Assembly (NCBI GenBank): GCA_025350245.1
Contig: JANXYG010000039.1
Span: forward strand, 1-64,000
DNA length: 64,000 nucleotides
Source of the DNA: Betaproteobacteria bacterium
GTDB lineage: Bacteria; Pseudomonadota; Gammaproteobacteria; Burkholderiales; Ga0077523
Reading direction: 5' to 3'
Positions 1-64,000 of the stretch are shown piece after piece. Position numbers and translations under genes: made by a program. Numbering within the stretch: position 1 is the stretch's first letter; every line of letters starts with the position of its first letter. The notes beneath the pieces are model-generated. The model was not told the origin of the DNA. It worked only from the letters and a program-made list of their open reading frames with translations, and made no database searches.

Positions 1-97
1 CGGCAAAAAGAGAGTGAATGGACATGTTCGCCAATGAATAAACAAATCATTAGCGACCGAAAATTTTTACGAAAAAGTCAAGCGTTATCGCTATTTA
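1..97. other. AT-rich segment at element border
   Basis: This stretch is much richer in A and T than the rest of the window and contains no gene I recognise. It precedes a truncated conjugation gene, so it is probably foreign DNA or a deletion junction that removed the upstream part of trbI. That origin is an inference from composition and context. Confidence 0.4.
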
Positions 98-475
98 TTG
101 TTGAACTTTGTGGGCGAAATCCTTAACTTGGGTGGATTGGGCATCGACCCGGCGGGTTATGCCGGACTGGAAGATGGCGTCGATTGGCATTGGGATCGCA
201 TCCTCGCTGGTGCTGCGTTGTCCACGCTGCTCGGAGTCGGTGCCGAACTGGCTGCGCCTGATCGCACCGGCAGCGATAGCAAAATCATCATTGCCACGCG
301 CCAGAGCGGGCAGGACACAGTGAACCAGGTCGGTCAGGAAATCACCAAACGCAATGTGAGCATCCAGCCGACGCTCACTATCCGGCCCGGCTTCCCGATG
401 CGGGTGATGGTGAACAAGGATCTGATCCTGCGGCCGTACCAGCCGCTGTTCTTTCAGAGGGGATCGTCGCAATGA
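98..475 (+). pseudogene. trbI: TrbI (VirB10-like) conjugal transfer protein, 3' fragment
   Basis: The 125 residues match the C-terminal part of TrbI, the VirB10-type channel protein that spans the periplasm in type IV secretion systems. Recognisable pieces are the segment around DWHWDRILAGAALSTLLGVG (residues 29-48) and the terminal part with QDTVNQVGQEITKRN and IRPGFPMRVMVNKDLILRPY. Full TrbI proteins are around 400 residues, so the N-terminal membrane anchor and proline-rich region are missing. The first in-frame start is a TTG inside AT-rich DNA and is unlikely to be native. The end overlaps the next gene by ATGA, as in intact trb operons of Tn4371-like integrative elements. It is best read as a remnant. 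Confidence 0.85.
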
Positions 476-738
476 GCATATCCACCAGCAAGCTGCGGCT
501 GGGGCCGCTGCCCAAGACCGCGACCACCAAGGTCACTTTCGCCTGCACGACCGCGCTCAGGGCGGACCTTGACCGATATGCGGAGTTGCATGCGAAGACC
601 TACGGCGAGCCGATTGATGCCGCAACGTTGATTCCGCACATGCTCGACGCGTTCATGGCGCGAGATCGAGGGTTCAGGCGAGCAACGTTACCGCGTACCG
701 CCGCTACGCAAAGAAATGAAAAAGCCGTCCCTGGTTGA
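472..738 (+). CDS. DUF2274 domain protein of trb conjugation operon
   Basis: This 88-residue protein resembles the DUF2274 family, which lies directly downstream of trbI in Tn4371-family integrative conjugative elements. Its function is not known. Family traits seen here are the opening LRLGPLPK, a central segment with LRADLDRYAELHAK, and LIPHMLDAFMARDRGF. The start codon sits in an ATGA overlap with the trbI fragment. The last codons run into the terminator hairpin of the opposite-strand tRNA-Leu, so the C-terminus may not be native. With the operon's front missing it is probably not expressed normally. Confidence 0.75.
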   Translation: MSISTSKLRLGPLPKTATTKVTFACTTALRADLDRYAELHAKTYGEPIDAATLIPHMLDAFMARDRGFRRATLPRTAATQRNEKAVPG

Positions 739-750
739 ACAAGGACGGCT
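717..750 (-). terminator. Rho-independent terminator after intron-bearing tRNA-Leu
   Basis: On the minus strand an 8-bp GC-rich stem (AGCCGTCC at 723-730 pairing with GGACGGCT at 743-750) encloses a 12-nt loop and is followed by a run of T (717-722). It lies 9 nt beyond the encoded CCA end of the tRNA, as expected for its terminator. Confidence 0.75.
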
Positions 751-758
751 CTCCAAAT

Positions 759-1079
759 TGGTGCCCGAGGCCGGAATCGAACCGGCACGACCATTTCTAG
801 TCGAGGGATTTTCTTACCACTTCGACTTTCGCCGCCAGCGTAAACGCTGTTCGTGGTCTGGAGCACGCCTTCACCATAGTCTTGCGACCGTAGGTGCCCG
901 CCGTCTGCTCTCTACACCTTCCATCGAACCTTTCGGATCGAGGCTTGGCTCGGCGTTGGCTCGGATGCTTGCAGCATCCAGGGCTTTCTCCGAATTTGAC
1001 GGGCTTCACCTCCGAGGTTTCCCCTGGAGGGCTCAAATTGCTTTAAGTCCCTTGTGTCTACCGATTTCACCACTCGGGC
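759..1079 (-). tRNA. tRNA-Leu(UAA), interrupted by a group I intron
   Basis: The exons are 1079-1045 and 812-759. Spliced, they give an 89-nt tRNA including encoded CCA. The 7-bp acceptor stem GCCCGAG/CTCGGGC is perfect, the anticodon stem is GGGA/TCCC around loop CTTAAAA (anticodon TAA), the class II variable arm has a CGAC/GTCG stem, and the T arm is GCCGG-TTCGATT-CCGGC. The intron lies between anticodon bases U34 and A35, the same site as in cyanobacterial and plastid tRNA-Leu(UAA). It is likely the working leucine tRNA for this locus because the neighbouring tRNA-Leu copy is broken; other copies elsewhere in the genome cannot be excluded. Confidence 0.93.
813..1044 (-). ncRNA. Self-splicing group I intron (IC3-like) in tRNA-Leu(UAA)
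   Basis: The intron is 232 nt with no endonuclease gene. It starts after U34, where an internal guide GAG can pair with CUU and form the required U-G wobble, and it ends in G (813). From memory it closely resembles the Azoarcus tRNA-Ile intron in core blocks such as GTCAAATTCGG (1000-990), GCCAACGCCGAGCCAAGCC (960-942) and CTATGGTGAAGGC (879-867). The P7 helix appears as GAGCA (910-906) with TGCTC (865-861), where Azoarcus has a GACUA/UAGUC pair, so pairing is kept by covariation. GNRA tetraloop hairpins (GTC-GCAA-GAC and CC-GAAA-GG) and a CAGCG-TTTA-CGCTG hairpin (849-836) also fit. The subclass is inferred from resemblance, not computed. Confidence 0.93.
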
Positions 1080-1085
1080 TAGCTT

Positions 1086-1125
1086 GGTTCGTTGCCGAAC
1101 CGATGTTTCGCCTAGCTACGCTAGG
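1086..1125. other. Two small hairpins upstream of tRNA-Leu
   Basis: Two perfect inverted repeats lie side by side: GGTTCG-TTGC-CGAACC (1086-1101) and CCTAGC-TAC-GCTAGG (1111-1125). They sit just upstream of the minus-strand tRNA-Leu 5' end. They could be processing signals in the tRNA precursor or recombination-site structure. No function can be assigned. Confidence 0.35.
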
Positions 1126-1266
1126 CTTGTTCCAACTGTACCTCTCTACTGACCCCTACATGACACCTAGCAGCAAGAGGGCTGTTGGTGCCATTTGCAC
1201 TAAAGCCCGGGAAACCCGCGCCATTTCAAGCTCTGCGCCGACATCTCCGATGAGAAAAAGACTTGA

Positions 1267-1314
1267 CAAAGGAGATTTTAAGTCTCTTGCGTCTACCAGT
1301 TTCGCCATCCGGGC
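1267..1314 (-). pseudogene. Broken tRNA-Leu(UAA), 5' half only (leuZ remnant)
   Basis: Reading down from 1314, a normal leucine tRNA 5' half appears: acceptor strand GCCCGGA, a D arm with CTGGTAGAC, and anticodon stem-loop AGAGA-CTTAAAA-TCTC (anticodon TAA). Right after the 3' strand of the anticodon stem the sequence stops resembling a tRNA. There is no proper variable arm, T arm, matching acceptor strand or CCA. The break falls in the anticodon arm, a common crossover site for tRNA-targeting integrases. The position downstream of tRNA-Gly and tRNA-Cys matches leuZ in the E. coli order pgsA-glyW-cysT-leuZ. Confidence 0.8.
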
Positions 1315-1544
1315 AACGTGACAAGGGCAGCATTCGGCCCTGATGCGACCGGGTTTGCGTCGCACACTGGCCCCCACTGGCCTCGCCCATCGAATTGTTG
1401 CGGTACGCCTGTGACAAACCCGATTGTACGGCGAAGCGCACGACTGCACCGTACCATGGCCTGGTTGCCGAGCCCGCCGATATCCACCCTGCCGTCAGGC
1501 CGGCTTCGCGTCGGCGATAACGAATACTTTCTTCATGGGTTTCT

Positions 1545-1655
1545 CGATATAGGAGATCGAGCGGTTCGGCCTGCATCGTCGCGGGCAGGACGATGTCCGC
1601 ATGGCGAGCGGTACCGGTAATGACCAGCTCGCTGACCACGGTGAACCGGTAAGCG
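1545..1655 (-). pseudogene. Molybdopterin oxidoreductase fragment
   Basis: One minus-strand frame reads FTVVSELVITGTARHADIVLPATM and a few residues more. This resembles the C-terminal part of the catalytic domain of the DMSO-reductase (MopB) superfamily, where a phrase of the type 'D-T-A-x-x-A-D-I-V-L-P-A-T' is conserved. The similarity ends after about 35 residues on both sides. It looks like a scrap of a decayed gene. The rest of 1315-1670 holds nothing else I recognise. Confidence 0.45.
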
Positions 1656-1669
1656 AAGGGGCAGCGCCC

Positions 1670-1812
1670 CCAGTGTCCCCCGAGGACGCTGGGGGGGAAG
1701 GCGGAGCGCAGCGCAGCCTGGGGGTGGGCGTCACAGCGCCCACAGGGCCTCCCGAGGACGCTGCGCCCCCTTGCGGGGGAAGGCGGAGCGCAGCGCAGCC
1801 TGGGGGTGGACG
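1670..1812 (-). repeat. REP-like GC-rich hairpin repeat, two units
   Basis: Two copies of a GC-rich element (about 1670-1732 and 1738-1812) share the block GGAGCGCAGCGCAGCC followed by TGGGGGTGG and CGTCA. The better copy contains a CCCCC-TTG-CGGGGG hairpin. Related copies lie at 19849-20010 and 23957-24029. Here the element abuts the 3' end of the minus-strand diguanylate cyclase, and the terminal CGTCA supplies that gene's TGA stop. Confidence 0.75.
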
Positions 1813-3165
1813 TCATCTCAGCCGCACCGCATTCCGACCTGAATGCTTCGCCTCGTAGAGCGCATCGTCCGCTCGCGCCAGCATATCGTCGGTGCTGACA
1901 TCGGCTGCCGACATGACGCTCACACCGATGCTCACGGTGATCGCGATCGGTTGTCCTTCATGCACGGTTGGCGTGTGTTCCACTCGGCGTCGCAGACGTT
2001 CGGCCAGCGCAACCGCGGCGTCGGCATCGGTGTCCGGCAGCAGCAGCGTGAACTCCTCGCCGCCGCTGCGGCCGACGATATCGTGCAGCCGCGTTTCCGT
2101 TCGCATCAATTGCGTGACATGCACCAGCACCGCATCGCCGACCGTGTGGCCCCAGGTGTCGTTGACCCTTTTGAAGTGGTCGAGGTCCAGCGCCAGGATG
2201 CCGCAGCACAGTTCCGGGTGTCGCCGAATGCGCTCGAATTCGGCCTTGAGCGACTCCATGAGGCTGCGCCGGTTTGCGGCACCCGTCAGGAAATCGGTGG
2301 TCGCCTGCCGCCTGAGTTCCTGGGTGAGCACGACCTGTCGGGTGATGTCTTCGAAGCTGCTATATACAGCAGCCACCTGATCGTTCGTGAACACCGGCAT
2401 CGAGTTCACCATGAGCCATGTATAGCCCCGGTCGGGGACCCAGATGCCCATCACGACCCCGCTGACGGGGAATCCCGTCCGCAAGGTCTCCATCGGCGGG
2501 TGCTCTTCCCCCGGAAAATTGGTACCGTCTTCGTGGATCGCCTGCCAGCACGGGTCGAGGGATGTCCTGCCTTGCATCTGATCCATGGTCAGCCCGAGGA
2601 TCCGCAGCGCTGCCGGGTTGGCGGAGGTGATGCGCCCCGACCGGTCCTGATAGACCACGCCTTCGGCAACGGTCTCGAACAAGGTGCGGTAGGTTGCTTC
2701 GCTCGCCCTGAGCCCGGCTTCGATGCGCTTGCGGTCCGATATGTCGGTGAACACGCCGGTCCAGACCACGTTGCGATCGGCGGTGCGTGTCGGTCTGGCC
2801 CGGGCGTGGACCCACTTCACCAACCCGCTGCCGGTGCGGATCCGGTATTCGTGTTCCCAAGGTCCGCTTCTGGCAACCGCGGCGCGCACCGAGGCATCGT
2901 GCGCGGGCCGGTCTTCCTGCAGGATGCATCCCAGCAGCGCCGTGTGGTCGCCGCAGGCCTGCGCCGGCGTGACTTCGAACAGCGCTTCGACCCCTGGACT
3001 GAGATACACGAACTGCCACGTGCCCGGCGCGCGATGCATCAGGCGGAACATGGCGCCGGGTATCGAAGCCGCCAGATCCAGCAGCAGGGCTTCGCGTTCG
3101 CGCAACGTAGCCCGCGGGAACCTGGTGGCAGCCACGTGACCGCGTGCTACCGAGTGTGCCGACAT
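1813..3165 (-). CDS. Diguanylate cyclase with two PAS domains
   Basis: The 450-residue protein has two PAS-type sensor domains (about residues 30-150 and 155-280), each ending in a PAC-like segment (TGVFTDISDRKR; SSFEDITRQV), and then a GGDEF domain. The active-site motif is GGEEF at 368-372, compatible with cyclic di-GMP synthesis from two GTP. An RxxD inhibitory site (RLHD) lies five residues before it, so product inhibition is likely. No membrane segment is evident, so it is probably cytoplasmic and senses a small molecule or redox state. I chose ATG 3165 (MSAHSV) because longer frames run through tRNA-Cys. The gene sits between tRNA-Cys and broken leuZ and may be an insertion there. Confidence 0.9.
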   Translation of the reverse strand: MSAHSVARGHVAATRFPRATLREREALLLDLAASIPGAMFRLMHRAPGTWQFVYLSPGVEALFEVTPAQACGDHTALLGCILQEDRPAHDASVRAAVARSGPWEHEYRIRTGSGLVKWVHARARPTRTADRNVVWTGVFTDISDRKRIEAGLRASEATYRTLFETVAEGVVYQDRSGRITSANPAALRILGLTMDQMQGRTSLDPCWQAIHEDGTNFPGEEHPPMETLRTGFPVSGVVMGIWVPDRGYTWLMVNSMPVFTNDQVAAVYSSFEDITRQVVLTQELRRQATTDFLTGAANRRSLMESLKAEFERIRRHPELCCGILALDLDHFKRVNDTWGHTVGDAVLVHVTQLMRTETRLHDIVGRSGGEEFTLLLPDTDADAAVALAERLRRRVEHTPTVHEGQPIAITVSIGVSVMSAADVSTDDMLARADDALYEAKHSGRNAVRLR

Positions 3166-3219
3166 CGCGGTTGGTTCACGAATCGTGCCCTGGGGAATCA
3201 GGGCGCGCGGCAAGGACGA

Positions 3220-3293
3220 TGGAGGCGGGGGTCGGATTCGAACCGGCGTAGACGGCTTTGCAGGCCGCTGCATAACCACTTTGCTACCCCGCC
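3220..3293 (-). tRNA. tRNA-Cys(GCA)
   Basis: The 74-nt gene has a perfect acceptor stem GGCGGGG/CCCCGCC, anticodon loop with GCA, T-loop TTCGAAT, discriminator U typical of cysteine tRNAs, and encoded CCA (3222-3220). It follows tRNA-Gly in the conserved pgsA-glyW-cysT order. Confidence 0.96.
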
Positions 3294-3320
3294 GCGGTCA
3301 AAGCTCCAGGTAAAACCAAA

Positions 3321-3360
3321 AAGGGAAAACGTTCCGCGTGAGCAGCACACGTTTTCCCTT
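3321..3360 (-). terminator. Hairpin with T-rich tail between tRNA-Gly and tRNA-Cys
   Basis: A perfect 12-bp inverted repeat (3321-3332 with 3349-3360, AAGGGAAAACGT) encloses a 16-nt loop. On the minus strand it is followed by a T-rich run after the stem. It could stop part of the transcription after tRNA-Gly or act as a processing structure in a tRNA precursor. Confidence 0.5.
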
Positions 3361-3367
3361 CTGAAAC

Positions 3368-3443
3368 TGGAGCGGGAGACGAGTCTCGAACTCGCGACCT
3401 CAACCTTGGCAAGGTTGCGCTCTACCAACTGAGCTACTCCCGC
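3368..3443 (-). tRNA. tRNA-Gly(GCC)
   Basis: The 76-nt gene has acceptor stem GCGGGAG/CTCCCGC, D arm AGCTCAGTTGGTAGAGC, anticodon stem-loop AACCTTGCCAAGGTT with anticodon GCC, T-loop TTCGAGA and encoded CCA. It lies 39 bp after pgsA, with which it is usually cotranscribed. Confidence 0.96.
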
Positions 3444-3482
3444 ATGAACTGAGCGCGCATTATAGGAACCGCAACTTTGCTG

Positions 3483-4085
3483 TCAAGGAGAAGCGGACGG
3501 AGGCGGTGGTCCGCCCTCGTGGCCGAGAGCCTTGGGAAGCGCCATTTTGAGGTAATAGATCATCGACCACAGGGTCAGGACGGCCGCCAGGTAGATGAGC
3601 GCCGTGCCCAGCAGGCCGACATCGATCACGCCGAACAGCGGGTCCCAGAGCAGCAGCAGCAACAGCGCTACCATCTGCGCCACGGTCTTGACCTTGCCGA
3701 TGGCCGATACCGCCACCGAGCGGCTCTGGCCGATCTTCGCCATCCATTCACGCAGGGCCGAGATGGTGATCTCGCGGCCGATGATGATGACCGCCACCAC
3801 TTCGTGCACCCGCCCCAGCCGCACCAGCACGATGAGCGCGGCGGCCACCAGCAGCTTGTCGGCCACCGGATCGAGAAAGGCGCCGAACGCCGAGGTCTGG
3901 TTGAGGCTGCGGGCAAGCCAGCCGTCGAGCCAGTCGGTGAGCGCCCCGAGCAGGAAGACCGCGGACGCGGCCAGGTTCTTGTCGTGCGGCGACAACCAGG
4001 CGTCGGGCAGATAGAAAAGGCCCACGAATACCGGGATGAGGACGATCCGTGCCCAAGTGAGCAGGATCGGCAGATTCATTGGCAT
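3483..4085 (-). CDS. pgsA: CDP-diacylglycerol-glycerol-3-phosphate 3-phosphatidyltransferase
   Basis: This inner-membrane enzyme makes phosphatidylglycerophosphate, the committed step to phosphatidylglycerol and cardiolipin. The CDP-alcohol phosphotransferase signature is complete: D51-x2-D54-G55-x2-A58-R59-x8-G68-x3-D72-x3-D76. Several hydrophobic helices follow, as expected. The 200-residue length is normal. It lies 13 bp downstream of uvrC and just upstream of tRNA-Gly and tRNA-Cys, a very conserved proteobacterial arrangement. Confidence 0.96.
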   Translation of the reverse strand: MPMNLPILLTWARIVLIPVFVGLFYLPDAWLSPHDKNLAASAVFLLGALTDWLDGWLARSLNQTSAFGAFLDPVADKLLVAAALIVLVRLGRVHEVVAVIIIGREITISALREWMAKIGQSRSVAVSAIGKVKTVAQMVALLLLLLWDPLFGVIDVGLLGTALIYLAAVLTLWSMIYYLKMALPKALGHEGGPPPPSASP

Positions 4086-4098
4086 GACTGTTCCCGTC

Positions 4099-5934
4099 TC
4101 AATGCAGTTCCCGGTAGATGCGTTGCGCCAGATCGGCGCTGATGCCCTCCACCTGCGCCAGTTCTTCGGCGCTGGCGGCCACCACCCCCTTCAGGCCGCC
4201 GAATCGCGCCAGCAACCGCTGACGCCGCTTGGCGCCGATGCCGGCGATGCCTTCCAGGCTGGAGGTGGTGCGGGCCCGCCCGCGGCGCCCGCGATGCCCG
4301 GTGATGGCGAAACGATGCGCTTCGTCGCGGATCTGCTGGATCAGGTGCAGCCCGGGGTCGTCGGCCCGCAACCGGACGATCTCGCCGGTCTCGGCGACGA
4401 TGAGTTGCTCCAGGCCAGCCTTGCGTTGTTCGCCTTTCGCTACGCCCACCAGGGGCACATGCGCCAGCCCGAGGTCCTGCATCACCGGGATCACCGCCGA
4501 CACCTGCCCCCGCCCACCATCGATGAGCACGAGGTCTGGCAGCCGCGCCTCGCCTTCCACCGCCTTGCGATAACGTCGTTCCAGTGCCTGCCGCATGGCG
4601 GCATAGTCGTCTCCCGGGGTGATGCCGCTGATGTTGTACCGGCGATACTCGGCGTTCTGCATGGCGCCGGCATCGTAGACCACGCACGAGGCGACCGTCG
4701 CTTCACCCATGGTGTGGCTGATGTCGAAACACTCGATGCGCTGCATATTGTCGGTCAAGCCGAGAGCGCGTTGCAGGGCGGCCAGGCGCAGCTCCTGGTT
4801 GGCCTGGGTCGCCAGCCGCTGGGAAATCGCCAGCTGCGCGTTCTGTTCGGCCATCTGCAGCCACCGGCGCCGTTCGCCGGACGGGTTGCCCGTGATCTGC
4901 ACCTTCACGCCGCCGTGTTCGAGCAGTAGCGCGGCCAGCGCGTCGGTATCGAACAGGTGATTGACAATGACCAGCGGCGGCGCCGGCCGATCGAGATAGT
5001 GCTGTTCGAGAAACGCCTCCAGCGCATCGGTCTCGTCATCTTCACGCGCGTTTTGCGGAAAGTACGTCCGGTCACCGCGATGCATGCCGCCGCGAATCAT
5101 CACCAGATTCACCGCGATCGTGCCGTTGGCGCTCACCGCAACCACGACATCCGCATCCATCGCCTTGGCGCTCGATACATACTGCCGCTCGCGGATCGCC
5201 TTGAGGCTGCGGACGCGGTCGCGCCACATCGCGGCACGCTCGTACTGCTGTGTTTCGGCGGCCGCATGCATGCGGGTACCGAGGTCTTCGAGGACCTCGT
5301 CCTGCCGCCCTTCCAGGAACAACGCGGCGTTGCGGACGTCGTCAGCGTATTCAGCATCGGTCACGAGACCCACGCACGGCGCCGTGCAGCGACGGATCTG
5401 GTGCAGCAGACACGGGCGTGACCGGTTGCTGAAAACGGTGTCCTCGCAGGTGCGGAGGTGAAACACCTTCTGCAGGAGCTGGATGCTTTCGCGCACCGCG
5501 CTCGCATGCGGAAACGGCCCGAAGTACCGGTTGGCCTTGTCGAGCGCACCGCGATGGAAACCCAGGCGCGGAAACCGGTGGCCGGTGATCACCAGATACG
5601 GATACGACTTGTCGTCGCGGTACAGGATGTTGTAACGCGGCGCGAGCGCCTTGATGAGGTTGTTCTCGAGCAGCAGTGCCTCGCTCTCGGAGCGCGTGAC
5701 CGTGGTCTCGATGTCGGCGATCTGGCCCACCATCAACCGCACTCGGGGGGCGAGCGCGTCGAACTTCTGGAAGTAGGACGACACGCGTTTGCGCAGATCG
5801 AGGGCTTTGCCGACATACAGCAGCTCGCCCCGGGCATCGAGCATGCGATACACGCCCGGCCGGTGCGGCAGGGAGGTGACGATCTCCTCGATGGATCGGG
5901 CCGGCGGCACTGCGGAAGGTTCGAATTCGCTCAT
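4099..5934 (-). CDS. uvrC: Excinuclease ABC subunit C
   Basis: UvrC makes both incisions around DNA lesions in nucleotide excision repair after UvrAB marks the site. The 611-residue protein has the N-terminal GIY-YIG nuclease (PGVYRMLD and [14 protein letters not shown], about residues 26-55), a cysteine-containing middle ([13 protein letters not shown]), a UVR motif for UvrB binding around 200-235, the RNase H-like C-terminal nuclease ([11 protein letters not shown]), and tandem helix-hairpin-helix DNA-binding motifs at the end ([17 protein letters not shown]). It heads the uvrC-pgsA-tRNA unit. Confidence 0.97.
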
Positions 5935-6006
5935 GGGATGGATCGGCCCGCCGGCATGCCCGCCTCATCGGCTCCGATCAGGCATCGGGATCCGGCGAAA
6001 ATCAGG

Positions 6007-6690
6007 CTAGCCCGTGACCGGCGACGCGTCGAGATAGTCGGCGATCCGGGCGAACACCACCTCGAACATGGCCACCGTCAGTCGGCGCGTGTTGGTATTG
6101 TATCGGCTGCAATGGTAGCTATCGAACAAGCTGGCGCCGGTCGCCAGCGAATGTTCTGCGCCATGCGCAAACGGATGCGCTGCCGCTCTTTCGCCGAGCT
6201 GGCGAAGCACGGCGGTGTGCGCCACGACCCCGAGCGCCAGGATGGCGGTGCCCCGTGCCATCGCCCTGACTTCGGCTTCCAGGAAGGCGCCGCAGCGTCG
6301 AACTTCATCCGGTAGCGGCTTGTTGTCGGGCGGCAGGCACTTCACCGCGTTGGTGATGCGGCAGCCGGTCAACTGCAATCCGTCGTCCGCTGCCACAGAT
6401 TGCGGCACCGACCCCCAGCCGTACTTGTGCAGCGTCGCATACAGCAATTCACCCGCGTAGTCGCCCGTGAACGGACGCCCGGTCCGGTTTGCGCCGTGCA
6501 TCCCGGGGGCCAGGCCCACGATCAGCAGCCGTGGCGACGGGTCGCCGAACGGCGCCACCGGCGCGGCGTGGTAATCGGGATGCCGCGAGCGCACGTCGCG
6601 CAACAGCCCGGCGAGGCGGGGGCATGCCTCACAGCCTGCGAGCGCCGTCAATGCCGGCTGCCGCACGGCACCGGTGGTCTTTGCCGTCAC
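6007..6690 (-). CDS. Family 5 uracil-DNA glycosylase (UdgB type)
   Basis: The 227-residue protein removes uracil or deaminated bases from DNA to start base-excision repair. It has an N-terminal cysteine pair (CEACPRL) typical of iron-sulfur UDG families, the active-site segment GLAPGMHGANRTGRPFTGDY and a C-terminal YHCSRYNTNTRRLT resembling the HPSxxN motif with H to stabilise the transition state. The pattern fits family 5, which lacks the catalytic Asp or Asn of family 1. GTG 6690 is the start, overlapping the nagZ stop by GTGA, which indicates translational coupling. Confidence 0.88.
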   Translation of the reverse strand: MTAKTTGAVRQPALTALAGCEACPRLAGLLRDVRSRHPDYHAAPVAPFGDPSPRLLIVGLAPGMHGANRTGRPFTGDYAGELLYATLHKYGWGSVPQSVAADDGLQLTGCRITNAVKCLPPDNKPLPDEVRRCGAFLEAEVRAMARGTAILALGVVAHTAVLRQLGERAAAHPFAHGAEHSLATGASLFDSYHCSRYNTNTRRLTVAMFEVVFARIADYLDASPVTG

Positions 6691-7751
6691 ACTGCCATCA
6701 CCGAGCGCAGCGAGTCGGCCGCTTCGTGATAGGCGGCGGTCTCCCAGAACGGCGGGCTGTGACCCGTGGATGAGCGCCCGGCCAACCGGCCGATCGCCGC
6801 TCGCGCCGCCGGCGTGGCCGGTCGATCGAGGCCGTCCAGCAGGCGATCGGCGGCCACCGGATCGTTGCAAACGAGCACCACGTCGCAGCCGGCGTCGAGC
6901 GCAACGTTGGCGCGGTTCACGATGTCGCCGGCGCCGTGCGCGCCGACCATGGTCAGGTCATCGCTGAAGATCACGCCTTCGAAACCCATCTCGGTCCGCA
7001 GCACCTGCTGCAACCAGAACCGCGAATAGCCGGCCGGATCGGGCGTGACCGCCGGATACACGACATGGGCGGGCATGATGCCTTCGAGACCGGCGGCCAC
7101 GAGGCGGGCGAATGGCACCAGGTCGGCCTCACGAAGCTGCGCGAGGTTGCGAGGGTCGACCGGCATGTCCACGTGCGAGTCGGCCGCGGCGAATCCGTGT
7201 CCGGGAAAGTGCTTGCCGACGGCGCCCATGCCACCCAGGGCGAGGCCTCGCACCAGAGCCGTAGCGAGTTCGCTGACCGCATCGGCGCGGGAGTGGAACG
7301 CGCGATCGCCGATCACCGCGCTGCGAGCATGGTCGAGGTCGAGCACTGGCGCGAACGTGAAATCGACGCCGCACCGCCGCAGCTCCGCCGCCAGCACCAG
7401 GCCGGCCTGCAACGCGAGGCGACCGGCGGCTTCCGGATCGGTGTCCCAGAGCTGTCCGAGCACCGCCATCGGCGGCACCCGGGTGAAACCGTGGCGGAAA
7501 CGCTGCACCCGTCCGCCTTCGTGATCCACTGCGATCGGCAGCGCCGGCGTTCGCAGCGAGTGAATCTCGGCCGTGAGCGCCGCCAGTTGAACACAGTCAC
7601 GAAAGTTGCGAGCGAACAGGATGACGCCACCGACCGCCGGCTGCCGGAGTCGGCGCCGATCATCGGCGTCGAGGATCAGGCCGGCCACGTCGAGCATGAC
7701 CGGACCGAGCGGCAGCTCGGTCGCGACGGATACGTTCGCGATTTGCGTCAT
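6687..7751 (-). CDS. nagZ: Beta-N-acetylhexosaminidase
   Basis: NagZ is a cytoplasmic glycoside hydrolase family 3 enzyme. It cleaves N-acetylglucosamine from anhydromuropeptides during cell-wall recycling. The family signature KHFPGHG is present, as is the catalytic aspartate in IFSDDLTMVG and substrate-binding IAVDHEGGRVQRF. The 354-residue single-domain length matches proteobacterial NagZ. Both ends overlap neighbours by 4 bp (acpS before, udgB after), so the string acpS-nagZ-udgB is probably one transcript. Confidence 0.95.
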   Translation of the reverse strand: MTQIANVSVATELPLGPVMLDVAGLILDADDRRRLRQPAVGGVILFARNFRDCVQLAALTAEIHSLRTPALPIAVDHEGGRVQRFRHGFTRVPPMAVLGQLWDTDPEAAGRLALQAGLVLAAELRRCGVDFTFAPVLDLDHARSAVIGDRAFHSRADAVSELATALVRGLALGGMGAVGKHFPGHGFAAADSHVDMPVDPRNLAQLREADLVPFARLVAAGLEGIMPAHVVYPAVTPDPAGYSRFWLQQVLRTEMGFEGVIFSDDLTMVGAHGAGDIVNRANVALDAGCDVVLVCNDPVAADRLLDGLDRPATPAARAAIGRLAGRSSTGHSPPFWETAAYHEAADSLRSVMAV

Positions 7752-8149
7752 GACACGGTTCCAGGTCGATCCACGGATTCGAGCACGACCATCGCGACCG
7801 CGGCGTCATCCTCATCGCTCAACGACACATGATGCCGGGTCACGCCGTTGCGCTCCAGCAAGGCCAGCGCGGCCGTGGAGAATGCGAACGACGGCTTTCC
7901 CAGAGGACCGTGGACCAGCCACATGCCATGCAGCGTGACCGGATCGCGTACCCCGGTGCCGATGGCTTTTCCCATCGCCTCCTTGGCGGCAAAACGCTTG
8001 GCGAGGAAGTGTGCCGGCTTCGCCGACGCCTCGAAGTCGGCCCATTCGGGTGGCGCCAGCACGCGGCGCGCGAATCGCGCGCCGAACCGCGACAGGGCTG
8101 CTTCGATGCGGCCGATGCGCACGATATCGACGCCGATGCCCGCGATCAT
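7748..8149 (-). CDS. acpS: Holo-[acyl-carrier-protein] synthase
   Basis: AcpS moves the 4'-phosphopantetheine arm from CoA to acyl carrier protein, activating fatty-acid synthesis. The 133-residue protein begins MIAGIGVDIVRIGRIE, with the metal-binding aspartate at D8, and carries the second signature KRFAAKEAMGKAIGTG. ATGA overlaps join it to pdxJ upstream and nagZ downstream, the usual betaproteobacterial order. Confidence 0.95.
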   Translation of the reverse strand: MIAGIGVDIVRIGRIEAALSRFGARFARRVLAPPEWADFEASAKPAHFLAKRFAAKEAMGKAIGTGVRDPVTLHGMWLVHGPLGKPSFAFSTAALALLERNGVTRHHVSLSDEDDAAVAMVVLESVDRPGTVS

Positions 8150-8883
8150 GCTGGCGTCCTGAGCGCGACCAGATAGCGCCGCACGGCCTCGGCCATGCCG
8201 AATTCCAGGGCATCGGCCGTCAGCGCATGCCCGATAGATACCTCGAGCACGCCGGGCACAGCGGCGACGAAGGCCGGGAGATTGTCGAGATTGAGGTCAT
8301 GACCCGCATTGACCCCGAGACCGGCATCCCGTGCCGCCCGCGCGGTTGCGGCATAGCGTTCGATCAGGCCCGCCTGCGCAGGCGAGCCGAATCCGCTCGC
8401 ATAGGGCTCGGTATAGAGCTCGATGCGGTCGGCGCCGAGGGCGCGTGCCAGCGGCATCGCCTCGGGCACCGGGTCCATGAACAGGCTGATGCGCGCGCCG
8501 AGCGCCTTGAGTTCGGCGATCAGCGGCGCGAGGCGTGCGCCGTCGCGCTTCAGGTTCCACCCGTGGTCGGAGGTGGACGCGGCAGGATCGTCCGGCACCA
8601 GCGTGCACTGATGCGGCCGGACCACGCGTATCAGATCGACGAATCCATGAAACGGATTGCCTTCGATGTTGAACTCGACCGCCGGAAACACCGGCAGCAG
8701 GGCGCTCAGGTCGTGCACGTCGGTGCGCCGGATATGCCGCTCGTCGGGCCGCGGGTGCACGGTGATGCCGTGCGCGCCGGCGCCGATGGCGATCTCGGCC
8801 ATGCGCGTGACGGATGGAATGCCGAGCGCGCGCGCATTGCGCACCAGGGCGATCTTGTTCAGGTTGACGCTGAGACGGGTCAT
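8146..8883 (-). CDS. pdxJ: Pyridoxine 5'-phosphate synthase
   Basis: PdxJ condenses 1-deoxyxylulose 5-phosphate with 3-amino-2-oxopropyl phosphate to form pyridoxine phosphate (vitamin B6). The 245-residue protein starts MTRLSVNLNKIALVRNAR, the conserved N-terminus, and contains GITVHPRPDERHI and GLGVNAGHDLNLDNL. A longer frame from 8922 exists, but the conserved start at 8883 gives normal family length. It lies between recO and acpS, with an ATGA overlap to acpS. Confidence 0.96.
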   Translation of the reverse strand: MTRLSVNLNKIALVRNARALGIPSVTRMAEIAIGAGAHGITVHPRPDERHIRRTDVHDLSALLPVFPAVEFNIEGNPFHGFVDLIRVVRPHQCTLVPDDPAASTSDHGWNLKRDGARLAPLIAELKALGARISLFMDPVPEAMPLARALGADRIELYTEPYASGFGSPAQAGLIERYAATARAARDAGLGVNAGHDLNLDNLPAFVAAVPGVLEVSIGHALTADALEFGMAEAVRRYLVALRTPA

Positions 8884-8943
8884 GGTCGGTATATGAACAT
8901 TGAAATTGAGCGCAGCGCCCACCGGACCGCCGAGGTCGTTGCT

Positions 8944-9694
8944 TCAGATCTGCTGGAGTTCCTTGATCAGCAGGCGCGTCTGGAGTTCGGGCTGCCCGAG
9001 GTGGTGATGGATAAGATGCCGCAACAGGCGTTTGCTCTCGGCAGCGGTGACGGCGTCGGTGTAGTCGTCCTGCGCCATGTCGATCAGGGTTTTGCCGAGT
9101 ACGTCGCAGGGGCCATCGCCATCGGTGCGGTCGATCGGCAATGCGCCGCGCTCCGGATGATAGCGATAGCGTTCGTCCGGCCGCAGCGGGACCCCGGATG
9201 CAGCGTCATGCTCGAGAGCCACGGCATAGCCCAGCTCGACCAGCAACCGCCGTTCGAAGCGCCGCAGCGCAGCCGCCTGCCTGCCACCCGGCGTGAGCGA
9301 TCGAATCGCCTCCAGGTAGGCGTCGAACAGACGTTCGTGCGGGTCCTCGTGCGCGAGAACCTTCATCAGCAGCTCGTTCAGGTAGAAGCCGCAGAGCAGC
9401 GCAACGCCCGACAGCTGCGGAATGCCGCCCTGCCATTCCGCCGCATGCAAGAGCCGCAACTCACCCTTTCCCGACCAGGTGACCTGCAGTGGCGCGAAAG
9501 CCATCAGCACACCGCGTAACTGCGAGTGTGGCCTGCGGGCTCCTTTCGCGACCACCGAGATGCGCCCGTGGCTGCGCGTAAACAACTCCAGCATCAGGCT
9601 CGTTTCCTTCCACGGGCGGGAATGCAGGACGAACGCCGGCCGGTTCAGTTCGCGGCGGCGATCGTCGCCGGTGACGCCCGCCTCGTCGATGCGA

Positions 9695-9708
<14 letters not shown>
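8944..9708 (-). CDS. recO: DNA repair protein RecO
   Basis: RecO helps load RecA onto SSB-coated DNA in the RecFOR recombination pathway. The 254-residue protein has the N-terminal OB-fold (FVLHSRPWKETSLMLELFTR, then GRISVVAKGARR) and an alpha-helical C-terminal half (GFYLNELLMKVLAHEDPHERLF). The start chosen is ATG 9708, inside the last codons of era (14-bp overlap). The order era-recO-pdxJ is conserved. Confidence 0.94.
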
Positions 9709-10581
<873 letters not shown>

Positions 10582-10585
<4 letters not shown>

Positions 10586-11256
10586 GTCGCCGCCGATGGT
10601 AGTTTGTCGAGCGCAACGCGAGCGGCATTCTGCTCGGCGTGCCGGCGACTGGCCCCTCGCCCCTCGGTCACGATGCCGAGCGGGGCCACGCGACATTCGA
10701 CCTCGAATTCCTGGCGATGGGCTTCGCCCTGCACGCGCACCACTCGATATTCGGGCAGGCCGAGACGGCGTCCCTGCAAGATCTCCTGCAAGGCGGTCTT
10801 GGGATCCTTGCCGGCATCGGCCGATGCGGTTGCGGCCAAGGCATTGGCGAAGGTGCGCTCGACACAGGCGGCCGCAGCCACATAGCCGGCATCGAGAAAG
10901 ACGGCGCCGATCAGGGCCTCCAGGGCATCGGCCAGGATCGATGGTCGATCCGCGCCACCGCTGCGCAGTTCGCCTTCCCCCAGATCGAGCCGGTCGCCGA
11001 GTCCGAGGTCACGGGCGCGCGCGGCGAGCGCACCCTGATTGACCAGGTTCGCCCGCAGCCGGGACAGGTCACCTTCGGGTGCATCGGGAAGCCGTTGATA
11101 GAGCGCCTCGGCGATGGCGCAGTTGAGCACGGCGTCGCCCACGAACTCGAGCCGTTCGTTGTTGGGCCGCCCGTGGCTGCGGTGGGTGAGCGCCTGACGC
11201 AGCAACGAAGAGTCGAGGAATTCGTGACCGAGGGCCGTCGGCAGCCCGCGCAGCAC
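10582..11256 (-). CDS. rnc: Ribonuclease III
   Basis: RNase III cuts double-stranded RNA, processing rRNA and regulating mRNAs. The 224-residue protein has the catalytic signature NERLEFVGDAVL, the second acidic cluster ADALEALIGAVFLD, and a C-terminal dsRNA-binding domain ending ASRRHAEQNAARVALDKL. The start is taken as GTG 11256 because it places the conserved LGHEFLDSSLLRQALTHRS at the normal distance from the N-terminus. There is no ATG in frame nearby. Confidence 0.95.
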
Positions 11257-11272
11257 CGCGCGGGCTGGACGA

Positions 11273-11632
11273 TCAGGGTCCGCCGGCGGCCTCGAAGTCG
11301 AACAGCAGGCTGACATTGGCGAACAGCAGAACCTTTTTCTGGTATGACGCACTGACGATCCAACGATCACCGTTCTTCTCCACGTCGAGTTCCTTGCCCG
11401 TGATGGCATTCATGTCGTCGATGGCGGCGCGCTTGTCGAAGTTGGTCTGAATCTCCTTGACTGTCGAGCCGCCCTGCGCTGCGATCGCCTTGATGTTCTT
11501 CACGATGGTGAAGTACTCCACGTAGGCGGGCGCCACCTTCATCGCGAGCAGGGCGAGAAACACCAGCACCCCACTGGTGAGAATCAGCCCGATGAGACTC
11601 AATCCGTGTTGCCGTTTGCGTGTCATTGTCAT
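11273..11632 (-). CDS. DUF4845 membrane protein
   Basis: This 119-residue protein has one N-terminal membrane segment (LSLIGLILTSGVLVFLALLA) and a short periplasmic domain (about residues 35-119). DUF4845 proteins of unknown function are regularly found between lepB and rnc in betaproteobacteria, as here. The opening QHGLSLIGL looks somewhat like a pseudopilin N-terminus. It overlaps the lepB stop by one base. Confidence 0.88.
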   Translation of the reverse strand: MTMTRKRQHGLSLIGLILTSGVLVFLALLAMKVAPAYVEYFTIVKNIKAIAAQGGSTVKEIQTNFDKRAAIDDMNAITGKELDVEKNGDRWIVSASYQKKVLLFANVSLLFDFEAAGGP

Positions 11633-12435
11633 CAGTCGATCCTCGTGCCGATGCGTTTCAGGTCGCCGAAATTGAACCAGATCAGGAAAGCCTTGCCGAC
11701 GATGTTGGCGTCGGGGACGAAGCCCCAGTAGCGGCTGTCGCTACTCGAATCCCGATTGTCGCCCATCATGAAGTAGTGCCTCGCGGGTACCTTGCAACTG
11801 AAGCCGGATTCATTGTATTCGCAGTTTTCCCGGTTCGGAAACGCCCTGACCCCGGCCAGTTGCACCGGCGGCGACTCGAGATTGACGATGATCGAGTGCT
11901 CGTGCGTGCCCAGGGTCTCGCGAAATCGCTTGGCACTCACGTAGTTGAGGCCGCCCTCGAGGTAGTTGTAGTCGACGTCCGGCTGCACCTTCAGCAACTC
12001 GCCGTTCACCGTCAGTCGCTTGTTGCGGTAGACCACCATGTCGCCGGGGGCACCGACCACTCGTTTGATGTAGTCGAGCGACGGATTCTCCGGATAGCGG
12101 AACACCATCACCTCGCCGCGTTCCGGCGTGTTGAGGGAGATGAGCTTGACGTTAGCCACCGGCACCCGAATGCCGTAGGTGAATTTGTTCACCAGGATGA
12201 AATCGCCGACGAGCAGCGTCGGGATCATCGAACCGGAGGGGATCTTGAACGGCTCGACCAGGAACGAGCGCAGCAGGAACACCACCAGGATGACCGGGAA
12301 GAAACTCTTCGGGTACTCGATCCACCAGGGTTCACGCGCCTGCGCATCGCGCTGGCGCCGAAGCACGTAATGATCGAGCAACCACACGCCGCCCGTCACG
12401 ACGAGCAGCACGAACATGATGAGGGCGAAGTTCAT
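11632..12435 (-). CDS. lepB: Signal peptidase I
   Basis: LepB removes signal peptides from exported proteins at the periplasmic face of the inner membrane. The 267-residue protein has two N-terminal membrane helices, the catalytic serine in IPSGSM (S69) and the general-base lysine in DYIKRVVG (K124). The box MGDNRDSSSDSRYWG is also present. It follows lepA by 24 bp, the standard lepA-lepB pairing. Confidence 0.97.
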   Translation of the reverse strand: MNFALIMFVLLVVTGGVWLLDHYVLRRQRDAQAREPWWIEYPKSFFPVILVVFLLRSFLVEPFKIPSGSMIPTLLVGDFILVNKFTYGIRVPVANVKLISLNTPERGEVMVFRYPENPSLDYIKRVVGAPGDMVVYRNKRLTVNGELLKVQPDVDYNYLEGGLNYVSAKRFRETLGTHEHSIIVNLESPPVQLAGVRAFPNRENCEYNESGFSCKVPARHYFMMGDNRDSSSDSRYWGFVPDANIVGKAFLIWFNFGDLKRIGTRID

Positions 12436-12459
12436 GGAATCCCGAGTGTTTTGAGACGG

Positions 12460-14253
<1,794 letters not shown>

Positions 14254-14258
14254 AAGGA

Positions 14259-14282
14259 AAAGGGGCACAGGCGTGCCCCTTT
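14259..14282 (-). terminator. 10-bp hairpin between degQ and lepA, possibly covering the lepA start
   Basis: A perfect stem AAAGGGGCAC/GTGCCCCTTT with loop AGGC lies directly before the lepA ATG (14253). T-rich tails on both sides let it resemble a bidirectional terminator. On the minus strand it would end degQ transcription. In an mRNA that runs through, it would mask the alternative GTG start at 14268 and its Shine-Dalgarno-like AAAGGGG. Confidence 0.6.
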
Positions 14283-14363
14283 GTTTTGTAGGTGAGCGAG
14301 ACAGGATGCCGATTCTAGCCGATTGCCGCGCCGCAGCGCAGTTTGCCTGCGTAATCAGGTAGA

Positions 14364-15776
14364 TCAGTTGCCGGATAGCCTCAGGGGGATGTAGAGGGAC
14401 GAGTCGCCGCGACGGATCAGCAGCGCCACGCTGCGCGACTTGTCGAACCCGCCCACGATCTGGTTCAGTTGCTCCAGGCTCTTGATGTCCTGGTTGTTGA
14501 TCGCCAGTAGCACGTCACCCTTGCGGATGCCGGCGCGCGCGGCGTTGCCCTGGGCGTCTTCCACCAGCAGACCGCCGGCGATGCCGAGTTCCTTCCTCTG
14601 CTCGGCCGTGAGTTCCGAGAGGGTCATGCCGAGCTTGGCAATCGAGTCACCGGCCTTGGCCGGTTTGCGCGACAGCTTCTCGGCCTTCTTGTCCTCCTGC
14701 AACTCGCCCACGGTGATGATCAGGTCCTTCATCGCACCCTTGCGCCAGACCTGCGCCGGCACCTTGGAGCCGGGACGGATCGACGCGACGATCCGGGGCA
14801 GATCGTTGGAGCTGGCGACTGCCTTGCCGTCGAACTTGAGGATGATGTCGCTCTGCTCGATGCCGGACTTGTCGGCCGGACCGCCCTTCTCGACCGAGTT
14901 GACCAGCGCACCCAGGGGCTTGGCCAGTCCGAACGACTCGGCCAGTTCCTTGGTGACTTCCTGTATGACCACGCCGATGCGGCCGCGTGTCACTTTGCCG
15001 ACGGTGCGCAGCTGATTCGAAACGTCCATGGCGACATCGATCGGGATCGAGAACGACAGCCCCATGAACCCGCCGGTGCGGCTGTAGATCTGGGAATTGA
15101 TCCCGACCACCTCGCCCTTCATGTTGAACAATGGACCACCGGAGTTGCCCGGGTTGATGGCGACGTCGGTCTGGATGAACGGGGTGAAGTTCTCCTGCGG
15201 CAGGGAACGGCCCTTGGCGCTCACGATACCGGCGGTGACGGTACTGTCGAAGCCGAACGGCGACCCGATCGCCAGCACCCATTCGCCCACCTTGAGGCGA
15301 TTCGGGTCACCGATGGTGACCTTGGGCAGGTTGGTCGCGTCGATCTTGATCAGGGCCACGTCGGAGCGCTTGTCACTGCCGATGACCTTGGCGGTGAACT
15401 CGCGCTTGTCGGTCAGCCGCACGGTGATGTCGTCGCCCGCTTCGACCACGTGGGCATTGGTCATGATGTAGCCGTCGGCGCTGATGATGAAGCCGGACCC
15501 GAGCGAACGGGCCTCTTCTTTAGGCTGCGGACCGCCGGGGCCGTATTTGCGGAAGAAATCAAAGAACGGATCGTCTTCCGGGTTGCCGGGCCCGCCCGGC
15601 GGTTGCCCCTGGGGTCCCTGCGGATTCTGGATCGGCCGGCTCGAGGTGGTACTGATATTGACGACCGTCGCCGCCTGCTGCTCCACCAGTTCGGTGAAGT
15701 CGGGAAGTTCGGCGGCGCCAACACCCGCGGCGAGTACCGCCAGTGCGAAGAACGACGCGATGGCTCTGAAGGTCAT
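14364..15776 (-). CDS. Periplasmic serine protease DegQ/MucD type
   Basis: The 470-residue HtrA-family protease degrades misfolded periplasmic proteins and often restrains the sigma-E response. It has a signal peptide ([22 protein letters not shown]), the catalytic triad H109 (TNAHV), D139 (KRSDVALIK) and S212 (NPGNSGGP), a Gly/Pro-rich loop (residues 50-86), and two C-terminal PDZ domains. It is the last gene of the rpoE-rseA-rseB-protease operon, matching mucD of Pseudomonas. The start ATG 15776 was chosen because it begins the signal peptide. Confidence 0.95.
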
Positions 15777-15843
15777 GATCGATGGTTTCCCTGGCTTGAC
15801 TCGTGGACATGACGCCGGATCCGGGCGTCGTCGGACCTGCGAT

Positions 15844-16833
15844 CTATTTGGTTTTCGGGACGGTCGCGTTGGCGATCTGCATGACCGTGATCGGCGGTGC
15901 TTCTCCCATCGCGGTGATGCGCTGGTCACCGAGCTTCCGGGTGAAGATGTTGATCACGCCAAGCTGCGTCGCGCCTGCGGTTGCCGAGCGGCGCGCACCG
16001 ACCGACTCGATGAACACCGATACCGCGGCCAGCCCGTCGGACAGAACCAGGTGCGTCAACATCGGCGCCGAATCGCCATCCTTCGATCGACGCATCTCCG
16101 TGATCTTGCGGAAACCCGGTGGCGGATTCTTGACCACCCAGCCCGTATCGGCGCCGGGCGTCTCGTCGCTCCAGCTCCGGACGGTTTTCCAGTCGTTGGC
16201 GACCGCCGCGAACGATGACTTCACCAGATCGCGATTGAGTGGCGCGTTGATCTCCAACAGCGTGAATGCGAACTGCTCCAGCACCTGGTGCCGCTCGTTG
16301 GTCATCGTAGCCTTGACCAGCAAACCTTTGGAGGTCTCGGCCCAGAACTTGTGTCCGTAGCGATAGGCATCCTTGGGTTCGAGCTGCAGGATCTGGGCGT
16401 CGTAGCCCGCGACCCGCTCGATCTCGGCCTTGCGCACCTCGTAGAACTCGGTGATACCGCTCAATTGCTCGGGCGGCAGTGCCGGAAACCCCCGCCGCCC
16501 GAAGCGGGCTTCGATCCGGATCAGCTTCAGGTCTGGCAGATAAGTCCGCAGTTCCTCGTTCATGCGGATCACTTCACAGCGACGCCCTTCGAGGGTGGAC
16601 AGTTTTTCCCATTCGCCGTGCCCGTCGGTCATGTGCACCAGTTGCGAACTCTCGACCGCGTCGCCATGCTGGTAAACGAAAGTCCCGACATAATTGGTTT
16701 GCCGCGCAGCGCTGGCAATGCGCTGCAGCCAACCCAGCGCGTCGGCTTGCGAAAGCTCCTGGGCCACGGTTGCCGACGCCGCCAGCAAGATCGCTACCGC
16801 CATCAGCAGGCGCATGGAAGCCGCCCTTGTCAT
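15844..16833 (-). CDS. rseB: Sigma-E factor regulatory protein RseB (MucB)
   Basis: RseB sits in the periplasm, binds RseA and shields it from proteolysis until lipoprotein or LPS signals appear. The 329-residue protein has a signal peptide (MRLLMAVAILLAASATVAQ) and the two-domain MucB/RseB fold. Characteristic segments are NYVGTFVYQHGDAVESSQLVHM and the C-terminal GVINIFTRKLGDQRITAMGEAP. Its start overlaps the rseA stop by ATGA, so the anti-sigma proteins are made together. Confidence 0.93.
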   Translation of the reverse strand: MTRAASMRLLMAVAILLAASATVAQELSQADALGWLQRIASAARQTNYVGTFVYQHGDAVESSQLVHMTDGHGEWEKLSTLEGRRCEVIRMNEELRTYLPDLKLIRIEARFGRRGFPALPPEQLSGITEFYEVRKAEIERVAGYDAQILQLEPKDAYRYGHKFWAETSKGLLVKATMTNERHQVLEQFAFTLLEINAPLNRDLVKSSFAAVANDWKTVRSWSDETPGADTGWVVKNPPPGFRKITEMRRSKDGDSAPMLTHLVLSDGLAAVSVFIESVGARRSATAGATQLGVINIFTRKLGDQRITAMGEAPPITVMQIANATVPKTK

Positions 16834-17318
16834 CGGACCCTGTCGCGTTCGTTGATCCCGACCGTCCGGATATAGGAGGCGACGCCCGGCATTGCGGTAT
16901 GGGGCGAGAATTCCAGGTGCATCCGCGTCAGGTCCCGCACTGCGTCGTCTCGTGCCGAGGCGAGGGCGATCACCTCATCGGGCTTCGGCTGGTCGTTGAC
17001 GCTCGAGAATGCCAGCCAGCCGACCACCGCAACCCCCGCCACCGACGCCGCGATCTGCAAGGAAATCCGACGGGTGTTCGTGGCCCGTTCGGCGCGGCGC
17101 GGCGCCAGGATGGTTGGCTCCGCAGCCAGCGCCGCGGCAAGCCTCGCGGACATGGTCGGCGCCAACGAGGGTTCACCCCTGAGGACATCACCGATGAAGT
17201 GATATTGCGTCCACATGGCCACGGCCTCCGGGTCGTCGCGCATGCCACGCAGCAACCGGTCGGCGTGATCTGCTTCCAGTTCCCCGTCCATCAATGCCGA
17301 AAGCTGTTCCTGTTCCAT
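16830..17318 (-). CDS. rseA: Anti-sigma-E factor RseA (MucA)
   Basis: RseA is a single-pass inner-membrane protein whose cytoplasmic part holds sigma-E inactive. The 162-residue protein begins EQEQLSALMDGELE, the typical sigma-binding N-terminus, and has one membrane segment (about residues 90-110, ISLQIAASVAGVAVVGWLAF) and a short periplasmic tail. I chose ATG 17318, preceded by AAGAGGTGG, over GTG 17327. It starts 2 bp after the rpoE stop. Confidence 0.92.
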   Translation of the reverse strand: MEQEQLSALMDGELEADHADRLLRGMRDDPEAVAMWTQYHFIGDVLRGEPSLAPTMSARLAAALAAEPTILAPRRAERATNTRRISLQIAASVAGVAVVGWLAFSSVNDQPKPDEVIALASARDDAVRDLTRMHLEFSPHTAMPGVASYIRTVGINERDRVR

Positions 17319-17320
17319 TT

Positions 17321-17926
17321 CTACCACCTCTTGTCGTCGCTTGTTCCCAGGAGCGGCCGCAACTGCGCCGCGATGGTTTCACGCGCCCGGAAAATGCGCG
17401 AGCGCACCGTTCCGATCGGGCAATTCATCGCCTCCGCGATTTCCTCGTAGGAGAGACCTTCGATCTCGCGCAGGGTGATCGCCGTTCGCAGTTCCTCTGG
17501 CAGTGTCCGCATGGTTTCGTTCACGACCGACGCCATCTGCTTGCTCATGAGCTCCGCCTCGGGAGTATTCATGTCGCGCAGCCGGTCGTTGTCGTCGAAC
17601 GTTTCGGCCTCCTCGGCGTCCAGCCCGGTCGAAGTGGGCGCACGCCGCCCCATGGCCACCAGATAGTTCTTGGCCGTGTTGATCCCGATGCGGTAAAGCC
17701 AAGTGTAGAACGCGCTTTCGCCGCGGAACGAGGGCAGTGCCCGGTAGGCCTTGATGAGGGCTTCCTGGGCGACGTCATCGACCTCGCTGGCGTTGCGGAT
17801 GAAGCGCGACAGCAAACGCGTGAGCTTGCGCTGATATTTCAGGACCAGCAGATCGAACGCGCGCTTGTCCCCTTTTTGAGCGCGCTCGACCAGTTGCTGG
17901 TCGATTTCCCGGTCACCCTGAGCCAT
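17321..17926 (-). CDS. rpoE: RNA polymerase sigma-E factor
   Basis: This ECF sigma factor directs transcription of envelope-stress genes. The 201-residue protein has region 2 (AFDLLVLKYQRKLTRLLSRF through EVDDVAQEALIKAYRAL) and region 4 (LREIEGLSYEEIAEAMNCP, then GTVRSRIFRARE). ATG 17926 is the usual start for the family. It heads the operon rpoE-rseA-rseB-degQ and is presumably autoregulated, though I cannot confirm a sigma-E promoter in the 78-bp upstream gap. Confidence 0.96.
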   Translation of the reverse strand: MAQGDREIDQQLVERAQKGDKRAFDLLVLKYQRKLTRLLSRFIRNASEVDDVAQEALIKAYRALPSFRGESAFYTWLYRIGINTAKNYLVAMGRRAPTSTGLDAEEAETFDDNDRLRDMNTPEAELMSKQMASVVNETMRTLPEELRTAITLREIEGLSYEEIAEAMNCPIGTVRSRIFRARETIAAQLRPLLGTSDDKRW

Positions 17927-18004
17927 GTCCTGAACTTCTTGCCCCGAAGCTGCGGACACTGCCCGCGAAAGAGGGCGCCGAGTATAGCATCGAGCCTCGA
18001 AAAT

Positions 18005-18493
18005 TCAGCGACTTCGGCGCGTCCCCGCATGCGACGCCGGCGCTTCGCCGGACGTGTCGCGCCCCCATCGGAGCAGCACCGAAAGGCGCCGCAATGCGGG
18101 AGCATCCGCCGCCGTCACCAGCAACCCTGGTGGCACGCCGGCGAGGCTGCCGCGCAGGTCGAGCATCACGAACCGGGCGGTGATCCAGGTGTCCGGTCCA
18201 TACCGGGCGCCGACCTCGCGCCCATCGCGCAACCACAGATGAGCGCTACCGTCGGCACGCACCTCGACCCGCTCGACCGAAGCGCGGCCACGGCGCAGCG
18301 CGTCCCGCCACGCCACCCGCACGCCCCGCGCCGTGATCCCGGCCCCGACGGGAACAACGACCCACCACGGCAGTCCGACCAACGCCACCGCGCCCGCCGC
18401 CGCCGCGTGCAATGCCACCAGCACTGCCGCGTAGACGGGGGCCGGACGAAGGTGAACCGTGATGGAATTGGTGGCGAACATGATGCGACGCAA
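18005..18493 (-). CDS. YgfX-family membrane protein
   Basis: The 162-residue protein has two adjacent N-terminal membrane segments (AAVLVALHAAAAGAVALVG and LPWWVVVPVGAGI) and a soluble tail with VRADGSAHLWLRDG. This matches the YgfX (CptA) family, linked in E. coli to inhibition of FtsZ and MreB and encoded near ygfZ. Here it is divergent from ygfZ, without an obvious SdhE partner. The start may instead be ATG 18481 (MFATNS). Confidence 0.75.
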   Translation of the reverse strand: MRRIMFATNSITVHLRPAPVYAAVLVALHAAAAGAVALVGLPWWVVVPVGAGITARGVRVAWRDALRRGRASVERVEVRADGSAHLWLRDGREVGARYGPDTWITARFVMLDLRGSLAGVPPGLLVTAADAPALRRLSVLLRWGRDTSGEAPASHAGTRRSR

Positions 18494-18539
18494 ACCGCCT
18501 CGGACTTATACTGCTTCGTTGATGACATGCATGCTCAAG

Positions 18540-19523
18540 ATGACCCCGACGACGACCTTACCACTGCCCGTCTCCGCCACCGTGATGGCGCCAGGGGCCG
18601 GCATGCCGGCCGCCAGCCGCGCAAGCCTGGACGGCCTCACGCTGATCCGGATCGATGGTTCCGACGCCCCGGCGTTCCTGCAGGGCCAGTTCACCAATGA
18701 TGTCGACGCTTTGGCGCCCGCGCGGTGGCATTGGACCGGCTACTGCTCCGCCAGAGGCCGCCTCCTCGCGATCGGCCGACTGTTGCGGAACGGTCCGGTG
18801 TTTCATCTCGAGGTGCCGGTCGAGTTGTGCGACGATCTGTCGACACGGTTGCGTCGCTTCGTCATGCGATCCAAGGTCGCCTTGTCGCCTTTGACGCCGG
18901 GCTGGCGGGCCGTGGCGCTTACGGGGCCAGGCGCCATCGCGGCAGCGGCGCAGGAACTCGGCGCGACCTTTGCCGGTGATCAAGGCGTACTCGCGCTGCC
19001 GGCCGCGGTCATGCTGGCCGTCGGCGCCGGCCGAGCCCACCTGTATTTCGACGCCGACGCGATGCCCCGCCTGGCAACCGTGACCGGCGCATTGGCGGAC
19101 GATGCCTCCACGGCCGATTGGCGAACAACCGACCTGCGCGCCGGCGTGCCCTGGATCATGGCCGCGACCCAGGACGCCTTCGTGCCGCAGATGGTCGACC
19201 TCGATGTCATCGGCGGCGTGAGCTTCGCCAAGGGGTGCTACCCCGGCCAGGAGATCGTCGCCCGCTCGCGCTACCTCGGGGAGGTGAAGCGGCGTCTGCA
19301 TTTCTGCCGAACCGACACGATCGCCGCCGCCGGTGCCGCGATCGACGCTGGCGGGCAGACGGTCGGGAAGGTCCTGGCGTCGGTGCCATCCGATGCGGGT
19401 GGTTACGACGTGCTCGCCGTCATCGATGGCGAGGCCGCCAAAGGCGCCGACCTTCTGATCGCCGACACCGGCCCCCCGGTGTACGGGGTGCGTCGCGCCA
19501 GACCACCGGTTGCCAATGGCTGA
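18540..19523 (+). CDS. ygfZ: tRNA-modifying/iron-sulfur repair protein YgfZ
   Basis: YgfZ is a folate-binding protein related to the glycine-cleavage T-protein and supports iron-sulfur enzymes such as MiaB. The 327-residue protein has the family motif KGCYPGQE (residues 231-238) with its essential cysteine. It also has the N-terminal segment DAPAFLQGQFTNDV. The start is uncertain among ATG 18522, 18531 and 18540. A TATACT-like element at about 18508-18513 could be its -10 box. Confidence 0.92.
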   Translation: MTPTTTLPLPVSATVMAPGAGMPAASRASLDGLTLIRIDGSDAPAFLQGQFTNDVDALAPARWHWTGYCSARGRLLAIGRLLRNGPVFHLEVPVELCDDLSTRLRRFVMRSKVALSPLTPGWRAVALTGPGAIAAAAQELGATFAGDQGVLALPAAVMLAVGAGRAHLYFDADAMPRLATVTGALADDASTADWRTTDLRAGVPWIMAATQDAFVPQMVDLDVIGGVSFAKGCYPGQEIVARSRYLGEVKRRLHFCRTDTIAAAGAAIDAGGQTVGKVLASVPSDAGGYDVLAVIDGEAAKGADLLIADTGPPVYGVRRARPPVANG

Positions 19524-19842
19524 AGCCGTCCGACCAGCGCCCGCCGAGGAAGATGGGGGCTACGGGTCGCTACTGCACTACTACGTCTACTACCGGGTCG
19601 ATCCGGCGCACAGTGAGTTCGCCGCGGAGGTCGTGCAGTCGTTTCAGGAAGATATCTTCCGTCGTACGCGCGTCCGCGGTCGGCGTCTGCACCGGCGCGA
19701 CGACCCCTTGCTGTGGATGGAGGTCTACGAAAAGGTCCCGGCAACGGTTGACCTGTCGGCCGTTCTTGCCAATCCGCCAGCTGAAGTGCTTGCCTTGCTG
19801 GCGCGCGGCGCTTCCCGCGCCACCGAATGCTTCGCCGACTGA
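19516..19842 (+). CDS. DUF4936 family protein
   Basis: The 108-residue protein matches DUF4936, a small betaproteobacterial family of unknown function. Its motif YYVYYRVDP and the segment RRDDPLLWMEVYE suggest a ferredoxin-like alpha/beta fold, as in antibiotic-biosynthesis monooxygenase relatives. It overlaps the ygfZ end by 8 bp and is likely cotranscribed. A TTG two codons upstream is an alternative start. Its stop is followed within 7 bp by REP-like repeats. Confidence 0.8.
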   Translation: MAEAVRPAPAEEDGGYGSLLHYYVYYRVDPAHSEFAAEVVQSFQEDIFRRTRVRGRRLHRRDDPLLWMEVYEKVPATVDLSAVLANPPAEVLALLARGASRATECFAD

Positions 19843-19848
19843 GAGTGA

Positions 19849-20010
19849 CCCCCACCCCCAGCCTGCGCTGCGCTGCGGCTTCCCCCTCGAGGGGGCGCAG
19901 CATCCTCGGGGAGCCCTGTGGTGCTGCTGTCACCCCCACCCCCAGCCTGCGCTGCGCTGCGGCTTCCCCCTCGAGGGGGCGCAGCATCCTCGGGGAGCCC
20001 TGTGGTGCTG
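19849..20010 (+). repeat. Tandem REP-like repeat, two 84-bp-period units
   Basis: Two nearly identical units (19849-19932 and 19933-20010) each contain CCCCCACCCCCAGCCTGCG, CTGCGGCTT, the 14-bp palindrome CCCCCTCGAGGGGG and GGAGCCCTGTGGTGCTG. They fill the gap between DUF4936 and the NRDE gene. In the transcript each would form a strong hairpin. The orientation relative to the preceding gene matches the copies at 1670-1812 and 23957-24029. Confidence 0.9.
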
Positions 20011-20017
20011 CGGTCCC

Positions 20018-20806
20018 ATGTGTCTGATCGTGCTCGCGCTCGGCGTGCATCCGCAGTTTCCCATGGTGCTTGCCGCCAACCGCGACGAATTCTTCGCCAG
20101 GCCGACCGCCCCGGCCGCCACCTGGACCGACCTGCCGCAGATCACCGGCGGACGTGATCTCGAGAAAGGCGGTGCCTGGCTGGCAACGTCGGCGCGTGGC
20201 GCATTCGCGGCGGTGACCAATTTTCGCGACCCGGCGCAACGCCACCCGAAGCCGCGCTCGCGCGGCGCGTTGGTCGCTGACTTCCTGACCGGCGCCGTCT
20301 CCGCGATGAGCTACGTCCAAGGCGCGGTCGAACAGGGTGATCGCTACGACGGCTTCAACCTGATCGCCGGGGACGACTCGGGCGTCTGGTACGGATCGAA
20401 TCGAGGTGGTGGCCTGAGCCGGCTTCGGTCCGGAATCCACGGCCTGAGCAATCACCTGCTCGGCACCGCGTGGCCCAAGGTCAGGCGCGCCACCGCGGCC
20501 GTGGCGGCGGCCCTCGCGCTGCCCGACGACGCCATCGAGACGGCAATGCTGCATGCGCTGGCCGACGATGCCGCTGCCAGCGATGCCGAGCTGCCGGATA
20601 CCGGTGTGGGGCTGGAATGGGAGCGTCGCCTGGCGCCCGCGTTCATCCGTGGCACGGCCTACGGCACCCGCTGCTCCACGCTGGTGATCGCCGATGCCGA
20701 CGGTCGCGGTACCCTCACCGAACGCACCTTCGGTATCGACGGACACGTTGTCGCGACGTTACGCATCCCCATTTCGATGCGGGTCGATGTCGGCAGCCAG
20801 CTTTAG
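20018..20806 (+). CDS. NRDE (TANGO2-like) family protein
   Basis: The 262-residue protein starts MCLIVLAL with the conserved Cys2 and has the eponymous NRDEFFARP motif at residues 25-33. These proteins fold like Ntn hydrolases. Eukaryotic TANGO2 is implicated in heme or lipid handling, while the bacterial role is unknown. The start codon follows the tandem repeat by 7 bp, so the leader is repeat-derived and has no evident ribosome-binding site. The 3' end overlaps the convergent GNAT gene by 48 bp. Confidence 0.88.
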   Translation: MCLIVLALGVHPQFPMVLAANRDEFFARPTAPAATWTDLPQITGGRDLEKGGAWLATSARGAFAAVTNFRDPAQRHPKPRSRGALVADFLTGAVSAMSYVQGAVEQGDRYDGFNLIAGDDSGVWYGSNRGGGLSRLRSGIHGLSNHLLGTAWPKVRRATAAVAAALALPDDAIETAMLHALADDAAASDAELPDTGVGLEWERRLAPAFIRGTAYGTRCSTLVIADADGRGTLTERTFGIDGHVVATLRIPISMRVDVGSQL

Positions 20807-21229
20807 CCGCATGGCCTTGTGCTCGATGCCGGCATCGTCGAACACCTCACCCTCCGCGACGAATCCGAACCGGCGGTAGAAGCCGAGTGCCCGGACCTGC
20901 GCGTTGAGCTTCACCTCGGGCAAACCGGCGCGCCGCGCCGCATCCAGCAGGTGTTGCAGCAGCGCACCACCGACGCCGCGCCCGCGCCATGGCGCCAGCA
21001 CCGCCACCCGCCCGATGTGTCCGTCCGGCAGCAGACGGGCGGTACCGATGGCGGCACCATCGGGCGCGACCGCCAGCGCGTGCCGCGACACGGCATCGAA
21101 TTGGTCCCATTCGAGCGCTTCCGGCACCGCCTGTTCGACGACGAATACGGCGCGTCGCACCGCCTCGAGCAGGTCACGGTCGGCCGCCCAATCAGCGCTG
21201 CGGATCTCGAATGCGGATGCGTCTTTCAT
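20759..21229 (-). CDS. GNAT family N-acetyltransferase
   Basis: The 156-residue protein has the acetyl-CoA-binding motif IGRVAVLAPWRGRGVGGALLQ (about residues 72-92), the segment LNAQVRALGFYRRFGFVAEG, and FDDAGIEHKAMRL at the end. This pattern is that of the YjcF/ElaA-like subgroup. The substrate is unknown. Its tail overlaps the NRDE gene on the opposite strand by 48 bp. It is divergent from the aldolase-mtnA operon. Confidence 0.88.
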   Translation of the reverse strand: MKDASAFEIRSADWAADRDLLEAVRRAVFVVEQAVPEALEWDQFDAVSRHALAVAPDGAAIGTARLLPDGHIGRVAVLAPWRGRGVGGALLQHLLDAARRAGLPEVKLNAQVRALGFYRRFGFVAEGEVFDDAGIEHKAMRLKLAADIDPHRNGDA

Positions 21230-21242
21230 GGCAGCGCGCCAG

Positions 21243-21248
21243 TATACT
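21243..21248 (+). promoter_or_regulatory. Possible -10 box for the aldolase-mtnA operon
   Basis: TATACT in the short gap between the divergent GNAT and aldolase genes fits a sigma-70 -10 element. The matching -35 is weak, so this is a tentative call. Confidence 0.35.
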
Positions 21249-21281
21249 CAGCACCGATTTCCGCCACGCTCCGATGCCACG

Positions 21282-22829
21282 ATGCCGAACCGCTGGAACC
21301 CCGCCCTCGCGGCAGGCCTTGACTCGGCGCTCGAGCTGCGCGCCTACAGCTCGCGCCTGCTCGGTGCCGATCCGGCGCTGGTGCTGCATGGCGGTGGCAA
21401 CACATCGGTCAAGGGAACCTGGGCCCGGGCCGACGGTTCGACGATTCCGTGTCTGCATGTGAAGGGCAGTGGCGCCAACCTTGCACAGGTCGTCGCGACC
21501 GACTTCACCCCCCTCGCTCTCGAGCCCGCACGGGCCCTGCTCGACGGGCCGAGCCTCGCCGACGACGCCTTCATCGCCGCCCTCGCGCCACTGGTGCTGC
21601 GAGCGGACGCACCGCGACCGTCGATCGAGACGCTGTTGCATGCCGCGCTGCCGGCCAGTCATGTCGAGCACACCCATTCCGACAACGTGCTCGCTCTGGT
21701 CGATACCGACGCCGGCAGCGCCATTGCCCGCGTCGTATTCGGTGACCTCGCCCCGGTCGTGCCGTTTCGGCACTCCGGTTTCGACCTGGCACGGGCCTGC
21801 GCGGATGTGTTCGCGCGCGACGCCACCGACCGTACCATCGGGCTGATCCTCGCGTTCCATGGCGTTGTCGCATTCGGCAACGACGCGAAGGTTTCCTACG
21901 ACAACATGCTGCTGCTGGCGCAACTCGCGGAAGACTATCTGCGAGGCAAGAGCGCCTGGGACTTGACGCGCGCCGCCGCCGTGGTGCTGGATGCAACCGA
22001 CGCGCTGGCATTGGCGCGACTGCGGCGAAGCCTCTCGGCGATCGCCGGGTTTCCACTGGTCCTGGCACGTGACGACGATCCCGAAGTCATGGGCTTCGTC
22101 GGCCGTGACGATCTGCCCGACATCGCGCTACAAGGACCACCCACCCCCCAGCATTCGATCTTCACCAAGCGCGTGCCGATGATCGGGCTCGATGCGGACG
22201 GCTACGCACAAGCCTATCGCGCCTACCTGCGGACCGCGGCACCACCGGGCACCGAACCACATCGGTTGCCTGACCCGGCGCCGCGCGTTGTCCTCGATCG
22301 CCGCCTGGGTCTGGTCGGGGCCGGCATCGACGCACGGCATGCCGCCATCACGGTCGAGGTCTACCGCCACGACATCGACATCATCTCCCGCGCCAGCGCC
22401 CACGATCGCTACCGGGCGCTGCCGCCCGGGCAGGTGCTGGCCGGCGAGATTCACTATGGCGGATTCGAGCGGCGTCTCCGGTCGGCCGCCGCCACGCACG
22501 CGCCGCTGCTGGGCGCCATCGTGCTGGTGGTCGATGGCGGCGCACAAGCTGCTGCCTGCGCGACCGCGTTGCGGGACGCCGGCGCAGACGTGTTCGTGCA
22601 GCCACCCGGCGATGACCTCGCCGCTGCCGCGATCGACCTTGCCCTCGCGCACGGCGGCCTGGACCTGATCGCGGGCGCAGAACCCGGGACGATCGTGCCC
22701 GACATCATTGCCGCGTTGTTCGAGCAATCGCCCTTCAGGCCGGCGCCGGGCGCCACCCGGCTGCCGAGCCATGACCATGTGATCGGCGGCCGCTCGGTCG
22801 CGCTCCTCGTTCCCGGGCGATCCGCATGA
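21282..22829 (+). CDS. Class II aldolase, probably acting on a methylthiopentose phosphate
   Basis: The 515-residue protein has a class II (zinc) aldolase domain with the phosphate loop LHGGGNTSVK, the metal ligands HTH in HVEHTHSDN and the third histidine in ILAFHGVVAFG. It resembles the aldolase half of bifunctional RhaD-type aldolase/dehydrogenases, but the C-terminal extension (about residues 300-515) lacks an obvious NAD-binding motif. It overlaps mtnA by ATGA. Because MtnA makes methylthioribulose 1-phosphate, cleavage of that product to dihydroxyacetone phosphate and methylthioacetaldehyde is plausible. The fold is clear; the substrate is inferred from context. Confidence 0.8.
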   Translation: MPNRWNPALAAGLDSALELRAYSSRLLGADPALVLHGGGNTSVKGTWARADGSTIPCLHVKGSGANLAQVVATDFTPLALEPARALLDGPSLADDAFIAALAPLVLRADAPRPSIETLLHAALPASHVEHTHSDNVLALVDTDAGSAIARVVFGDLAPVVPFRHSGFDLARACADVFARDATDRTIGLILAFHGVVAFGNDAKVSYDNMLLLAQLAEDYLRGKSAWDLTRAAAVVLDATDALALARLRRSLSAIAGFPLVLARDDDPEVMGFVGRDDLPDIALQGPPTPQHSIFTKRVPMIGLDADGYAQAYRAYLRTAAPPGTEPHRLPDPAPRVVLDRRLGLVGAGIDARHAAITVEVYRHDIDIISRASAHDRYRALPPGQVLAGEIHYGGFERRLRSAAATHAPLLGAIVLVVDGGAQAAACATALRDAGADVFVQPPGDDLAAAAIDLALAHGGLDLIAGAEPGTIVPDIIAALFEQSPFRPAPGATRLPSHDHVIGGRSVALLVPGRSA

Positions 22830-23884
22830 CCATCGAATCTCTGCGCTGGGCCGATTCGCACCTCGATATTCTCGACCAGCGCTCGCTGCCGATGCGCGTG
22901 GAATATCTCTCTTGCACGACCGCCGTAGAGGTGGCGCATGCGATCCGGACGCTGGCCGTGAGGGGGGCGCCCGCCATCGGTTGCACCGCGGCCTACGGTA
23001 TCGCGCTCGCCGCGATCGGCGCGCGGCATGAGCAGCCACCCGCCCTGCGTGCCGCGCTGGCAGCGGCCGATGCCGTGCTCGCCGCGAGTCGGCCAACCGC
23101 CGTGAATCTGTTCTGGGCGCTGGCGCGCATGCGAGCCATCTGGAGCACGGCCGACACCGCGCCACTGATGGTCGATCGATTGATCCGGGAGGCGGTCGAC
23201 ATCCATCGCGACGACATCGCCGTGAACCAGCGGCTCGGGGCTTTCGGCGCCACGCTGGTGCCCGACGACGCCAACGTGCTGACCCACTGCAACACCGGCG
23301 CCCTGGCCACCGCCGGCCATGGCACCGCGCTGGGCGTGGTCCGCTCCGCCATCGAGGCCGGCAAGCGCGTGCACGTCTTTGCCGACGAGACCCGGCCGGT
23401 GCTGCAAGGCGCGCGACTCACCGCGTGGGAACTACAGCACGATGGCATCCCGGTGACTTTGCTGCCCGACGGCGCCGCCGGCCAGTTGCTTGCCAGCGGT
23501 CGCATCGATCTGGTGATCGTCGGCGCCGACCGGGTCGCGGCCAACGGCGACGTCGCCAACAAGATCGGCACCTACATGGTGGCGGTTCTTGCCGCACGTC
23601 ACGGCGTGCCATTCCATGTGGCCTGCCCGCTCTCGACCCTGGATCTGGCCATCGACAGCGGTCGCGAGATTCCCATCGAGCAGCGCCCCGCCGCCGAAGT
23701 CACCGGTTTCGGCACGGAACGCTGGGCACCGGAAGGCATCGACGTCTTCAATCCTGCGTTCGACGTCACCCCGGCGGAACTCGTCACCAGCCTGATCACC
23801 GAGGTCGGCGTGATCCTGAAGCCCGACCGCGAAAAACTGCTCGCCCTGGCCCGTACCGGCGCCCTGCTTCGGGAGACGGGCTAG
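22826..23884 (+). CDS. mtnA: S-methyl-5-thioribose-1-phosphate isomerase
   Basis: MtnA converts methylthioribose 1-phosphate to methylthioribulose 1-phosphate in methylthioadenosine salvage. The 352-residue protein has the substrate-binding RGAPAIGCTAAYG, the catalytic cysteine in THCNTGALATAG and the aspartate motif GADRVAANGDVANKIGTY. It is related to eIF2B subunits, but these motifs support true MtnA. No mtnB, mtnC or mtnD is next to it. The only partner is the upstream aldolase. Confidence 0.93.
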   Translation: MTIESLRWADSHLDILDQRSLPMRVEYLSCTTAVEVAHAIRTLAVRGAPAIGCTAAYGIALAAIGARHEQPPALRAALAAADAVLAASRPTAVNLFWALARMRAIWSTADTAPLMVDRLIREAVDIHRDDIAVNQRLGAFGATLVPDDANVLTHCNTGALATAGHGTALGVVRSAIEAGKRVHVFADETRPVLQGARLTAWELQHDGIPVTLLPDGAAGQLLASGRIDLVIVGADRVAANGDVANKIGTYMVAVLAARHGVPFHVACPLSTLDLAIDSGREIPIEQRPAAEVTGFGTERWAPEGIDVFNPAFDVTPAELVTSLITEVGVILKPDREKLLALARTGALLRETG

Positions 23885-23956
23885 CGCTCGCCAGGGGTGG
23901 CGACCGCGGGAAGCCTGGGGGCGGAACGAAGGGCGCAGCTCCAGCGGAGGGGCCCC

Positions 23957-24029
23957 GCCCACAGGGCTCCCCGAGGACGGGGCGCCCCCTTCGAGGGGGA
24001 AGCCGGAGCGCAGCGCAGGCTGGGGGGGC
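23957..24029 (-). repeat. REP-like GC-rich hairpin repeat, one unit
   Basis: This copy carries GCCCACAGGGCTCCCCGAGG, the hairpin CCCCC-TTCGA-GGGGG and GGAGCGCAGCGCAGGCTGG. It ends exactly at the stop codon of the minus-strand SDR gene (24030). In the direction of that gene it has the same orientation as the other copies. Confidence 0.85.
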
Positions 24030-24770
24030 CTAGATCGTGGCGCCGCCGCTGACCTCGATCACGGCACCGTTGATGTAGCTCGCCTCGTCCGACGCGAGGA
24101 AGGCGTACACGTTGGCGATGTCCTCGGGTTTGCCAAGACGCCCGAGCGGCACACGGGATCGCATCGTTTCCAGCACTTTCTCCGGGATCGATTCGATGAT
24201 CGTCGTTTCGACGAATCCGGGGCAAACCGCGTTGGCGCGGATACCTTTCGGCCCCAGCTCCCGCGCCCAGGTCTTGACCATGCCGATCACGCCGAACTTG
24301 CTCGCGGCGTAGTTGGTCTGGCCGAAATTGCCGAAGATACCGACGATCGACGACGCGTTCAGGATCACGCCACTACCCTGGGCGATCATGGTGTCGACCA
24401 CCGCCCGCGTGCAGTTGTAGGTGCCCTTGAGGTTGACCTCGATCACCTTGTCGAAGGCCGCGTCCGACATCTTCTTCAACTGGGCATCGATGATGATGCC
24501 GGCGTTGTTGACCAGCACATCGATGCGCCCGAACGTGGCCGTCACCGCCGCCACCATGGCGTCGACGGTGGTGCGCCTGGTGACATCGACGATGAAGCCT
24601 GCCGCGGTGCCACCGGCGCGGCGCACGGCGTCGACGGTCGCGTCGATCGACGCCTGATCGAGATCGCACACCACGACGATGGCACCCTCCCGCGCGAACT
24701 TGATCGCGGTTGCATGACCGATGCCCCGGCCGCCGCCGGTGATGATCGAAACCCTGCCCTTCAGACGCAT
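24030..24770 (-). CDS. Short-chain dehydrogenase (FabG-like)
   Basis: The 246-residue SDR has the NAD(P) motif TGGGRGIG (residues 11-18), NNAG, and the catalytic Ser/Tyr/Lys with YAASK. The C-terminus ending in [12 protein letters not shown] is typical of the FabG-like group. An aspartate after the second strand (VVVCDLDQA) suggests NAD rather than NADP preference. The substrate is not known. No fatty-acid genes are nearby. Confidence 0.9.
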
Positions 24771-24803
24771 CGTTGACCCTCGTGAAAGCAATGCAAGAAA
24801 AGT

Positions 24804-26174
<1,371 letters not shown>

Positions 26175-26966
26175 TCAGCTCGGCCCCGGCGCCAGCCCCG
26201 CGTACGCGATCCCGCCATCCACCGCTATCGTGTCGCCCACCACGTAGTCACCCGCGCGTGATGCCAGGTAGATCGCCGCGCCGGCCATGTCTTCATCGCG
26301 GCCGATACGGCCCATCGGGGTGCGCGCGGCCACTACGTCTGCGTGGTCGCGGGCCGCGCGGTTCATCTCCGATGCGAATGGTCCTGGCGCGATGCCGGTG
26401 ACCACGATGCGATCGGTGACGAGTGTCGCGGCCATGCGGCGCGTGAGGTAGATCAGGGCGGCCTTGGACGCGTGGTACGAGTACGTCTCGAGCGGATTGA
26501 GGCGGATGCCGTCGATGGACGCGATGTTGATCACCTTGGCCGGCCGCTCGTCGCTGGCGCCGGCCTTGAGCAAACCGTGCAGCGCCTGGGTGAGGAAGAA
26601 CGGTGACTTGACGTTGAGGTTCATCACCTTGTCCCAGCCGCTTTCGGGGAACTCATCGAAGTCCGCCGACCACGCCGCACCGGCATTGTTCACCAGAATA
26701 TCCAGCCGCGGCTCGCGCCGGCCGATCTCCTCCGCGAGCGCGCGACAGCCGGCCACCGTCGAGATGTCCTGCGGCAGCGAGATGCAGGTGCCGCCCTTGG
26801 CCGAAAGATCCCTGGCGGTGGCATCGCACGCCTGCGCCTTGCGCGCCGAGATGTAGACCTTGGCACCGAACTCGAGAAAACCCGCGGCGATCATGCGGCC
26901 GATGCCGCGCGAGCCGCCGGTGACGAGCGCCACGCGGCCTTCGAGAGAAAAGAGTGATTTCATCAT
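26175..26966 (-). CDS. Short-chain dehydrogenase (RhlG-like)
   Basis: The 263-residue SDR has TGGSRGIG (residues 17-24), NNAGAAW and the catalytic YSYHASKAAL. The ISARK after the second strand favours NADP(H). The overall pattern, including DEFPESGWDKVMNLNVKSPFFL, is like RhlG/gluconate-5-dehydrogenase-type SDRs annotated as 3-oxoacyl-ACP reductases. The natural substrate is not evident. Confidence 0.88.
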   Translation of the reverse strand: MMKSLFSLEGRVALVTGGSRGIGRMIAAGFLEFGAKVYISARKAQACDATARDLSAKGGTCISLPQDISTVAGCRALAEEIGRREPRLDILVNNAGAAWSADFDEFPESGWDKVMNLNVKSPFFLTQALHGLLKAGASDERPAKVINIASIDGIRLNPLETYSYHASKAALIYLTRRMAATLVTDRIVVTGIAPGPFASEMNRAARDHADVVAARTPMGRIGRDEDMAGAAIYLASRAGDYVVGDTIAVDGGIAYAGLAPGPS

Positions 26967-27124
26967 GTGGGTGAGGCTACCTCAATTGCGGCGAGAACGT
27001 GTTCGTGCAACCTCTCGCCCCGCATTTGCCGCCAGGCTGGCGGGGGTGTCGTTCTGCTTCATTGCCGGCGCAATGTGTTCATGCAAGACGACACCACACC
27101 CGCGGATGGGGACCCCGTCGACTG

Positions 27125-27170
27125 TTTGACTACGTACGTCGCCTGTACTAACGTAACTGCGTACAAGTCC
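27125..27170 (+). promoter_or_regulatory. Likely operator of the DUF1778/GNAT toxin-antitoxin operon
   Basis: The short leader holds a dense run of related half-sites: TACGTACGT, TACTAACGTAAC and TGCGTACA. Such repeats before antitoxin genes are usually where the complex binds to repress itself. The exact operator cannot be fixed by eye. Confidence 0.45.
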
Positions 27171-27180
27171 GGAATTCACC

Positions 27181-27456
27181 ATGACCACCGCCGCCCGTAG
27201 TGCCAGACTCGGCCTGCGCACCACCCCTCAGCAGGAAGCCGTGTTGCGGCGAGCCGCCGAGGTGTCACAAAAGTCCATGACCGACTTCATCCTCGACAGC
27301 GCCTGCCAGGCCGCGGAACAAACGCTGCTGGACCAGCGATTGTTCATGCTGACAGGCGCGCAGGCGTCGGCGCTGCTTGATCTCCTCGATCGCCCGGCGC
27401 AGCAGAACGTCGGACTCAAGGATCTGTTCTCGCGTCGCGCTCCCTGGAGCAAGTGA
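27181..27456 (+). CDS. DUF1778 antitoxin (TacA-like)
   Basis: The 91-residue protein has an N-terminal ribbon-helix-helix DNA-binding region (RLGLRTTPQQEAVLRRAAEV, SQKSMTDFILDSAC). A C-terminal helix (LLDLLDRPAQQNVGLKDLF) is of the type that wraps around the GNAT toxin. DUF1778 proteins are antitoxins of the TacAT/AtaRT class. Its stop overlaps the toxin start by GTGA. Confidence 0.92.
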   Translation: MTTAARSARLGLRTTPQQEAVLRRAAEVSQKSMTDFILDSACQAAEQTLLDQRLFMLTGAQASALLDLLDRPAQQNVGLKDLFSRRAPWSK

Positions 27457-27947
27457 GGACGAGTGCGCCGCAGGCGCTCGTGGCCGGACACCGGTTGGAA
27501 GGATTCGACTGCGGCAAGCCCGCGCTGAACGACTGGTTGGTTCGTCATGCACGGCAGTCTCAGGCCAGTGGCTCCGCCAAGACCTATGTGGTGGTCGATG
27601 CCGATCGAGTCATGGGGTACTTCAGCCTGACCGTCGGGCAGGCCGATGCTGTCGAGGTTTCCGAACGCAGCCGCAAGGGCATGGGCAGCTACCCGATACC
27701 GGTGGTGATCCTGGCCAGGCTGGCGGTTTCTCTGCCCGACCAGGGCAAGGGTATCGGTGTCGGCATGATGCAAGACGCGATTCGGCGAACGATGGCGGTT
27801 GCGGAGCAAGCGGGTGTCCGAGCCCTGCTGACGCACCCGATCGACGACGCGGCATCGCGCTTCTATCGGCGGTTCGGTTTCGAGCCCTCGCCGATTCGCG
27901 AGCAACAGTTGTTGCTACTGCTCAAAGACGCGCGCCGGTTGGTGTAG
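27453..27947 (+). CDS. GNAT toxin (TacT-like)
   Basis: The 164-residue acetyltransferase belongs to the toxins that acetylate the amino group of charged tRNAs and stop translation. It shows FDCGKPALNDWL near the N-terminus, the acetyl-CoA loop LPDQGKGIGVGMMQDA and the end FYRRFGFEPSP, all typical of the family. The start is GTG 27453 in a GTGA overlap with the antitoxin. Which tRNA it would modify cannot be told. Confidence 0.92.
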   Translation: MRTSAPQALVAGHRLEGFDCGKPALNDWLVRHARQSQASGSAKTYVVVDADRVMGYFSLTVGQADAVEVSERSRKGMGSYPIPVVILARLAVSLPDQGKGIGVGMMQDAIRRTMAVAEQAGVRALLTHPIDDAASRFYRRFGFEPSPIREQQLLLLLKDARRLV

Positions 27948-27985
27948 GCGAGTGCACCGCGCGTCACCGGGTACAAGTCCGCCTC

Positions 27986-28031
27986 CTGCTCCCTTCTCCC
28001 TCCGGGAGGGCTGGGGATGAGGGAAACCTGA
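27986..28031 (+). repeat. Dispersed palindromic repeat, second family
   Basis: The segment holds CTCCCTCCGGGAGGG-type dyad symmetry followed by CTGGGGATGAGGGAAACCT. The reverse complement of the same sequence recurs at 39078-39127. It is distinct from the CTCGAG-centred family. Confidence 0.75.
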
Positions 28032-28095
28032 GAGTTGTCTGTCTGCTCACACGGAGCACCGAGCACCCCATCAACCATGCCGAGGAGTTGCTGCC

Positions 28096-28464
28096 GTGGA
28101 ATCTCGCCCGCGAAAGGCCAAGCCAAAGCCCGCTGCGGCAAGCGGCACAAGCCGCAGGACACCGACGCCGGCCGCGCCATCGCAAGGCGCTCTGGCCACC
28201 GAGCACGCCAGTCGCGATGAGCTGCTCGCGGGGCTGAACCACCTGCTGAACAGCGCGGGCAATGCCAGCCTGATGACGACAGCGTTGCGTCACACGCTGT
28301 GCGATCACGCCGCCGGCAACTACCGCATCCTCACCACGATGGCCGCCGCACTCCTGGCCGCTGCGACGCAGCGCGAGCTGCCGCAACTCGGCGAGAAGCT
28401 GTACCTCGAAGTGTTCGCTCAGCCCGAGGCGAGCGCACCGCGCCGAACAGCCGCACGCCGGTGA
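28096..28464 (+). pseudogene. AAA ATPase (ExeA/TniB-like), C-terminal fragment
   Basis: Residues from about 35 onward (LLAGLNHLLNSAGNASLMTT, LCDHAAGNYRILTTMAAALL, LPQLGEKLYLEVF) look like the C-terminal part of AAA+ ATPases associated with transposition or ExeA-type proteins. The Walker motifs and N-terminal two thirds are absent. The basic first 30 residues are unlike the family. It is most likely a remnant of a mobile-element gene. Confidence 0.6.
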
Positions 28465-28640
28465 CCGGCATCGCCATGCCCGCAGACCCACACGAACCTA
28501 CCACCGCCGACCTCCCGATGCCACGGCTCAGTGACGACGCCGCCGTCCAGATCCATGACTTCATCGGGCACTTCCTCGACTTGTTCGAGGCCCGTTACGG
28601 CGATCAGATGTGGGCGCTACTTCGAGGATCGCTCAGAACA
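28461..28640 (+). pseudogene. Fragment of the gene that follows the AAA ATPase
   Basis: A GTGA overlap leads into a reading frame beginning with TTADLPMPRLSDDAAVQIHD and FIGHFLDLFEARYGDQ. I recall similar small acidic proteins directly downstream of these ATPases. After about 28620 the frame turns into low-complexity, non-family sequence, so it seems broken. Function is unknown. Confidence 0.45.
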
Positions 28641-28725
28641 CAACGTGGTCCGCCGTGCGCCCTCGTCCTGCATCGGCGATCCACCGTTCTGAACCCGACA
28701 CCGTTGAACCCCGAGCCCGCCAGCT

Positions 28726-28911
28726 TCAACACTGCCGGCGTTCGTGTTCACGCTCTTGATGGCCACCCGCGATCGCGGCGGGCATCAGCGCCGGATCGGG
28801 GAAGTCCTGCAGCTCGACCTTCACGCCATGCTTCGAGAACAGGCCGCGCGCGGCAGTGCGAATGGATCGCACCCGGAACGACGATCCTGCCGACATGACG
28901 GCATAAACCAT
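28726..28911 (-). pseudogene. Possible substrate-binding-protein fragment
   Basis: A 61-residue frame contains GLFSKHGVKVELQDFPDP followed by LMPAAIAGG, which resembles the start of NMT1/SsuA-like ABC transporter substrate-binding proteins. Nothing matching follows on either side. It is offered as a remnant with low confidence. The rest of 28641-28930 holds nothing clear. Confidence 0.3.
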
Positions 28912-28930
28912 TGACCTTGCTTCGAGCCAT

Positions 28931-28951
28931 GGACGATAATCGTTCTCGTTT
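28931..28951 (+). promoter_or_regulatory. Candidate Fur box upstream of TonB receptor
   Basis: The sequence CGATAATCGTTCTCG matches the 7-1-7 Fur consensus TGATAAT-N-ATTATCA at 10 of 14 positions, by eye. It lies about 25-45 bp before the start of an iron-type TonB-dependent receptor, so iron repression is likely. Confidence 0.45.
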
Positions 28952-28974
28952 ACAAATAAGCCCGCCCCGCTCCC

Positions 28975-31104
28975 ATGTCGCTATTTTCGCCATCGCAGAA
29001 CCATGTCCGTCGCATCGCTCCCGTCTGCATCGCTCCCGTCTGCCTCGCGCTCGGCCTGATCGCACCCTGGACGCCGGCACGCTCCAACCTGCCCGCCGCC
29101 GCCGGAACCGAAATGACCGCCCCCCAGGTGACCGTGATCGGCCGCGACAAGCTCCCGGAACTGGGCGGCGCCGGCCAGATCATCGGTCCGAAGGAACTCG
29201 AGACCAGCCGCGTCCTGACCGCCAACGAGGCATTGCGCAAGGTGCCGGGTGTGAACGTCCGCGATGAGGAAGGCTTCGGCCTGCGCCCGAACATCGGCAT
29301 CCGCGGGCTGAACCCGACGCGCTCGACCAAGATCACGCTGCTCGAGGACGGCATCCCGCTGGCCTATGCCCCCTACGGCGACAACGCGAGCTACTACCAC
29401 CCGCCGATAGACCGCTATCGCAGCGTCGAAGTCCTCAAGGGTGCCAGTTCGCTGCTGTTCGGGCCGCAGACCATCGGCGGGGTGATCAACTATGTCACCC
29501 CCAATCCGCCGGTCGAATTCGGGGGCTACATTCAGGGCACTCTCGGCAACCGCGACTATGTCAACGGCCGCGTGAGCATCGGTGGCAATGGTTTCCTCCT
29601 CGACTACACGCGCAAGCAGGGCAACGGCGCGCGCGACAACCTCGAGCACGCCATCGACGACTTCAACCTGAAGTACGTGACCTCCCTCACCGCCACGCAG
29701 GCGCTGACATTGCGAGCCAACGTGTATCAGGAAGACTCGACGGTCACCTACTCGGGCCTCACGCGCGCCGAGTTCAACCGTCAGGGATCACTCTACAACC
29801 CGTTCAAGAACGACAAGTTCGATACCGACCGGCTGGGACTCTCCGCCACGCACGAATATGACTTCGGTGCCGGGGCGACATTGCTCACCAATGTGTACTA
29901 CTCGAAATTCGATCGTGATTGGTGGCGCCAGGCCAGCAACAGCCAGGATGGGCAGTGTGGTGGCGCCTTCAGCGCCAATCGCCTCGCGGGCAACGTGGTG
30001 AACCCCGACACCTGCAACTCGGTGCAGGGTCGCCTGCGCAGCTATACCACCTACGGCATCGAACCCCGGCTGACGGTACCGCACCGCCTCGGCGAGTTCC
30101 AGGCCGGCCTCAAGGCGCATTTCGAAGAGCAGGATCGCCAGCAGGTCAACGGCACTTCACCCACGGCACGCGGCGGCACGCTGGTCGAGAACAACCGGCG
30201 TCAGACCGACGCGTATTCCGGATTCGTGGCCAACCGTTTTGCGTTGGGCCAGTTCGGCGTCACACCGATCGTGCGCTACGAATCGATCAGCGTGGATCGC
30301 ACCAACCGGCTCACATCGGTCAGCGGCTCGACCAGTTTGACGCGAACCATGCCGGGTGTCGGCGCGACCTGGAACCCAAACGCCGACCTCACGGTGTTTT
30401 CCAGCCTGCACAAGGGATTCGCACCGCCACGCGTGGAAGACCTGATCGGGAGCAATGGCACCGTCACCGAAGTGGACCCCGAGAAGTCGACCAACTTCGA
30501 GTTCGGCGTTCGGACGGCGCCGGCTCCATGGGTGTCGATCCAGGCCGCGTATTTCCGCACCGATTTCGACAACCTCATCGCCGTGGGCTCCATTGCCGGT
30601 GGCAACACGCCGCTGTCCCAGGGCAAGGCGCTGTTCGAGGGGCTGGAGCTCGGGGCGCAGGCGGCATTCGCGAATGGCATGTTCGGCCGCCTTGCCTATA
30701 CGTGGCTACCCACGGCCGAACAGACCGAGGCGTTCCGCAACGTTGCCAGCGGCGCCATCATCGGCAAGGTCGGCAACCGCCAGCCTTACACCCCGGAGAA
30801 CACGCTCACCGCTTCGGTCGGCTACGAGAGCAGCGGCTTCCGCGGCGAGGTCGAGGCGCAATACGTGGGGACGCAGTTCACGGATTTCGCCAACACCAAC
30901 CCCATCTCCGCCGACGGCCAACGCGGTAAGATCGATGCGTACGCGGTGTGGAACGCCGCGCTCAACTACCGCTTCGACAAATCGGTCACCGGCTTCCTCG
31001 CGCTCAAGAACATCACCGACGAGGTCTACATCGTCGACCTCACCCGCGGCATCCAGGTCGGCATGCCGCGCCTGGTGCAGGTCGGCATGCGCTACGGCTT
31101 CTGA
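28975..31104 (+). CDS. TonB-dependent receptor (FecA-like)
   Basis: The 709-residue outer-membrane receptor has a signal peptide (about residues 1-40), a plug domain with LTANEALRKVPGVNVRDEEG, RPNIGIRGLNPTRS and VEVLKGASSLLFGPQTIGGV, and a beta-barrel ending in the terminal phenylalanine (VGMRYGF). This pattern is that of the ferric-citrate/FecA-type group. No extended N-terminal signalling domain or fecIR pair is seen, so it is a plain transducer-free receptor. The natural ligand is not certain. No transport operon lies next to it. Confidence 0.9.
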   Translation: MSLFSPSQNHVRRIAPVCIAPVCLALGLIAPWTPARSNLPAAAGTEMTAPQVTVIGRDKLPELGGAGQIIGPKELETSRVLTANEALRKVPGVNVRDEEGFGLRPNIGIRGLNPTRSTKITLLEDGIPLAYAPYGDNASYYHPPIDRYRSVEVLKGASSLLFGPQTIGGVINYVTPNPPVEFGGYIQGTLGNRDYVNGRVSIGGNGFLLDYTRKQGNGARDNLEHAIDDFNLKYVTSLTATQALTLRANVYQEDSTVTYSGLTRAEFNRQGSLYNPFKNDKFDTDRLGLSATHEYDFGAGATLLTNVYYSKFDRDWWRQASNSQDGQCGGAFSANRLAGNVVNPDTCNSVQGRLRSYTTYGIEPRLTVPHRLGEFQAGLKAHFEEQDRQQVNGTSPTARGGTLVENNRRQTDAYSGFVANRFALGQFGVTPIVRYESISVDRTNRLTSVSGSTSLTRTMPGVGATWNPNADLTVFSSLHKGFAPPRVEDLIGSNGTVTEVDPEKSTNFEFGVRTAPAPWVSIQAAYFRTDFDNLIAVGSIAGGNTPLSQGKALFEGLELGAQAAFANGMFGRLAYTWLPTAEQTEAFRNVASGAIIGKVGNRQPYTPENTLTASVGYESSGFRGEVEAQYVGTQFTDFANTNPISADGQRGKIDAYAVWNAALNYRFDKSVTGFLALKNITDEVYIVDLTRGIQVGMPRLVQVGMRYGF

Positions 31105-31267
31105 CACCCCCGTCCCCGCCGTCACGAGACGCGAGTACCGCGGGCAACCGACTGCCAGGCGCCGGACGGCGTTGCGGGCCGCCAGCAGGCAGTCGCCGCT
31201 AACGCTACGATGCGGTCTTGACGCGTGGCGGCTGGCCGAAGCAGCCCGCCGCCCTGCAACCCCGCCG

Positions 31268-31276
31268 GAGGAACAA
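31268..31276 (+). promoter_or_regulatory. Ribosome-binding site selecting a TTG start
   Basis: A strong GGAGGA motif lies about 6 nt before TTG 31279. No ATG or GTG is comparably placed, so it decides the start of the LarA-like gene. Confidence 0.7.
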
Positions 31277-31278
31277 CC

Positions 31279-32598
31279 TTGATCCCAGATCGCATCGAAG
31301 TGAACATCGCCGGCGGACTCGACTTTCCGCTGCCGCCCATGGTGCAGGTGCGCCAGAAGTTCGATCCGAAGCGCCTCGACGACATTCCCGGCGCCATCCG
31401 CCGCGAGTTCCAGCGGCCGGCGATCCGGGCGCTGGTCAAACCCGGCCAGGTGATCGCGGTGGGCTGCGGCAGCCGCGGGGTGGCCAACATCGGTCTCATC
31501 GCGCGCACCTTGATCGACGAACTGCTGGCGCTCGGCGCGAAGCCCTTCGTGTTCCCGTGCATGGGCAGCCATGGTGCCGCCACCGCCGAGGGCCAGCGCC
31601 AGGTGCTCGAGACCTACGGCATCACCGAGGCGGCCACGGGCGTTCCGATCAAGGCCACCATGGACACGGTGATCACCGGCCACCTTGCCGATGGGACCCC
31701 GGTGCACATGGATCGCCATGCGGCGGAAGCCGACGGCATCGTGGTCATCAATCGCATCAAGCCGCACACCGGGTTCCGGGGCGCCACCGAAAGCGGGCTC
31801 ACCAAGATGTTGTCGATCGGCATCGGCAAGATCGTCGGTGCCGCGACCTACCACCGCCACGGCATGGATCGTTTCCCCGAGCTGCTGCCGCAGGTGCGCG
31901 ACGTGAACATCGGCCAGCGCAACGTGCTGTTCGGCCTGGGCATCATCGAGAACGCCTACGACGAGACCGCGCATGTCGAACTGGTGCCGTCGGCACAACT
32001 GGCCACGCGCGAACCGGTGTTGCAGGACATGGCCAAGCAGCAGATGCCGCAACTGTTCTTCGACGAGATCGACGTGCTGGTGATCGAGGAGATGGGCAAG
32101 AACATTTCCGGCGCCGGCTTCGACCCCAACATCACCGGCCGCAACCGCCGCAACGTGCAGTGGTCGGGCAAGCCGTTCATCAAGAAGATCGTGGTGCTGG
32201 GGCTGACCCGCGTCTCGCACGGCAACGCCACCGGCATCGGCTCGGCCGACGTGATCACCATGCGCCTGTTCCGTGATCTGGACGTGTCGTACACCTACGC
32301 CAACGTGATCACCGCCGGCAACCTGGATGGCGCCGCGATCCCGATCGTGATGAACAACGACCACGATGCCATCGCGCTGGCCGTCAAGACCGTGGTGCGG
32401 GTCAAGCCGGAAGACTGCCGCATCGTGCGCATCCGCAACACCTTGCACCTGTCGGAGATCGAAGTGTCTACCCCGATGCTCGATGACGTCATGGCCCAGC
32501 CGGAGCGCTTCGAAATAGTGGCTGCGCCGCGCGTCTGGGCGTTCGATGCGCAAGGAACCCTGCCTGCCTTGGCGGGGCAGATGGTGGCGGCGGCGTAA
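31279..32598 (+). CDS. LarA-like (DUF2088) protein
   Basis: The 439-residue protein belongs to the lactate-racemase-domain superfamily. It has GCGSRGVANIGLIARTLID, the phrase GSHGAATAEGQ and the conserved NRIKPHTGFRG. LarA enzymes use a nickel-pincer cofactor made by LarB, LarC and LarE, and none of these is nearby. Many DUF2088 relatives have other unknown substrates. A GGAGGA ribosome-binding site at 31270-31275 points to TTG 31279 as the start rather than an upstream GTG at 31225. Confidence 0.85.
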   Translation: MIPDRIEVNIAGGLDFPLPPMVQVRQKFDPKRLDDIPGAIRREFQRPAIRALVKPGQVIAVGCGSRGVANIGLIARTLIDELLALGAKPFVFPCMGSHGAATAEGQRQVLETYGITEAATGVPIKATMDTVITGHLADGTPVHMDRHAAEADGIVVINRIKPHTGFRGATESGLTKMLSIGIGKIVGAATYHRHGMDRFPELLPQVRDVNIGQRNVLFGLGIIENAYDETAHVELVPSAQLATREPVLQDMAKQQMPQLFFDEIDVLVIEEMGKNISGAGFDPNITGRNRRNVQWSGKPFIKKIVVLGLTRVSHGNATGIGSADVITMRLFRDLDVSYTYANVITAGNLDGAAIPIVMNNDHDAIALAVKTVVRVKPEDCRIVRIRNTLHLSEIEVSTPMLDDVMAQPERFEIVAAPRVWAFDAQGTLPALAGQMVAAA

Positions 32599-32634
32599 GG
32601 CACCGAGCAGGGGTCCCGAAGAGGATGCCAGACC

Positions 32635-32815
32635 GACAGGCTTCGCTCGCTTTCCTCTGCTGCCGAGGAAATCATGCCGCGCAGTATCGCCAGTGGCCTG
32701 ACCACGCGCGAGGAAGTGGAGGCGCGTGTCGCGGGCATGCGGCAGGCGAATGACGATGAGTCGATCTTGATGATCCTGCCTCAGTTCTGGCGGGTGTCGA
32801 GAGAAAAATGTGACG
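32635..32815 (+). pseudogene. C-terminal fragment of an unidentified enzyme
   Basis: One frame reads LSSAAEEIMPRSIASGLTTR then EEVEARVAGMRQANDDES and ILMILPQFWRVSREK. It looks like the tail of a SAM-dependent methyltransferase or similar soluble enzyme, but I cannot name the family with confidence. No N-terminal part is present between it and the LarA-like gene. Confidence 0.35.
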
Positions 32816-32819
32816 CAAC

Positions 32820-33368
32820 TCAATCCGGTTGCGTGGTCTCCCAGCGACTTCTCATGGGCAGTCCGACGTTTTCCTCGAACCACTTGATCCAGGTCTCGAC
32901 GTAGTTCATGTCGAGATCAGGCGTCTTCGATCGCACCGAAGCGATATCGGCGAGATCCCGAGGCCGCCCCGCCACGAGCTTGTGAATGACCAGATCCTCG
33001 GGGCTCGCATAAGCAACGGACCGGCCGCCGACCGGGACGAGTCGGACGCGACCGATCGCCGCGGCTTCGTATTCCGAACTGGAGAAGACGAAATCCACGC
33101 GAATGCCGGTGCCCGGGTCTTCACAGGGGAGAACCAGCGTTTCAGCGACGAACGCCCTTGGGTTCGTCGGGCGAGGTTTCACCCCCACTCTCTCTGCTAC
33201 TGCCAGAACCTTCGACAATGCCGAAACGTCGGCTCCTACCGTGACGTCCACATCGCGGGTCAGCCTGGGCTCGCCATACAGCAGCACGGCCTGCCCGCCG
33301 ATGATCATGTAAGGCAGCGCCTCGGCCTCGAAGGCTTCAGCGAGGCGCGCGAGTAGTAGCTCGAACAT
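32820..33368 (-). CDS. Nucleotidyltransferase-fold protein (MNT/AbiEii-like)
   Basis: The 182-residue protein has the nucleotidyltransferase motif IIGGQAVLLYGEPRLTRDVD, with the metal-binding aspartates in DVDV (about residues 36-40) and a later conserved SPEDLVIHKLVAGRPRDLAD. Such proteins act as toxins or antitoxins that modify RNA or proteins by nucleotidylation. A 69-residue gene overlaps its start, suggesting a pair. Which of the two is toxic is not known. Confidence 0.8.
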   Translation of the reverse strand: MFELLLARLAEAFEAEALPYMIIGGQAVLLYGEPRLTRDVDVTVGADVSALSKVLAVAERVGVKPRPTNPRAFVAETLVLPCEDPGTGIRVDFVFSSSEYEAAAIGRVRLVPVGGRSVAYASPEDLVIHKLVAGRPRDLADIASVRSKTPDLDMNYVETWIKWFEENVGLPMRSRWETTQPD

Positions 33369-33546
33369 TCAATGCGCGCGCGAGCGCGATCTTGTGAGCC
33401 GACAACGATTCGTCCGGGCCCCAGGCACCAAGGCTTTGGGCGAGCCGGTACATGCCCTCGAACAGGCGTCGATTTCGGGCCACGTCCGGCGGTTCGCGGT
33501 CTTGCGTTTTTTCCCACTCGCGCAGGAACCCGACGTTCTTGATCAT
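33337..33546 (-). CDS. Small partner of the nucleotidyltransferase
   Basis: This 69-residue protein (MIKNVGFLREWEKTQDREPP..) overlaps the nucleotidyltransferase start by 32 bp and has the size and charge of an antitoxin-like partner. The segment RRLFEGMYRLAQSLGAWGP recalls helical proteins that accompany MNT-type genes. I cannot assign a family. The tight overlap suggests translational coupling. Confidence 0.6.
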   Translation of the reverse strand: MIKNVGFLREWEKTQDREPPDVARNRRLFEGMYRLAQSLGAWGPDESLSAHKIALARALNVRATTRAPR

Positions 33547-33609
33547 GATGCCTCCCGATCACGGAAAACGCACTATGCGCCGGATCGATGGACGAGAATC
33601 GGCTGGTGC

Positions 33610-34017
33610 TCAAGCATGCAGCAGGTTCACCCCGGGCAGACCTTTCATCCCTTGGTCGAAGGTCGCCGTCGTCTCGCAACCCAGCAATGCATTACGGATC
33701 ACGATCAGGCAATCCGAAAAATCGGCGCTACCGTCGATGAAGAGCCGAACTGCGGCGGTCACCAGATCACGGTGTTCGAATCGAAAGGTGTTGGCAGAAA
33801 GCAGGCCATCGAGGACATCGATGAGCGCCGCCCTGTCGAAGCTGTACAAGCGTTTTAGCGTCCAGATCGTCTCGACCAGGACGATGTCGTTTATGACCAC
33901 CGATTCGGCGATGGAATCGTACGGTGCCAGCAATCGGTGCACCACCGCTTCCTGCGCCGGATCGTCGCCAGTCAGCAACCGCACCAGCACGTTGGTGTCG
34001 ATGCCGATCGAAGTCAT
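33610..34017 (-). CDS. vapC: PIN-domain ribonuclease toxin (VapC-like)
   Basis: The 135-residue PIN-domain protein has the metal-binding acidic residues in IGIDTNVLVRLL (D7), IVLVETIWTL (E49) and the C-terminal GSADFSDCLI. VapC toxins cut tRNA or rRNA. The start ATG 34017 shares one base with the antitoxin stop (TGATG), so the pair is cotranslated. Confidence 0.9.
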   Translation of the reverse strand: MTSIGIDTNVLVRLLTGDDPAQEAVVHRLLAPYDSIAESVVINDIVLVETIWTLKRLYSFDRAALIDVLDGLLSANTFRFEHRDLVTAAVRLFIDGSADFSDCLIVIRNALLGCETTATFDQGMKGLPGVNLLHA

Positions 34018-34274
34018 CAGCGCCTCTTGCGAGGGTTGAGATCGGCAGCCGTCTGCTCGACTGCATCGTTCATCGCCGCAACCGGAACGGGTTTGCGCCC
34101 TGGACGCCGAAATGCGCGCGCGAGGCCCAACGCCGTGGTCGTCATGGGCCGCGCCACCAGCATGCCCCGATCGTCGATCGAGAAATCCAATCGGCTACCG
34201 GCGACCAAGCCGAGGCGTTCGCGGATTTCCTTTGGCAGGGTGAACTGACCTTTGCTGGTCAATGTAGCAAGCAT
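34017..34274 (-). CDS. AbrB/SpoVT-type antitoxin
   Basis: The 85-residue protein begins MLATLTSKGQFTLPKEIRER, the swapped-hairpin AbrB DNA-binding fold used by many VapB-type antitoxins. The C-terminal half (PMTTTALGLARAFRRP, PVPVAAMNDAV) would bind the PIN toxin. It is the first gene of the operon and likely autoregulates at the palindrome at 34297-34307. Confidence 0.9.
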   Translation of the reverse strand: MLATLTSKGQFTLPKEIRERLGLVAGSRLDFSIDDRGMLVARPMTTTALGLARAFRRPGRKPVPVAAMNDAVEQTAADLNPRKRR

Positions 34275-34296
34275 GCGAACTGCTCCTTACTAAATA

Positions 34297-34307
34297 ACGA
34301 TTATCGT
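34297..34307 (-). promoter_or_regulatory. Palindromic operator before AbrB/PIN operon
   Basis: ACGATTATCGT is an 11-bp palindrome 23 bp upstream of the antitoxin start in AT-rich DNA, well placed to overlap the promoter. AbrB-type antitoxins often bind such sites. Confidence 0.5.
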
Positions 34308-34344
34308 ACAAAACACAGATTATCCCTCTAATTCTATATCATCG

Positions 34345-34725
34345 GCTTGAATAGGAAACGCCAGACGACATGGAGCATATCCTCCGAACGATTATTTCAG
34401 CGGCGTGCAGGCTTGTGATCAATTCTTCGCCAGACACGCCAAAATCTCTACCGGCAACCACGAGCTTCAACTCACATGGCTCGCCAGGACCTCGCTCCTT
34501 GGACTCGCCGCGATCGTCGCGCTCGAAAATATCGATGCTGCCTTCGAGCACGACGAAGAAATCAACCGAACGCTCCCCGCGCTGGAACACGAGCGTGCCC
34601 GCGGGTGTGAGGATTGCCTGAAGATCGGCAGCCGCTGGCTGCACCGGCAGCTGTGCCGAACCTGCGGGCATGTGGGGTGTTGCGATCAGTCGCCGCATCG
34701 TCATGCAACCGCCCACTTCCACGCA
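34345..34725 (-). pseudogene. Cyclic-nucleotide-binding domain fragment
   Basis: The frame contains LTPAGTLVFQRGERSVDFFVV and then LEGSIDIFERDD, the start of a CRP-type cNMP-binding beta-roll, as in FAD-dependent oxidoreductases with that domain fused. After about 35 residues the match decays into unrelated sequence, which suggests frameshift or deletion. The rest of 34275-34897 holds nothing else I recognise. Confidence 0.5.
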
Positions 34726-34897
34726 ACTCGGCATCCGATCATTGAAGGGTACGACCCGCCCGAGGGCTTGGGCTGGTGCTACGTCGACGAACTCTTTCTC
34801 GATCTGGAAGGCGACACCACGGCGCAGGACGGACCGATCCCGAGGTATTTCTGTGCCGGCGCCGAGGCGGGAGTCGCCCGCCTCGCGCCGAGAACGA

Positions 34898-35386
34898 TCA
34901 GGGCAACTTGTAGTCCAGCCGCTGGGCGCATTGCAATTCGCCGTTCTTGCCCGACAATTTGCACTTCCACGGACCACTGCCGGTGATACCCGAGTACTTT
35001 CCGGTGCCGCTGGCAATTGTGTTGGTTCCTTCAGCACCGTTTGGCGAAAGGGTGCCGGTGAACTCGGTAAACAGCCGGTCGCCATCCGGGTCGCCGAAAG
35101 CACAGTAGCCCTTGTTGGAACCGTTGCCTTCCACTACGAAGAAGGCGCTGTAGCAGTTCGCGGGACCCAGGTGCAATGGTCCCGCCCCCCGATCATTGAA
35201 GGTACTCCCGACCGAATGGTCCCAGCCGTGATAACGCTTTTCAGCGACTTCGTTCACCTCGAAAGCATCCTTCCAGCCAGTGTGAAAGCTGATGCTCCCG
35301 GACTTCGGAAGCTGCTGCGCGCCAACGCTCGCACACACGGCAGCGAACGATATTCCTGCGATGAGAACGGCGACTGTCTTGCTCAT
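34898..35386 (-). CDS. Small secreted protein of unknown function
   Basis: The 162-residue protein has a clear signal peptide (MSKTVAVLIAGISFAAVCAS, cleavage likely after SVGA) and a beta-rich mature part with four cysteines (NCYSAFF, GYCAFG, WKCKLS, LQCAQ) that could form two disulfides. The spacing with FFVVEGNGSNKGYC and FTEFTGTLSP suggests a small beta-barrel like lipocalin or allene-oxide-cyclase folds, but that is a guess. It follows the 79-residue gene with an ATGA overlap. Confidence 0.75.
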   Translation of the reverse strand: MSKTVAVLIAGISFAAVCASVGAQQLPKSGSISFHTGWKDAFEVNEVAEKRYHGWDHSVGSTFNDRGAGPLHLGPANCYSAFFVVEGNGSNKGYCAFGDPDGDRLFTEFTGTLSPNGAEGTNTIASGTGKYSGITGSGPWKCKLSGKNGELQCAQRLDYKLP

Positions 35387-35622
35387 GAATCCTCCTGAGG
35401 TTTCGACTTCAGTGGGCGCACGACGGATCGAAGTGCGCGCGATGTCGTTCTCGGGGGATCACATGCGCTCAACCGCGCCTGCACGATTGCCCACAATTCG
35501 CCGGCGGACGTGAAGGCATTCTGCTCACCCGTGCCCGGGTCTTCGCAGACGCCGACCAAGGTTCCATGCCCATCGTCGGCCAACGCAGGAAAGCGCAGGA
35601 TCAGAACCTGCCTGATTTGCAT
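35383..35622 (-). CDS. Small cytoplasmic protein, unknown
   Basis: The 79-residue protein (MQIRQVLILRFPALADDGHG..) has no signal peptide. The segment GVCEDPGTGEQNAFTSAGEL resembles short conserved proteins in which a decorated beta-hairpin precedes a helix. It may be read with the secreted protein downstream through the ATGA overlap. No function is assigned. Confidence 0.5.
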   Translation of the reverse strand: MQIRQVLILRFPALADDGHGTLVGVCEDPGTGEQNAFTSAGELWAIVQARLSACDPPRTTSRALRSVVRPLKSKPQEDS

Positions 35623-35664
35623 GTGTTCCCCCTAGAACTCACGCCCAGCGTAGGGCCGTGGAGG

Positions 35665-38600
35665 TCACAAATTGGCTACGGATTTCCAATCCGGCTCTGC
35701 CTCATACAACATGCGATAAAGCGCTTCGGATGAAGCCGAGGGTGCGATCCCAAGCACCACCGAGAGCGTCTGCCGCAATCGCCGATAGCAACCGAGCGCC
35801 TCGGCTCGACGCTCGGCCCGCATATGGCAGCGGATCAGGCCCTGGTGAAACGCTTCGATCAAGGGATCGGCATCGATACCCCGCTGATACCAGGTGCTGG
35901 CACTATCCCAGGCGCTTGCTGCTTCGAATGCCGAGCCGAGGGCAGCGATCTTCTCTACGAAGCGAGTACGTAGACGTTCGCGCATCGGCAGCAGCCAGGA
36001 ATGTTCCGCGTCATTGGCGAGGAACGGTCCGCGATAGAGCTCGCAGACGCGTTCGAGCCTTTCCGGATTCATCAACTCCGGCTTCGACACAGCCCGCTCG
36101 AACGCAATGGCATCGATCCAACACCGGGCCGGATCGAGGCTCACCTTGCCATCGGCAACGCGGATGACATCAGCGCTGCCAAGCAATTTTCTCAGCCGCG
36201 TAAGGCTGACTCGCAACGCGTGCAAACCATTGTCACCTTCGTCGTCAGGCCACAACGCATCGACGAGCTTGCGTTCGTCTATGTCCTCCCCGCCGAATGA
36301 AATGATCGCCTTCAGAACTTCGAGCAGCCGACGCGGTGCCTTGCGGGAGAATGCCGCGGGCTTGCCATCGATCAGCAGGTCGAATCGGCCGAGCGTGAAG
36401 ATCTGCACCGGCCACGGCCAGGATTCGATGTTCGGTGACGGCGGGCGTACGTCGAATTCGCGGATGAGCTCGCACGCCGTGGTCGCCTCGATGTCGTGTT
36501 CGATTGCCACCGGCATCATCGCGGCAAGGGCTAGCGGGTACCACCGGTAGCGAACACGGGCACGCGGATTTGCAGCGCGTTGCATCGCTTCCCGCAGGAG
36601 CCCATCACGCGCCATCGTGTTGCCCGACGCATGGTGGAGCCAAGCTTCAAGCAGGCATTGGGCACCGAGCATGCCCACGGCAATCGGGTTTGTGAGACGC
36701 GCCCGCGCGGCACCAAGGATCGAAGCTGCGGCGTCGACATCGCCGACAGCAAGTGCAAGGTGCGCTGCGTTCCAGGAGACCATGACGAACCCGACTTTCT
36801 GCCCGGTTCCTTCCCAATGGGAAACCGCCGCCCGCATTCCCTCCATGACACGTGTGGTCCGTCCATGCGCGAAGTCGAGTCCTGCCACCGCCATGGCCAG
36901 CAGCGAGCGCGTCGGTCCCGTTGCCGGTGTGCGCTTCAACCGGCAACGTGCAATCGTCACGGTTGTTTCGGTCAATTGGCCAGAACGCAACTCAGCCATG
37001 GCCCGCCATGCACCGACTAGCGACCCCAACCCCTCCAGGCCATGTTCCACAGTGATGGCCTCGGCTTGTGCCAGTGCTGCGATTGCTTGACCATACCGAC
37101 CCATCAGGTAGTGGCTATAGCCATCCACACCCAGATAGTGGGCAGATCGGTACGCCGTCAACTGTGGCAACGCAAGCAAAGCCCTCCCTGCGGCGCAAGC
37201 TCGTTGCTCGAGCTCGCGGTCGCCGGTGACGACCACATGGGCGTGCAGCATGCCTGCGACCGCAATGCGAAGATTGGGCTCGATCGCAGTGCTCAACAAC
37301 TCCTCGACCCGACGCACGCAACGATCGAGATTGGCGTAGTCCGACAAACGGTAGCTGCACACCGCCATCACCACCGCATTGGTCCTGAGTTCGTCGGCCG
37401 CCGTCGGCGGACGAATGCCGATCTCGAGCAAGGGAATGATCCGGTTCAGCCAGGCGTCCATTGCAATGAAATCGCAATACTCGAAATACAGCGCTTCGAT
37501 GACGCCCACTGCACTCAACATCTGCCCGACCATGTCACCCGCCCGCGCAAACCGATCGTATGCATCGGCGAGCACCGGTTGCGCATCCACGGGCGAGACG
37601 TTGATGCGCGACCGACCCAGCCAGTAGGCCAGCCATGGATTGGCGTCCCTCGCGCTGGCAGGCAGCCGTTCGAGCCACTCCTCAAGCGTTTTCCAGCGCC
37701 CCTGATCGATGAACGGAGACGCGTTCGCCAGCAGGAGACGTTCGGCGTCCGCCCATGCGCCAGCCTCGATGAACAAGGTGAAAGCGGGTTCAACCGATCC
37801 ACCCTGCTCCAGTGCGTGTGCGCCACGCGCAAGAGTTGCGCAGCGCTCGGCCGATGGCAACATCGAGCACGCCCTCGCCCTCAGGAAAGCCTGGAACAAG
37901 GGATGAAAGTGGTACTCGGGTCTGGTCGATCCTGCCTTGTCGACGAACAGGTTGCGACGGCACAACCACTCGACCTGACGAATCGCCTCGGGATCGCCGG
38001 TCACCGCCTCCGCCGTCGACGCATTGACACTCGGGAGCAATGAGGTGCGCACGAGGATCGCCTGAACCCGTGGCTCGGCCGACTCGAAGGCGAGACCGGC
38101 GAAGTAGTCGAACACCGTTTCGAGGGACTCTGCATGTGCGTCCTGAACGATGGCGCCAGACCGTGTGACCCGATCGGTCATCAATACGGTGCCAGCCATC
38201 CAGCCGTTCGCCTGCGCCTGGATCTGTCGAGCCGCGTTCGAATCCGCGACGCCACGAGCCTCCATGAGTTCCGCTGATTCGTTCGTGGTCAGCCGCAGGT
38301 CTTCCCAATCGATCGTCGCAATCGCACCATTCACCGTAGCGTGGGCGAACGGGGGCGGCGCATCGCGTCGACTTACGACGAACACGTTGGAACCGTCCGG
38401 GATTTCCTCGAACGCTGCGGCGAGCGCACGGTGCAACGCTATCCCCTCGCCGGCATCCTGGAAGTTGTCCACCACGACTGCCATCCCGGCGGGCAGGCAT
38501 CGAAACGCCTCGCGGAACCAACGCCGCGCAAAGCCGGGGATGTCGCCCAAGTACTCCGGGGTCAGTAGTGGCAGCGGTTTACAGTCCGGTCCCGCATGGT

Positions 38601-38862
38601 TGCCAACAGCCTGCCCGAGGTAGAGAAAGAAGGTCGCTGGATCGGCATCACCCTCATCGACCCGGTACCAGAGTGTCGGTCGTGCGGTTTCCGCCAGAAA
38701 AGAAGCCACCACCGTGGTCTTTCCCGCACCCGGCGGGCCGACGACCCACACGATGGGCCTGCGCTGCCGCTCCTGCAGCAAGGCGTGCAGCCGCTCTCGC
38801 CGGACGACACCTTCCGGGCGCGGCGGTGCCAGCTTCGCCACCCCTGGAGCCGAACGTGCCAA
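35665..38862 (-). CDS. MalT/BTAD-type large transcriptional regulator
   Basis: The 1065-residue protein starts with a STAND-type NTPase (Walker A GPPGAGKTT at 42-50, followed by sensor-like VFVVSRRDAPPPF). It continues with a long TPR-like helical middle and ends with an OmpR-like DNA-binding domain plus BTAD tail (about residues 830-1065; FTLGRFDLLIDGKPA, LRVSLTRLRKLLG). Such proteins are ATP-dependent activators sensing a small inducer. A TTG start at 38862 preceded by GGGAGGA is preferred over the ATG at 38970. Target genes are unknown. It stands alone. Confidence 0.85.
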   Translation of the reverse strand: MARSAPGVAKLAPPRPEGVVRRERLHALLQERQRRPIVWVVGPPGAGKTTVVASFLAETARPTLWYRVDEGDADPATFFLYLGQAVGNHAGPDCKPLPLLTPEYLGDIPGFARRWFREAFRCLPAGMAVVVDNFQDAGEGIALHRALAAAFEEIPDGSNVFVVSRRDAPPPFAHATVNGAIATIDWEDLRLTTNESAELMEARGVADSNAARQIQAQANGWMAGTVLMTDRVTRSGAIVQDAHAESLETVFDYFAGLAFESAEPRVQAILVRTSLLPSVNASTAEAVTGDPEAIRQVEWLCRRNLFVDKAGSTRPEYHFHPLFQAFLRARACSMLPSAERCATLARGAHALEQGGSVEPAFTLFIEAGAWADAERLLLANASPFIDQGRWKTLEEWLERLPASARDANPWLAYWLGRSRINVSPVDAQPVLADAYDRFARAGDMVGQMLSAVGVIEALYFEYCDFIAMDAWLNRIIPLLEIGIRPPTAADELRTNAVVMAVCSYRLSDYANLDRCVRRVEELLSTAIEPNLRIAVAGMLHAHVVVTGDRELEQRACAAGRALLALPQLTAYRSAHYLGVDGYSHYLMGRYGQAIAALAQAEAITVEHGLEGLGSLVGAWRAMAELRSGQLTETTVTIARCRLKRTPATGPTRSLLAMAVAGLDFAHGRTTRVMEGMRAAVSHWEGTGQKVGFVMVSWNAAHLALAVGDVDAAASILGAARARLTNPIAVGMLGAQCLLEAWLHHASGNTMARDGLLREAMQRAANPRARVRYRWYPLALAAMMPVAIEHDIEATTACELIREFDVRPPSPNIESWPWPVQIFTLGRFDLLIDGKPAAFSRKAPRRLLEVLKAIISFGGEDIDERKLVDALWPDDEGDNGLHALRVSLTRLRKLLGSADVIRVADGKVSLDPARCWIDAIAFERAVSKPELMNPERLERVCELYRGPFLANDAEHSWLLPMRERLRTRFVEKIAALGSAFEAASAWDSASTWYQRGIDADPLIEAFHQGLIRCHMRAERRAEALGCYRRLRQTLSVVLGIAPSASSEALYRMLYEAEPDWKSVANL

Positions 38863-38869
38863 TCTTCCT
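38863..38869 (-). promoter_or_regulatory. Ribosome-binding site selecting a TTG start
   Basis: On the minus strand GGGAGGAAGA directly precedes TTG 38862. It is the best ribosome-binding site near the gene's 5' end. The longer frame from ATG 38970 lacks one. Confidence 0.6.
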
Positions 38870-39077
38870 CCCAGATGCAGTTGAACTGCAATTTCGATAC
38901 GACCATGGGTATTCCGAGGGGATTCTCCGGCATCGGCGTCGACAAATCGATCACCGATTGGAAACTGCACAATGCAAGACCGGATTGGCGATGAAGTTCA
39001 GCCACTAAGCCTTCAGATGACTGCAACCCAACAACCACTCGACTGGCCCGCGACAGCGCAACCCCGCGGTCAACGCT

Positions 39078-39127
39078 AGGGTTTCCCTCATCCCCAGTTG
39101 CTCTCCCGGAGGGAGAGGGGAGCACAA
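39078..39127 (-). repeat. Dispersed palindromic repeat, second family
   Basis: This is the reverse complement of the 27986-28031 element: AGGGTTTCCCTCATCCCCAG followed by CTCTCCCGGAGGGAGAG. A further GC-rich palindromic piece (TCCCCTCGGGGGG) follows to about 39180. Between 38863 and 39350 there is otherwise no gene. Confidence 0.75.
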
Positions 39128-39369
39128 CACATCCTTTCCCCCGGGACGCAGGAGACATCCCCTCGGGGGGGCGCCGAGGGTGAGGGACGCTGAAAAATGT
39201 CACTGATCAGGTCGCATTTTACGGTGCTGCTCGCTTGCAATGCCCCGCCGCACTTCCGCTGTGACGCCGTCCGCCGGGACGAACGATTCGATGCCCAGCT
39301 CCGAGGCCATCACATCGAGCGGGGTGCCGAAGATCATCGTCGGGAAGCAGGCTCGATCGAAGCACGTTC

Positions 39370-39504
39370 ACGGGAGGCCGCAACAAGGGCGGCACCGAGC
39401 AGGCTGCGCTATACCTGGGGGGCACCGACTTCGTGGTGGCCGCGGGCGACGGACGGCTGCAGATCGTCACCGGATTCCAGCCCGGCATCGGAGTGATATC
39501 ATGA
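39370..39504 (+). pseudogene. C-terminal gene scrap
   Basis: A frame reads GGRNKGGTEQAALYLGGTDF then VVAAGDGRLQIVTGFQPG and stops. It looks like a short C-terminal end of an unidentified protein and has no proper start. It ends inside the palindrome before the FitAB-like genes. Confidence 0.3.
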
Positions 39505-39508
39505 TATC
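39495..39508 (+). promoter_or_regulatory. Operator palindrome of the FitAB-like operon
   Basis: GATATCATGATATC is a perfect 14-bp palindrome 22 bp before the antitoxin start. Ribbon-helix-helix antitoxins bind sites of this kind to repress their operon. Confidence 0.65.
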
Positions 39509-39529
39509 TATCCATGGAAAGGACTGTCG

Positions 39530-39778
39530 ATGGCCCAGTTCACCGTCCGAAATCTCGAGGAAGACGTGAAAGCACGGCTGAAACGTCGTGCCGTGCGGCA
39601 CGGCTCCAGCATGGAGGAAGAGGTCCGGCAGATCCTGCGCAACGCGGTGAAGGACGAAGATCAATCGGTCACGCGGCTCGGTAGCCGAATCGCTGCCCGC
39701 TTTTCCAAGACCGGGTTGATCGAAGACCTGCCCGAGCTTCGCGGGCAGGCGGTTCGCCCCGCACGCTTCGATCGGTGA
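39530..39778 (+). CDS. FitA-like antitoxin (ribbon-helix-helix)
   Basis: The 82-residue protein begins MAQFTVRNLEEDVKARLKRR, followed by GSSMEEEVRQILRNAV, the classic ribbon-helix-helix of FitA/VapB antitoxins. The C-terminal tail (LPELRGQAVRPARFD) would wrap around the PIN toxin. Its stop overlaps the toxin's GTG start. Confidence 0.93.
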   Translation: MAQFTVRNLEEDVKARLKRRAVRHGSSMEEEVRQILRNAVKDEDQSVTRLGSRIAARFSKTGLIEDLPELRGQAVRPARFDR

Positions 39779-40191
39779 TCATCCTCGACACCAACGTGCT
39801 GTCGGCGCTCATGCGCCCACGTCCGGAGGCCGCCGTGGTGTCCTGGCTCGATCAGCAACCGACGGCGTCGATCTGGCTGACCAGCATCACGGTGTTCGAA
39901 AGCCGACTTGGTCTTGCACTCCTCCCGGCAGGCAAGCGTCGGCAGGCACTGGAAGCAGGTTTCGAGCGCCTCCTGGCAGATGATCTGGGTAATCGCGTGT
40001 TGCCCTTCGACGCCGAGGCCGCTCGGCAAGCCGCGTTGATCGGCGCAGCGCGCCAACGTGCCGGACGTCCAGTGGATATACGCGATACGCAGATTGCGGG
40101 AATTGCCGTGTCCCGTCGCGCAACGCTGGCCACTCGCAATGTCCGGCATTTCGACGATCTGCCTACGGCTGTCGTCGATCCCTGGGGCTGA
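39775..40191 (+). CDS. FitB-like PIN ribonuclease toxin
   Basis: The 138-residue PIN-domain protein has IILDTNVLSALMRP with the first metal-binding aspartate and SITVFESRLG with the glutamate. The later DIRDTQIAGIAVSRRATLAT and TRNVRHFDDL complete the FitB pattern. The toxin likely cuts RNA and is held by the upstream antitoxin. The start is GTG 39775 (GTGA overlap). Confidence 0.93.
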   Translation: MIILDTNVLSALMRPRPEAAVVSWLDQQPTASIWLTSITVFESRLGLALLPAGKRRQALEAGFERLLADDLGNRVLPFDAEAARQAALIGAARQRAGRPVDIRDTQIAGIAVSRRATLATRNVRHFDDLPTAVVDPWG

Positions 40192-40478
40192 GAGGCTGAC
40201 CTGCTCGACGCGCAATCACGATCAAGCGAGTTTCAAGTCGCCATAGCGGACTGACCGGTCGGCCAGCGGGGCTGTCGCGCGCGTCGGACTCTGGCTCGCA
40301 TCCGGACACCGCCCGCTGCTTTCCGGAGCCTGGACCGGCCATACGTACTCATACTTACTTCACATCCGGGCCGCACCATCGCTATCATCGCGCCGATGTA
40401 GCACCGAGCTTCGCTGGTCGCCCGGTGCAAGATGCCCTTGGGCATCGAGATCCTGCGCTGTTGCTTAGTGGTTTCATC

Positions 40479-41855
40479 ATGAACGCCAGAATCGGTCGCA
40501 ACGACCCCTGCCCGTGCGGCAGCGGCAAGAAGTACAAACACTGTCACCTGCCGATCGAGGCACAGTCGGCCACGCTGCCCGCGACCGGGCCCCAGGCCGC
40601 GGTGGAACGCACGATCGCCTGGCTCAACCAGCGCCATCGCCAAGCATTCGGGGAGGCCATCAACCAACTGCTCGACGATCTCTGGCCGGAAGATGCTCCG
40701 TCCGAGACACCCTACCTCGGCGACGACACCAAACAGACGATCAACATCAATCTGCTCGAGTGGCTGCTCGCCGAGGGCGATATCCTCGTCAAGGGACAAT
40801 TGCGGCGGGTCAATGAACTGGTACGCGAAGCTAGCGGCCCGCGCCTGTCCGAAGCCCAGCGACACTGGATTCTCCAGCTCTCCGAGCGACCATTGCGTCT
40901 GTACACCGTCACCGATGTCCGCCCTGGCGAAAGCATCACCTTGTGCGATGCGCTCGATGCCGACGCGCTCCCGCTGCTGGTTCAGGAGCGCATGGGGAGC
41001 CAGTCGGTGAAGCCTGGCATGCTCATCGGTTGCCGGGTAATCACTGTTGGCGAACACCTGGACCTCTCCGGCGCCATCTACTCGTTTTCGAATCTGGCGA
41101 ACGCCGGGGCGATGGCCGCAGCCCGCACGGCGGTCGAAGCCAACATCTTCCCCGAAGACCAGTCCTTGATGATGGGCGTGAGTATCGCAACGGCGTGGCT
41201 GCGGCAGTTGATCATGCCCCTGCCGAAGCCAACCATGGTGGACATGTACACCCGCGAGCCACTGCTGTACGTGACCGACCATTATCGCGTACTGGATACC
41301 GCAGCATTGGCGCTGGCGCTGGCCGCGTGCGATGACGTGTCCGGCGACGCGCAGGCCGGGTGGCGACGCGAAATCGACTGCGAAGATGACCTGGTGCGCT
41401 CGCTGGCCGCCGTCAACCCCGGCAAGCAATCCGACCGCATCGAGGTGTTCTACCGCACGCAGCGCTACGCGGACGAAGGTCGCGTCTGGTTCGACGCCGT
41501 GGCTGGCGAAGCGGCACGTTTTCTCACGCGCGAGGCCAGTGACCCGCGCAGTGAACTGCACACGTATCCGCGAGAACAGACACTGGCCACCCCGTCAGGC
41601 ACCATGAGTCCGGAACAGATGGCCGATGCATTCGAACAGGTGGTGCTGCGCACTTACGCCCACTGGTCCGACCAGCCGATCCCTGCGCTGCATGGCAAGA
41701 CCCCGCGCGAGGCAGCGCGCACGCCCGCCGGACTGGAACGTGTGAAGGGCCTGTTGCGCAACTACGAGAGCAACGAAGCAACCATGGCCGAGCAGGACGG
41801 CCGGCGCGCAGTCTCGTACCAGTTCCTGTGGGATGCGCTGGAGATTGCCCGATGA
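40479..41855 (+). CDS. SEC-C zinc-motif protein, partner of helicase
   Basis: The 458-residue protein starts with a SEC-C motif ([20 protein letters not shown]), a zinc-binding module also found at the SecA C-terminus. The rest has no recognised domain. The segment [20 protein letters not shown] and the C-terminal [20 protein letters not shown], then LLRNYESNE, are regular enough for a folded protein. The ATG at 40479 puts the zinc motif at the very N-terminus. It overlaps the SNF2 helicase by ATGA, so the two are made together. Its role is unknown. Confidence 0.8.
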
Positions 41856-44359
41856 AGACGCTGGTACCGAAACGGTCGACACGCAAGGCCCCATCCGGCT
41901 CGAAGAAACAGCAGGCCGCCGCCGAACCGAAGCTATCGCATCACCGCAAGCCCGAAGCGATGGCAGTGGACGAGTGGCAGCGCGCGCTGCGCCGCCAGTT
42001 CGGCCGCGACCAGAGCTTCGAGCTGCACAACCTTCGCGACGACGAGCCGGTGTTCTCCGAGTTCCGCATCACCAATCCGGTCACCGCTGGCAGCTATCGG
42101 GTTTCCATCCGTGGCGCCGAGCCCGGTGACAACCTCTGCACCTGCCCGGACTTCGCCACCAACGACCTCGGCACCTGCAAACATGTCGAATTCACGCTCG
42201 CCCGCCTGACCGCTCGCCGCGGCGGCAAAGCGGCATTGGCGCGCGGCTTCGCACCACCTTACAGCGAAGTCTTCCTGCATCACGGCGCCCAACGTACGGT
42301 GCGCCTGCGCGTCGGCGCCGATTGCCCGGCGGCTTTGCTGGGCCGTGCCCGCAAGCTGTTCGATGAGTCATCGGGCTGGGTGCTGCCCCGGGAGCGCCTG
42401 GCGAAGCTCGAAGCGTTTGCCGCAGCCGCCGGCGCCAGCGGTCACGACCTGCGACTGGACGATCGGGCTTTGGCCTTCGTGGCGCAGGTTCGTGACACCG
42501 AACTTCGCCAGCGCGTGCTCGCGGAGGCTTACCCCTCGGGCGCCGCCGACGAAGCGCTGGGCAAGCTGCTGAAGACGCGCCTGTATCCCTACCAGGCCGA
42601 AGGCGCCCTGTTCGCCGCGCGCGCCGGGCGCTCGCTGCTGGCCGACGAGATGGGCCTGGGCAAGACGGTGCAGGCGATCGCCGCCGCCGAACTGCTGGCC
42701 CGCCACTTCGGCGTGCAGCGCGTGCTGGTGGTGTGCCCCACGTCGCTCAAGCAGCAGTGGCAGCGCGAGATCGCGCGTTTCTCCGGGCGGCAGGCGCAGG
42801 TGATTCAGGGCCTGCGCCCGGCGCGCCAGCAGCAGTACCGCGAAGAAGCCTTCTTCAAGATCACCAACTTCGAGACCCTGGTGCGGGACGCGGACCTCAT
42901 CGACGAATGGGCGCCCGAGCTGCTGATCGTCGACGAAGCGCAGCGCATCAAGAACTGGAACACGATTGCCGCGCGTGCCGTCAAGCGTATCGCCAGCCCC
43001 TATGCCATCGTGCTCACCGGCACGCCGCTGGAAAACCGGCTCGAGGAACTGATCTCGATCGTCCAACTCGTCGATCAGCACCGCCTCGGCCCCACTTGGC
43101 GGCTGCTGCACGAGCACCAGCAGGTGGACGACGTCGGCCGGGTCGTCGGCTACCGTGATCTCGACCGCATCGGCACTACGCTCGCGCCGGTGCTGCTGCG
43201 CCGGCGCAAGGCCGAGGTGCTGACGCAGTTGCCGAAGCGCATGGACAAGACGCTGTTCGTGCCGATGACCCGCGAGCAGCGTATCCACCACGACGAGAAC
43301 GGCCAGATCGTCACGCGCGTTGTCTCGCGCTGGCGCAAGACCGGATTTCTTTCCGATGGCGACCAACGCCGCCTGCAGTGCGCGCTGCAGAACATGCGAA
43401 TGTCGTGCAACAGCACCTGGCTGCTGGACCACGAGACCGACTTCGGCAACAAGGCCGACGAATTGATGACGCTGCTCGACGAGCTGTTCGAACAGCCCGA
43501 CGCCAAGGCCGTGATCTTCAGCCAGTGGCGGGGCACGCATGAAGTGCTGATGCGCAGGCTGCGCGCGCGTGGCTGGGAGCACGTGCTCTTCCACGGCGGG
43601 GTGCCGAGCGCAAAGCGTGGCGCGCTGGTGGACCGTTTCGTGGACGATCCGAACTGCCGTCTTTTCCTCTCCACCGACGCTGGCGGCGTGGGCCTGAACC
43701 TCCAGCATGCGGCGGCCACGGTGGTGAACATGGACCTGCCGTGGAACCCGGCGGTGCTCGAGCAGCGCATCGGCCGCGTCCACCGCATCGGCCAGCGGCG
43801 CGGCGTGCAGGTGCTGAACTTCGTGGCCCAGGGCAGCATCGAGGAAGGCATGCTGTCGGTGCTGGCGTTCAAGAAGTCGCTGTTCGCGGGCGTGCTCGAT
43901 GGCGGTGACAGCGCGGTGTTCATGAATGGCACGCGGCTGTCGGCGTTCATGAAGAGCGTCGACGCGGTCACCGGCGCGATGGGCACGGCGGAGGAGGCCG
44001 TGGCGCCGGTGGCGTCAACCGGTGAAGCTGTCGCGTCTGGCGAAGCTGGTGTCGATCCTGCGAGCGAGATCGATGAAGCAACGCGGGCTGAACTGCCCGA
44101 TTCCGACAACCTGCCGGCACCGGTTTCCGGAGCCGCATCCGCCGACCCCTGGGCCCCACTATTTGACGCCGGCCTGCAACTGATCGAATCGCTCGCCGCC
44201 GCTACGGCGGCACCCGCCAGGGGTGACCATGCCAGCCCGCTGATCGAAACCGACCCGCGGTCTGGCCAGCGCTATCTCAAGTTGCCGGTACCCGAGCCGG
44301 CCGTGCTGGCGCGCCTGGTGGAGGGCATCGGCGCGCTGCTGACCAGGCTTCGGCGATGA
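41852..44359 (+). CDS. SWIM zinc-finger SNF2-family helicase
   Basis: The 835-residue protein has an N-terminal SWIM zinc finger (C96, C98, C109, H111) and then a SNF2/SWI2 ATPase. Walker A is DEMGLGKT, motif II is [10 protein letters not shown], and motif VI is [16 protein letters not shown]. The family uses ATP to move along or remodel duplex DNA or its bound proteins. The C-terminal tail (about 690-835) is low-complexity and alanine-rich. It is coupled to the SEC-C gene and sits in a toxin-antitoxin-rich region, so a defence or DNA-repair role is possible but not shown. Confidence 0.9.
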
Positions 44360-44387
44360 CTCCGGACATGGAGAGCGCCTGACCGCA

Positions 44388-46211
44388 TCACCGCCTCGAC
44401 GCCTGCTCCCGCTGCGCGACGAGATGGCGCGCGATCGCTTCGGGCTCGAACAACGGCAGCGAACAACTTCTGTCGTTGCACACGAAGGCCGCCGGCCGAC
44501 CCAGCGCGGGATACTCGACGTCCGGGTTGACCAGCTTGCCTTTGGTCGGATCCCACCATTCGATGCGGCGGTAACCGGCACCCTGGCGCAGGGCGGCCTT
44601 GTGCAGGACCAGCGAGCGCGCGTCGGCCTTGTTGCCGACGATGGTGATGTGAAGCGGATCGTTCGCGGCTTCGTCGTTGGCCTGCAGAACGCCAGGGAGA
44701 ATGGCGAAGCGCGCCGTCACGTCAGCATCGAAAACGTAGCGCAACGCGATTTTGGCCGCCGACAGGTCGGCGCTGTCGCCGGTGTAACGATGCAACAGAT
44801 TGGCGAACCGGGCGGCGTCGACATTCTCATCCAGGTGGGGCAGCGGCTTGAGCTTGCTGCCAGCGCGATCGGGTGACGGCAGATAGCCCCCGCCGTTGGG
44901 CGCCGCGTAGGCGGCGAAACCGGCCCGCGCCGCGCGGGCGCGGGCCAGCCAGTCACGCTCGCCGGTGGCCGAATACAGCGCCAGCATCGCGCGGCCCATG
45001 GCCAGTTGATCGCCGAAGTACGGGCCGCCGGCGTCGCGGGCATCGTGCCGGAAGCTGCCGTCGCGATTGCCCCGTTCGGCAACGATCCATCGAGCGGCTC
45101 GTTGCGCATCGGCCAGCACCGCGGCATCGCCGGTGGCGCCGTAGAGTTCGACCAGCGCCTCGATCATCCAGCCGTTCTCGCGTGCGTAGATGTGGGTGTC
45201 GATGCGCGGCGTGCCACGTGCGCGGCGCCCGGCATCGTCCAGCCGGAAATAGTCGTCCCCCTGCTCGCCCGGAACGCGGTCGGCGTCCTGGCTGGTGTAA
45301 AAGGAGCCATCGGGGCTGGCCAGGAAGTCCGCGATGAACCGCCGGACGGATTGCGCGGATGCCAGGTCGGCCGCGTCGCCCCAGAGCCGGTAGGCGCGCG
45401 CATACAGGAGCATCGCGTTCGCCTGCACCTCCATGATCTTCTCGTAGTGCGGGTGGTTCCAGTCGCCGTCGGTCGAATACTGGTACATGCCACCCCACAC
45501 CGGATCGATCAGGGCGCGAGCGCTGCGAAACGTCAGCCGGCTCCACTGTTCGGCGGCGCGGTTTCCGGTCGCCGCCAGCGCCATCACGTATTCGAGTGAG
45601 TCGCGGCTGAGGAACCGTTGAGCCTGCCGGGTACCACCGGCCTGGTTGTCGAGCGCTTCGCGGAAACGAGCTTCGAGCTGGCTGCGAGTTGCCACGGCCA
45701 GACTGCCTGCGGTATCGAAGACCTTATTGCGATCCGCATCGGCGGCGCTGCGCAGCGGACTCGGGTCGTCGAGGATCGCCTGCAGCACCCCCGCGAACCG
45801 GGCCGGCTCGCGATAGCCACGCATCCTGCCGATGTCGTTTCCGTCGGCATCCATCACGATCGTGGCCGGCCAGCCGAAGGCTTCGTAGCGACGCGACAGA
45901 TCCGGTTGAGCGTCCTGGTCCACTCGTACCGGGATGAAATGGTCGCGGATCAGCTTGGCAACTTTTGGATCATGGTAGGTGGTGGCGTCCATCACATGGC
46001 ACCAGTGACACCACACCGCACCAAGGTCGAGCAGCACGTATTTTTTCTGGGCGCGGGCATCGGCGAAGACCTGGTCGGACCAGTCGCGCCATGCAATCGG
46101 ATCCTGCATGGCCTTGCCGGCCTGCGGCGCAGTCGTCCTGGCCTCCGCCGCGTGGCTCGGCAACGCCCCGATCACGGCGAGCAATCCACACACCACCAAC
46201 GCTGCTCTCAT
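44388..46211 (-). CDS. Thioredoxin-domain protein of DUF255/YyaL type, exported
   Basis: The 607-residue protein has a signal peptide (MRAALVVCGLLAVIGALPSHA) and a thioredoxin-like domain with the redox pair CHWC (C68 and C71, in GAVWCHWCHVMD). A long (alpha/alpha)6-type helical domain follows, as in the spermatogenesis-associated protein 20/YyaL group. The DUF255 family's role is obscure. The exported location suggests oxidative protein folding or a sugar-related function. The start at ATG 46211 was chosen because it begins the signal peptide. Confidence 0.85.
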   Translation of the reverse strand: MRAALVVCGLLAVIGALPSHAAEARTTAPQAGKAMQDPIAWRDWSDQVFADARAQKKYVLLDLGAVWCHWCHVMDATTYHDPKVAKLIRDHFIPVRVDQDAQPDLSRRYEAFGWPATIVMDADGNDIGRMRGYREPARFAGVLQAILDDPSPLRSAADADRNKVFDTAGSLAVATRSQLEARFREALDNQAGGTRQAQRFLSRDSLEYVMALAATGNRAAEQWSRLTFRSARALIDPVWGGMYQYSTDGDWNHPHYEKIMEVQANAMLLYARAYRLWGDAADLASAQSVRRFIADFLASPDGSFYTSQDADRVPGEQGDDYFRLDDAGRRARGTPRIDTHIYARENGWMIEALVELYGATGDAAVLADAQRAARWIVAERGNRDGSFRHDARDAGGPYFGDQLAMGRAMLALYSATGERDWLARARAARAGFAAYAAPNGGGYLPSPDRAGSKLKPLPHLDENVDAARFANLLHRYTGDSADLSAAKIALRYVFDADVTARFAILPGVLQANDEAANDPLHITIVGNKADARSLVLHKAALRQGAGYRRIEWWDPTKGKLVNPDVEYPALGRPAAFVCNDRSCSLPLFEPEAIARHLVAQREQASRR

Positions 46212-46363
46212 CTCTTGCTCCTCTTTCTTCCAACGCCGCCACGGCACAAGCCCGGCCGTCCGCGCAAACCAGGGATACGTGGGTGGTCCGCGGTTGGATG
46301 GCGGTCAGGTGTGGATTGGCAAGGAACCGGACCGCCCATGGTCACGCTGGCACGATGCGAAAA

Positions 46364-46948
46364 TCAGCCTTGCAGTTGCCACCGTGCGAGCGGCACATGC
46401 CGATTCTGGCCGAGCTGACTGTTCACGAGCACGAACTCGCGTACCGTCCAACCGAGCGGCTCGACCGGCAGCTCGGGCATACCGTGGGCGTCGTACAACA
46501 GGGTCACGTGCGGCGTGGAATGCGGCTGCACCCAGCGCCCGAGCCCGGCGTTTTTCATCGCCGCGCCGAGAGCCTGCTGAAACACCGCCAGTGCGATGAC
46601 GCCATCGCCTCCGCGCAGGACGAGTGGCCGGTTACCCGGTTTGCCGGAGAAGCTTCCCGCGCGGTCGAACACGGCCTCGAACGGTGGAGCCGCAAGGCCT
46701 GACGCCGCTGCTGCCACCGCAGCGACGACATCCTGCGGCAGACCTGGATAGTCGCCGAGGTGGTGCAGCGTCACGTGGAAGCGCTCCGTCGGCAGCGGCC
46801 TGCCTTTCAATCCATGTGCACCGCGAAGCCGCTCGGCCAACTGTGCAATGCGCGTGGCAGCGTCCGCGCTCGGATAGATCGCGAAGAACAGCCGATCCGT
46901 AGGCTTGCGCGCGGCTTCGAATCCCGCTAAGGAGAGTTGCTCGGGCAT
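46364..46948 (-). CDS. thpR: RNA 2',3'-cyclic phosphodiesterase
   Basis: ThpR belongs to the 2H phosphoesterases and opens 2',3'-cyclic phosphates on RNA. The 194-residue protein has both HxTx motifs: H58-V-T (RFHVTLHHLG) and H147-V-T (TPHVTLLYD). The N-terminal DRLFFAIYPS is typical. The start at ATG 46948 (MPEQLSL) is preferred over ATG 46972. Confidence 0.9.
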   Translation of the reverse strand: MPEQLSLAGFEAARKPTDRLFFAIYPSADAATRIAQLAERLRGAHGLKGRPLPTERFHVTLHHLGDYPGLPQDVVAAVAAAASGLAAPPFEAVFDRAGSFSGKPGNRPLVLRGGDGVIALAVFQQALGAAMKNAGLGRWVQPHSTPHVTLLYDAHGMPELPVEPLGWTVREFVLVNSQLGQNRHVPLARWQLQG

Positions 46949-47008
46949 TGGTCTGGACCGTCCATCGGTCACCGATCGGGTTACTTGTGCCTCGGTGAAT
47001 ATCGGTGT

Positions 47009-48280
47009 TCAGCCGGCAAGCCGAAAGGCGGACGCCATGCGTTCCTGCTCCCGGGCCGGAACGCGCAGGTGGGCGGCGATCCTGGGCCACTGCTTCACCA
47101 CCCCCTGGCTGCGCTCGATGATCCCGTCGGCGATTTTCGAGGTAACACGAAAGTATGGTGCGACCGAACGAACCAGATCGAGGTCCATCGCGTTGTCGGC
47201 GGCGCTGATGTTGAGCTTCAGGCCGTGAGAATCGGGTACGGGGTTCATATCGTAGGCCCCGGACAGGCGCCAGCCATTTCCCGGAACAAGAATGAAGCCG
47301 TGATTGCGGAGGTGGTCGTCGGTGTTCGACACCAGAACGTTGAACACGATGCGCGACCACAGTTCACGCAGATCGGCGTCGGTCCGGGTACCGTGGTCGA
47401 TCAGTACGCGGGCGATCTCCAGGTAACTTGCCCCGGTCGACGCATCCTCGCCATCCTTGTGGCCCGTGAGCGTCATTGCCGATGCGAAATGCAGTCGTCG
47501 TCCCGTGGACGTACGGTCGAATCGCTTCACGAGAAAGGTGTGATGCCGATTCGCGAAGCGGCGCGCGAGGCTGTCGGGAACCAACAGCCCGCAACTCCGG
47601 GCCAGCGTGTGCACCACCAGCTCCCACGCACCGACGTCGTGCTCGTCGCCGACGCTGGGAAATTTGGCGATCCACAGGCGCCGATCCGGATCGAGCACGC
47701 TCGCCTTGGGGCGAGCACCACCGAGCGACCCACCAGGCGCGATCAGCATGCGCAGCCAGTCGTCACCCGCATCGTCGGTGTTATCCTCATCCCGCTCCAG
47801 CGCCAGACTTGCAGCCTCCAACTCACACAGTTGCACGAAAGGCGGAGCCGCCGTGCCGTGTTGGTGGTCCAGAAAATCGCCGCTGTCATCGAGACGGAAG
47901 CGAAGTGCGCCGACACGGAAAGTATCGTGCACGCCCAGCAGGTAGTCGGATTCGTGCAGCCGGACCGACTTGCCCACGCGCCCTGCCCGTTGCGCGCGCT
48001 CCAGGCGGCGGCGCATGAGCAGCCGCCCCCAGCGATCAGGGCAGGCATCGGCGAAGACCCCAAAGGTTTCGTGACCCTGCGGAGGATGCTGCCGGCCTTC
48101 GAAGAGGCCGAGCCGGGCGTCGAGTTGCAGGTTGACCGCTACCGGATGAGCAAGCGCGGTGGCGTCGAACTCGAACTCGAACACCTCGCGGCCTGCGCCG
48201 CGTTGCGCATGCAGCCAACCGAGGCGAAGCGGTGCGGGGAGGCCGTCCCAGTCGGCGTGGACACCAATGCTGACGGTCAT
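47009..48280 (-). CDS. HipA-like serine/threonine kinase toxin
   Basis: The 423-residue protein is of the HipA group, kinases that inactivate glutamyl-tRNA synthetase or similar targets and induce persistence. It has the glycine-rich loop GGSLGGARPKA, catalytic-loop residues in VLVSNTDDHLRNHGF, and the magnesium-binding LSGAYDMNP. Downstream of its HipB it is arranged as in hipBA operons. Target specificity is unknown. Confidence 0.9.
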   Translation of the reverse strand: MTVSIGVHADWDGLPAPLRLGWLHAQRGAGREVFEFEFDATALAHPVAVNLQLDARLGLFEGRQHPPQGHETFGVFADACPDRWGRLLMRRRLERAQRAGRVGKSVRLHESDYLLGVHDTFRVGALRFRLDDSGDFLDHQHGTAAPPFVQLCELEAASLALERDEDNTDDAGDDWLRMLIAPGGSLGGARPKASVLDPDRRLWIAKFPSVGDEHDVGAWELVVHTLARSCGLLVPDSLARRFANRHHTFLVKRFDRTSTGRRLHFASAMTLTGHKDGEDASTGASYLEIARVLIDHGTRTDADLRELWSRIVFNVLVSNTDDHLRNHGFILVPGNGWRLSGAYDMNPVPDSHGLKLNISAADNAMDLDLVRSVAPYFRVTSKIADGIIERSQGVVKQWPRIAAHLRVPAREQERMASAFRLAG

Positions 48281-48284
48281 GCGT

Positions 48285-48815
48285 TCAGTGCTTCTTCTTC
48301 GATACGCGCGCCACGGGATCGATCAAATCCGCCAACACCCGGGAACTGGCGAACCCGCTTTTCTCGATCCAGTCCTTCACGTTTTCGGCGGGCTCGCGCA
48401 CACCGCCGATCTCCCCGGCTGAGGTATTCGACGACGGCGCAACCGTGACACGAACCGCGGCGGATCGAGCGCGCGAGGGCGGACTCGCGACCGGCGCGGA
48501 TGATCGGCGCGCCGTCTTCCTGCCATGCGCCGGTAAGCGGGCATCCTGGAGCTCACGGCCCATGGGATCTGCCTGGGCCAGCAGATCGAGGTCCTTCTCG
48601 ATGCCGAGTACTTGCATGACGGCAACGTAGGCGCCGATCGTAACCCCAGACCCGCCCCGCTCCAGGCTTCGCAGAGTCATCGGCGACATGCCGGCGCGCT
48701 CGGCCACCTGCTTCGCGGACAGCCGGCGACGCAAGCGGGCTATGCGCAGCCGGTCGCCGAGCCGCCGCAGAAACTCGGCGGTGGACGGCAGAAGGAGAGA
48801 GATTGTCTTAGCCAT
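48285..48815 (-). CDS. HipB-like XRE antitoxin, extended
   Basis: The 176-residue protein has an XRE helix-turn-helix (about residues 15-75; LRIARLRRRLSAKQVAERAG, SPMTLRSLERGGSGVTIGA). Ordinary HipB is about 90 residues. Here an extra C-terminal arm of about 90 residues follows, with the end VKDWIEKSGFASSRVL and a lysine-rich tail. The extension may contact HipA. It precedes hipA by 4 bp and is the likely repressor of the operon. Confidence 0.88.
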   Translation of the reverse strand: MAKTISLLLPSTAEFLRRLGDRLRIARLRRRLSAKQVAERAGMSPMTLRSLERGGSGVTIGAYVAVMQVLGIEKDLDLLAQADPMGRELQDARLPAHGRKTARRSSAPVASPPSRARSAAVRVTVAPSSNTSAGEIGGVREPAENVKDWIEKSGFASSRVLADLIDPVARVSKKKH

Positions 48816-48864
48816 AACGTCGTTATTATGGCGAGTTTTTCATGATAGCGCCAGAATAATGGCG
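48814..48864 (-). promoter_or_regulatory. hipBA promoter region with two dyads
   Basis: ATAACGTCGTTAT (48814-48826) is a palindrome overlapping or abutting the HipB start region, and a second dyad, CGCC-AGAATAAT-GGCG, follows at about 48849-48864. Such paired operators fit autoregulation by the HipBA complex. Confidence 0.6.
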
Positions 48865-48912
48865 TTTTTACGATGTCACTCCTGCGACCCTCCGCAAACC
48901 GACGCCCCGCCT

Positions 48913-49557
48913 CTACTTGCCCGCTGCAGCCCCGTGCGACGCCGCCTGCGCCCCCCAGAGCTGCAAGACACGCGCATCGCGGCCGCAGGCAAAGCGGTAG
49001 TAGTCGTAGCGGATCGGATTTTTCTGGTAGTAGTCCTGGTGATAGTCCTCGGCGGGATAGAACGGCCCCGCCATCACGATCTCGGTGACGATCGGCTCCT
49101 TGAATGGCTTGCTCTTCTCGAGTGCAGTGAGCGACTTGCGGGCGGCCTCAAGCTGGGTGGCGTCGACCGCGAAGATCGCCGTCCGATAGGGCGTGCCATG
49201 GTCGCAGAACTGCGCGTCCTTGGTGGTCGGGTCGATGCTGTGCCAGAACTTCTCAAGCAGTTGTTGGTAGCTCACCTTGCCAGGGTCGAAGACCACCTGC
49301 ACGGCTTCGGCATGACCGGTGGTCTTGGACGACACCTGCTGGTAGGTCGGGTTCGCCAGGGTACCGCCGGTGTATCCCGACGTGGTGGACAGCACGCCGG
49401 GCACCTTGTCGAAGTCGGATTCCACGCACCAGAAGCAGCCGCCGGCGAATATCGCCTTGGCCGTGACAGCGGGTGTGGCGGGTGTCGAAGGCGTTTGCGC
49501 CGACGCCGGTCCGGTTGTCGCCAATATGCCCAGCGCGAGAACGATGCCGCGAATCAT
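48913..49557 (-). CDS. msrA: Peptide methionine-S-sulfoxide reductase MsrA, exported
   Basis: MsrA reduces S-form methionine sulfoxide in damaged proteins. The 214-residue protein has the catalytic motif GGCFWCVE and the family segment GYTGGTLANPTYQQV. An N-terminal signal peptide (MIRGIVLALGILATTGPASA) sends it outside the cytoplasm. The start at ATG 49557 overlaps the msrB end by ATGA. Confidence 0.93.
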   Translation of the reverse strand: MIRGIVLALGILATTGPASAQTPSTPATPAVTAKAIFAGGCFWCVESDFDKVPGVLSTTSGYTGGTLANPTYQQVSSKTTGHAEAVQVVFDPGKVSYQQLLEKFWHSIDPTTKDAQFCDHGTPYRTAIFAVDATQLEAARKSLTALEKSKPFKEPIVTEIVMAGPFYPAEDYHQDYYQKNPIRYDYYRFACGRDARVLQLWGAQAASHGAAAGK

Positions 49558-50057
49558 GATGCAGTCTCCGGTACGAACTTCAATGCGACGCCGTTGTTGC
49601 AATAGCGCTTGCGGGTGGGCGCCGGACCGTCGCTGAACAGGTGGCCTTGGTGGCCGGCGCAGCGTGCGCAATGGTATTCGGTGCGCGGCCACACGAGCTT
49701 GAAGTCGGTCTTGGTCGCCACCGCGCCGGGAATCGTCTGAAAGAAACTCGGCCAGCCGGTGCCGCTGTCGAACTTCGAGCCCGACTCGAACAGCGCCAGG
49801 TCGCAACCGGCACAGTGGAAGCTGCCCTTGCGTTTTTCGCCATTGAGCGGGCTGCTGAACGGCGGCTCGGTGGCTTCGTGGCGCAGCACCTGATAAGACG
49901 CCGGCGCCAGGCGCTGCTTCCATTGCGCGTCCGACAGTTCCAGCGGGACGATCGCCTCGCGTGTGCCGGCAGCCGCGCCCGGTTCGGTGGCGGCAGTGGC
50001 CCGGATCGGCACGATGGCAAGACTGCAGAGCATCTGGATTACGGTACGACGGTTCAT
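49554..50057 (-). CDS. msrB: Peptide methionine-R-sulfoxide reductase MsrB, likely Tat-exported
   Basis: MsrB reduces the R-form of methionine sulfoxide. The 167-residue protein has two CxxC zinc pairs (CAGC and CARC), the SGTGWPSF segment and the catalytic cysteine in RYCNNGVALKF, with Gly at the usually Ser position after NN. A twin-arginine signal (MNRRTVIQMLCSLAIVPIRA) suggests Tat export of a folded, zinc-loaded enzyme. It is cotranscribed with msrA. Confidence 0.92.
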   Translation of the reverse strand: MNRRTVIQMLCSLAIVPIRATAATEPGAAAGTREAIVPLELSDAQWKQRLAPASYQVLRHEATEPPFSSPLNGEKRKGSFHCAGCDLALFESGSKFDSGTGWPSFFQTIPGAVATKTDFKLVWPRTEYHCARCAGHQGHLFSDGPAPTRKRYCNNGVALKFVPETAS

Positions 50058-50135
50058 GTCATGACCCTCCTGGCAACAAGTACGCGCTGCCGTTGCCGGC
50101 GGATGCACGCGCCATCTCGCATCTGCTGCTCGCGT

Positions 50136-51440
50136 TCAGTCGTCGATCGCCTGGTAGACCAGGTTCTTGACCAGTCGGCGATAGAACGGTCGCGTGGCGC
50201 CGGTCATCTGACTCATGTACACGCCCACCAGTTGCTCCTTCGGGTCGACCCAGAAATAGGTGCCCGCGTAGCCGCCCCACATGAACTCGCCCTGGGAACC
50301 ATGCACGCCCGCGACGCCGGGCGCCTGGCGCACCGCGAACCCGAGCCCGAAGGTGTAGCCCGGCGTGCCCAGCAACAGTTCGCCGGGCGTGACCGGCGCG
50401 GCGATGCGGGTGCCGAGGTGATCGGAGGTCATGAGCGCGACAGTGGTCCGGCTGAGAATCCGGGTGCCGCCGAGTCGGCCGCCATCGAGCAGCGCCTGCG
50501 CGAACCGCAGGTAGTCCGCCGCCGTGGACACGCCGCCCGCGCCACCGGAATCGGCGGCAGGCGGGGCGGAGACATCGATGAGCTCGAGCGTGGCGCCGCC
50601 CGCGGGGTCCGTGGGCAGGGGCTGGGCCAGTCGTCCGATCTTCGCTGGCGGCACCCAAAAGGCGGTGTCGGCCATGCCCAGCGGACCGAACAGGCGCCGC
50701 GCGAGGAAGTCGGCGAGACGCTGGCCCGACGCCGCTTCCACCACGCGACCCAGCACGTCGGACGCGAGGCTGTATTCCCAGGCCGTTCCGGGCTGGTGCG
50801 TGAGCGGCACCTTCGCCAGTCGCTCCACCTGCTCGGCGGGCGTCAGGGCGCGCGCGTCATCCGTCTTGGCGATGCCGGCATCCTGCAAGGCCTTCTTCAC
50901 CGGCGCGTTCTGGGTGATCTCGGCATAGCCCAGACCGGCGGTGTGGCGCAGCAGATCCTGTACCGTCATCTCGCGGACCGCGGGCACGGTCGTGTAGGTC
51001 AGCCTGGCGAATTCCGCATCGGCCTGCGCCACGCTGACACCCGGGGGTTTCAACGTGGGCAGGAATTTCGTCACCGGATCGGTGAGCTGGAGCTTGCCCT
51101 CTTCCACCAGCATCATCGCGGCAACCGACACGAGCGGTTTGGTCATCGAATAGATCCGGAAGATCGCGTCCGGCGTCATGCGTACGCCCGCGGCCTTGTC
51201 CTGCCAGCCGAGCGATTCGGCATAGACCAGCTTACCGCGTCTGGCCACCAGCACCACGGTGCCGGCAATGCGACCAGCATCGACCTCGGCGCCGAGCGCC
51301 GAGCCGATGCGTTGCAGCCGCTCCTGAGACATGCCGACGGCTTCGGGTGACGCGACCGGCAGGCCTTGGGCGTGCGCGACGACGGCGCCGCACAAGGCTG
51401 CGATCAGCGCGACGGCGAGGGGTTTGACGGCGATGTTCAT
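50136..51440 (-). CDS. Exported serine hydrolase (class C beta-lactamase/esterase fold)
   Basis: The 434-residue protein has a signal peptide (MNIAVKPLAVALIAALCGAV, cleavage after AHA) and the S-x-x-K motif at S98-K101 (YSMTK). Later segments are those of the beta-lactamase/DD-peptidase fold (TPAEQVERL, YSLASDVLGRVVE, GYTFGLGFAV). Members include esterases, D-aminopeptidases and true beta-lactamases, so the substrate cannot be told. The start is ATG 51440. Confidence 0.88.
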   Translation of the reverse strand: MNIAVKPLAVALIAALCGAVVAHAQGLPVASPEAVGMSQERLQRIGSALGAEVDAGRIAGTVVLVARRGKLVYAESLGWQDKAAGVRMTPDAIFRIYSMTKPLVSVAAMMLVEEGKLQLTDPVTKFLPTLKPPGVSVAQADAEFARLTYTTVPAVREMTVQDLLRHTAGLGYAEITQNAPVKKALQDAGIAKTDDARALTPAEQVERLAKVPLTHQPGTAWEYSLASDVLGRVVEAASGQRLADFLARRLFGPLGMADTAFWVPPAKIGRLAQPLPTDPAGGATLELIDVSAPPAADSGGAGGVSTAADYLRFAQALLDGGRLGGTRILSRTTVALMTSDHLGTRIAAPVTPGELLLGTPGYTFGLGFAVRQAPGVAGVHGSQGEFMWGGYAGTYFWVDPKEQLVGVYMSQMTGATRPFYRRLVKNLVYQAIDD

Positions 51441-51462
51441 GGATGACTCCTCAGGATGAAGC

Positions 51463-52497
51463 TCAGCGGATCGCACCGCCCGGAAAGCGGTCGCGGTTCT
51501 GCCGGTCGAACATCCACCCCGGATACTCGGGCGGCAACTGGCTGGCTGCATCGAGCGACTGCAGCTCGGCAGCGGACAGCCGCAGGTCGGTTGCCGCGAT
51601 ATTGTCGGCGAGTTGCTCCTTCGTTTTCGCGCCGACGATGACGCTCGCGACACCCGGCTGATGCAGCAGCCACGACAGGGCAACCCGTGCGACCGAAACG
51701 CCGTGCGCCAGGGCGATCGGACGCATTGCCTCGACGCAGCGAAACGCACGCGGGCGGTCGACCGGCGGAAAATCGAAACTCGTGCGTCGCGCACCGTCCG
51801 GCCCTTTGTCGTTCTCGGCAAATTTTCCGGAGAGCAGGCCACCGGCCAACGGACTCCATACCAGGATACCCAAGCCCTGATCCAGCGCCATCGGCACGAT
51901 CTCGCGTTCGAGCTCGCGCCCGGCGAGCGAGTAATACGCCTGCACGCTCTCGAAGCGGTTCCACCCGCGCTGCTGCGAAATCGACACCGCCTTCATCATC
52001 TGCCAGGCGGCATGGTTGCTCACGCCGAGATAGCGGACCTTGCCGGAACGGACCAGATCCTCCAGCGCACGCAGCGTCTCTTCCAGCGGCGTGGCCAGAT
52101 CCTGACCGTGGATCTGATAGAGGTCGAGGTGATCGAGCTGCAAGCGCCGCAGGCTGGCGTTCACGCCATCCAGGATGTGTCCGCGCGACAGGCCGACCTG
52201 GTTCGGTCCCGGCCCCATGCGAATCCGCACCTTCGAGGCGATGACCAGTTGCTCGCGTGGCAAGCCGAGATTCGCAAGGGCCTGGCCGACCAGCGCTTCC
52301 GAATCGCCCTCCGAGTAGACGTCTGCGGTATCAATGAAGTTGACGCCGGCATCGAACGCCGCCTTGATCTGCGCTTCGACCTCGGCCAGCGCAAGCTGCC
52401 CGATGGGCTGCCAGCGGCCCTTGCCGCCATAGGTCATGGTGCCGAGACCGATTTCCGAGACCAGCAGGCCAGAGCGGCCGAGCAGGCGGTAGCGCAT
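51463..52497 (-). CDS. Aldo/keto reductase
   Basis: The 344-residue protein is an NADPH-dependent aldo/keto reductase. The catalytic acids and tyrosine appear in NFIDTADVYSEG (D56 and Y61), and the histidine in LYQIHG. The C-terminal nucleotide-binding VIVGAKTKEQLADN is also clear. The substrate is not known. It is downstream of an MscS remnant. Confidence 0.93.
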   Translation of the reverse strand: MRYRLLGRSGLLVSEIGLGTMTYGGKGRWQPIGQLALAEVEAQIKAAFDAGVNFIDTADVYSEGDSEALVGQALANLGLPREQLVIASKVRIRMGPGPNQVGLSRGHILDGVNASLRRLQLDHLDLYQIHGQDLATPLEETLRALEDLVRSGKVRYLGVSNHAAWQMMKAVSISQQRGWNRFESVQAYYSLAGRELEREIVPMALDQGLGILVWSPLAGGLLSGKFAENDKGPDGARRTSFDFPPVDRPRAFRCVEAMRPIALAHGVSVARVALSWLLHQPGVASVIVGAKTKEQLADNIAATDLRLSAAELQSLDAASQLPPEYPGWMFDRQNRDRFPGGAIR

Positions 52498-52539
52498 TGC
52501 AACCTCCGATGAGCGATAGGCGGGATCGCAGTCTAAGGC

Positions 52540-52755
52540 CTGAGGGTTGGCCTCGGCGTTCTGGTGTCGCCGTGCTGATGTGCTTCGCGACGCGCGTGAT
52601 CTGCGTCGGGGTCGGGGCGGGCCAGCCGGCCTCCTTGCAGGTGCGCACGATCGCTTCGTTGGTGTCGAAGTACACCTGTCAGTAGTGGACGTTGTTGGTG
52701 TGGGGACGAACGGCGATCACCGGGCCGTTGCGGTACCGGTCGACGATGATTTCAG
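52540..52755 (-). pseudogene. MscS-type channel C-terminus with internal stop
   Basis: Reading on the minus strand from 52755, the phrase AEIIVDRYRNGPVIAVRPHT, then NNVHY, TGA, QVYFDTNEAIVRTCKEAGWP is that of the C-terminal domain of small-conductance mechanosensitive channels (HYWQVYFDTN). The conserved Trp codon TGG has become the stop TGA at 52679-52681. The membrane part is missing. It is a decayed gene fragment. Confidence 0.7.
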
Positions 52756-53999
52756 CTTTTGCGCCGCTTCCTGCCACTATGCACCGGCGCCAGTATTCCC
52801 ATGGCATCCATGAGTTCGCCCAGATCGTCGAATTCGCCCGGATCCGGATCTTCCGGCTCCAACTCATAGTGTTTGAGCATGCCGCGCAACACGACCGGGT
52901 CACGAAAGTCCACCAGGTTATCCTCGATCTGCCGGACCTGGGCACGCAACTCCGCGACCTCGACGCTCAGTTGTTGCTCGACGGCCGTCGGCATCACGGC
53001 ACGGCGCCAACCGATCAGGTGACGGAATGGCAGGATGCAGCTCTCGATCTCGGCATTCAGACCGGCGAGCTGCTCGCGCAGTATCTCGTTGTAATGCGCC
53101 AAGCGCTGCGGCGACACCGAGGACAGATGTTCCGCATCGATCTGCTCGGTCTCGAGTTGCAACGACAGCAGTGTCAGCAGGTCGTTGGCGGCGTAGGCCT
53201 GGTTGACCCGCTGCATCAGGAACGTCTTGCGCTGCCGCGCATCGTCGTCGGGCTCGCGGTCAGGATGCAGGGCGCTGGCAAGCTTGCGATAGACGTCGCG
53301 CAGCGATTGACCGACTTCCTTGGCCGCCTGATCGCGCCGTGCTTGCGCCAACCCGGCCTTGGTGCCGCCCGCCTTGGTGCGCCCGCCAGCGCGTTTCTGG
53401 GTGCGTTCCTCGTCGAGCCGGGCTTCCTGTGCCATCCGCTCATGCATCACTTTTTCGGCATGCAGCAGCAGATCGTCGGCGCTTGCGGCGTCATGTTCAT
53501 CCCCGACCTCGATGCCGAAGACCTCTTGCAGCATGGCCTCGGTAAGGTCCCGCTCCGATTGCCGGGCGCCCTTGCGCGAAACGTCGCTGTACTTGTCGTG
53601 CAAGGCTTCCAAAGCGGCGTCATCGTCGTCGCCGTCCTCCAGCAAGCCGACCACCAGATTCATCAGCAGTTGCTCGAGCTTGGCGCGCTGCACCCGGGTC
53701 AGCCCGCGACCTTGCGATGGCTGGCACAGCAATTCGTCGATGAGATCGGCCATCCGGCGCTGGCCGGCGCGCAGTTTCGCCGCGAGCGGCTCGATCTCGT
53801 CCACCACCCGCTGGGCGAACCGCGGCTGAAAGTCCTGCCATTTCTCCAGCACCTTGCGCTGGGACTCGATTTTCGCCACCAGCCGCTGAAAGCTTTCCTG
53901 CGCCTTGTTCACTGGCTTGTTTTGCGCAACCACCTTGGCCAGGGACAAATCCTTGCCCGGTTCGTCGTCGAAGAGTGATGCTGTGGTCGGACGGATCAT
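52752..53999 (-). CDS. J-domain protein with coiled coils
   Basis: The 415-residue protein has a central J-domain (LRDVYRKLASALHPDREPDD, with the HPD triad) flanked by long helical, charged regions (residues 30-200 and 280-360). J-domains stimulate Hsp70 ATPases, so this may recruit DnaK to a particular substrate. The N-terminal leader and acidic C-terminus have no named domain. It lies beside the MscS remnant, possibly an older unit. Confidence 0.8.
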   Translation of the reverse strand: MIRPTTASLFDDEPGKDLSLAKVVAQNKPVNKAQESFQRLVAKIESQRKVLEKWQDFQPRFAQRVVDEIEPLAAKLRAGQRRMADLIDELLCQPSQGRGLTRVQRAKLEQLLMNLVVGLLEDGDDDDAALEALHDKYSDVSRKGARQSERDLTEAMLQEVFGIEVGDEHDAASADDLLLHAEKVMHERMAQEARLDEERTQKRAGGRTKAGGTKAGLAQARRDQAAKEVGQSLRDVYRKLASALHPDREPDDDARQRKTFLMQRVNQAYAANDLLTLLSLQLETEQIDAEHLSSVSPQRLAHYNEILREQLAGLNAEIESCILPFRHLIGWRRAVMPTAVEQQLSVEVAELRAQVRQIEDNLVDFRDPVVLRGMLKHYELEPEDPDPGEFDDLGELMDAMGILAPVHSGRKRRKS

Positions 54000-54432
54000 G
54001 GTTTTCAGTTGTCGATCAACTCAGGGATGTCTTGCTCTCGGCACCCTGCGAATCGCAGTCCGGCGATGGCGCCGTCGCCGGTCAGGGTGAGCCTGGCTGC
54101 CGTTCATGCCGGCGCGGCGGTCAATCACACGACGATGACAACGGCTTTGAACCCAGAGGTTCGTACCCGGCGCCGCGGTTCGACCGGGCAGCCGGACGCA
54201 AGATACCGGCTGTTCGGTGCCGAATGCCACCCTGCGTCCTTCCCCGCAAACCCGGCAACGCCCCGCTGCACTCGGCGGCGACGCTGCTCATCCTCGCCGA
54301 GGGGTCGATAGTGCCGATGGCGCCAGCCGTCCGGATCCCCATGGCGGTTGCTGCATAGGCTCTCACATCGGCACGGGCGCAGCAGCACCCCGCCGGAAAC
54401 GATCGAGAACAGCATCACGAACACCCGCAGCA
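54000..54432. other. Gap without a recognised gene
   Basis: Short frames on both strands have no family features, and codon use and lengths look random. No hairpin repeat of the two known families is present. I see nothing to annotate here. Confidence 0.6.
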
Positions 54433-56475
54433 CTACGCCGGCTCGACCTCCACCCTCGCGTCGAAGCTCGACTGTCCCGCGGAGAACGCGAAGATATCGA
54501 CCGCGGCATCCGGGAGCACCGGCGCACCGCTCGTCAACTGATTGAGCCCCGGCCATCCATCGCGAATCCACAGGCTTCCTGGCGGGATGCGCTCGGTCAC
54601 ATGGGCGCGAGCCGCGAACGCGCCACGATCGTTGAAGACGCGGATCGCGGCACCGTCCGCGATCTGGCGGGCTGAGGCATCCGCGGGCGCCAGCCATAGC
54701 CGCGGCTCGGGCTCGCGGCGAGCCAGCGTCGGCAATTCGCGGCCGTTGTTATAGAACGAATGGAAGTGCCCCATCGTGCGACCCTGCGTCAGCGCCAACG
54801 GATAGCTCCCGGCATCGGACTTCGACGGCTCCACGTAAGACGGCAACGGCGGCAGACCGAGCGATTTCGCCTTGGCCGAGTAGAACTCGATCTTGCGCGA
54901 CGGCGTGTCGAACTCGAATGTCGGGTTGGCCACGTGCGAGATGTTCAGCGCCCCGATGCCCCCTTGCCTTCGCAGCGACGCCACCGTGGCGTGGCCGGTG
55001 CACGGGTGGTCGAGGATGGCGTCGACGAGCGCCTCTTGCGACGTCCAGGGATAGAACCCGCCGAGGCCGAGCCGTTCGGCCAGTTCCTTGATCAGCCGGT
55101 CCAGCGACCGCGTCTCGCCGGCCGGCGCCAACGCCGGCTCCATGAGATACAGATGCGTGTGCGTCATCTTGCAGCCCAGCTCTTCGAGCCAGGCCGTGGC
55201 GGGCAGCACGACATCGGCAAAGCGGCGCGCCGTGTCGTTGAGGAACAGGTCGTAGCTCACCACCAGCCGCGTGCGGTCCAGCCCCTCGGCCAACGCATTC
55301 GTGTCGGAAAACGACGACAGCATGTTGGTGCCCATCAGCAGCAGGTTGTGGATACGGCCTTCGCGCAAAGCCGCCGTGACCGCGGACATCTGATTGGGCA
55401 TTGCGGTGCCGGGTGCTCGGCGCTCTGGCGCCGTGATGTTGCCCAGGCCCCGGCCGTGCGCGGCGCTGCCGTGCCGCGGGCCGAAGCCCGCGCCCGGCTT
55501 TCCCACGTTACCGGTCAGGCCCGGCAGGCAGGCGATGGCGCGACCGGCCTGCCAGCCGTTGTCGCCCTTGTGCATCGAGCTGCCGCCCAGCACGATCATC
55601 GCGGGCCGCGTATCCGCATAGCGCCTGGCCAGCGCCACGATGCGCTCGGCCGATACGCCCGTGACCGGTTCAGCCCACGCCGGTGTGTATTGCCGCACGT
55701 GTGCCGCCAGTTGCTCGAACCCCACCGTATGCCGGGCCACGAACGCCGCGTCATGACGGCCTTCGGCGCAGATCACGTGCATCAGCGCCAGCGCCAATGC
55801 CGTGTCGGCGCCCGGACGAATGAGGAGCACCTCATCGGACTTGGCCGCCGCTTCGGTGTGGCGGACATCGATGGTCACGATGTAGGCACCGCGCCGCTTG
55901 GCCGCGAGCAGATGCCGCGCCGTGTTCGGCTGGCTGGCGAGATTGGCAGCCCAGAGGAGGATGAGCTGCGAGTGCTCGCCCATGTCCTCCTTGGTGTTGG
56001 TCTCGAGCATGCCCGTGAGGCCCAGGCCGAAGGCGCCGAGACCCCAGCAGATCATGGAGGGGCTCCAGAACTGGCTGCCATGGAAATTGGCGAATCGCGC
56101 CATCAGTTGCGCGCTGATGCGGGTGCCGTAGTTGGTGGTGAAGGTGCCGTGGCCGGGCCAAAGCGCGGTGGCCGCCGGCGGCGACTGCGAGATGCGGTCG
56201 ACGATGCGATCCAGCGCCTCGTCCCAGGGGGCCTGCCTGAACTCGTCGGTGCGACGGTCACGCACCAGGGGATGGAGCAGGCGCGCGGGGTTGTCGACGA
56301 TCTCCCGCGACGCGTGGCCACGGATGCACAGAAAGCCCTGGCTGTCGGGATTGGCCTCGTCGCCCGTGACCCCGACCAGCTTGCCTTCGCGGACCTCCGC
56401 GAGCATGCCGCACAGCGTCGGATGGCAGTTCATCGGACACATCGTGCGGACGATCTTCGATGGGGCGGGTGTCAA
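54433..56475 (-). CDS. Molybdopterin oxidoreductase (DMSO reductase superfamily)
   Basis: The 680-residue protein starts with the [4Fe-4S]-type cysteines (CPMNC, CGM and CIRG, residues 13-52). It goes on through the catalytic domain (GTFTTNYGTRISAQLMARF; DTNALAEGLDRTRLVVSYD) to the molybdopterin-dinucleotide-binding C-terminal domain (VRVFNDRG-type segment). No electron-transfer subunit, Tat signal or cofactor gene is nearby. The substrate is unknown, and it probably works in the cytoplasm. Confidence 0.9.
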   Translation of the reverse strand: MTPAPSKIVRTMCPMNCHPTLCGMLAEVREGKLVGVTGDEANPDSQGFLCIRGHASREIVDNPARLLHPLVRDRRTDEFRQAPWDEALDRIVDRISQSPPAATALWPGHGTFTTNYGTRISAQLMARFANFHGSQFWSPSMICWGLGAFGLGLTGMLETNTKEDMGEHSQLILLWAANLASQPNTARHLLAAKRRGAYIVTIDVRHTEAAAKSDEVLLIRPGADTALALALMHVICAEGRHDAAFVARHTVGFEQLAAHVRQYTPAWAEPVTGVSAERIVALARRYADTRPAMIVLGGSSMHKGDNGWQAGRAIACLPGLTGNVGKPGAGFGPRHGSAAHGRGLGNITAPERRAPGTAMPNQMSAVTAALREGRIHNLLLMGTNMLSSFSDTNALAEGLDRTRLVVSYDLFLNDTARRFADVVLPATAWLEELGCKMTHTHLYLMEPALAPAGETRSLDRLIKELAERLGLGGFYPWTSQEALVDAILDHPCTGHATVASLRRQGGIGALNISHVANPTFEFDTPSRKIEFYSAKAKSLGLPPLPSYVEPSKSDAGSYPLALTQGRTMGHFHSFYNNGRELPTLARREPEPRLWLAPADASARQIADGAAIRVFNDRGAFAARAHVTERIPPGSLWIRDGWPGLNQLTSGAPVLPDAAVDIFAFSAGQSSFDARVEVEPA

Positions 56476-56541
56476 CGGGGGCTCCTCGTCTGGTGGGCAG
56501 GTGAAACAACCCTGAAGATGGTAGCGGAGAGGCGTTCGCCG

Positions 56542-59040
<2,499 letters not shown>

Positions 59041-59186
59041 GGTGTTCGCCTCCTGGGCGATGGGTGGGGCCGCATGCGAACCGCCACGAAGTGCATTTCG
59101 GATGTGCCGGGATTCGCGAAGCACGTGTCGATGTTGCTCGCGAGCAATGTGCGGACGAGACTTTCAGCGCCGTTCATGGGTCGGGA

Positions 59187-59873
59187 TCAGAGAACCGTGC
59201 TGCGGGTGTAGGACTCGATGTTGTCGAGCAGGGCGTCGAGTGCCTTGCCCGCGCCATCGACATCGGACTTGGCGATTGCGGCGGCGATCGCGGCGTGCAA
59301 GCGTGCCATCTCCGGCAGTTCCGACGACTGCTGGTAGTGCAAGTACCAGAATCGCCGCGACAGCCCGTGAAGCGAACGCATGGCGCCCTCCGCGAATTCA
59401 TTGCGAGCGGCGGCAAGGCACAGGTCGTTGAACTCGCGATCGGCATTCATGAATGCGCGATCGTCCTTCTTCGACGCGGACACGACGAACTCCCTGGCCA
59501 GGCGGGCAAAATCCCGCCGCTGCGCTTCGGTCGCACGGCGCGCGGCGCCGCGACAGATCAGGCGTTCGATCTCGCGCCGCGTTTCGAGCAGCAGCAACTG
59601 CTTGCCGGTGTCCATGTGCGACACCAGCAACCCGCGCTTCGGCAGCACCACGATGAGGTGCTCCCGCGCGAGGCGCTGCACCGCCTCGCGGATGGGCGTG
59701 CGCCCGATGCCGGTCATGTCGCTCAGCGCCTGCTCCGAGACAACGGACCCGGGCGCGATCCGCATCGTCACGATCGCCTCCTCGATCAGCTCGTAGGCGA
59801 GTGCCGGCAGTCGTGCCGGTGAGTCCGCAATCGCCTCGGGAGATCGTACGGCGCGCTGCGCACTGCTTCTCAA
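59187..59873 (-). CDS. GntR-family regulator (FadR subgroup)
   Basis: The 228-residue protein has an N-terminal winged helix (AYELIEEAIVTMRIAPGSVV, SEQALSDMTGIGRTPIREAV) and a C-terminal FCD ligand-binding domain with the metal-binding histidines (HGLSRRFWYLHYQ; LHAAIAAAI). The TTG start at 59873 overlaps the stop of the fatty-acid hydroxylase gene by TTGA, a sign of translational coupling. It likely controls the hydroxylase and perhaps itself. The inducer is not known. Confidence 0.88.
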   Translation of the reverse strand: MRSSAQRAVRSPEAIADSPARLPALAYELIEEAIVTMRIAPGSVVSEQALSDMTGIGRTPIREAVQRLAREHLIVVLPKRGLLVSHMDTGKQLLLLETRREIERLICRGAARRATEAQRRDFARLAREFVVSASKKDDRAFMNADREFNDLCLAAARNEFAEGAMRSLHGLSRRFWYLHYQQSSELPEMARLHAAIAAAIAKSDVDGAGKALDALLDNIESYTRSTVL

Positions 59874-60685
59874 GCGGGCGCGCCCGCCAATACGCCTTGC
59901 TCCTGGGCCGTGAGCTGCGGGCCGTCCAGCGTGACTCGCGAGTGGTCGTTGCGGAACCGACCGATGATCGGCTTCAGTTCGTCCTTGACGTGCTCCTGGC
60001 TGTAGCCGTTGAAGAGATGGCCGGGCAGGCCGCGCCGCAGATCGCTCGTCCCGAGGAACCAGTCGGCGATCGGGAACGTGAGGTTCATGTTGTACCTCAT
60101 CATGATCCCCATGTTGTGGTGCGCCGTGTGGTGCCGGCGGATCGTGTTCACGAAAGGCATGTTGCGCACGAACCAGTTGTCGTGGACGTGGCAGCAGAAA
60201 TGAAAGGTCTCGTACACGAGGTAGTGGCCGACCATCGTGATCATGACGACGTAGCCGACGTTGGCATTCAACACCAAGGCAGCGATGCTCCCGAACACCA
60301 GGCCGCCCACCCCGAGCGTGATCAGCACCCGCCACGGAAAGAACACGATACGGAACTCGCGCGTGGTGTCGATCGTCGGCTCGACGTCGGAAAAATACTG
60401 GTGATGCTGGCGCGTGTGGCGCTCGTAGATCGCGCGCAGCGCGAAGACGTCGATGCGACGGTGCATCACGTAGCGATGCATGGACCACTCGACGAAGTTG
60501 CCGGCGATGAACACCGGCACGGCGATCAGCCATTCCCATCCAGCCGCCTGCATGCGGTTGAGGCAGAACCAGATGGTGGCGATGCCCGCCCCGTACATGA
60601 CCGAGACGTGCAGCAGACCGTTGTAAAGCGGGCTGATGTTGGCCTTGTATTGCTCGCGAAACTGCCGTTGGCGGTCAGTCATCAT
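59870..60685 (-). CDS. Fatty acid hydroxylase/sterol desaturase family protein
   Basis: The 271-residue membrane protein has four or so transmembrane helices and the three histidine boxes of the di-iron family: HRYVMHRR, RHTRQHHQYF and RRHHTAHHNMG. It probably hydroxylates or desaturates a lipid in the inner membrane. ATG 60685 (MMTDRQ) has a GGAG upstream, so it is preferred over ATG 60772. It is coupled to the GntR gene. Confidence 0.88.
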   Translation of the reverse strand: MMTDRQRQFREQYKANISPLYNGLLHVSVMYGAGIATIWFCLNRMQAAGWEWLIAVPVFIAGNFVEWSMHRYVMHRRIDVFALRAIYERHTRQHHQYFSDVEPTIDTTREFRIVFFPWRVLITLGVGGLVFGSIAALVLNANVGYVVMITMVGHYLVYETFHFCCHVHDNWFVRNMPFVNTIRRHHTAHHNMGIMMRYNMNLTFPIADWFLGTSDLRRGLPGHLFNGYSQEHVKDELKPIIGRFRNDHSRVTLDGPQLTAQEQGVLAGAPA

Positions 60686-60833
60686 GGTGGGGCTCCTGCT
60701 GGCAAATGATGCTCTGCGACAGAGGTCGGTCCAGACAGCAGGCCACCGCAGCGTACGCATCGTGTACAACATATATACCAGATAGGCCGTCGGTGCGGTA
60801 GCCGCCGATTCGCGGTGGCACGGATGCGATTTT

Positions 60834-60851
60834 TGATGCTAATGTGCATCA
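60834..60851 (+). promoter_or_regulatory. Operator-like dyad before VapB
   Basis: TGATGC-TAATGT-GCATCA is an inverted repeat just upstream of the antitoxin start (60858), with another TTTTTGATG after it. This is a typical location for VapB binding. Confidence 0.5.
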
Positions 60852-60857
60852 TTTTTG

Positions 60858-61169
60858 ATGACAGCGAGACCCCGGGTGAGAACAACCGTGACCATCGACG
60901 ATGATCTCTACAGGGAAGCGTTGGAGGTCGCCGATCCCGGCATGGACAAAGGCGATCTTTTTCGCGAGGCGATGAAGGTCTTCGTGCGCGTGCAGTCGGG
61001 CAAACGCCTTGCCGCCCTCGGCGGCAGTGCACCAGAGATGAAAGACATTCCCCGTCGGCGGCCGGCGGCAGCGGTGAATCTGGTTCTGGCGGATACGTCG
61101 GTCTGGGTTGCACACTTCCGCAGCGCCATCCCGGCACTTCGATTGTTGGTCGAATCAGGCGTCCGGTAG
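60858..61169 (+). CDS. VapB-type antitoxin fused in frame to a truncated VapC
   Basis: The first 70 or so residues are a VapB antitoxin ([53 protein letters not shown]). After PRRRPAAA the frame runs straight into [20 protein letters not shown], the N-terminus of a VapC PIN toxin with its first aspartate, and ends after LLVESGVR. The normal toxin continues for 100 more residues. The toxin is thus dead. The start may be ATG 60858 or GTG 60876. Confidence 0.8.
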
Positions 61170-61233
61170 AACCATCCCACGCCGCGCGGGACCCGATGTC
61201 GATCCGATGCACTTCGCCACCATCAGGAATCCC

Positions 61234-62781
61234 ATGATCGAAATCGCAGACAGACCCGCCGCCGGCGCCACGATCCGGCTGCACGCCACCGACAACGTCG
61301 TCGTGGCCCGCACCGACATCGCGATCGGCGCTCGCCTGGAACCCGAAGGGCTGGTGTCGCGCAGCCAGGTGCCCGCCGGGCACAAGATCGCAGCCCGTGC
61401 GATCATCAAAGGCGAGCCGATCCGCAAGTACAACGTGACCATCGGCTTCGCGGCGAACGACATTCCGGCCGGGACTTTCGTGCATTCGCACAACGTGGAG
61501 TTCCGCGAGTTCGATCGCGACTACGCCTACGCGCAGGACTACCGTCCGGTGGAGATGCTCCCTGAAGCGGAGCGCGTGTCGTTCATGGGCATCGTGCGCG
61601 ACAACGGGCAGGTCGCCACGCGTAATTATGTCGGGCTGGTATCGACGGTCAATTGTTCGGCGACCGTGGTGCACAAGATCGCCGAGTGGTTCACGCCCGA
61701 GCGTCTGGCCGAGTTTCCGAATGTCGACGGCGTGGTCGCCTTCGCGCACGGCACCGGTTGCGGCATGGAGGCCAGCGGTGAGCCGATGGATCTGTTGCGC
61801 AGGACGCTGGCCGGCTACGCGCGCCACGCCAACCTCGCCGGCTGTCTGGTCGTGGGCCTCGGCTGCGAGCGCAACCAGATCTCCAGCCTGTTCAAGGAGC
61901 AGCAGCTGGTCGACGGCATCCGCCTGAAGTCGTTCGTGATGCAGGACACCGGCGGCACGCGCAAGACCATCGAAGCCGGCATCGCGGCGATCCGCGCAAT
62001 GCTGCCCGATGCCAATCGAGTGACGCGAACGCGCGTCCCGGCCAGCCACATCACGGTAGGGTTGCAGTGCGGCGGCTCGGACGGTTTCTCGTCGATCACC
62101 GCCAACCCGGCGCTCGGTGCCGCGATGGATCTGCTGGTGCGCCATGGCGGCACGGCGATCCTGTCCGAAACCCCGGAGATCTACGGCGTCGAACATACGC
62201 TGACCCGCCGCGCCTGCAGCCGCGAAGTGGGCGAGAAGCTGATCGAACGCATCCGCTGGTGGAAGGAGGAATACACACCGGGCCGCGACACGCAGATCAA
62301 CGGCAAGGTGAGCCCGGGCAACCAGTCCGGCGGGCTCGCCAACATCTTCGAGAAGTCGCTGGGGTCCTCGATGAAGGGTGGCACCGGGCCGCTGATGGAG
62401 GTCTACCGCTATGCGGAGCCGGTGAACAAGAAGGGCTTCGTGTTCATGGATACCCCCGGGTTCGACCCCTGCTCCGCCACGGGGCAGATCGCCGGCGGCG
62501 CCAACATGATCCTGTTCACCACCGGCCGCGGATCGATGTTCGGCGCCAAGCCGGTGCCGTCCATCAAGCTCGCCACCAACACGCCCATGTACCGCCGGCT
62601 CGAGGAAGACATGGACATCAATTGCGGCGAGATCCTGGACGGCACGTCGACTATTCAGCAGATGGGAAAACAGATCCTCGAACACACGCTGCGAGTCGCG
62701 TCGGGCGAGAGGAGCAAGAGCGAACTGCTCGGCTTGGGCGACCACGAGTTCGTGCCGTGGAACATCGGGATCGTGGGGTGA
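61234..62781 (+). CDS. UxaA-family dehydratase (altronate/galactarate type)
   Basis: The 515-residue protein has the N-terminal SAF domain (MIEIADRPAAGATIRLHATD, then ARTDIAIGARL) and the large UxaA dehydratase domain with GTGCGME, GLGCERNQIS and QCGGSDGFSS. These enzymes use iron to dehydrate sugar acids such as altronate or galactarate. Which sugar acid is used here is not known. It starts an apparent operon with an SDR 3 bp downstream and a GST after that. Confidence 0.9.
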   Translation: MIEIADRPAAGATIRLHATDNVVVARTDIAIGARLEPEGLVSRSQVPAGHKIAARAIIKGEPIRKYNVTIGFAANDIPAGTFVHSHNVEFREFDRDYAYAQDYRPVEMLPEAERVSFMGIVRDNGQVATRNYVGLVSTVNCSATVVHKIAEWFTPERLAEFPNVDGVVAFAHGTGCGMEASGEPMDLLRRTLAGYARHANLAGCLVVGLGCERNQISSLFKEQQLVDGIRLKSFVMQDTGGTRKTIEAGIAAIRAMLPDANRVTRTRVPASHITVGLQCGGSDGFSSITANPALGAAMDLLVRHGGTAILSETPEIYGVEHTLTRRACSREVGEKLIERIRWWKEEYTPGRDTQINGKVSPGNQSGGLANIFEKSLGSSMKGGTGPLMEVYRYAEPVNKKGFVFMDTPGFDPCSATGQIAGGANMILFTTGRGSMFGAKPVPSIKLATNTPMYRRLEEDMDINCGEILDGTSTIQQMGKQILEHTLRVASGERSKSELLGLGDHEFVPWNIGIVG

Positions 62782-62784
62782 GAC

Positions 62785-63594
62785 ATGGAGATTAGAGACA
62801 AGGTCGTCATCATCACCGGCGGTGCCAGCGGCATCGGCGCCGGCCTGGCCGAACGCTTCGCCGCCGAAGGCGCGCGCGGCATCGTGGTGGCCGACATCAA
62901 CCGGCAACAGGCCGAGGCAGTAGCCCAGGCCATCAATGCTGCCGGGGGTGATCGGGCGATGGCGCTGCGTTGCGATGTCAGCGTGGAGACCGACATCCGG
63001 GCGCTGGTTGCAGCCACCCGTGCGCGCTTCGGCCAGGTCGACATCTTCATGTCCAATGCCGGCATCCTGGGCGGCACCGGCGGCTTCGAACTCGACGACC
63101 CGCTGTGGGACAAGATGTGGCAGGTGCATGGCATGGCGCACGTCTGGGCGGCGCGCGCCGTGGTGCCCGAGATGGTGGCGCGTGGCGACGGCTACTTTGT
63201 CGTCACGGCATCGGCTGCCGGTCTGCTCACCATCGTGGAATCCGCCCCTTATGCCGTCACCAAGCATGCGGCGCTGGCCTTTGCCGAATGGTTGCGCGTG
63301 GCCTATGGCCGCCGTGGGGTGCGGGTTTCATGCCTTTGCCCGCAGGGGGTGCACACCGCCATGACGGCGGGCGGCGGCCGTTCCGCTGCGGCCGACGGCA
63401 TGCTGACGCCGGCGCAGGTTGCCGCGGACGTGGTGGCGGCGATGCGCGACGAGACCTTCCTGGTGCTGCCGCACCCCGAAGTGCTGGAATACTTCCGCCG
63501 CAAGGGTCAGGACTACGACCGGTGGCTGGGCGGCATGCAGAAGATCTACGCCAGGCAGGTGCTGGATCCATTGCAACCCGGCGTGGTGAAATGA
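62785..63594 (+). CDS. Short-chain dehydrogenase
   Basis: The 269-residue SDR has TGGASGIG (residues 12-19), SNAG and the catalytic Y-x3-K in APYAVTKHAAL. An aspartate after the second strand (GIVVADINRQ) suggests NAD use. It follows the UxaA gene by 3 bp, so it may oxidise or reduce a product of that pathway. No substrate is evident. Confidence 0.9.
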   Translation: MEIRDKVVIITGGASGIGAGLAERFAAEGARGIVVADINRQQAEAVAQAINAAGGDRAMALRCDVSVETDIRALVAATRARFGQVDIFMSNAGILGGTGGFELDDPLWDKMWQVHGMAHVWAARAVVPEMVARGDGYFVVTASAAGLLTIVESAPYAVTKHAALAFAEWLRVAYGRRGVRVSCLCPQGVHTAMTAGGGRSAAADGMLTPAQVAADVVAAMRDETFLVLPHPEVLEYFRRKGQDYDRWLGGMQKIYARQVLDPLQPGVVK

Positions 63595-63658
63595 TGACCC
63601 GGACGTCGCTCGCTGCGCCAGCTTTCACACCACAGCAGCACTCAGCAGGAGTTTGCAC

Positions 63659-64000
63659 ATGAAGTTGTACGATTTCGCGCTCGCACCGAATCCTCGCCGG
63701 GTACGGATGTTCCTGGCGGAAAAAGGCATCGAGATTCCGTCGGTGCAGATCAACACGCGCGAACGCGAGCAATTCGGTGCGCCCTTCATCAAGATCAATC
63801 CCTTCTCGGTGGTGCCGGTGCTCGAACTCGACGACGGCACCTGCATCGGCGAGTCGGTCGCCATCTGCCGCTATCTCGAAGCGCTGCATCCCGCGCCGCC
63901 GCTGATGGGTCGTGACGCGAAGGATGTGGCGATCGTCGAGATGTGGAATCGGCGCGCGGAAGTCGAAGGCATGCAGGCCGCCAGCGAGACAGTGCGCAAC
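63659..64000 (+). CDS. Glutathione S-transferase, cut by the window end
   Basis: The first 114 residues show the thioredoxin-like GST domain (MKLYDFALAPNPRRVRMFLA, INPFSVVPVLELDDGT with the cis-proline, and ESVAICRYLEALHP). The helical domain has begun when the window stops. It lies 64 bp after the SDR gene and may share the dehydratase operon. Confidence 0.88.
   Translation, partial: MKLYDFALAPNPRRVRMFLAEKGIEIPSVQINTREREQFGAPFIKINPFSVVPVLELDDGTCIGESVAICRYLEALHPAPPLMGRDAKDVAIVEMWNRRAEVEGMQAASETVRN

Follow-up and report, generated by a model that had tools for sequence, protein, structure and literature searches.

The window, a stretch of 64,000 nt at the start of a betaproteobacterial contig, most probably (at about 0.92) starts within the right end of a Tn4371-like conjugative element (ICE), which integrated into leuZ, the host's gene for tRNA-Leu(UAA), at the anticodon loop and compensates with its own intron-split tRNA-Leu(UAA). 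According to the mechanism we propose, integration via a core of 9-11 bp, CTTAAAATC, would have separated the two halves of leuZ, the 5' half now bordering one end of the ICE and the 3' half the other. Neither ICE end would rebuild the tRNA; instead, a tRNA-Leu(UAA) gene located about 190 bp inside the right end would take over, with its transcript splicing out a group I intron from between U34 and A35 to yield a working tRNA. At the level of sequence, the split of leuZ, the ends of the ICE, the fold of the intron and their fixed association in 28 of the 28 insertions listed can be regarded as established.

The broken leuZ and the intron-bearing gene beside it

The features on which this reading is based are compiled in Table 1. 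As had been predicted, the 5' half of leuZ lies about 190 bp from the intron-bearing gene (192 bp), and the claim that an element integrated into leuZ without restoring it is borne out by a matching 3' half beside an integrase start on contig C19 of the same genome and by the intact locus of a same-genus genome. The two leuZ halves have 11 nt, CTTAAAATCTC, in common and their acceptor strands are complementary (GCCCGGA / TCCGGGC). As seen from the search of the own genome, the 3' half is located at the end of C19 and adjoins an ORF that starts with MAKMKLTKTVVDAA and runs off the contig. A rebuilt tRNA was looked for at either end of the element and was absent, both leuZ halves being orphaned. 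In the same-genus genome the locus reads gly-cys-leuZ-pgsA-uvrC with an intact, intronless leuZ, and pgsA and uvrC accompany these genes in the window as well. Since both halves are present in one genome and the same-genus locus is intact, leuZ appears to have been cut in its anticodon loop by the element. The expectation that leuZ follows tRNA-Gly and tRNA-Cys holds for the same-genus genome, where leuZ is 50 bp from tRNA-Cys and no PAS/GGDEF-type ORF lies between the two, but not for the window, where the tRNA genes (3220-3443) are 1.9 kb away. Between leuZ and the GGDEF-type gene, at 1660-1815, some 60-70 bases around GGCGGAGCGCAGCGCAGCCTGGGGGTGG form a direct repeat that is imperfect.

Two trivial explanations for this arrangement were considered. 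An artefact of assembly or binning, in which the contig edge joins unrelated DNA to a leuZ fragment, might be suspected for a junction 1.3 kb from the contig edge in a genome of 156 contigs, but is highly improbable, since the identical junction, with its spacing and the order of the genes, was met with in many other assemblies, some of them from isolates and one a 4.0-Mb contig. We give just as little credence to the notion that leuZ decayed alone, that the intron-bearing gene stems from an unrelated event and that the ICE is coincidental: the physical separation of the parts, and nothing more, speaks for it, whereas both leuZ halves end in the same core beside ICE ends, both ends are found on one contig in several genomes, and there are elements assembled end to end.

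Table 1. Features of the ICE right end, of the split leuZ and of its surroundings; positions refer to the window unless a contig is named.
Feature	Position	Strand	Basis or remark
trbI 3' part (conjugative T4SS, VirB10-like), at contig edge	1..475	(+)	ORF shown 98-475
DUF2274 gene after trbI, last ICE gene before right end	472..738	(+)	Pfam PF10038, E 4.4e-22
3' exon of ICE-borne tRNA-Leu(UAA), CCA encoded	759..812	(-)	
Group I intron, 232 nt, between U34 and A35, terminal G	813..1044	(-)	RF00028, R1 model, covariation, P1 fold
5' exon of ICE-borne tRNA-Leu(UAA)	1045..1079	(-)	
ICE right end (attP arm), conserved TTGTCAAG beside core	1080..1273	(-)	Alignment with four other elements; pattern scan
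att core CTTAAAATC, 9 bp	1274..1282	(-)	Identical string at leuZ 3' half, contig C19
Host leuZ 5' half, broken after anticodon loop	1274..1314	(-)	BLAST query 1-41 of 87, 90% identity
ORF with PAS/GGDEF-type sequence, between leuZ and tRNA-Cys	1813..3279	(-)	
tRNA-Cys(GCA), context	3220..3293	(-)	
tRNA-Gly(GCC), context	3368..3443	(-)	
leuZ 3' half	G000:C19:23999-24053		Covers query 33-87 of 87

The tRNA-Leu(UAA) with a 232-nt group I intron that the original prediction had placed on the minus strand was recovered as described (1079-759). The Rfam model Intron_gpI (RF00028) matched the intron with 32.9 bits (E 1.2e-5), a value under the 50-bit gathering score. A core model of the Leu-type intron (R1) gave 138.7 bits (E 1.7e-37), the window being one of its training sequences, as R1 was built from 11 introns with that of the window included. 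Two-sided compensatory changes were detected in 18 of 33 pairs of the P3-P8 core among 11 sequences, P1 (CUU^AAA/UUUGAG) can be folded so that the 5' splice site has the U.G pair expected there, and the exons joined in silico fold as a cloverleaf-type structure. Judged by its conserved core, the U.G pair of P1 and the terminal G, the sequence is a group I intron; we take its class to be IC3, and the position between U34 and A35 is presumably that of the cyanobacterial tRNA-Leu intron too. The primary transcript would have to be spliced to give a working tRNA, and this splicing probably takes place in the cell. It is likely that, as originally proposed, the supply of an essential tRNA to the cell hinges on a self-splicing intron, a statement to be qualified by the tRNA-Leu(UAA)-like gene on contig C21 discussed below.

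The element, its relatives and the recurrence of the package

The conjugation gene on the far side of the intron-bearing gene had been described as a remnant. The 3' part of trbI is indeed found there (NCBIfam PRK13831 TrbI, E 6.5e-19, model positions 319-428 of 433), but it is not a mere remnant: the DUF2274 gene is complete and the region is the end of the element itself. The trbI part has a stop codon in frame near nt 35, which may be due to a truncated gene or to a faulty contig edge. The two ends of the element are C19, with the integrase, and the left edge of the window, with trbI and DUF2274. The assembly of this MAG lacks the middle of the ICE and the greater part of the integrase; 14 integrase codons are present on C19, and none of the ten phage-integrase matches in the genome continues that ORF. 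In Castellaniella defragrans DSM 12141 (G353), both ICE ends are located on one contig, 44.8 kb apart, and the element contains the intron-bearing tRNA, the trb operon, TraG, an RlxS-like relaxase, ParA, a ParB-like protein and a YhcG-type nuclease, as well as what seems, from our reading of the ORFs, to be a kdp-like cargo set. A tyrosine integrase of 401 aa (MAKIKLTKSVVDTA) is found beside its leuZ 3' half, and the start of the ORF on C19 has the corresponding position in the genome of the window. The int, parB, traI and mpf (trb) modules of the Tn4371 family are present in this relative, and the window shows the trbI end and DUF2274 only.

The leuZ ICE has a related integrase (60-69% identity between subgroups) and the trb, TraG, ParA, ParB and relaxase modules in common with Tn4371-family ICEs. 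However, most members of the family have sites of the TTTTTCAT type, known from previous work (PMC2789088), and no tRNA replacement, whereas the att site in leuZ is CTTAAAATC and not the Tn4371-type attB TTTTTCAT. Other genomes of the order encode related integrases (65-68% identity) that adjoin TTTTTCAT-type sequences, and in these genomes no intron match was obtained at E 0.001, two matches being marginal (E 0.008 and 0.3); at such sites, ICEs of the same family are devoid of the replacement tRNA. ICEKKS102Tn4677 of Acidovorax sp. KKS102, a recognised member of the family, is flanked by GATTTTAAG and lies beside a tRNA-Gly gene (PMC11448139). This flank is the reverse complement of the core of the leuZ ICE, and we infer that ICEKKS102Tn4677 probably sits in leuZ as well. 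The searchable texts on the Tn4371 family and on ICEKKS102Tn4677 (PMC11448139, PMC2789088) contain no mention of tRNA-Leu or of an intron.

The regularity of the package was analyzed by scanning the junction pattern CTTAAAATCNNNNTTGTCAAG over 84,980 genomes, in which 102 stretches matched and 80 were analyzed, the counts being lower bounds. A tRNA-Leu 5' half was found directly upstream of the junction in at least 32 stretches among the 80 matches listed. Four of the 32 were excluded since the sequence ends too soon (<700 nt downstream), and all 28 leuZ insertions with at least 700 nt downstream among the matches listed possess the intron-bearing tRNA-Leu(UAA), located 144-299 nt inside the ICE right end and most often at 150 nt. 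These insertions (at least 28) are spread over alpha-, beta- and gammaproteobacteria. In seven genomes, by a 3' match spanning the core, and in three more, by a shorter 3' match, the two leuZ halves share a contig, on which 1.5 to 66 kb separate them. Chance matches of the pattern were also considered: 47 of the 80 listed stretches are without a recognised tRNA-Leu half, and the half-match of L275 is spurious. Two of the 47 stretches, L282 and L297, nevertheless carry the intron-bearing gene with no recognised tRNA half upstream.

Within the 28 insertions listed, the ICE copies comprise four distinct 5' exons with a mean identity of 98.7%, and the broken host leuZ halves comprise 25 distinct 5' exons with 84.5% identity. 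All 28 ICE introns in this set have the terminal G and a GAG near the 5' end, and none of the 28 ICE-borne tRNA genes listed contains an intact 9-bp att core. The assumption that the intron-bearing copy had separately replaced leuZ has to be abandoned, as this copy is part of the ICE, being found inside the right end in every testable insertion listed (28/28). By contrast, the view that the two copies are not a recent duplication stands, the copy of the window belonging to the ICE-borne lineage. A simple duplication of leuZ was rejected because the copy on the ICE clusters with those that ICEs carry in other hosts. Since the ICE copies form one family, the 28 cases do not represent 28 origins but go back to one acquisition or a few.

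Other carriers and the probable dependence of the cell

The arrangement recurs in two other genomes. In G055, leuZ is split by a phage-like element of 15.8 kb, whose intron-bearing tRNA-Leu belongs to another lineage; in G351, the gene split by an ICE is tRNA-Leu(CAA), and the copy on this ICE is a tRNA-Leu(CAA) with an intron. In G271, a related integrase is found at tRNA-Leu(CAA) 3' fragments, an intact tRNA-Leu(CAA) is kept and there is no intron copy. Stretch L164 (G213, 7378-15225) contains an intact tRNA-Leu(CAA), an integrase fragment, an intron-bearing tRNA-Leu(CAA) and a decayed 3' fragment; this element appears to have restored the tRNA, yet to carry an intron copy too. Gordonia phage Daredevil (L093) has a tRNA-Lys(UUU) with a group I intron (2840-3151) upstream of the integrase, where relatives have an intronless tRNA, and a 15-nt copy of the tRNA-Lys anticodon arm lies near the integrase at about 2671-2685. 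The function of this tRNA-Lys is uncertain because its T loop begins with A instead of T. Daredevil was stated to lack a phage tRNA and to form clear plaques (PMC10865867), and this published exception deserves re-examination, since standard annotation misses intron-split tRNAs.

Intron-bearing tRNA-Leu(UAA) genes were additionally observed on plasmids and elsewhere. Plasmid pCTX-M3 (L073, NC_004464.2) has an intact-looking, unannotated one at 4995-5293, by an aac(3)-IId/AAA-ATPase segment, and this 299-bp gene also occurs in 635 of 5,426 complete E. coli genomes; the gene of the window has matches with 60-80% identity in about 1,280 plasmid records. On a conjugative plasmid of Bradyrhizobium sp. 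ISRA443 (L074, 6503-6792) such a gene faces trbI in the order seen in the window, and no att core was found near it. The uncultured huge phage LR756511 (L092, 3003-3789) carries one with an intronic ORF resembling an HNH endonuclease. Intron-bearing leuZ was also found at the normal gly-cys-leu position with no broken half in L158 (G305) and L159 (G178); the G305 copy groups with the ICE copies and may have been domesticated.

A second tRNA-Leu(UAA) was sought in the genome of the window, and no clearly regular one was found, although an odd gene with an irregular 3' end was called on C21. This tRNA-Leu(UAA)-like gene (51.7 bits) belongs to a small odd tRNA array of Ser, Leu(UAA), Pro and a partial one, located among chromosomal genes (G000:C21:20372-20709; L077 473-810). 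That the C21 copy serves the cell and renders the intron-bearing gene redundant is unlikely: ARAGORN and Infernal both call the gene, but its acceptor end is irregular, its discriminator base would, in our own reading, be G and not A73, and its neighbours in the array are weak tRNA calls (33.5 and 31.1 bits). LeuRS requires the A73 discriminator. Moreover, BLAST analysis of the 4.0-Mb contig of Ottowia beijingensis revealed no intact Leu(UAA) gene besides the split one. In the insertion-bearing genomes, all eleven full-length second matches with an anticodon read were tRNA-Leu(CAA), which does not read UUA by wobble rules. The genome of the window (95.8% complete) has no tRNA-Leu(CAA) among its tRNAs; thus, unless the missing gene lies in a gap, its tRNA-Leu(UAA) may decode UUG in addition to UUA. 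A Lysobacterales genome (G777) harbors a relic element with 1,474 bp between the leuZ halves, which retains the att ends, the intron-bearing tRNA and one unrelated ORF, the integrase and transfer genes being gone; this is suggestive of what is expected if the tRNA cannot be lost. The cell probably depends on the ICE-borne tRNA-Leu(UAA).

A possible role of the intron and the relation to known systems

The site of a tyrosine integrase comprises two arms bound on either side of a crossover core, and an intron in the anticodon loop, at the crossover core, would thus separate the two arms that an integrase would bind. We tentatively propose, at slightly less than an even chance, that the intron is an attachment-site mask: because it interrupts the carried gene within the crossover core, the ICE copy would be no target for the ICE's own integrase and the carried copy of the destroyed gene would be spared, an intron-bearing chromosomal leuZ being likewise immune. 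The sequences fit masking but are no proof of it. The intron might also be a passive passenger with no role in integration, picked up by the ancestral ICE together with the gene, which we likewise hold to be possible, if a little short of an even bet. This would be in line with the occurrence of group I introns in the anticodon loops of tRNA-Leu, tRNA-Arg and other tRNAs in genomes where no broken tRNA was found nearby, with the ICE copies being one family, and with the existence of phages with intronless replacement tRNAs (PMC10865867). Contrarily, the intron is never missing (28/28 insertions listed, from three classes), two more elements of a different build (the phage-like element of G055 and Daredevil) also have replacements with an intron, and the Daredevil exons, if joined, match a 15-nt string of the attP region exactly. 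Masking would not always be needed, because the intronless phage tRNAs of Mollymur, Bantam and DatBoi share the full 9-nt core with attP; that of Fionnbharth shares only 7 nt with the attP region. Daredevil, which has the intron in its tRNA-Lys and is reported as a clear-plaque former (PMC10865867), also speaks against masking. So does L187 (G655, 9615-10119), where the host tRNA-Arg(UCU) is broken in the T arm and not at the intron position, and is followed by an intron-bearing tRNA-Arg(UCU) copy and then by a row of large ORFs, perhaps with recombinases among them.

In tRNA-dependent lysogeny (Guerrero-Bustamante and Hatfull, 2024; PMC10865867), as in the ICE, a short core lies within a tRNA gene, the tRNA is rebuilt at neither end and the element encodes a tRNA of the disrupted isotype. 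This mode was described for actinobacteriophages with uninterrupted tRNAs (PMC10865867). Its carriers are temperate phages, whereas here the carrier is a conjugative element (trbI/DUF2274 in the window; in the C. defragrans relative, all conjugation genes together with a relaxase), and the replacement gene of this Pseudomonadota ICE has a group I intron inside the core, unlike the phage tRNAs described there. The text of PMC10865867 has a single match for 'intron', in a reference title. The ICE package is a conjugative, intron-bearing counterpart of tRNA-dependent lysogeny and not a member of it, phages being the carriers there. The literature searched, most of it open-access, yielded no report of an intron-bearing replacement tRNA. 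The introns of cyanobacterial and plastid tRNA-Leu(UAA) and of Azoarcus tRNA-Ile are likewise group I introns in the tRNA anticodon loop (review PMC3984707); however, those genes are known as chromosomal or plastid ones, whereas the one described here travels as cargo on a mobile element by which its resident counterpart is broken.

The replacement-tRNA strategy would thereby be extended from phages to conjugative elements in three proteobacterial classes, and bacterial tRNA group I introns gain a possible job. The cell would be dependent on the element: a deletion that removes it should kill the cell, whereas its exact excision restores leuZ. Direct testing is feasible with ICEKKS102Tn4677, which transfers to Pseudomonas putida KT2440 and has matching 9-bp end repeats. 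If masking is true, chromosomal leuZ genes with such introns would resist elements that target the anticodon loop.
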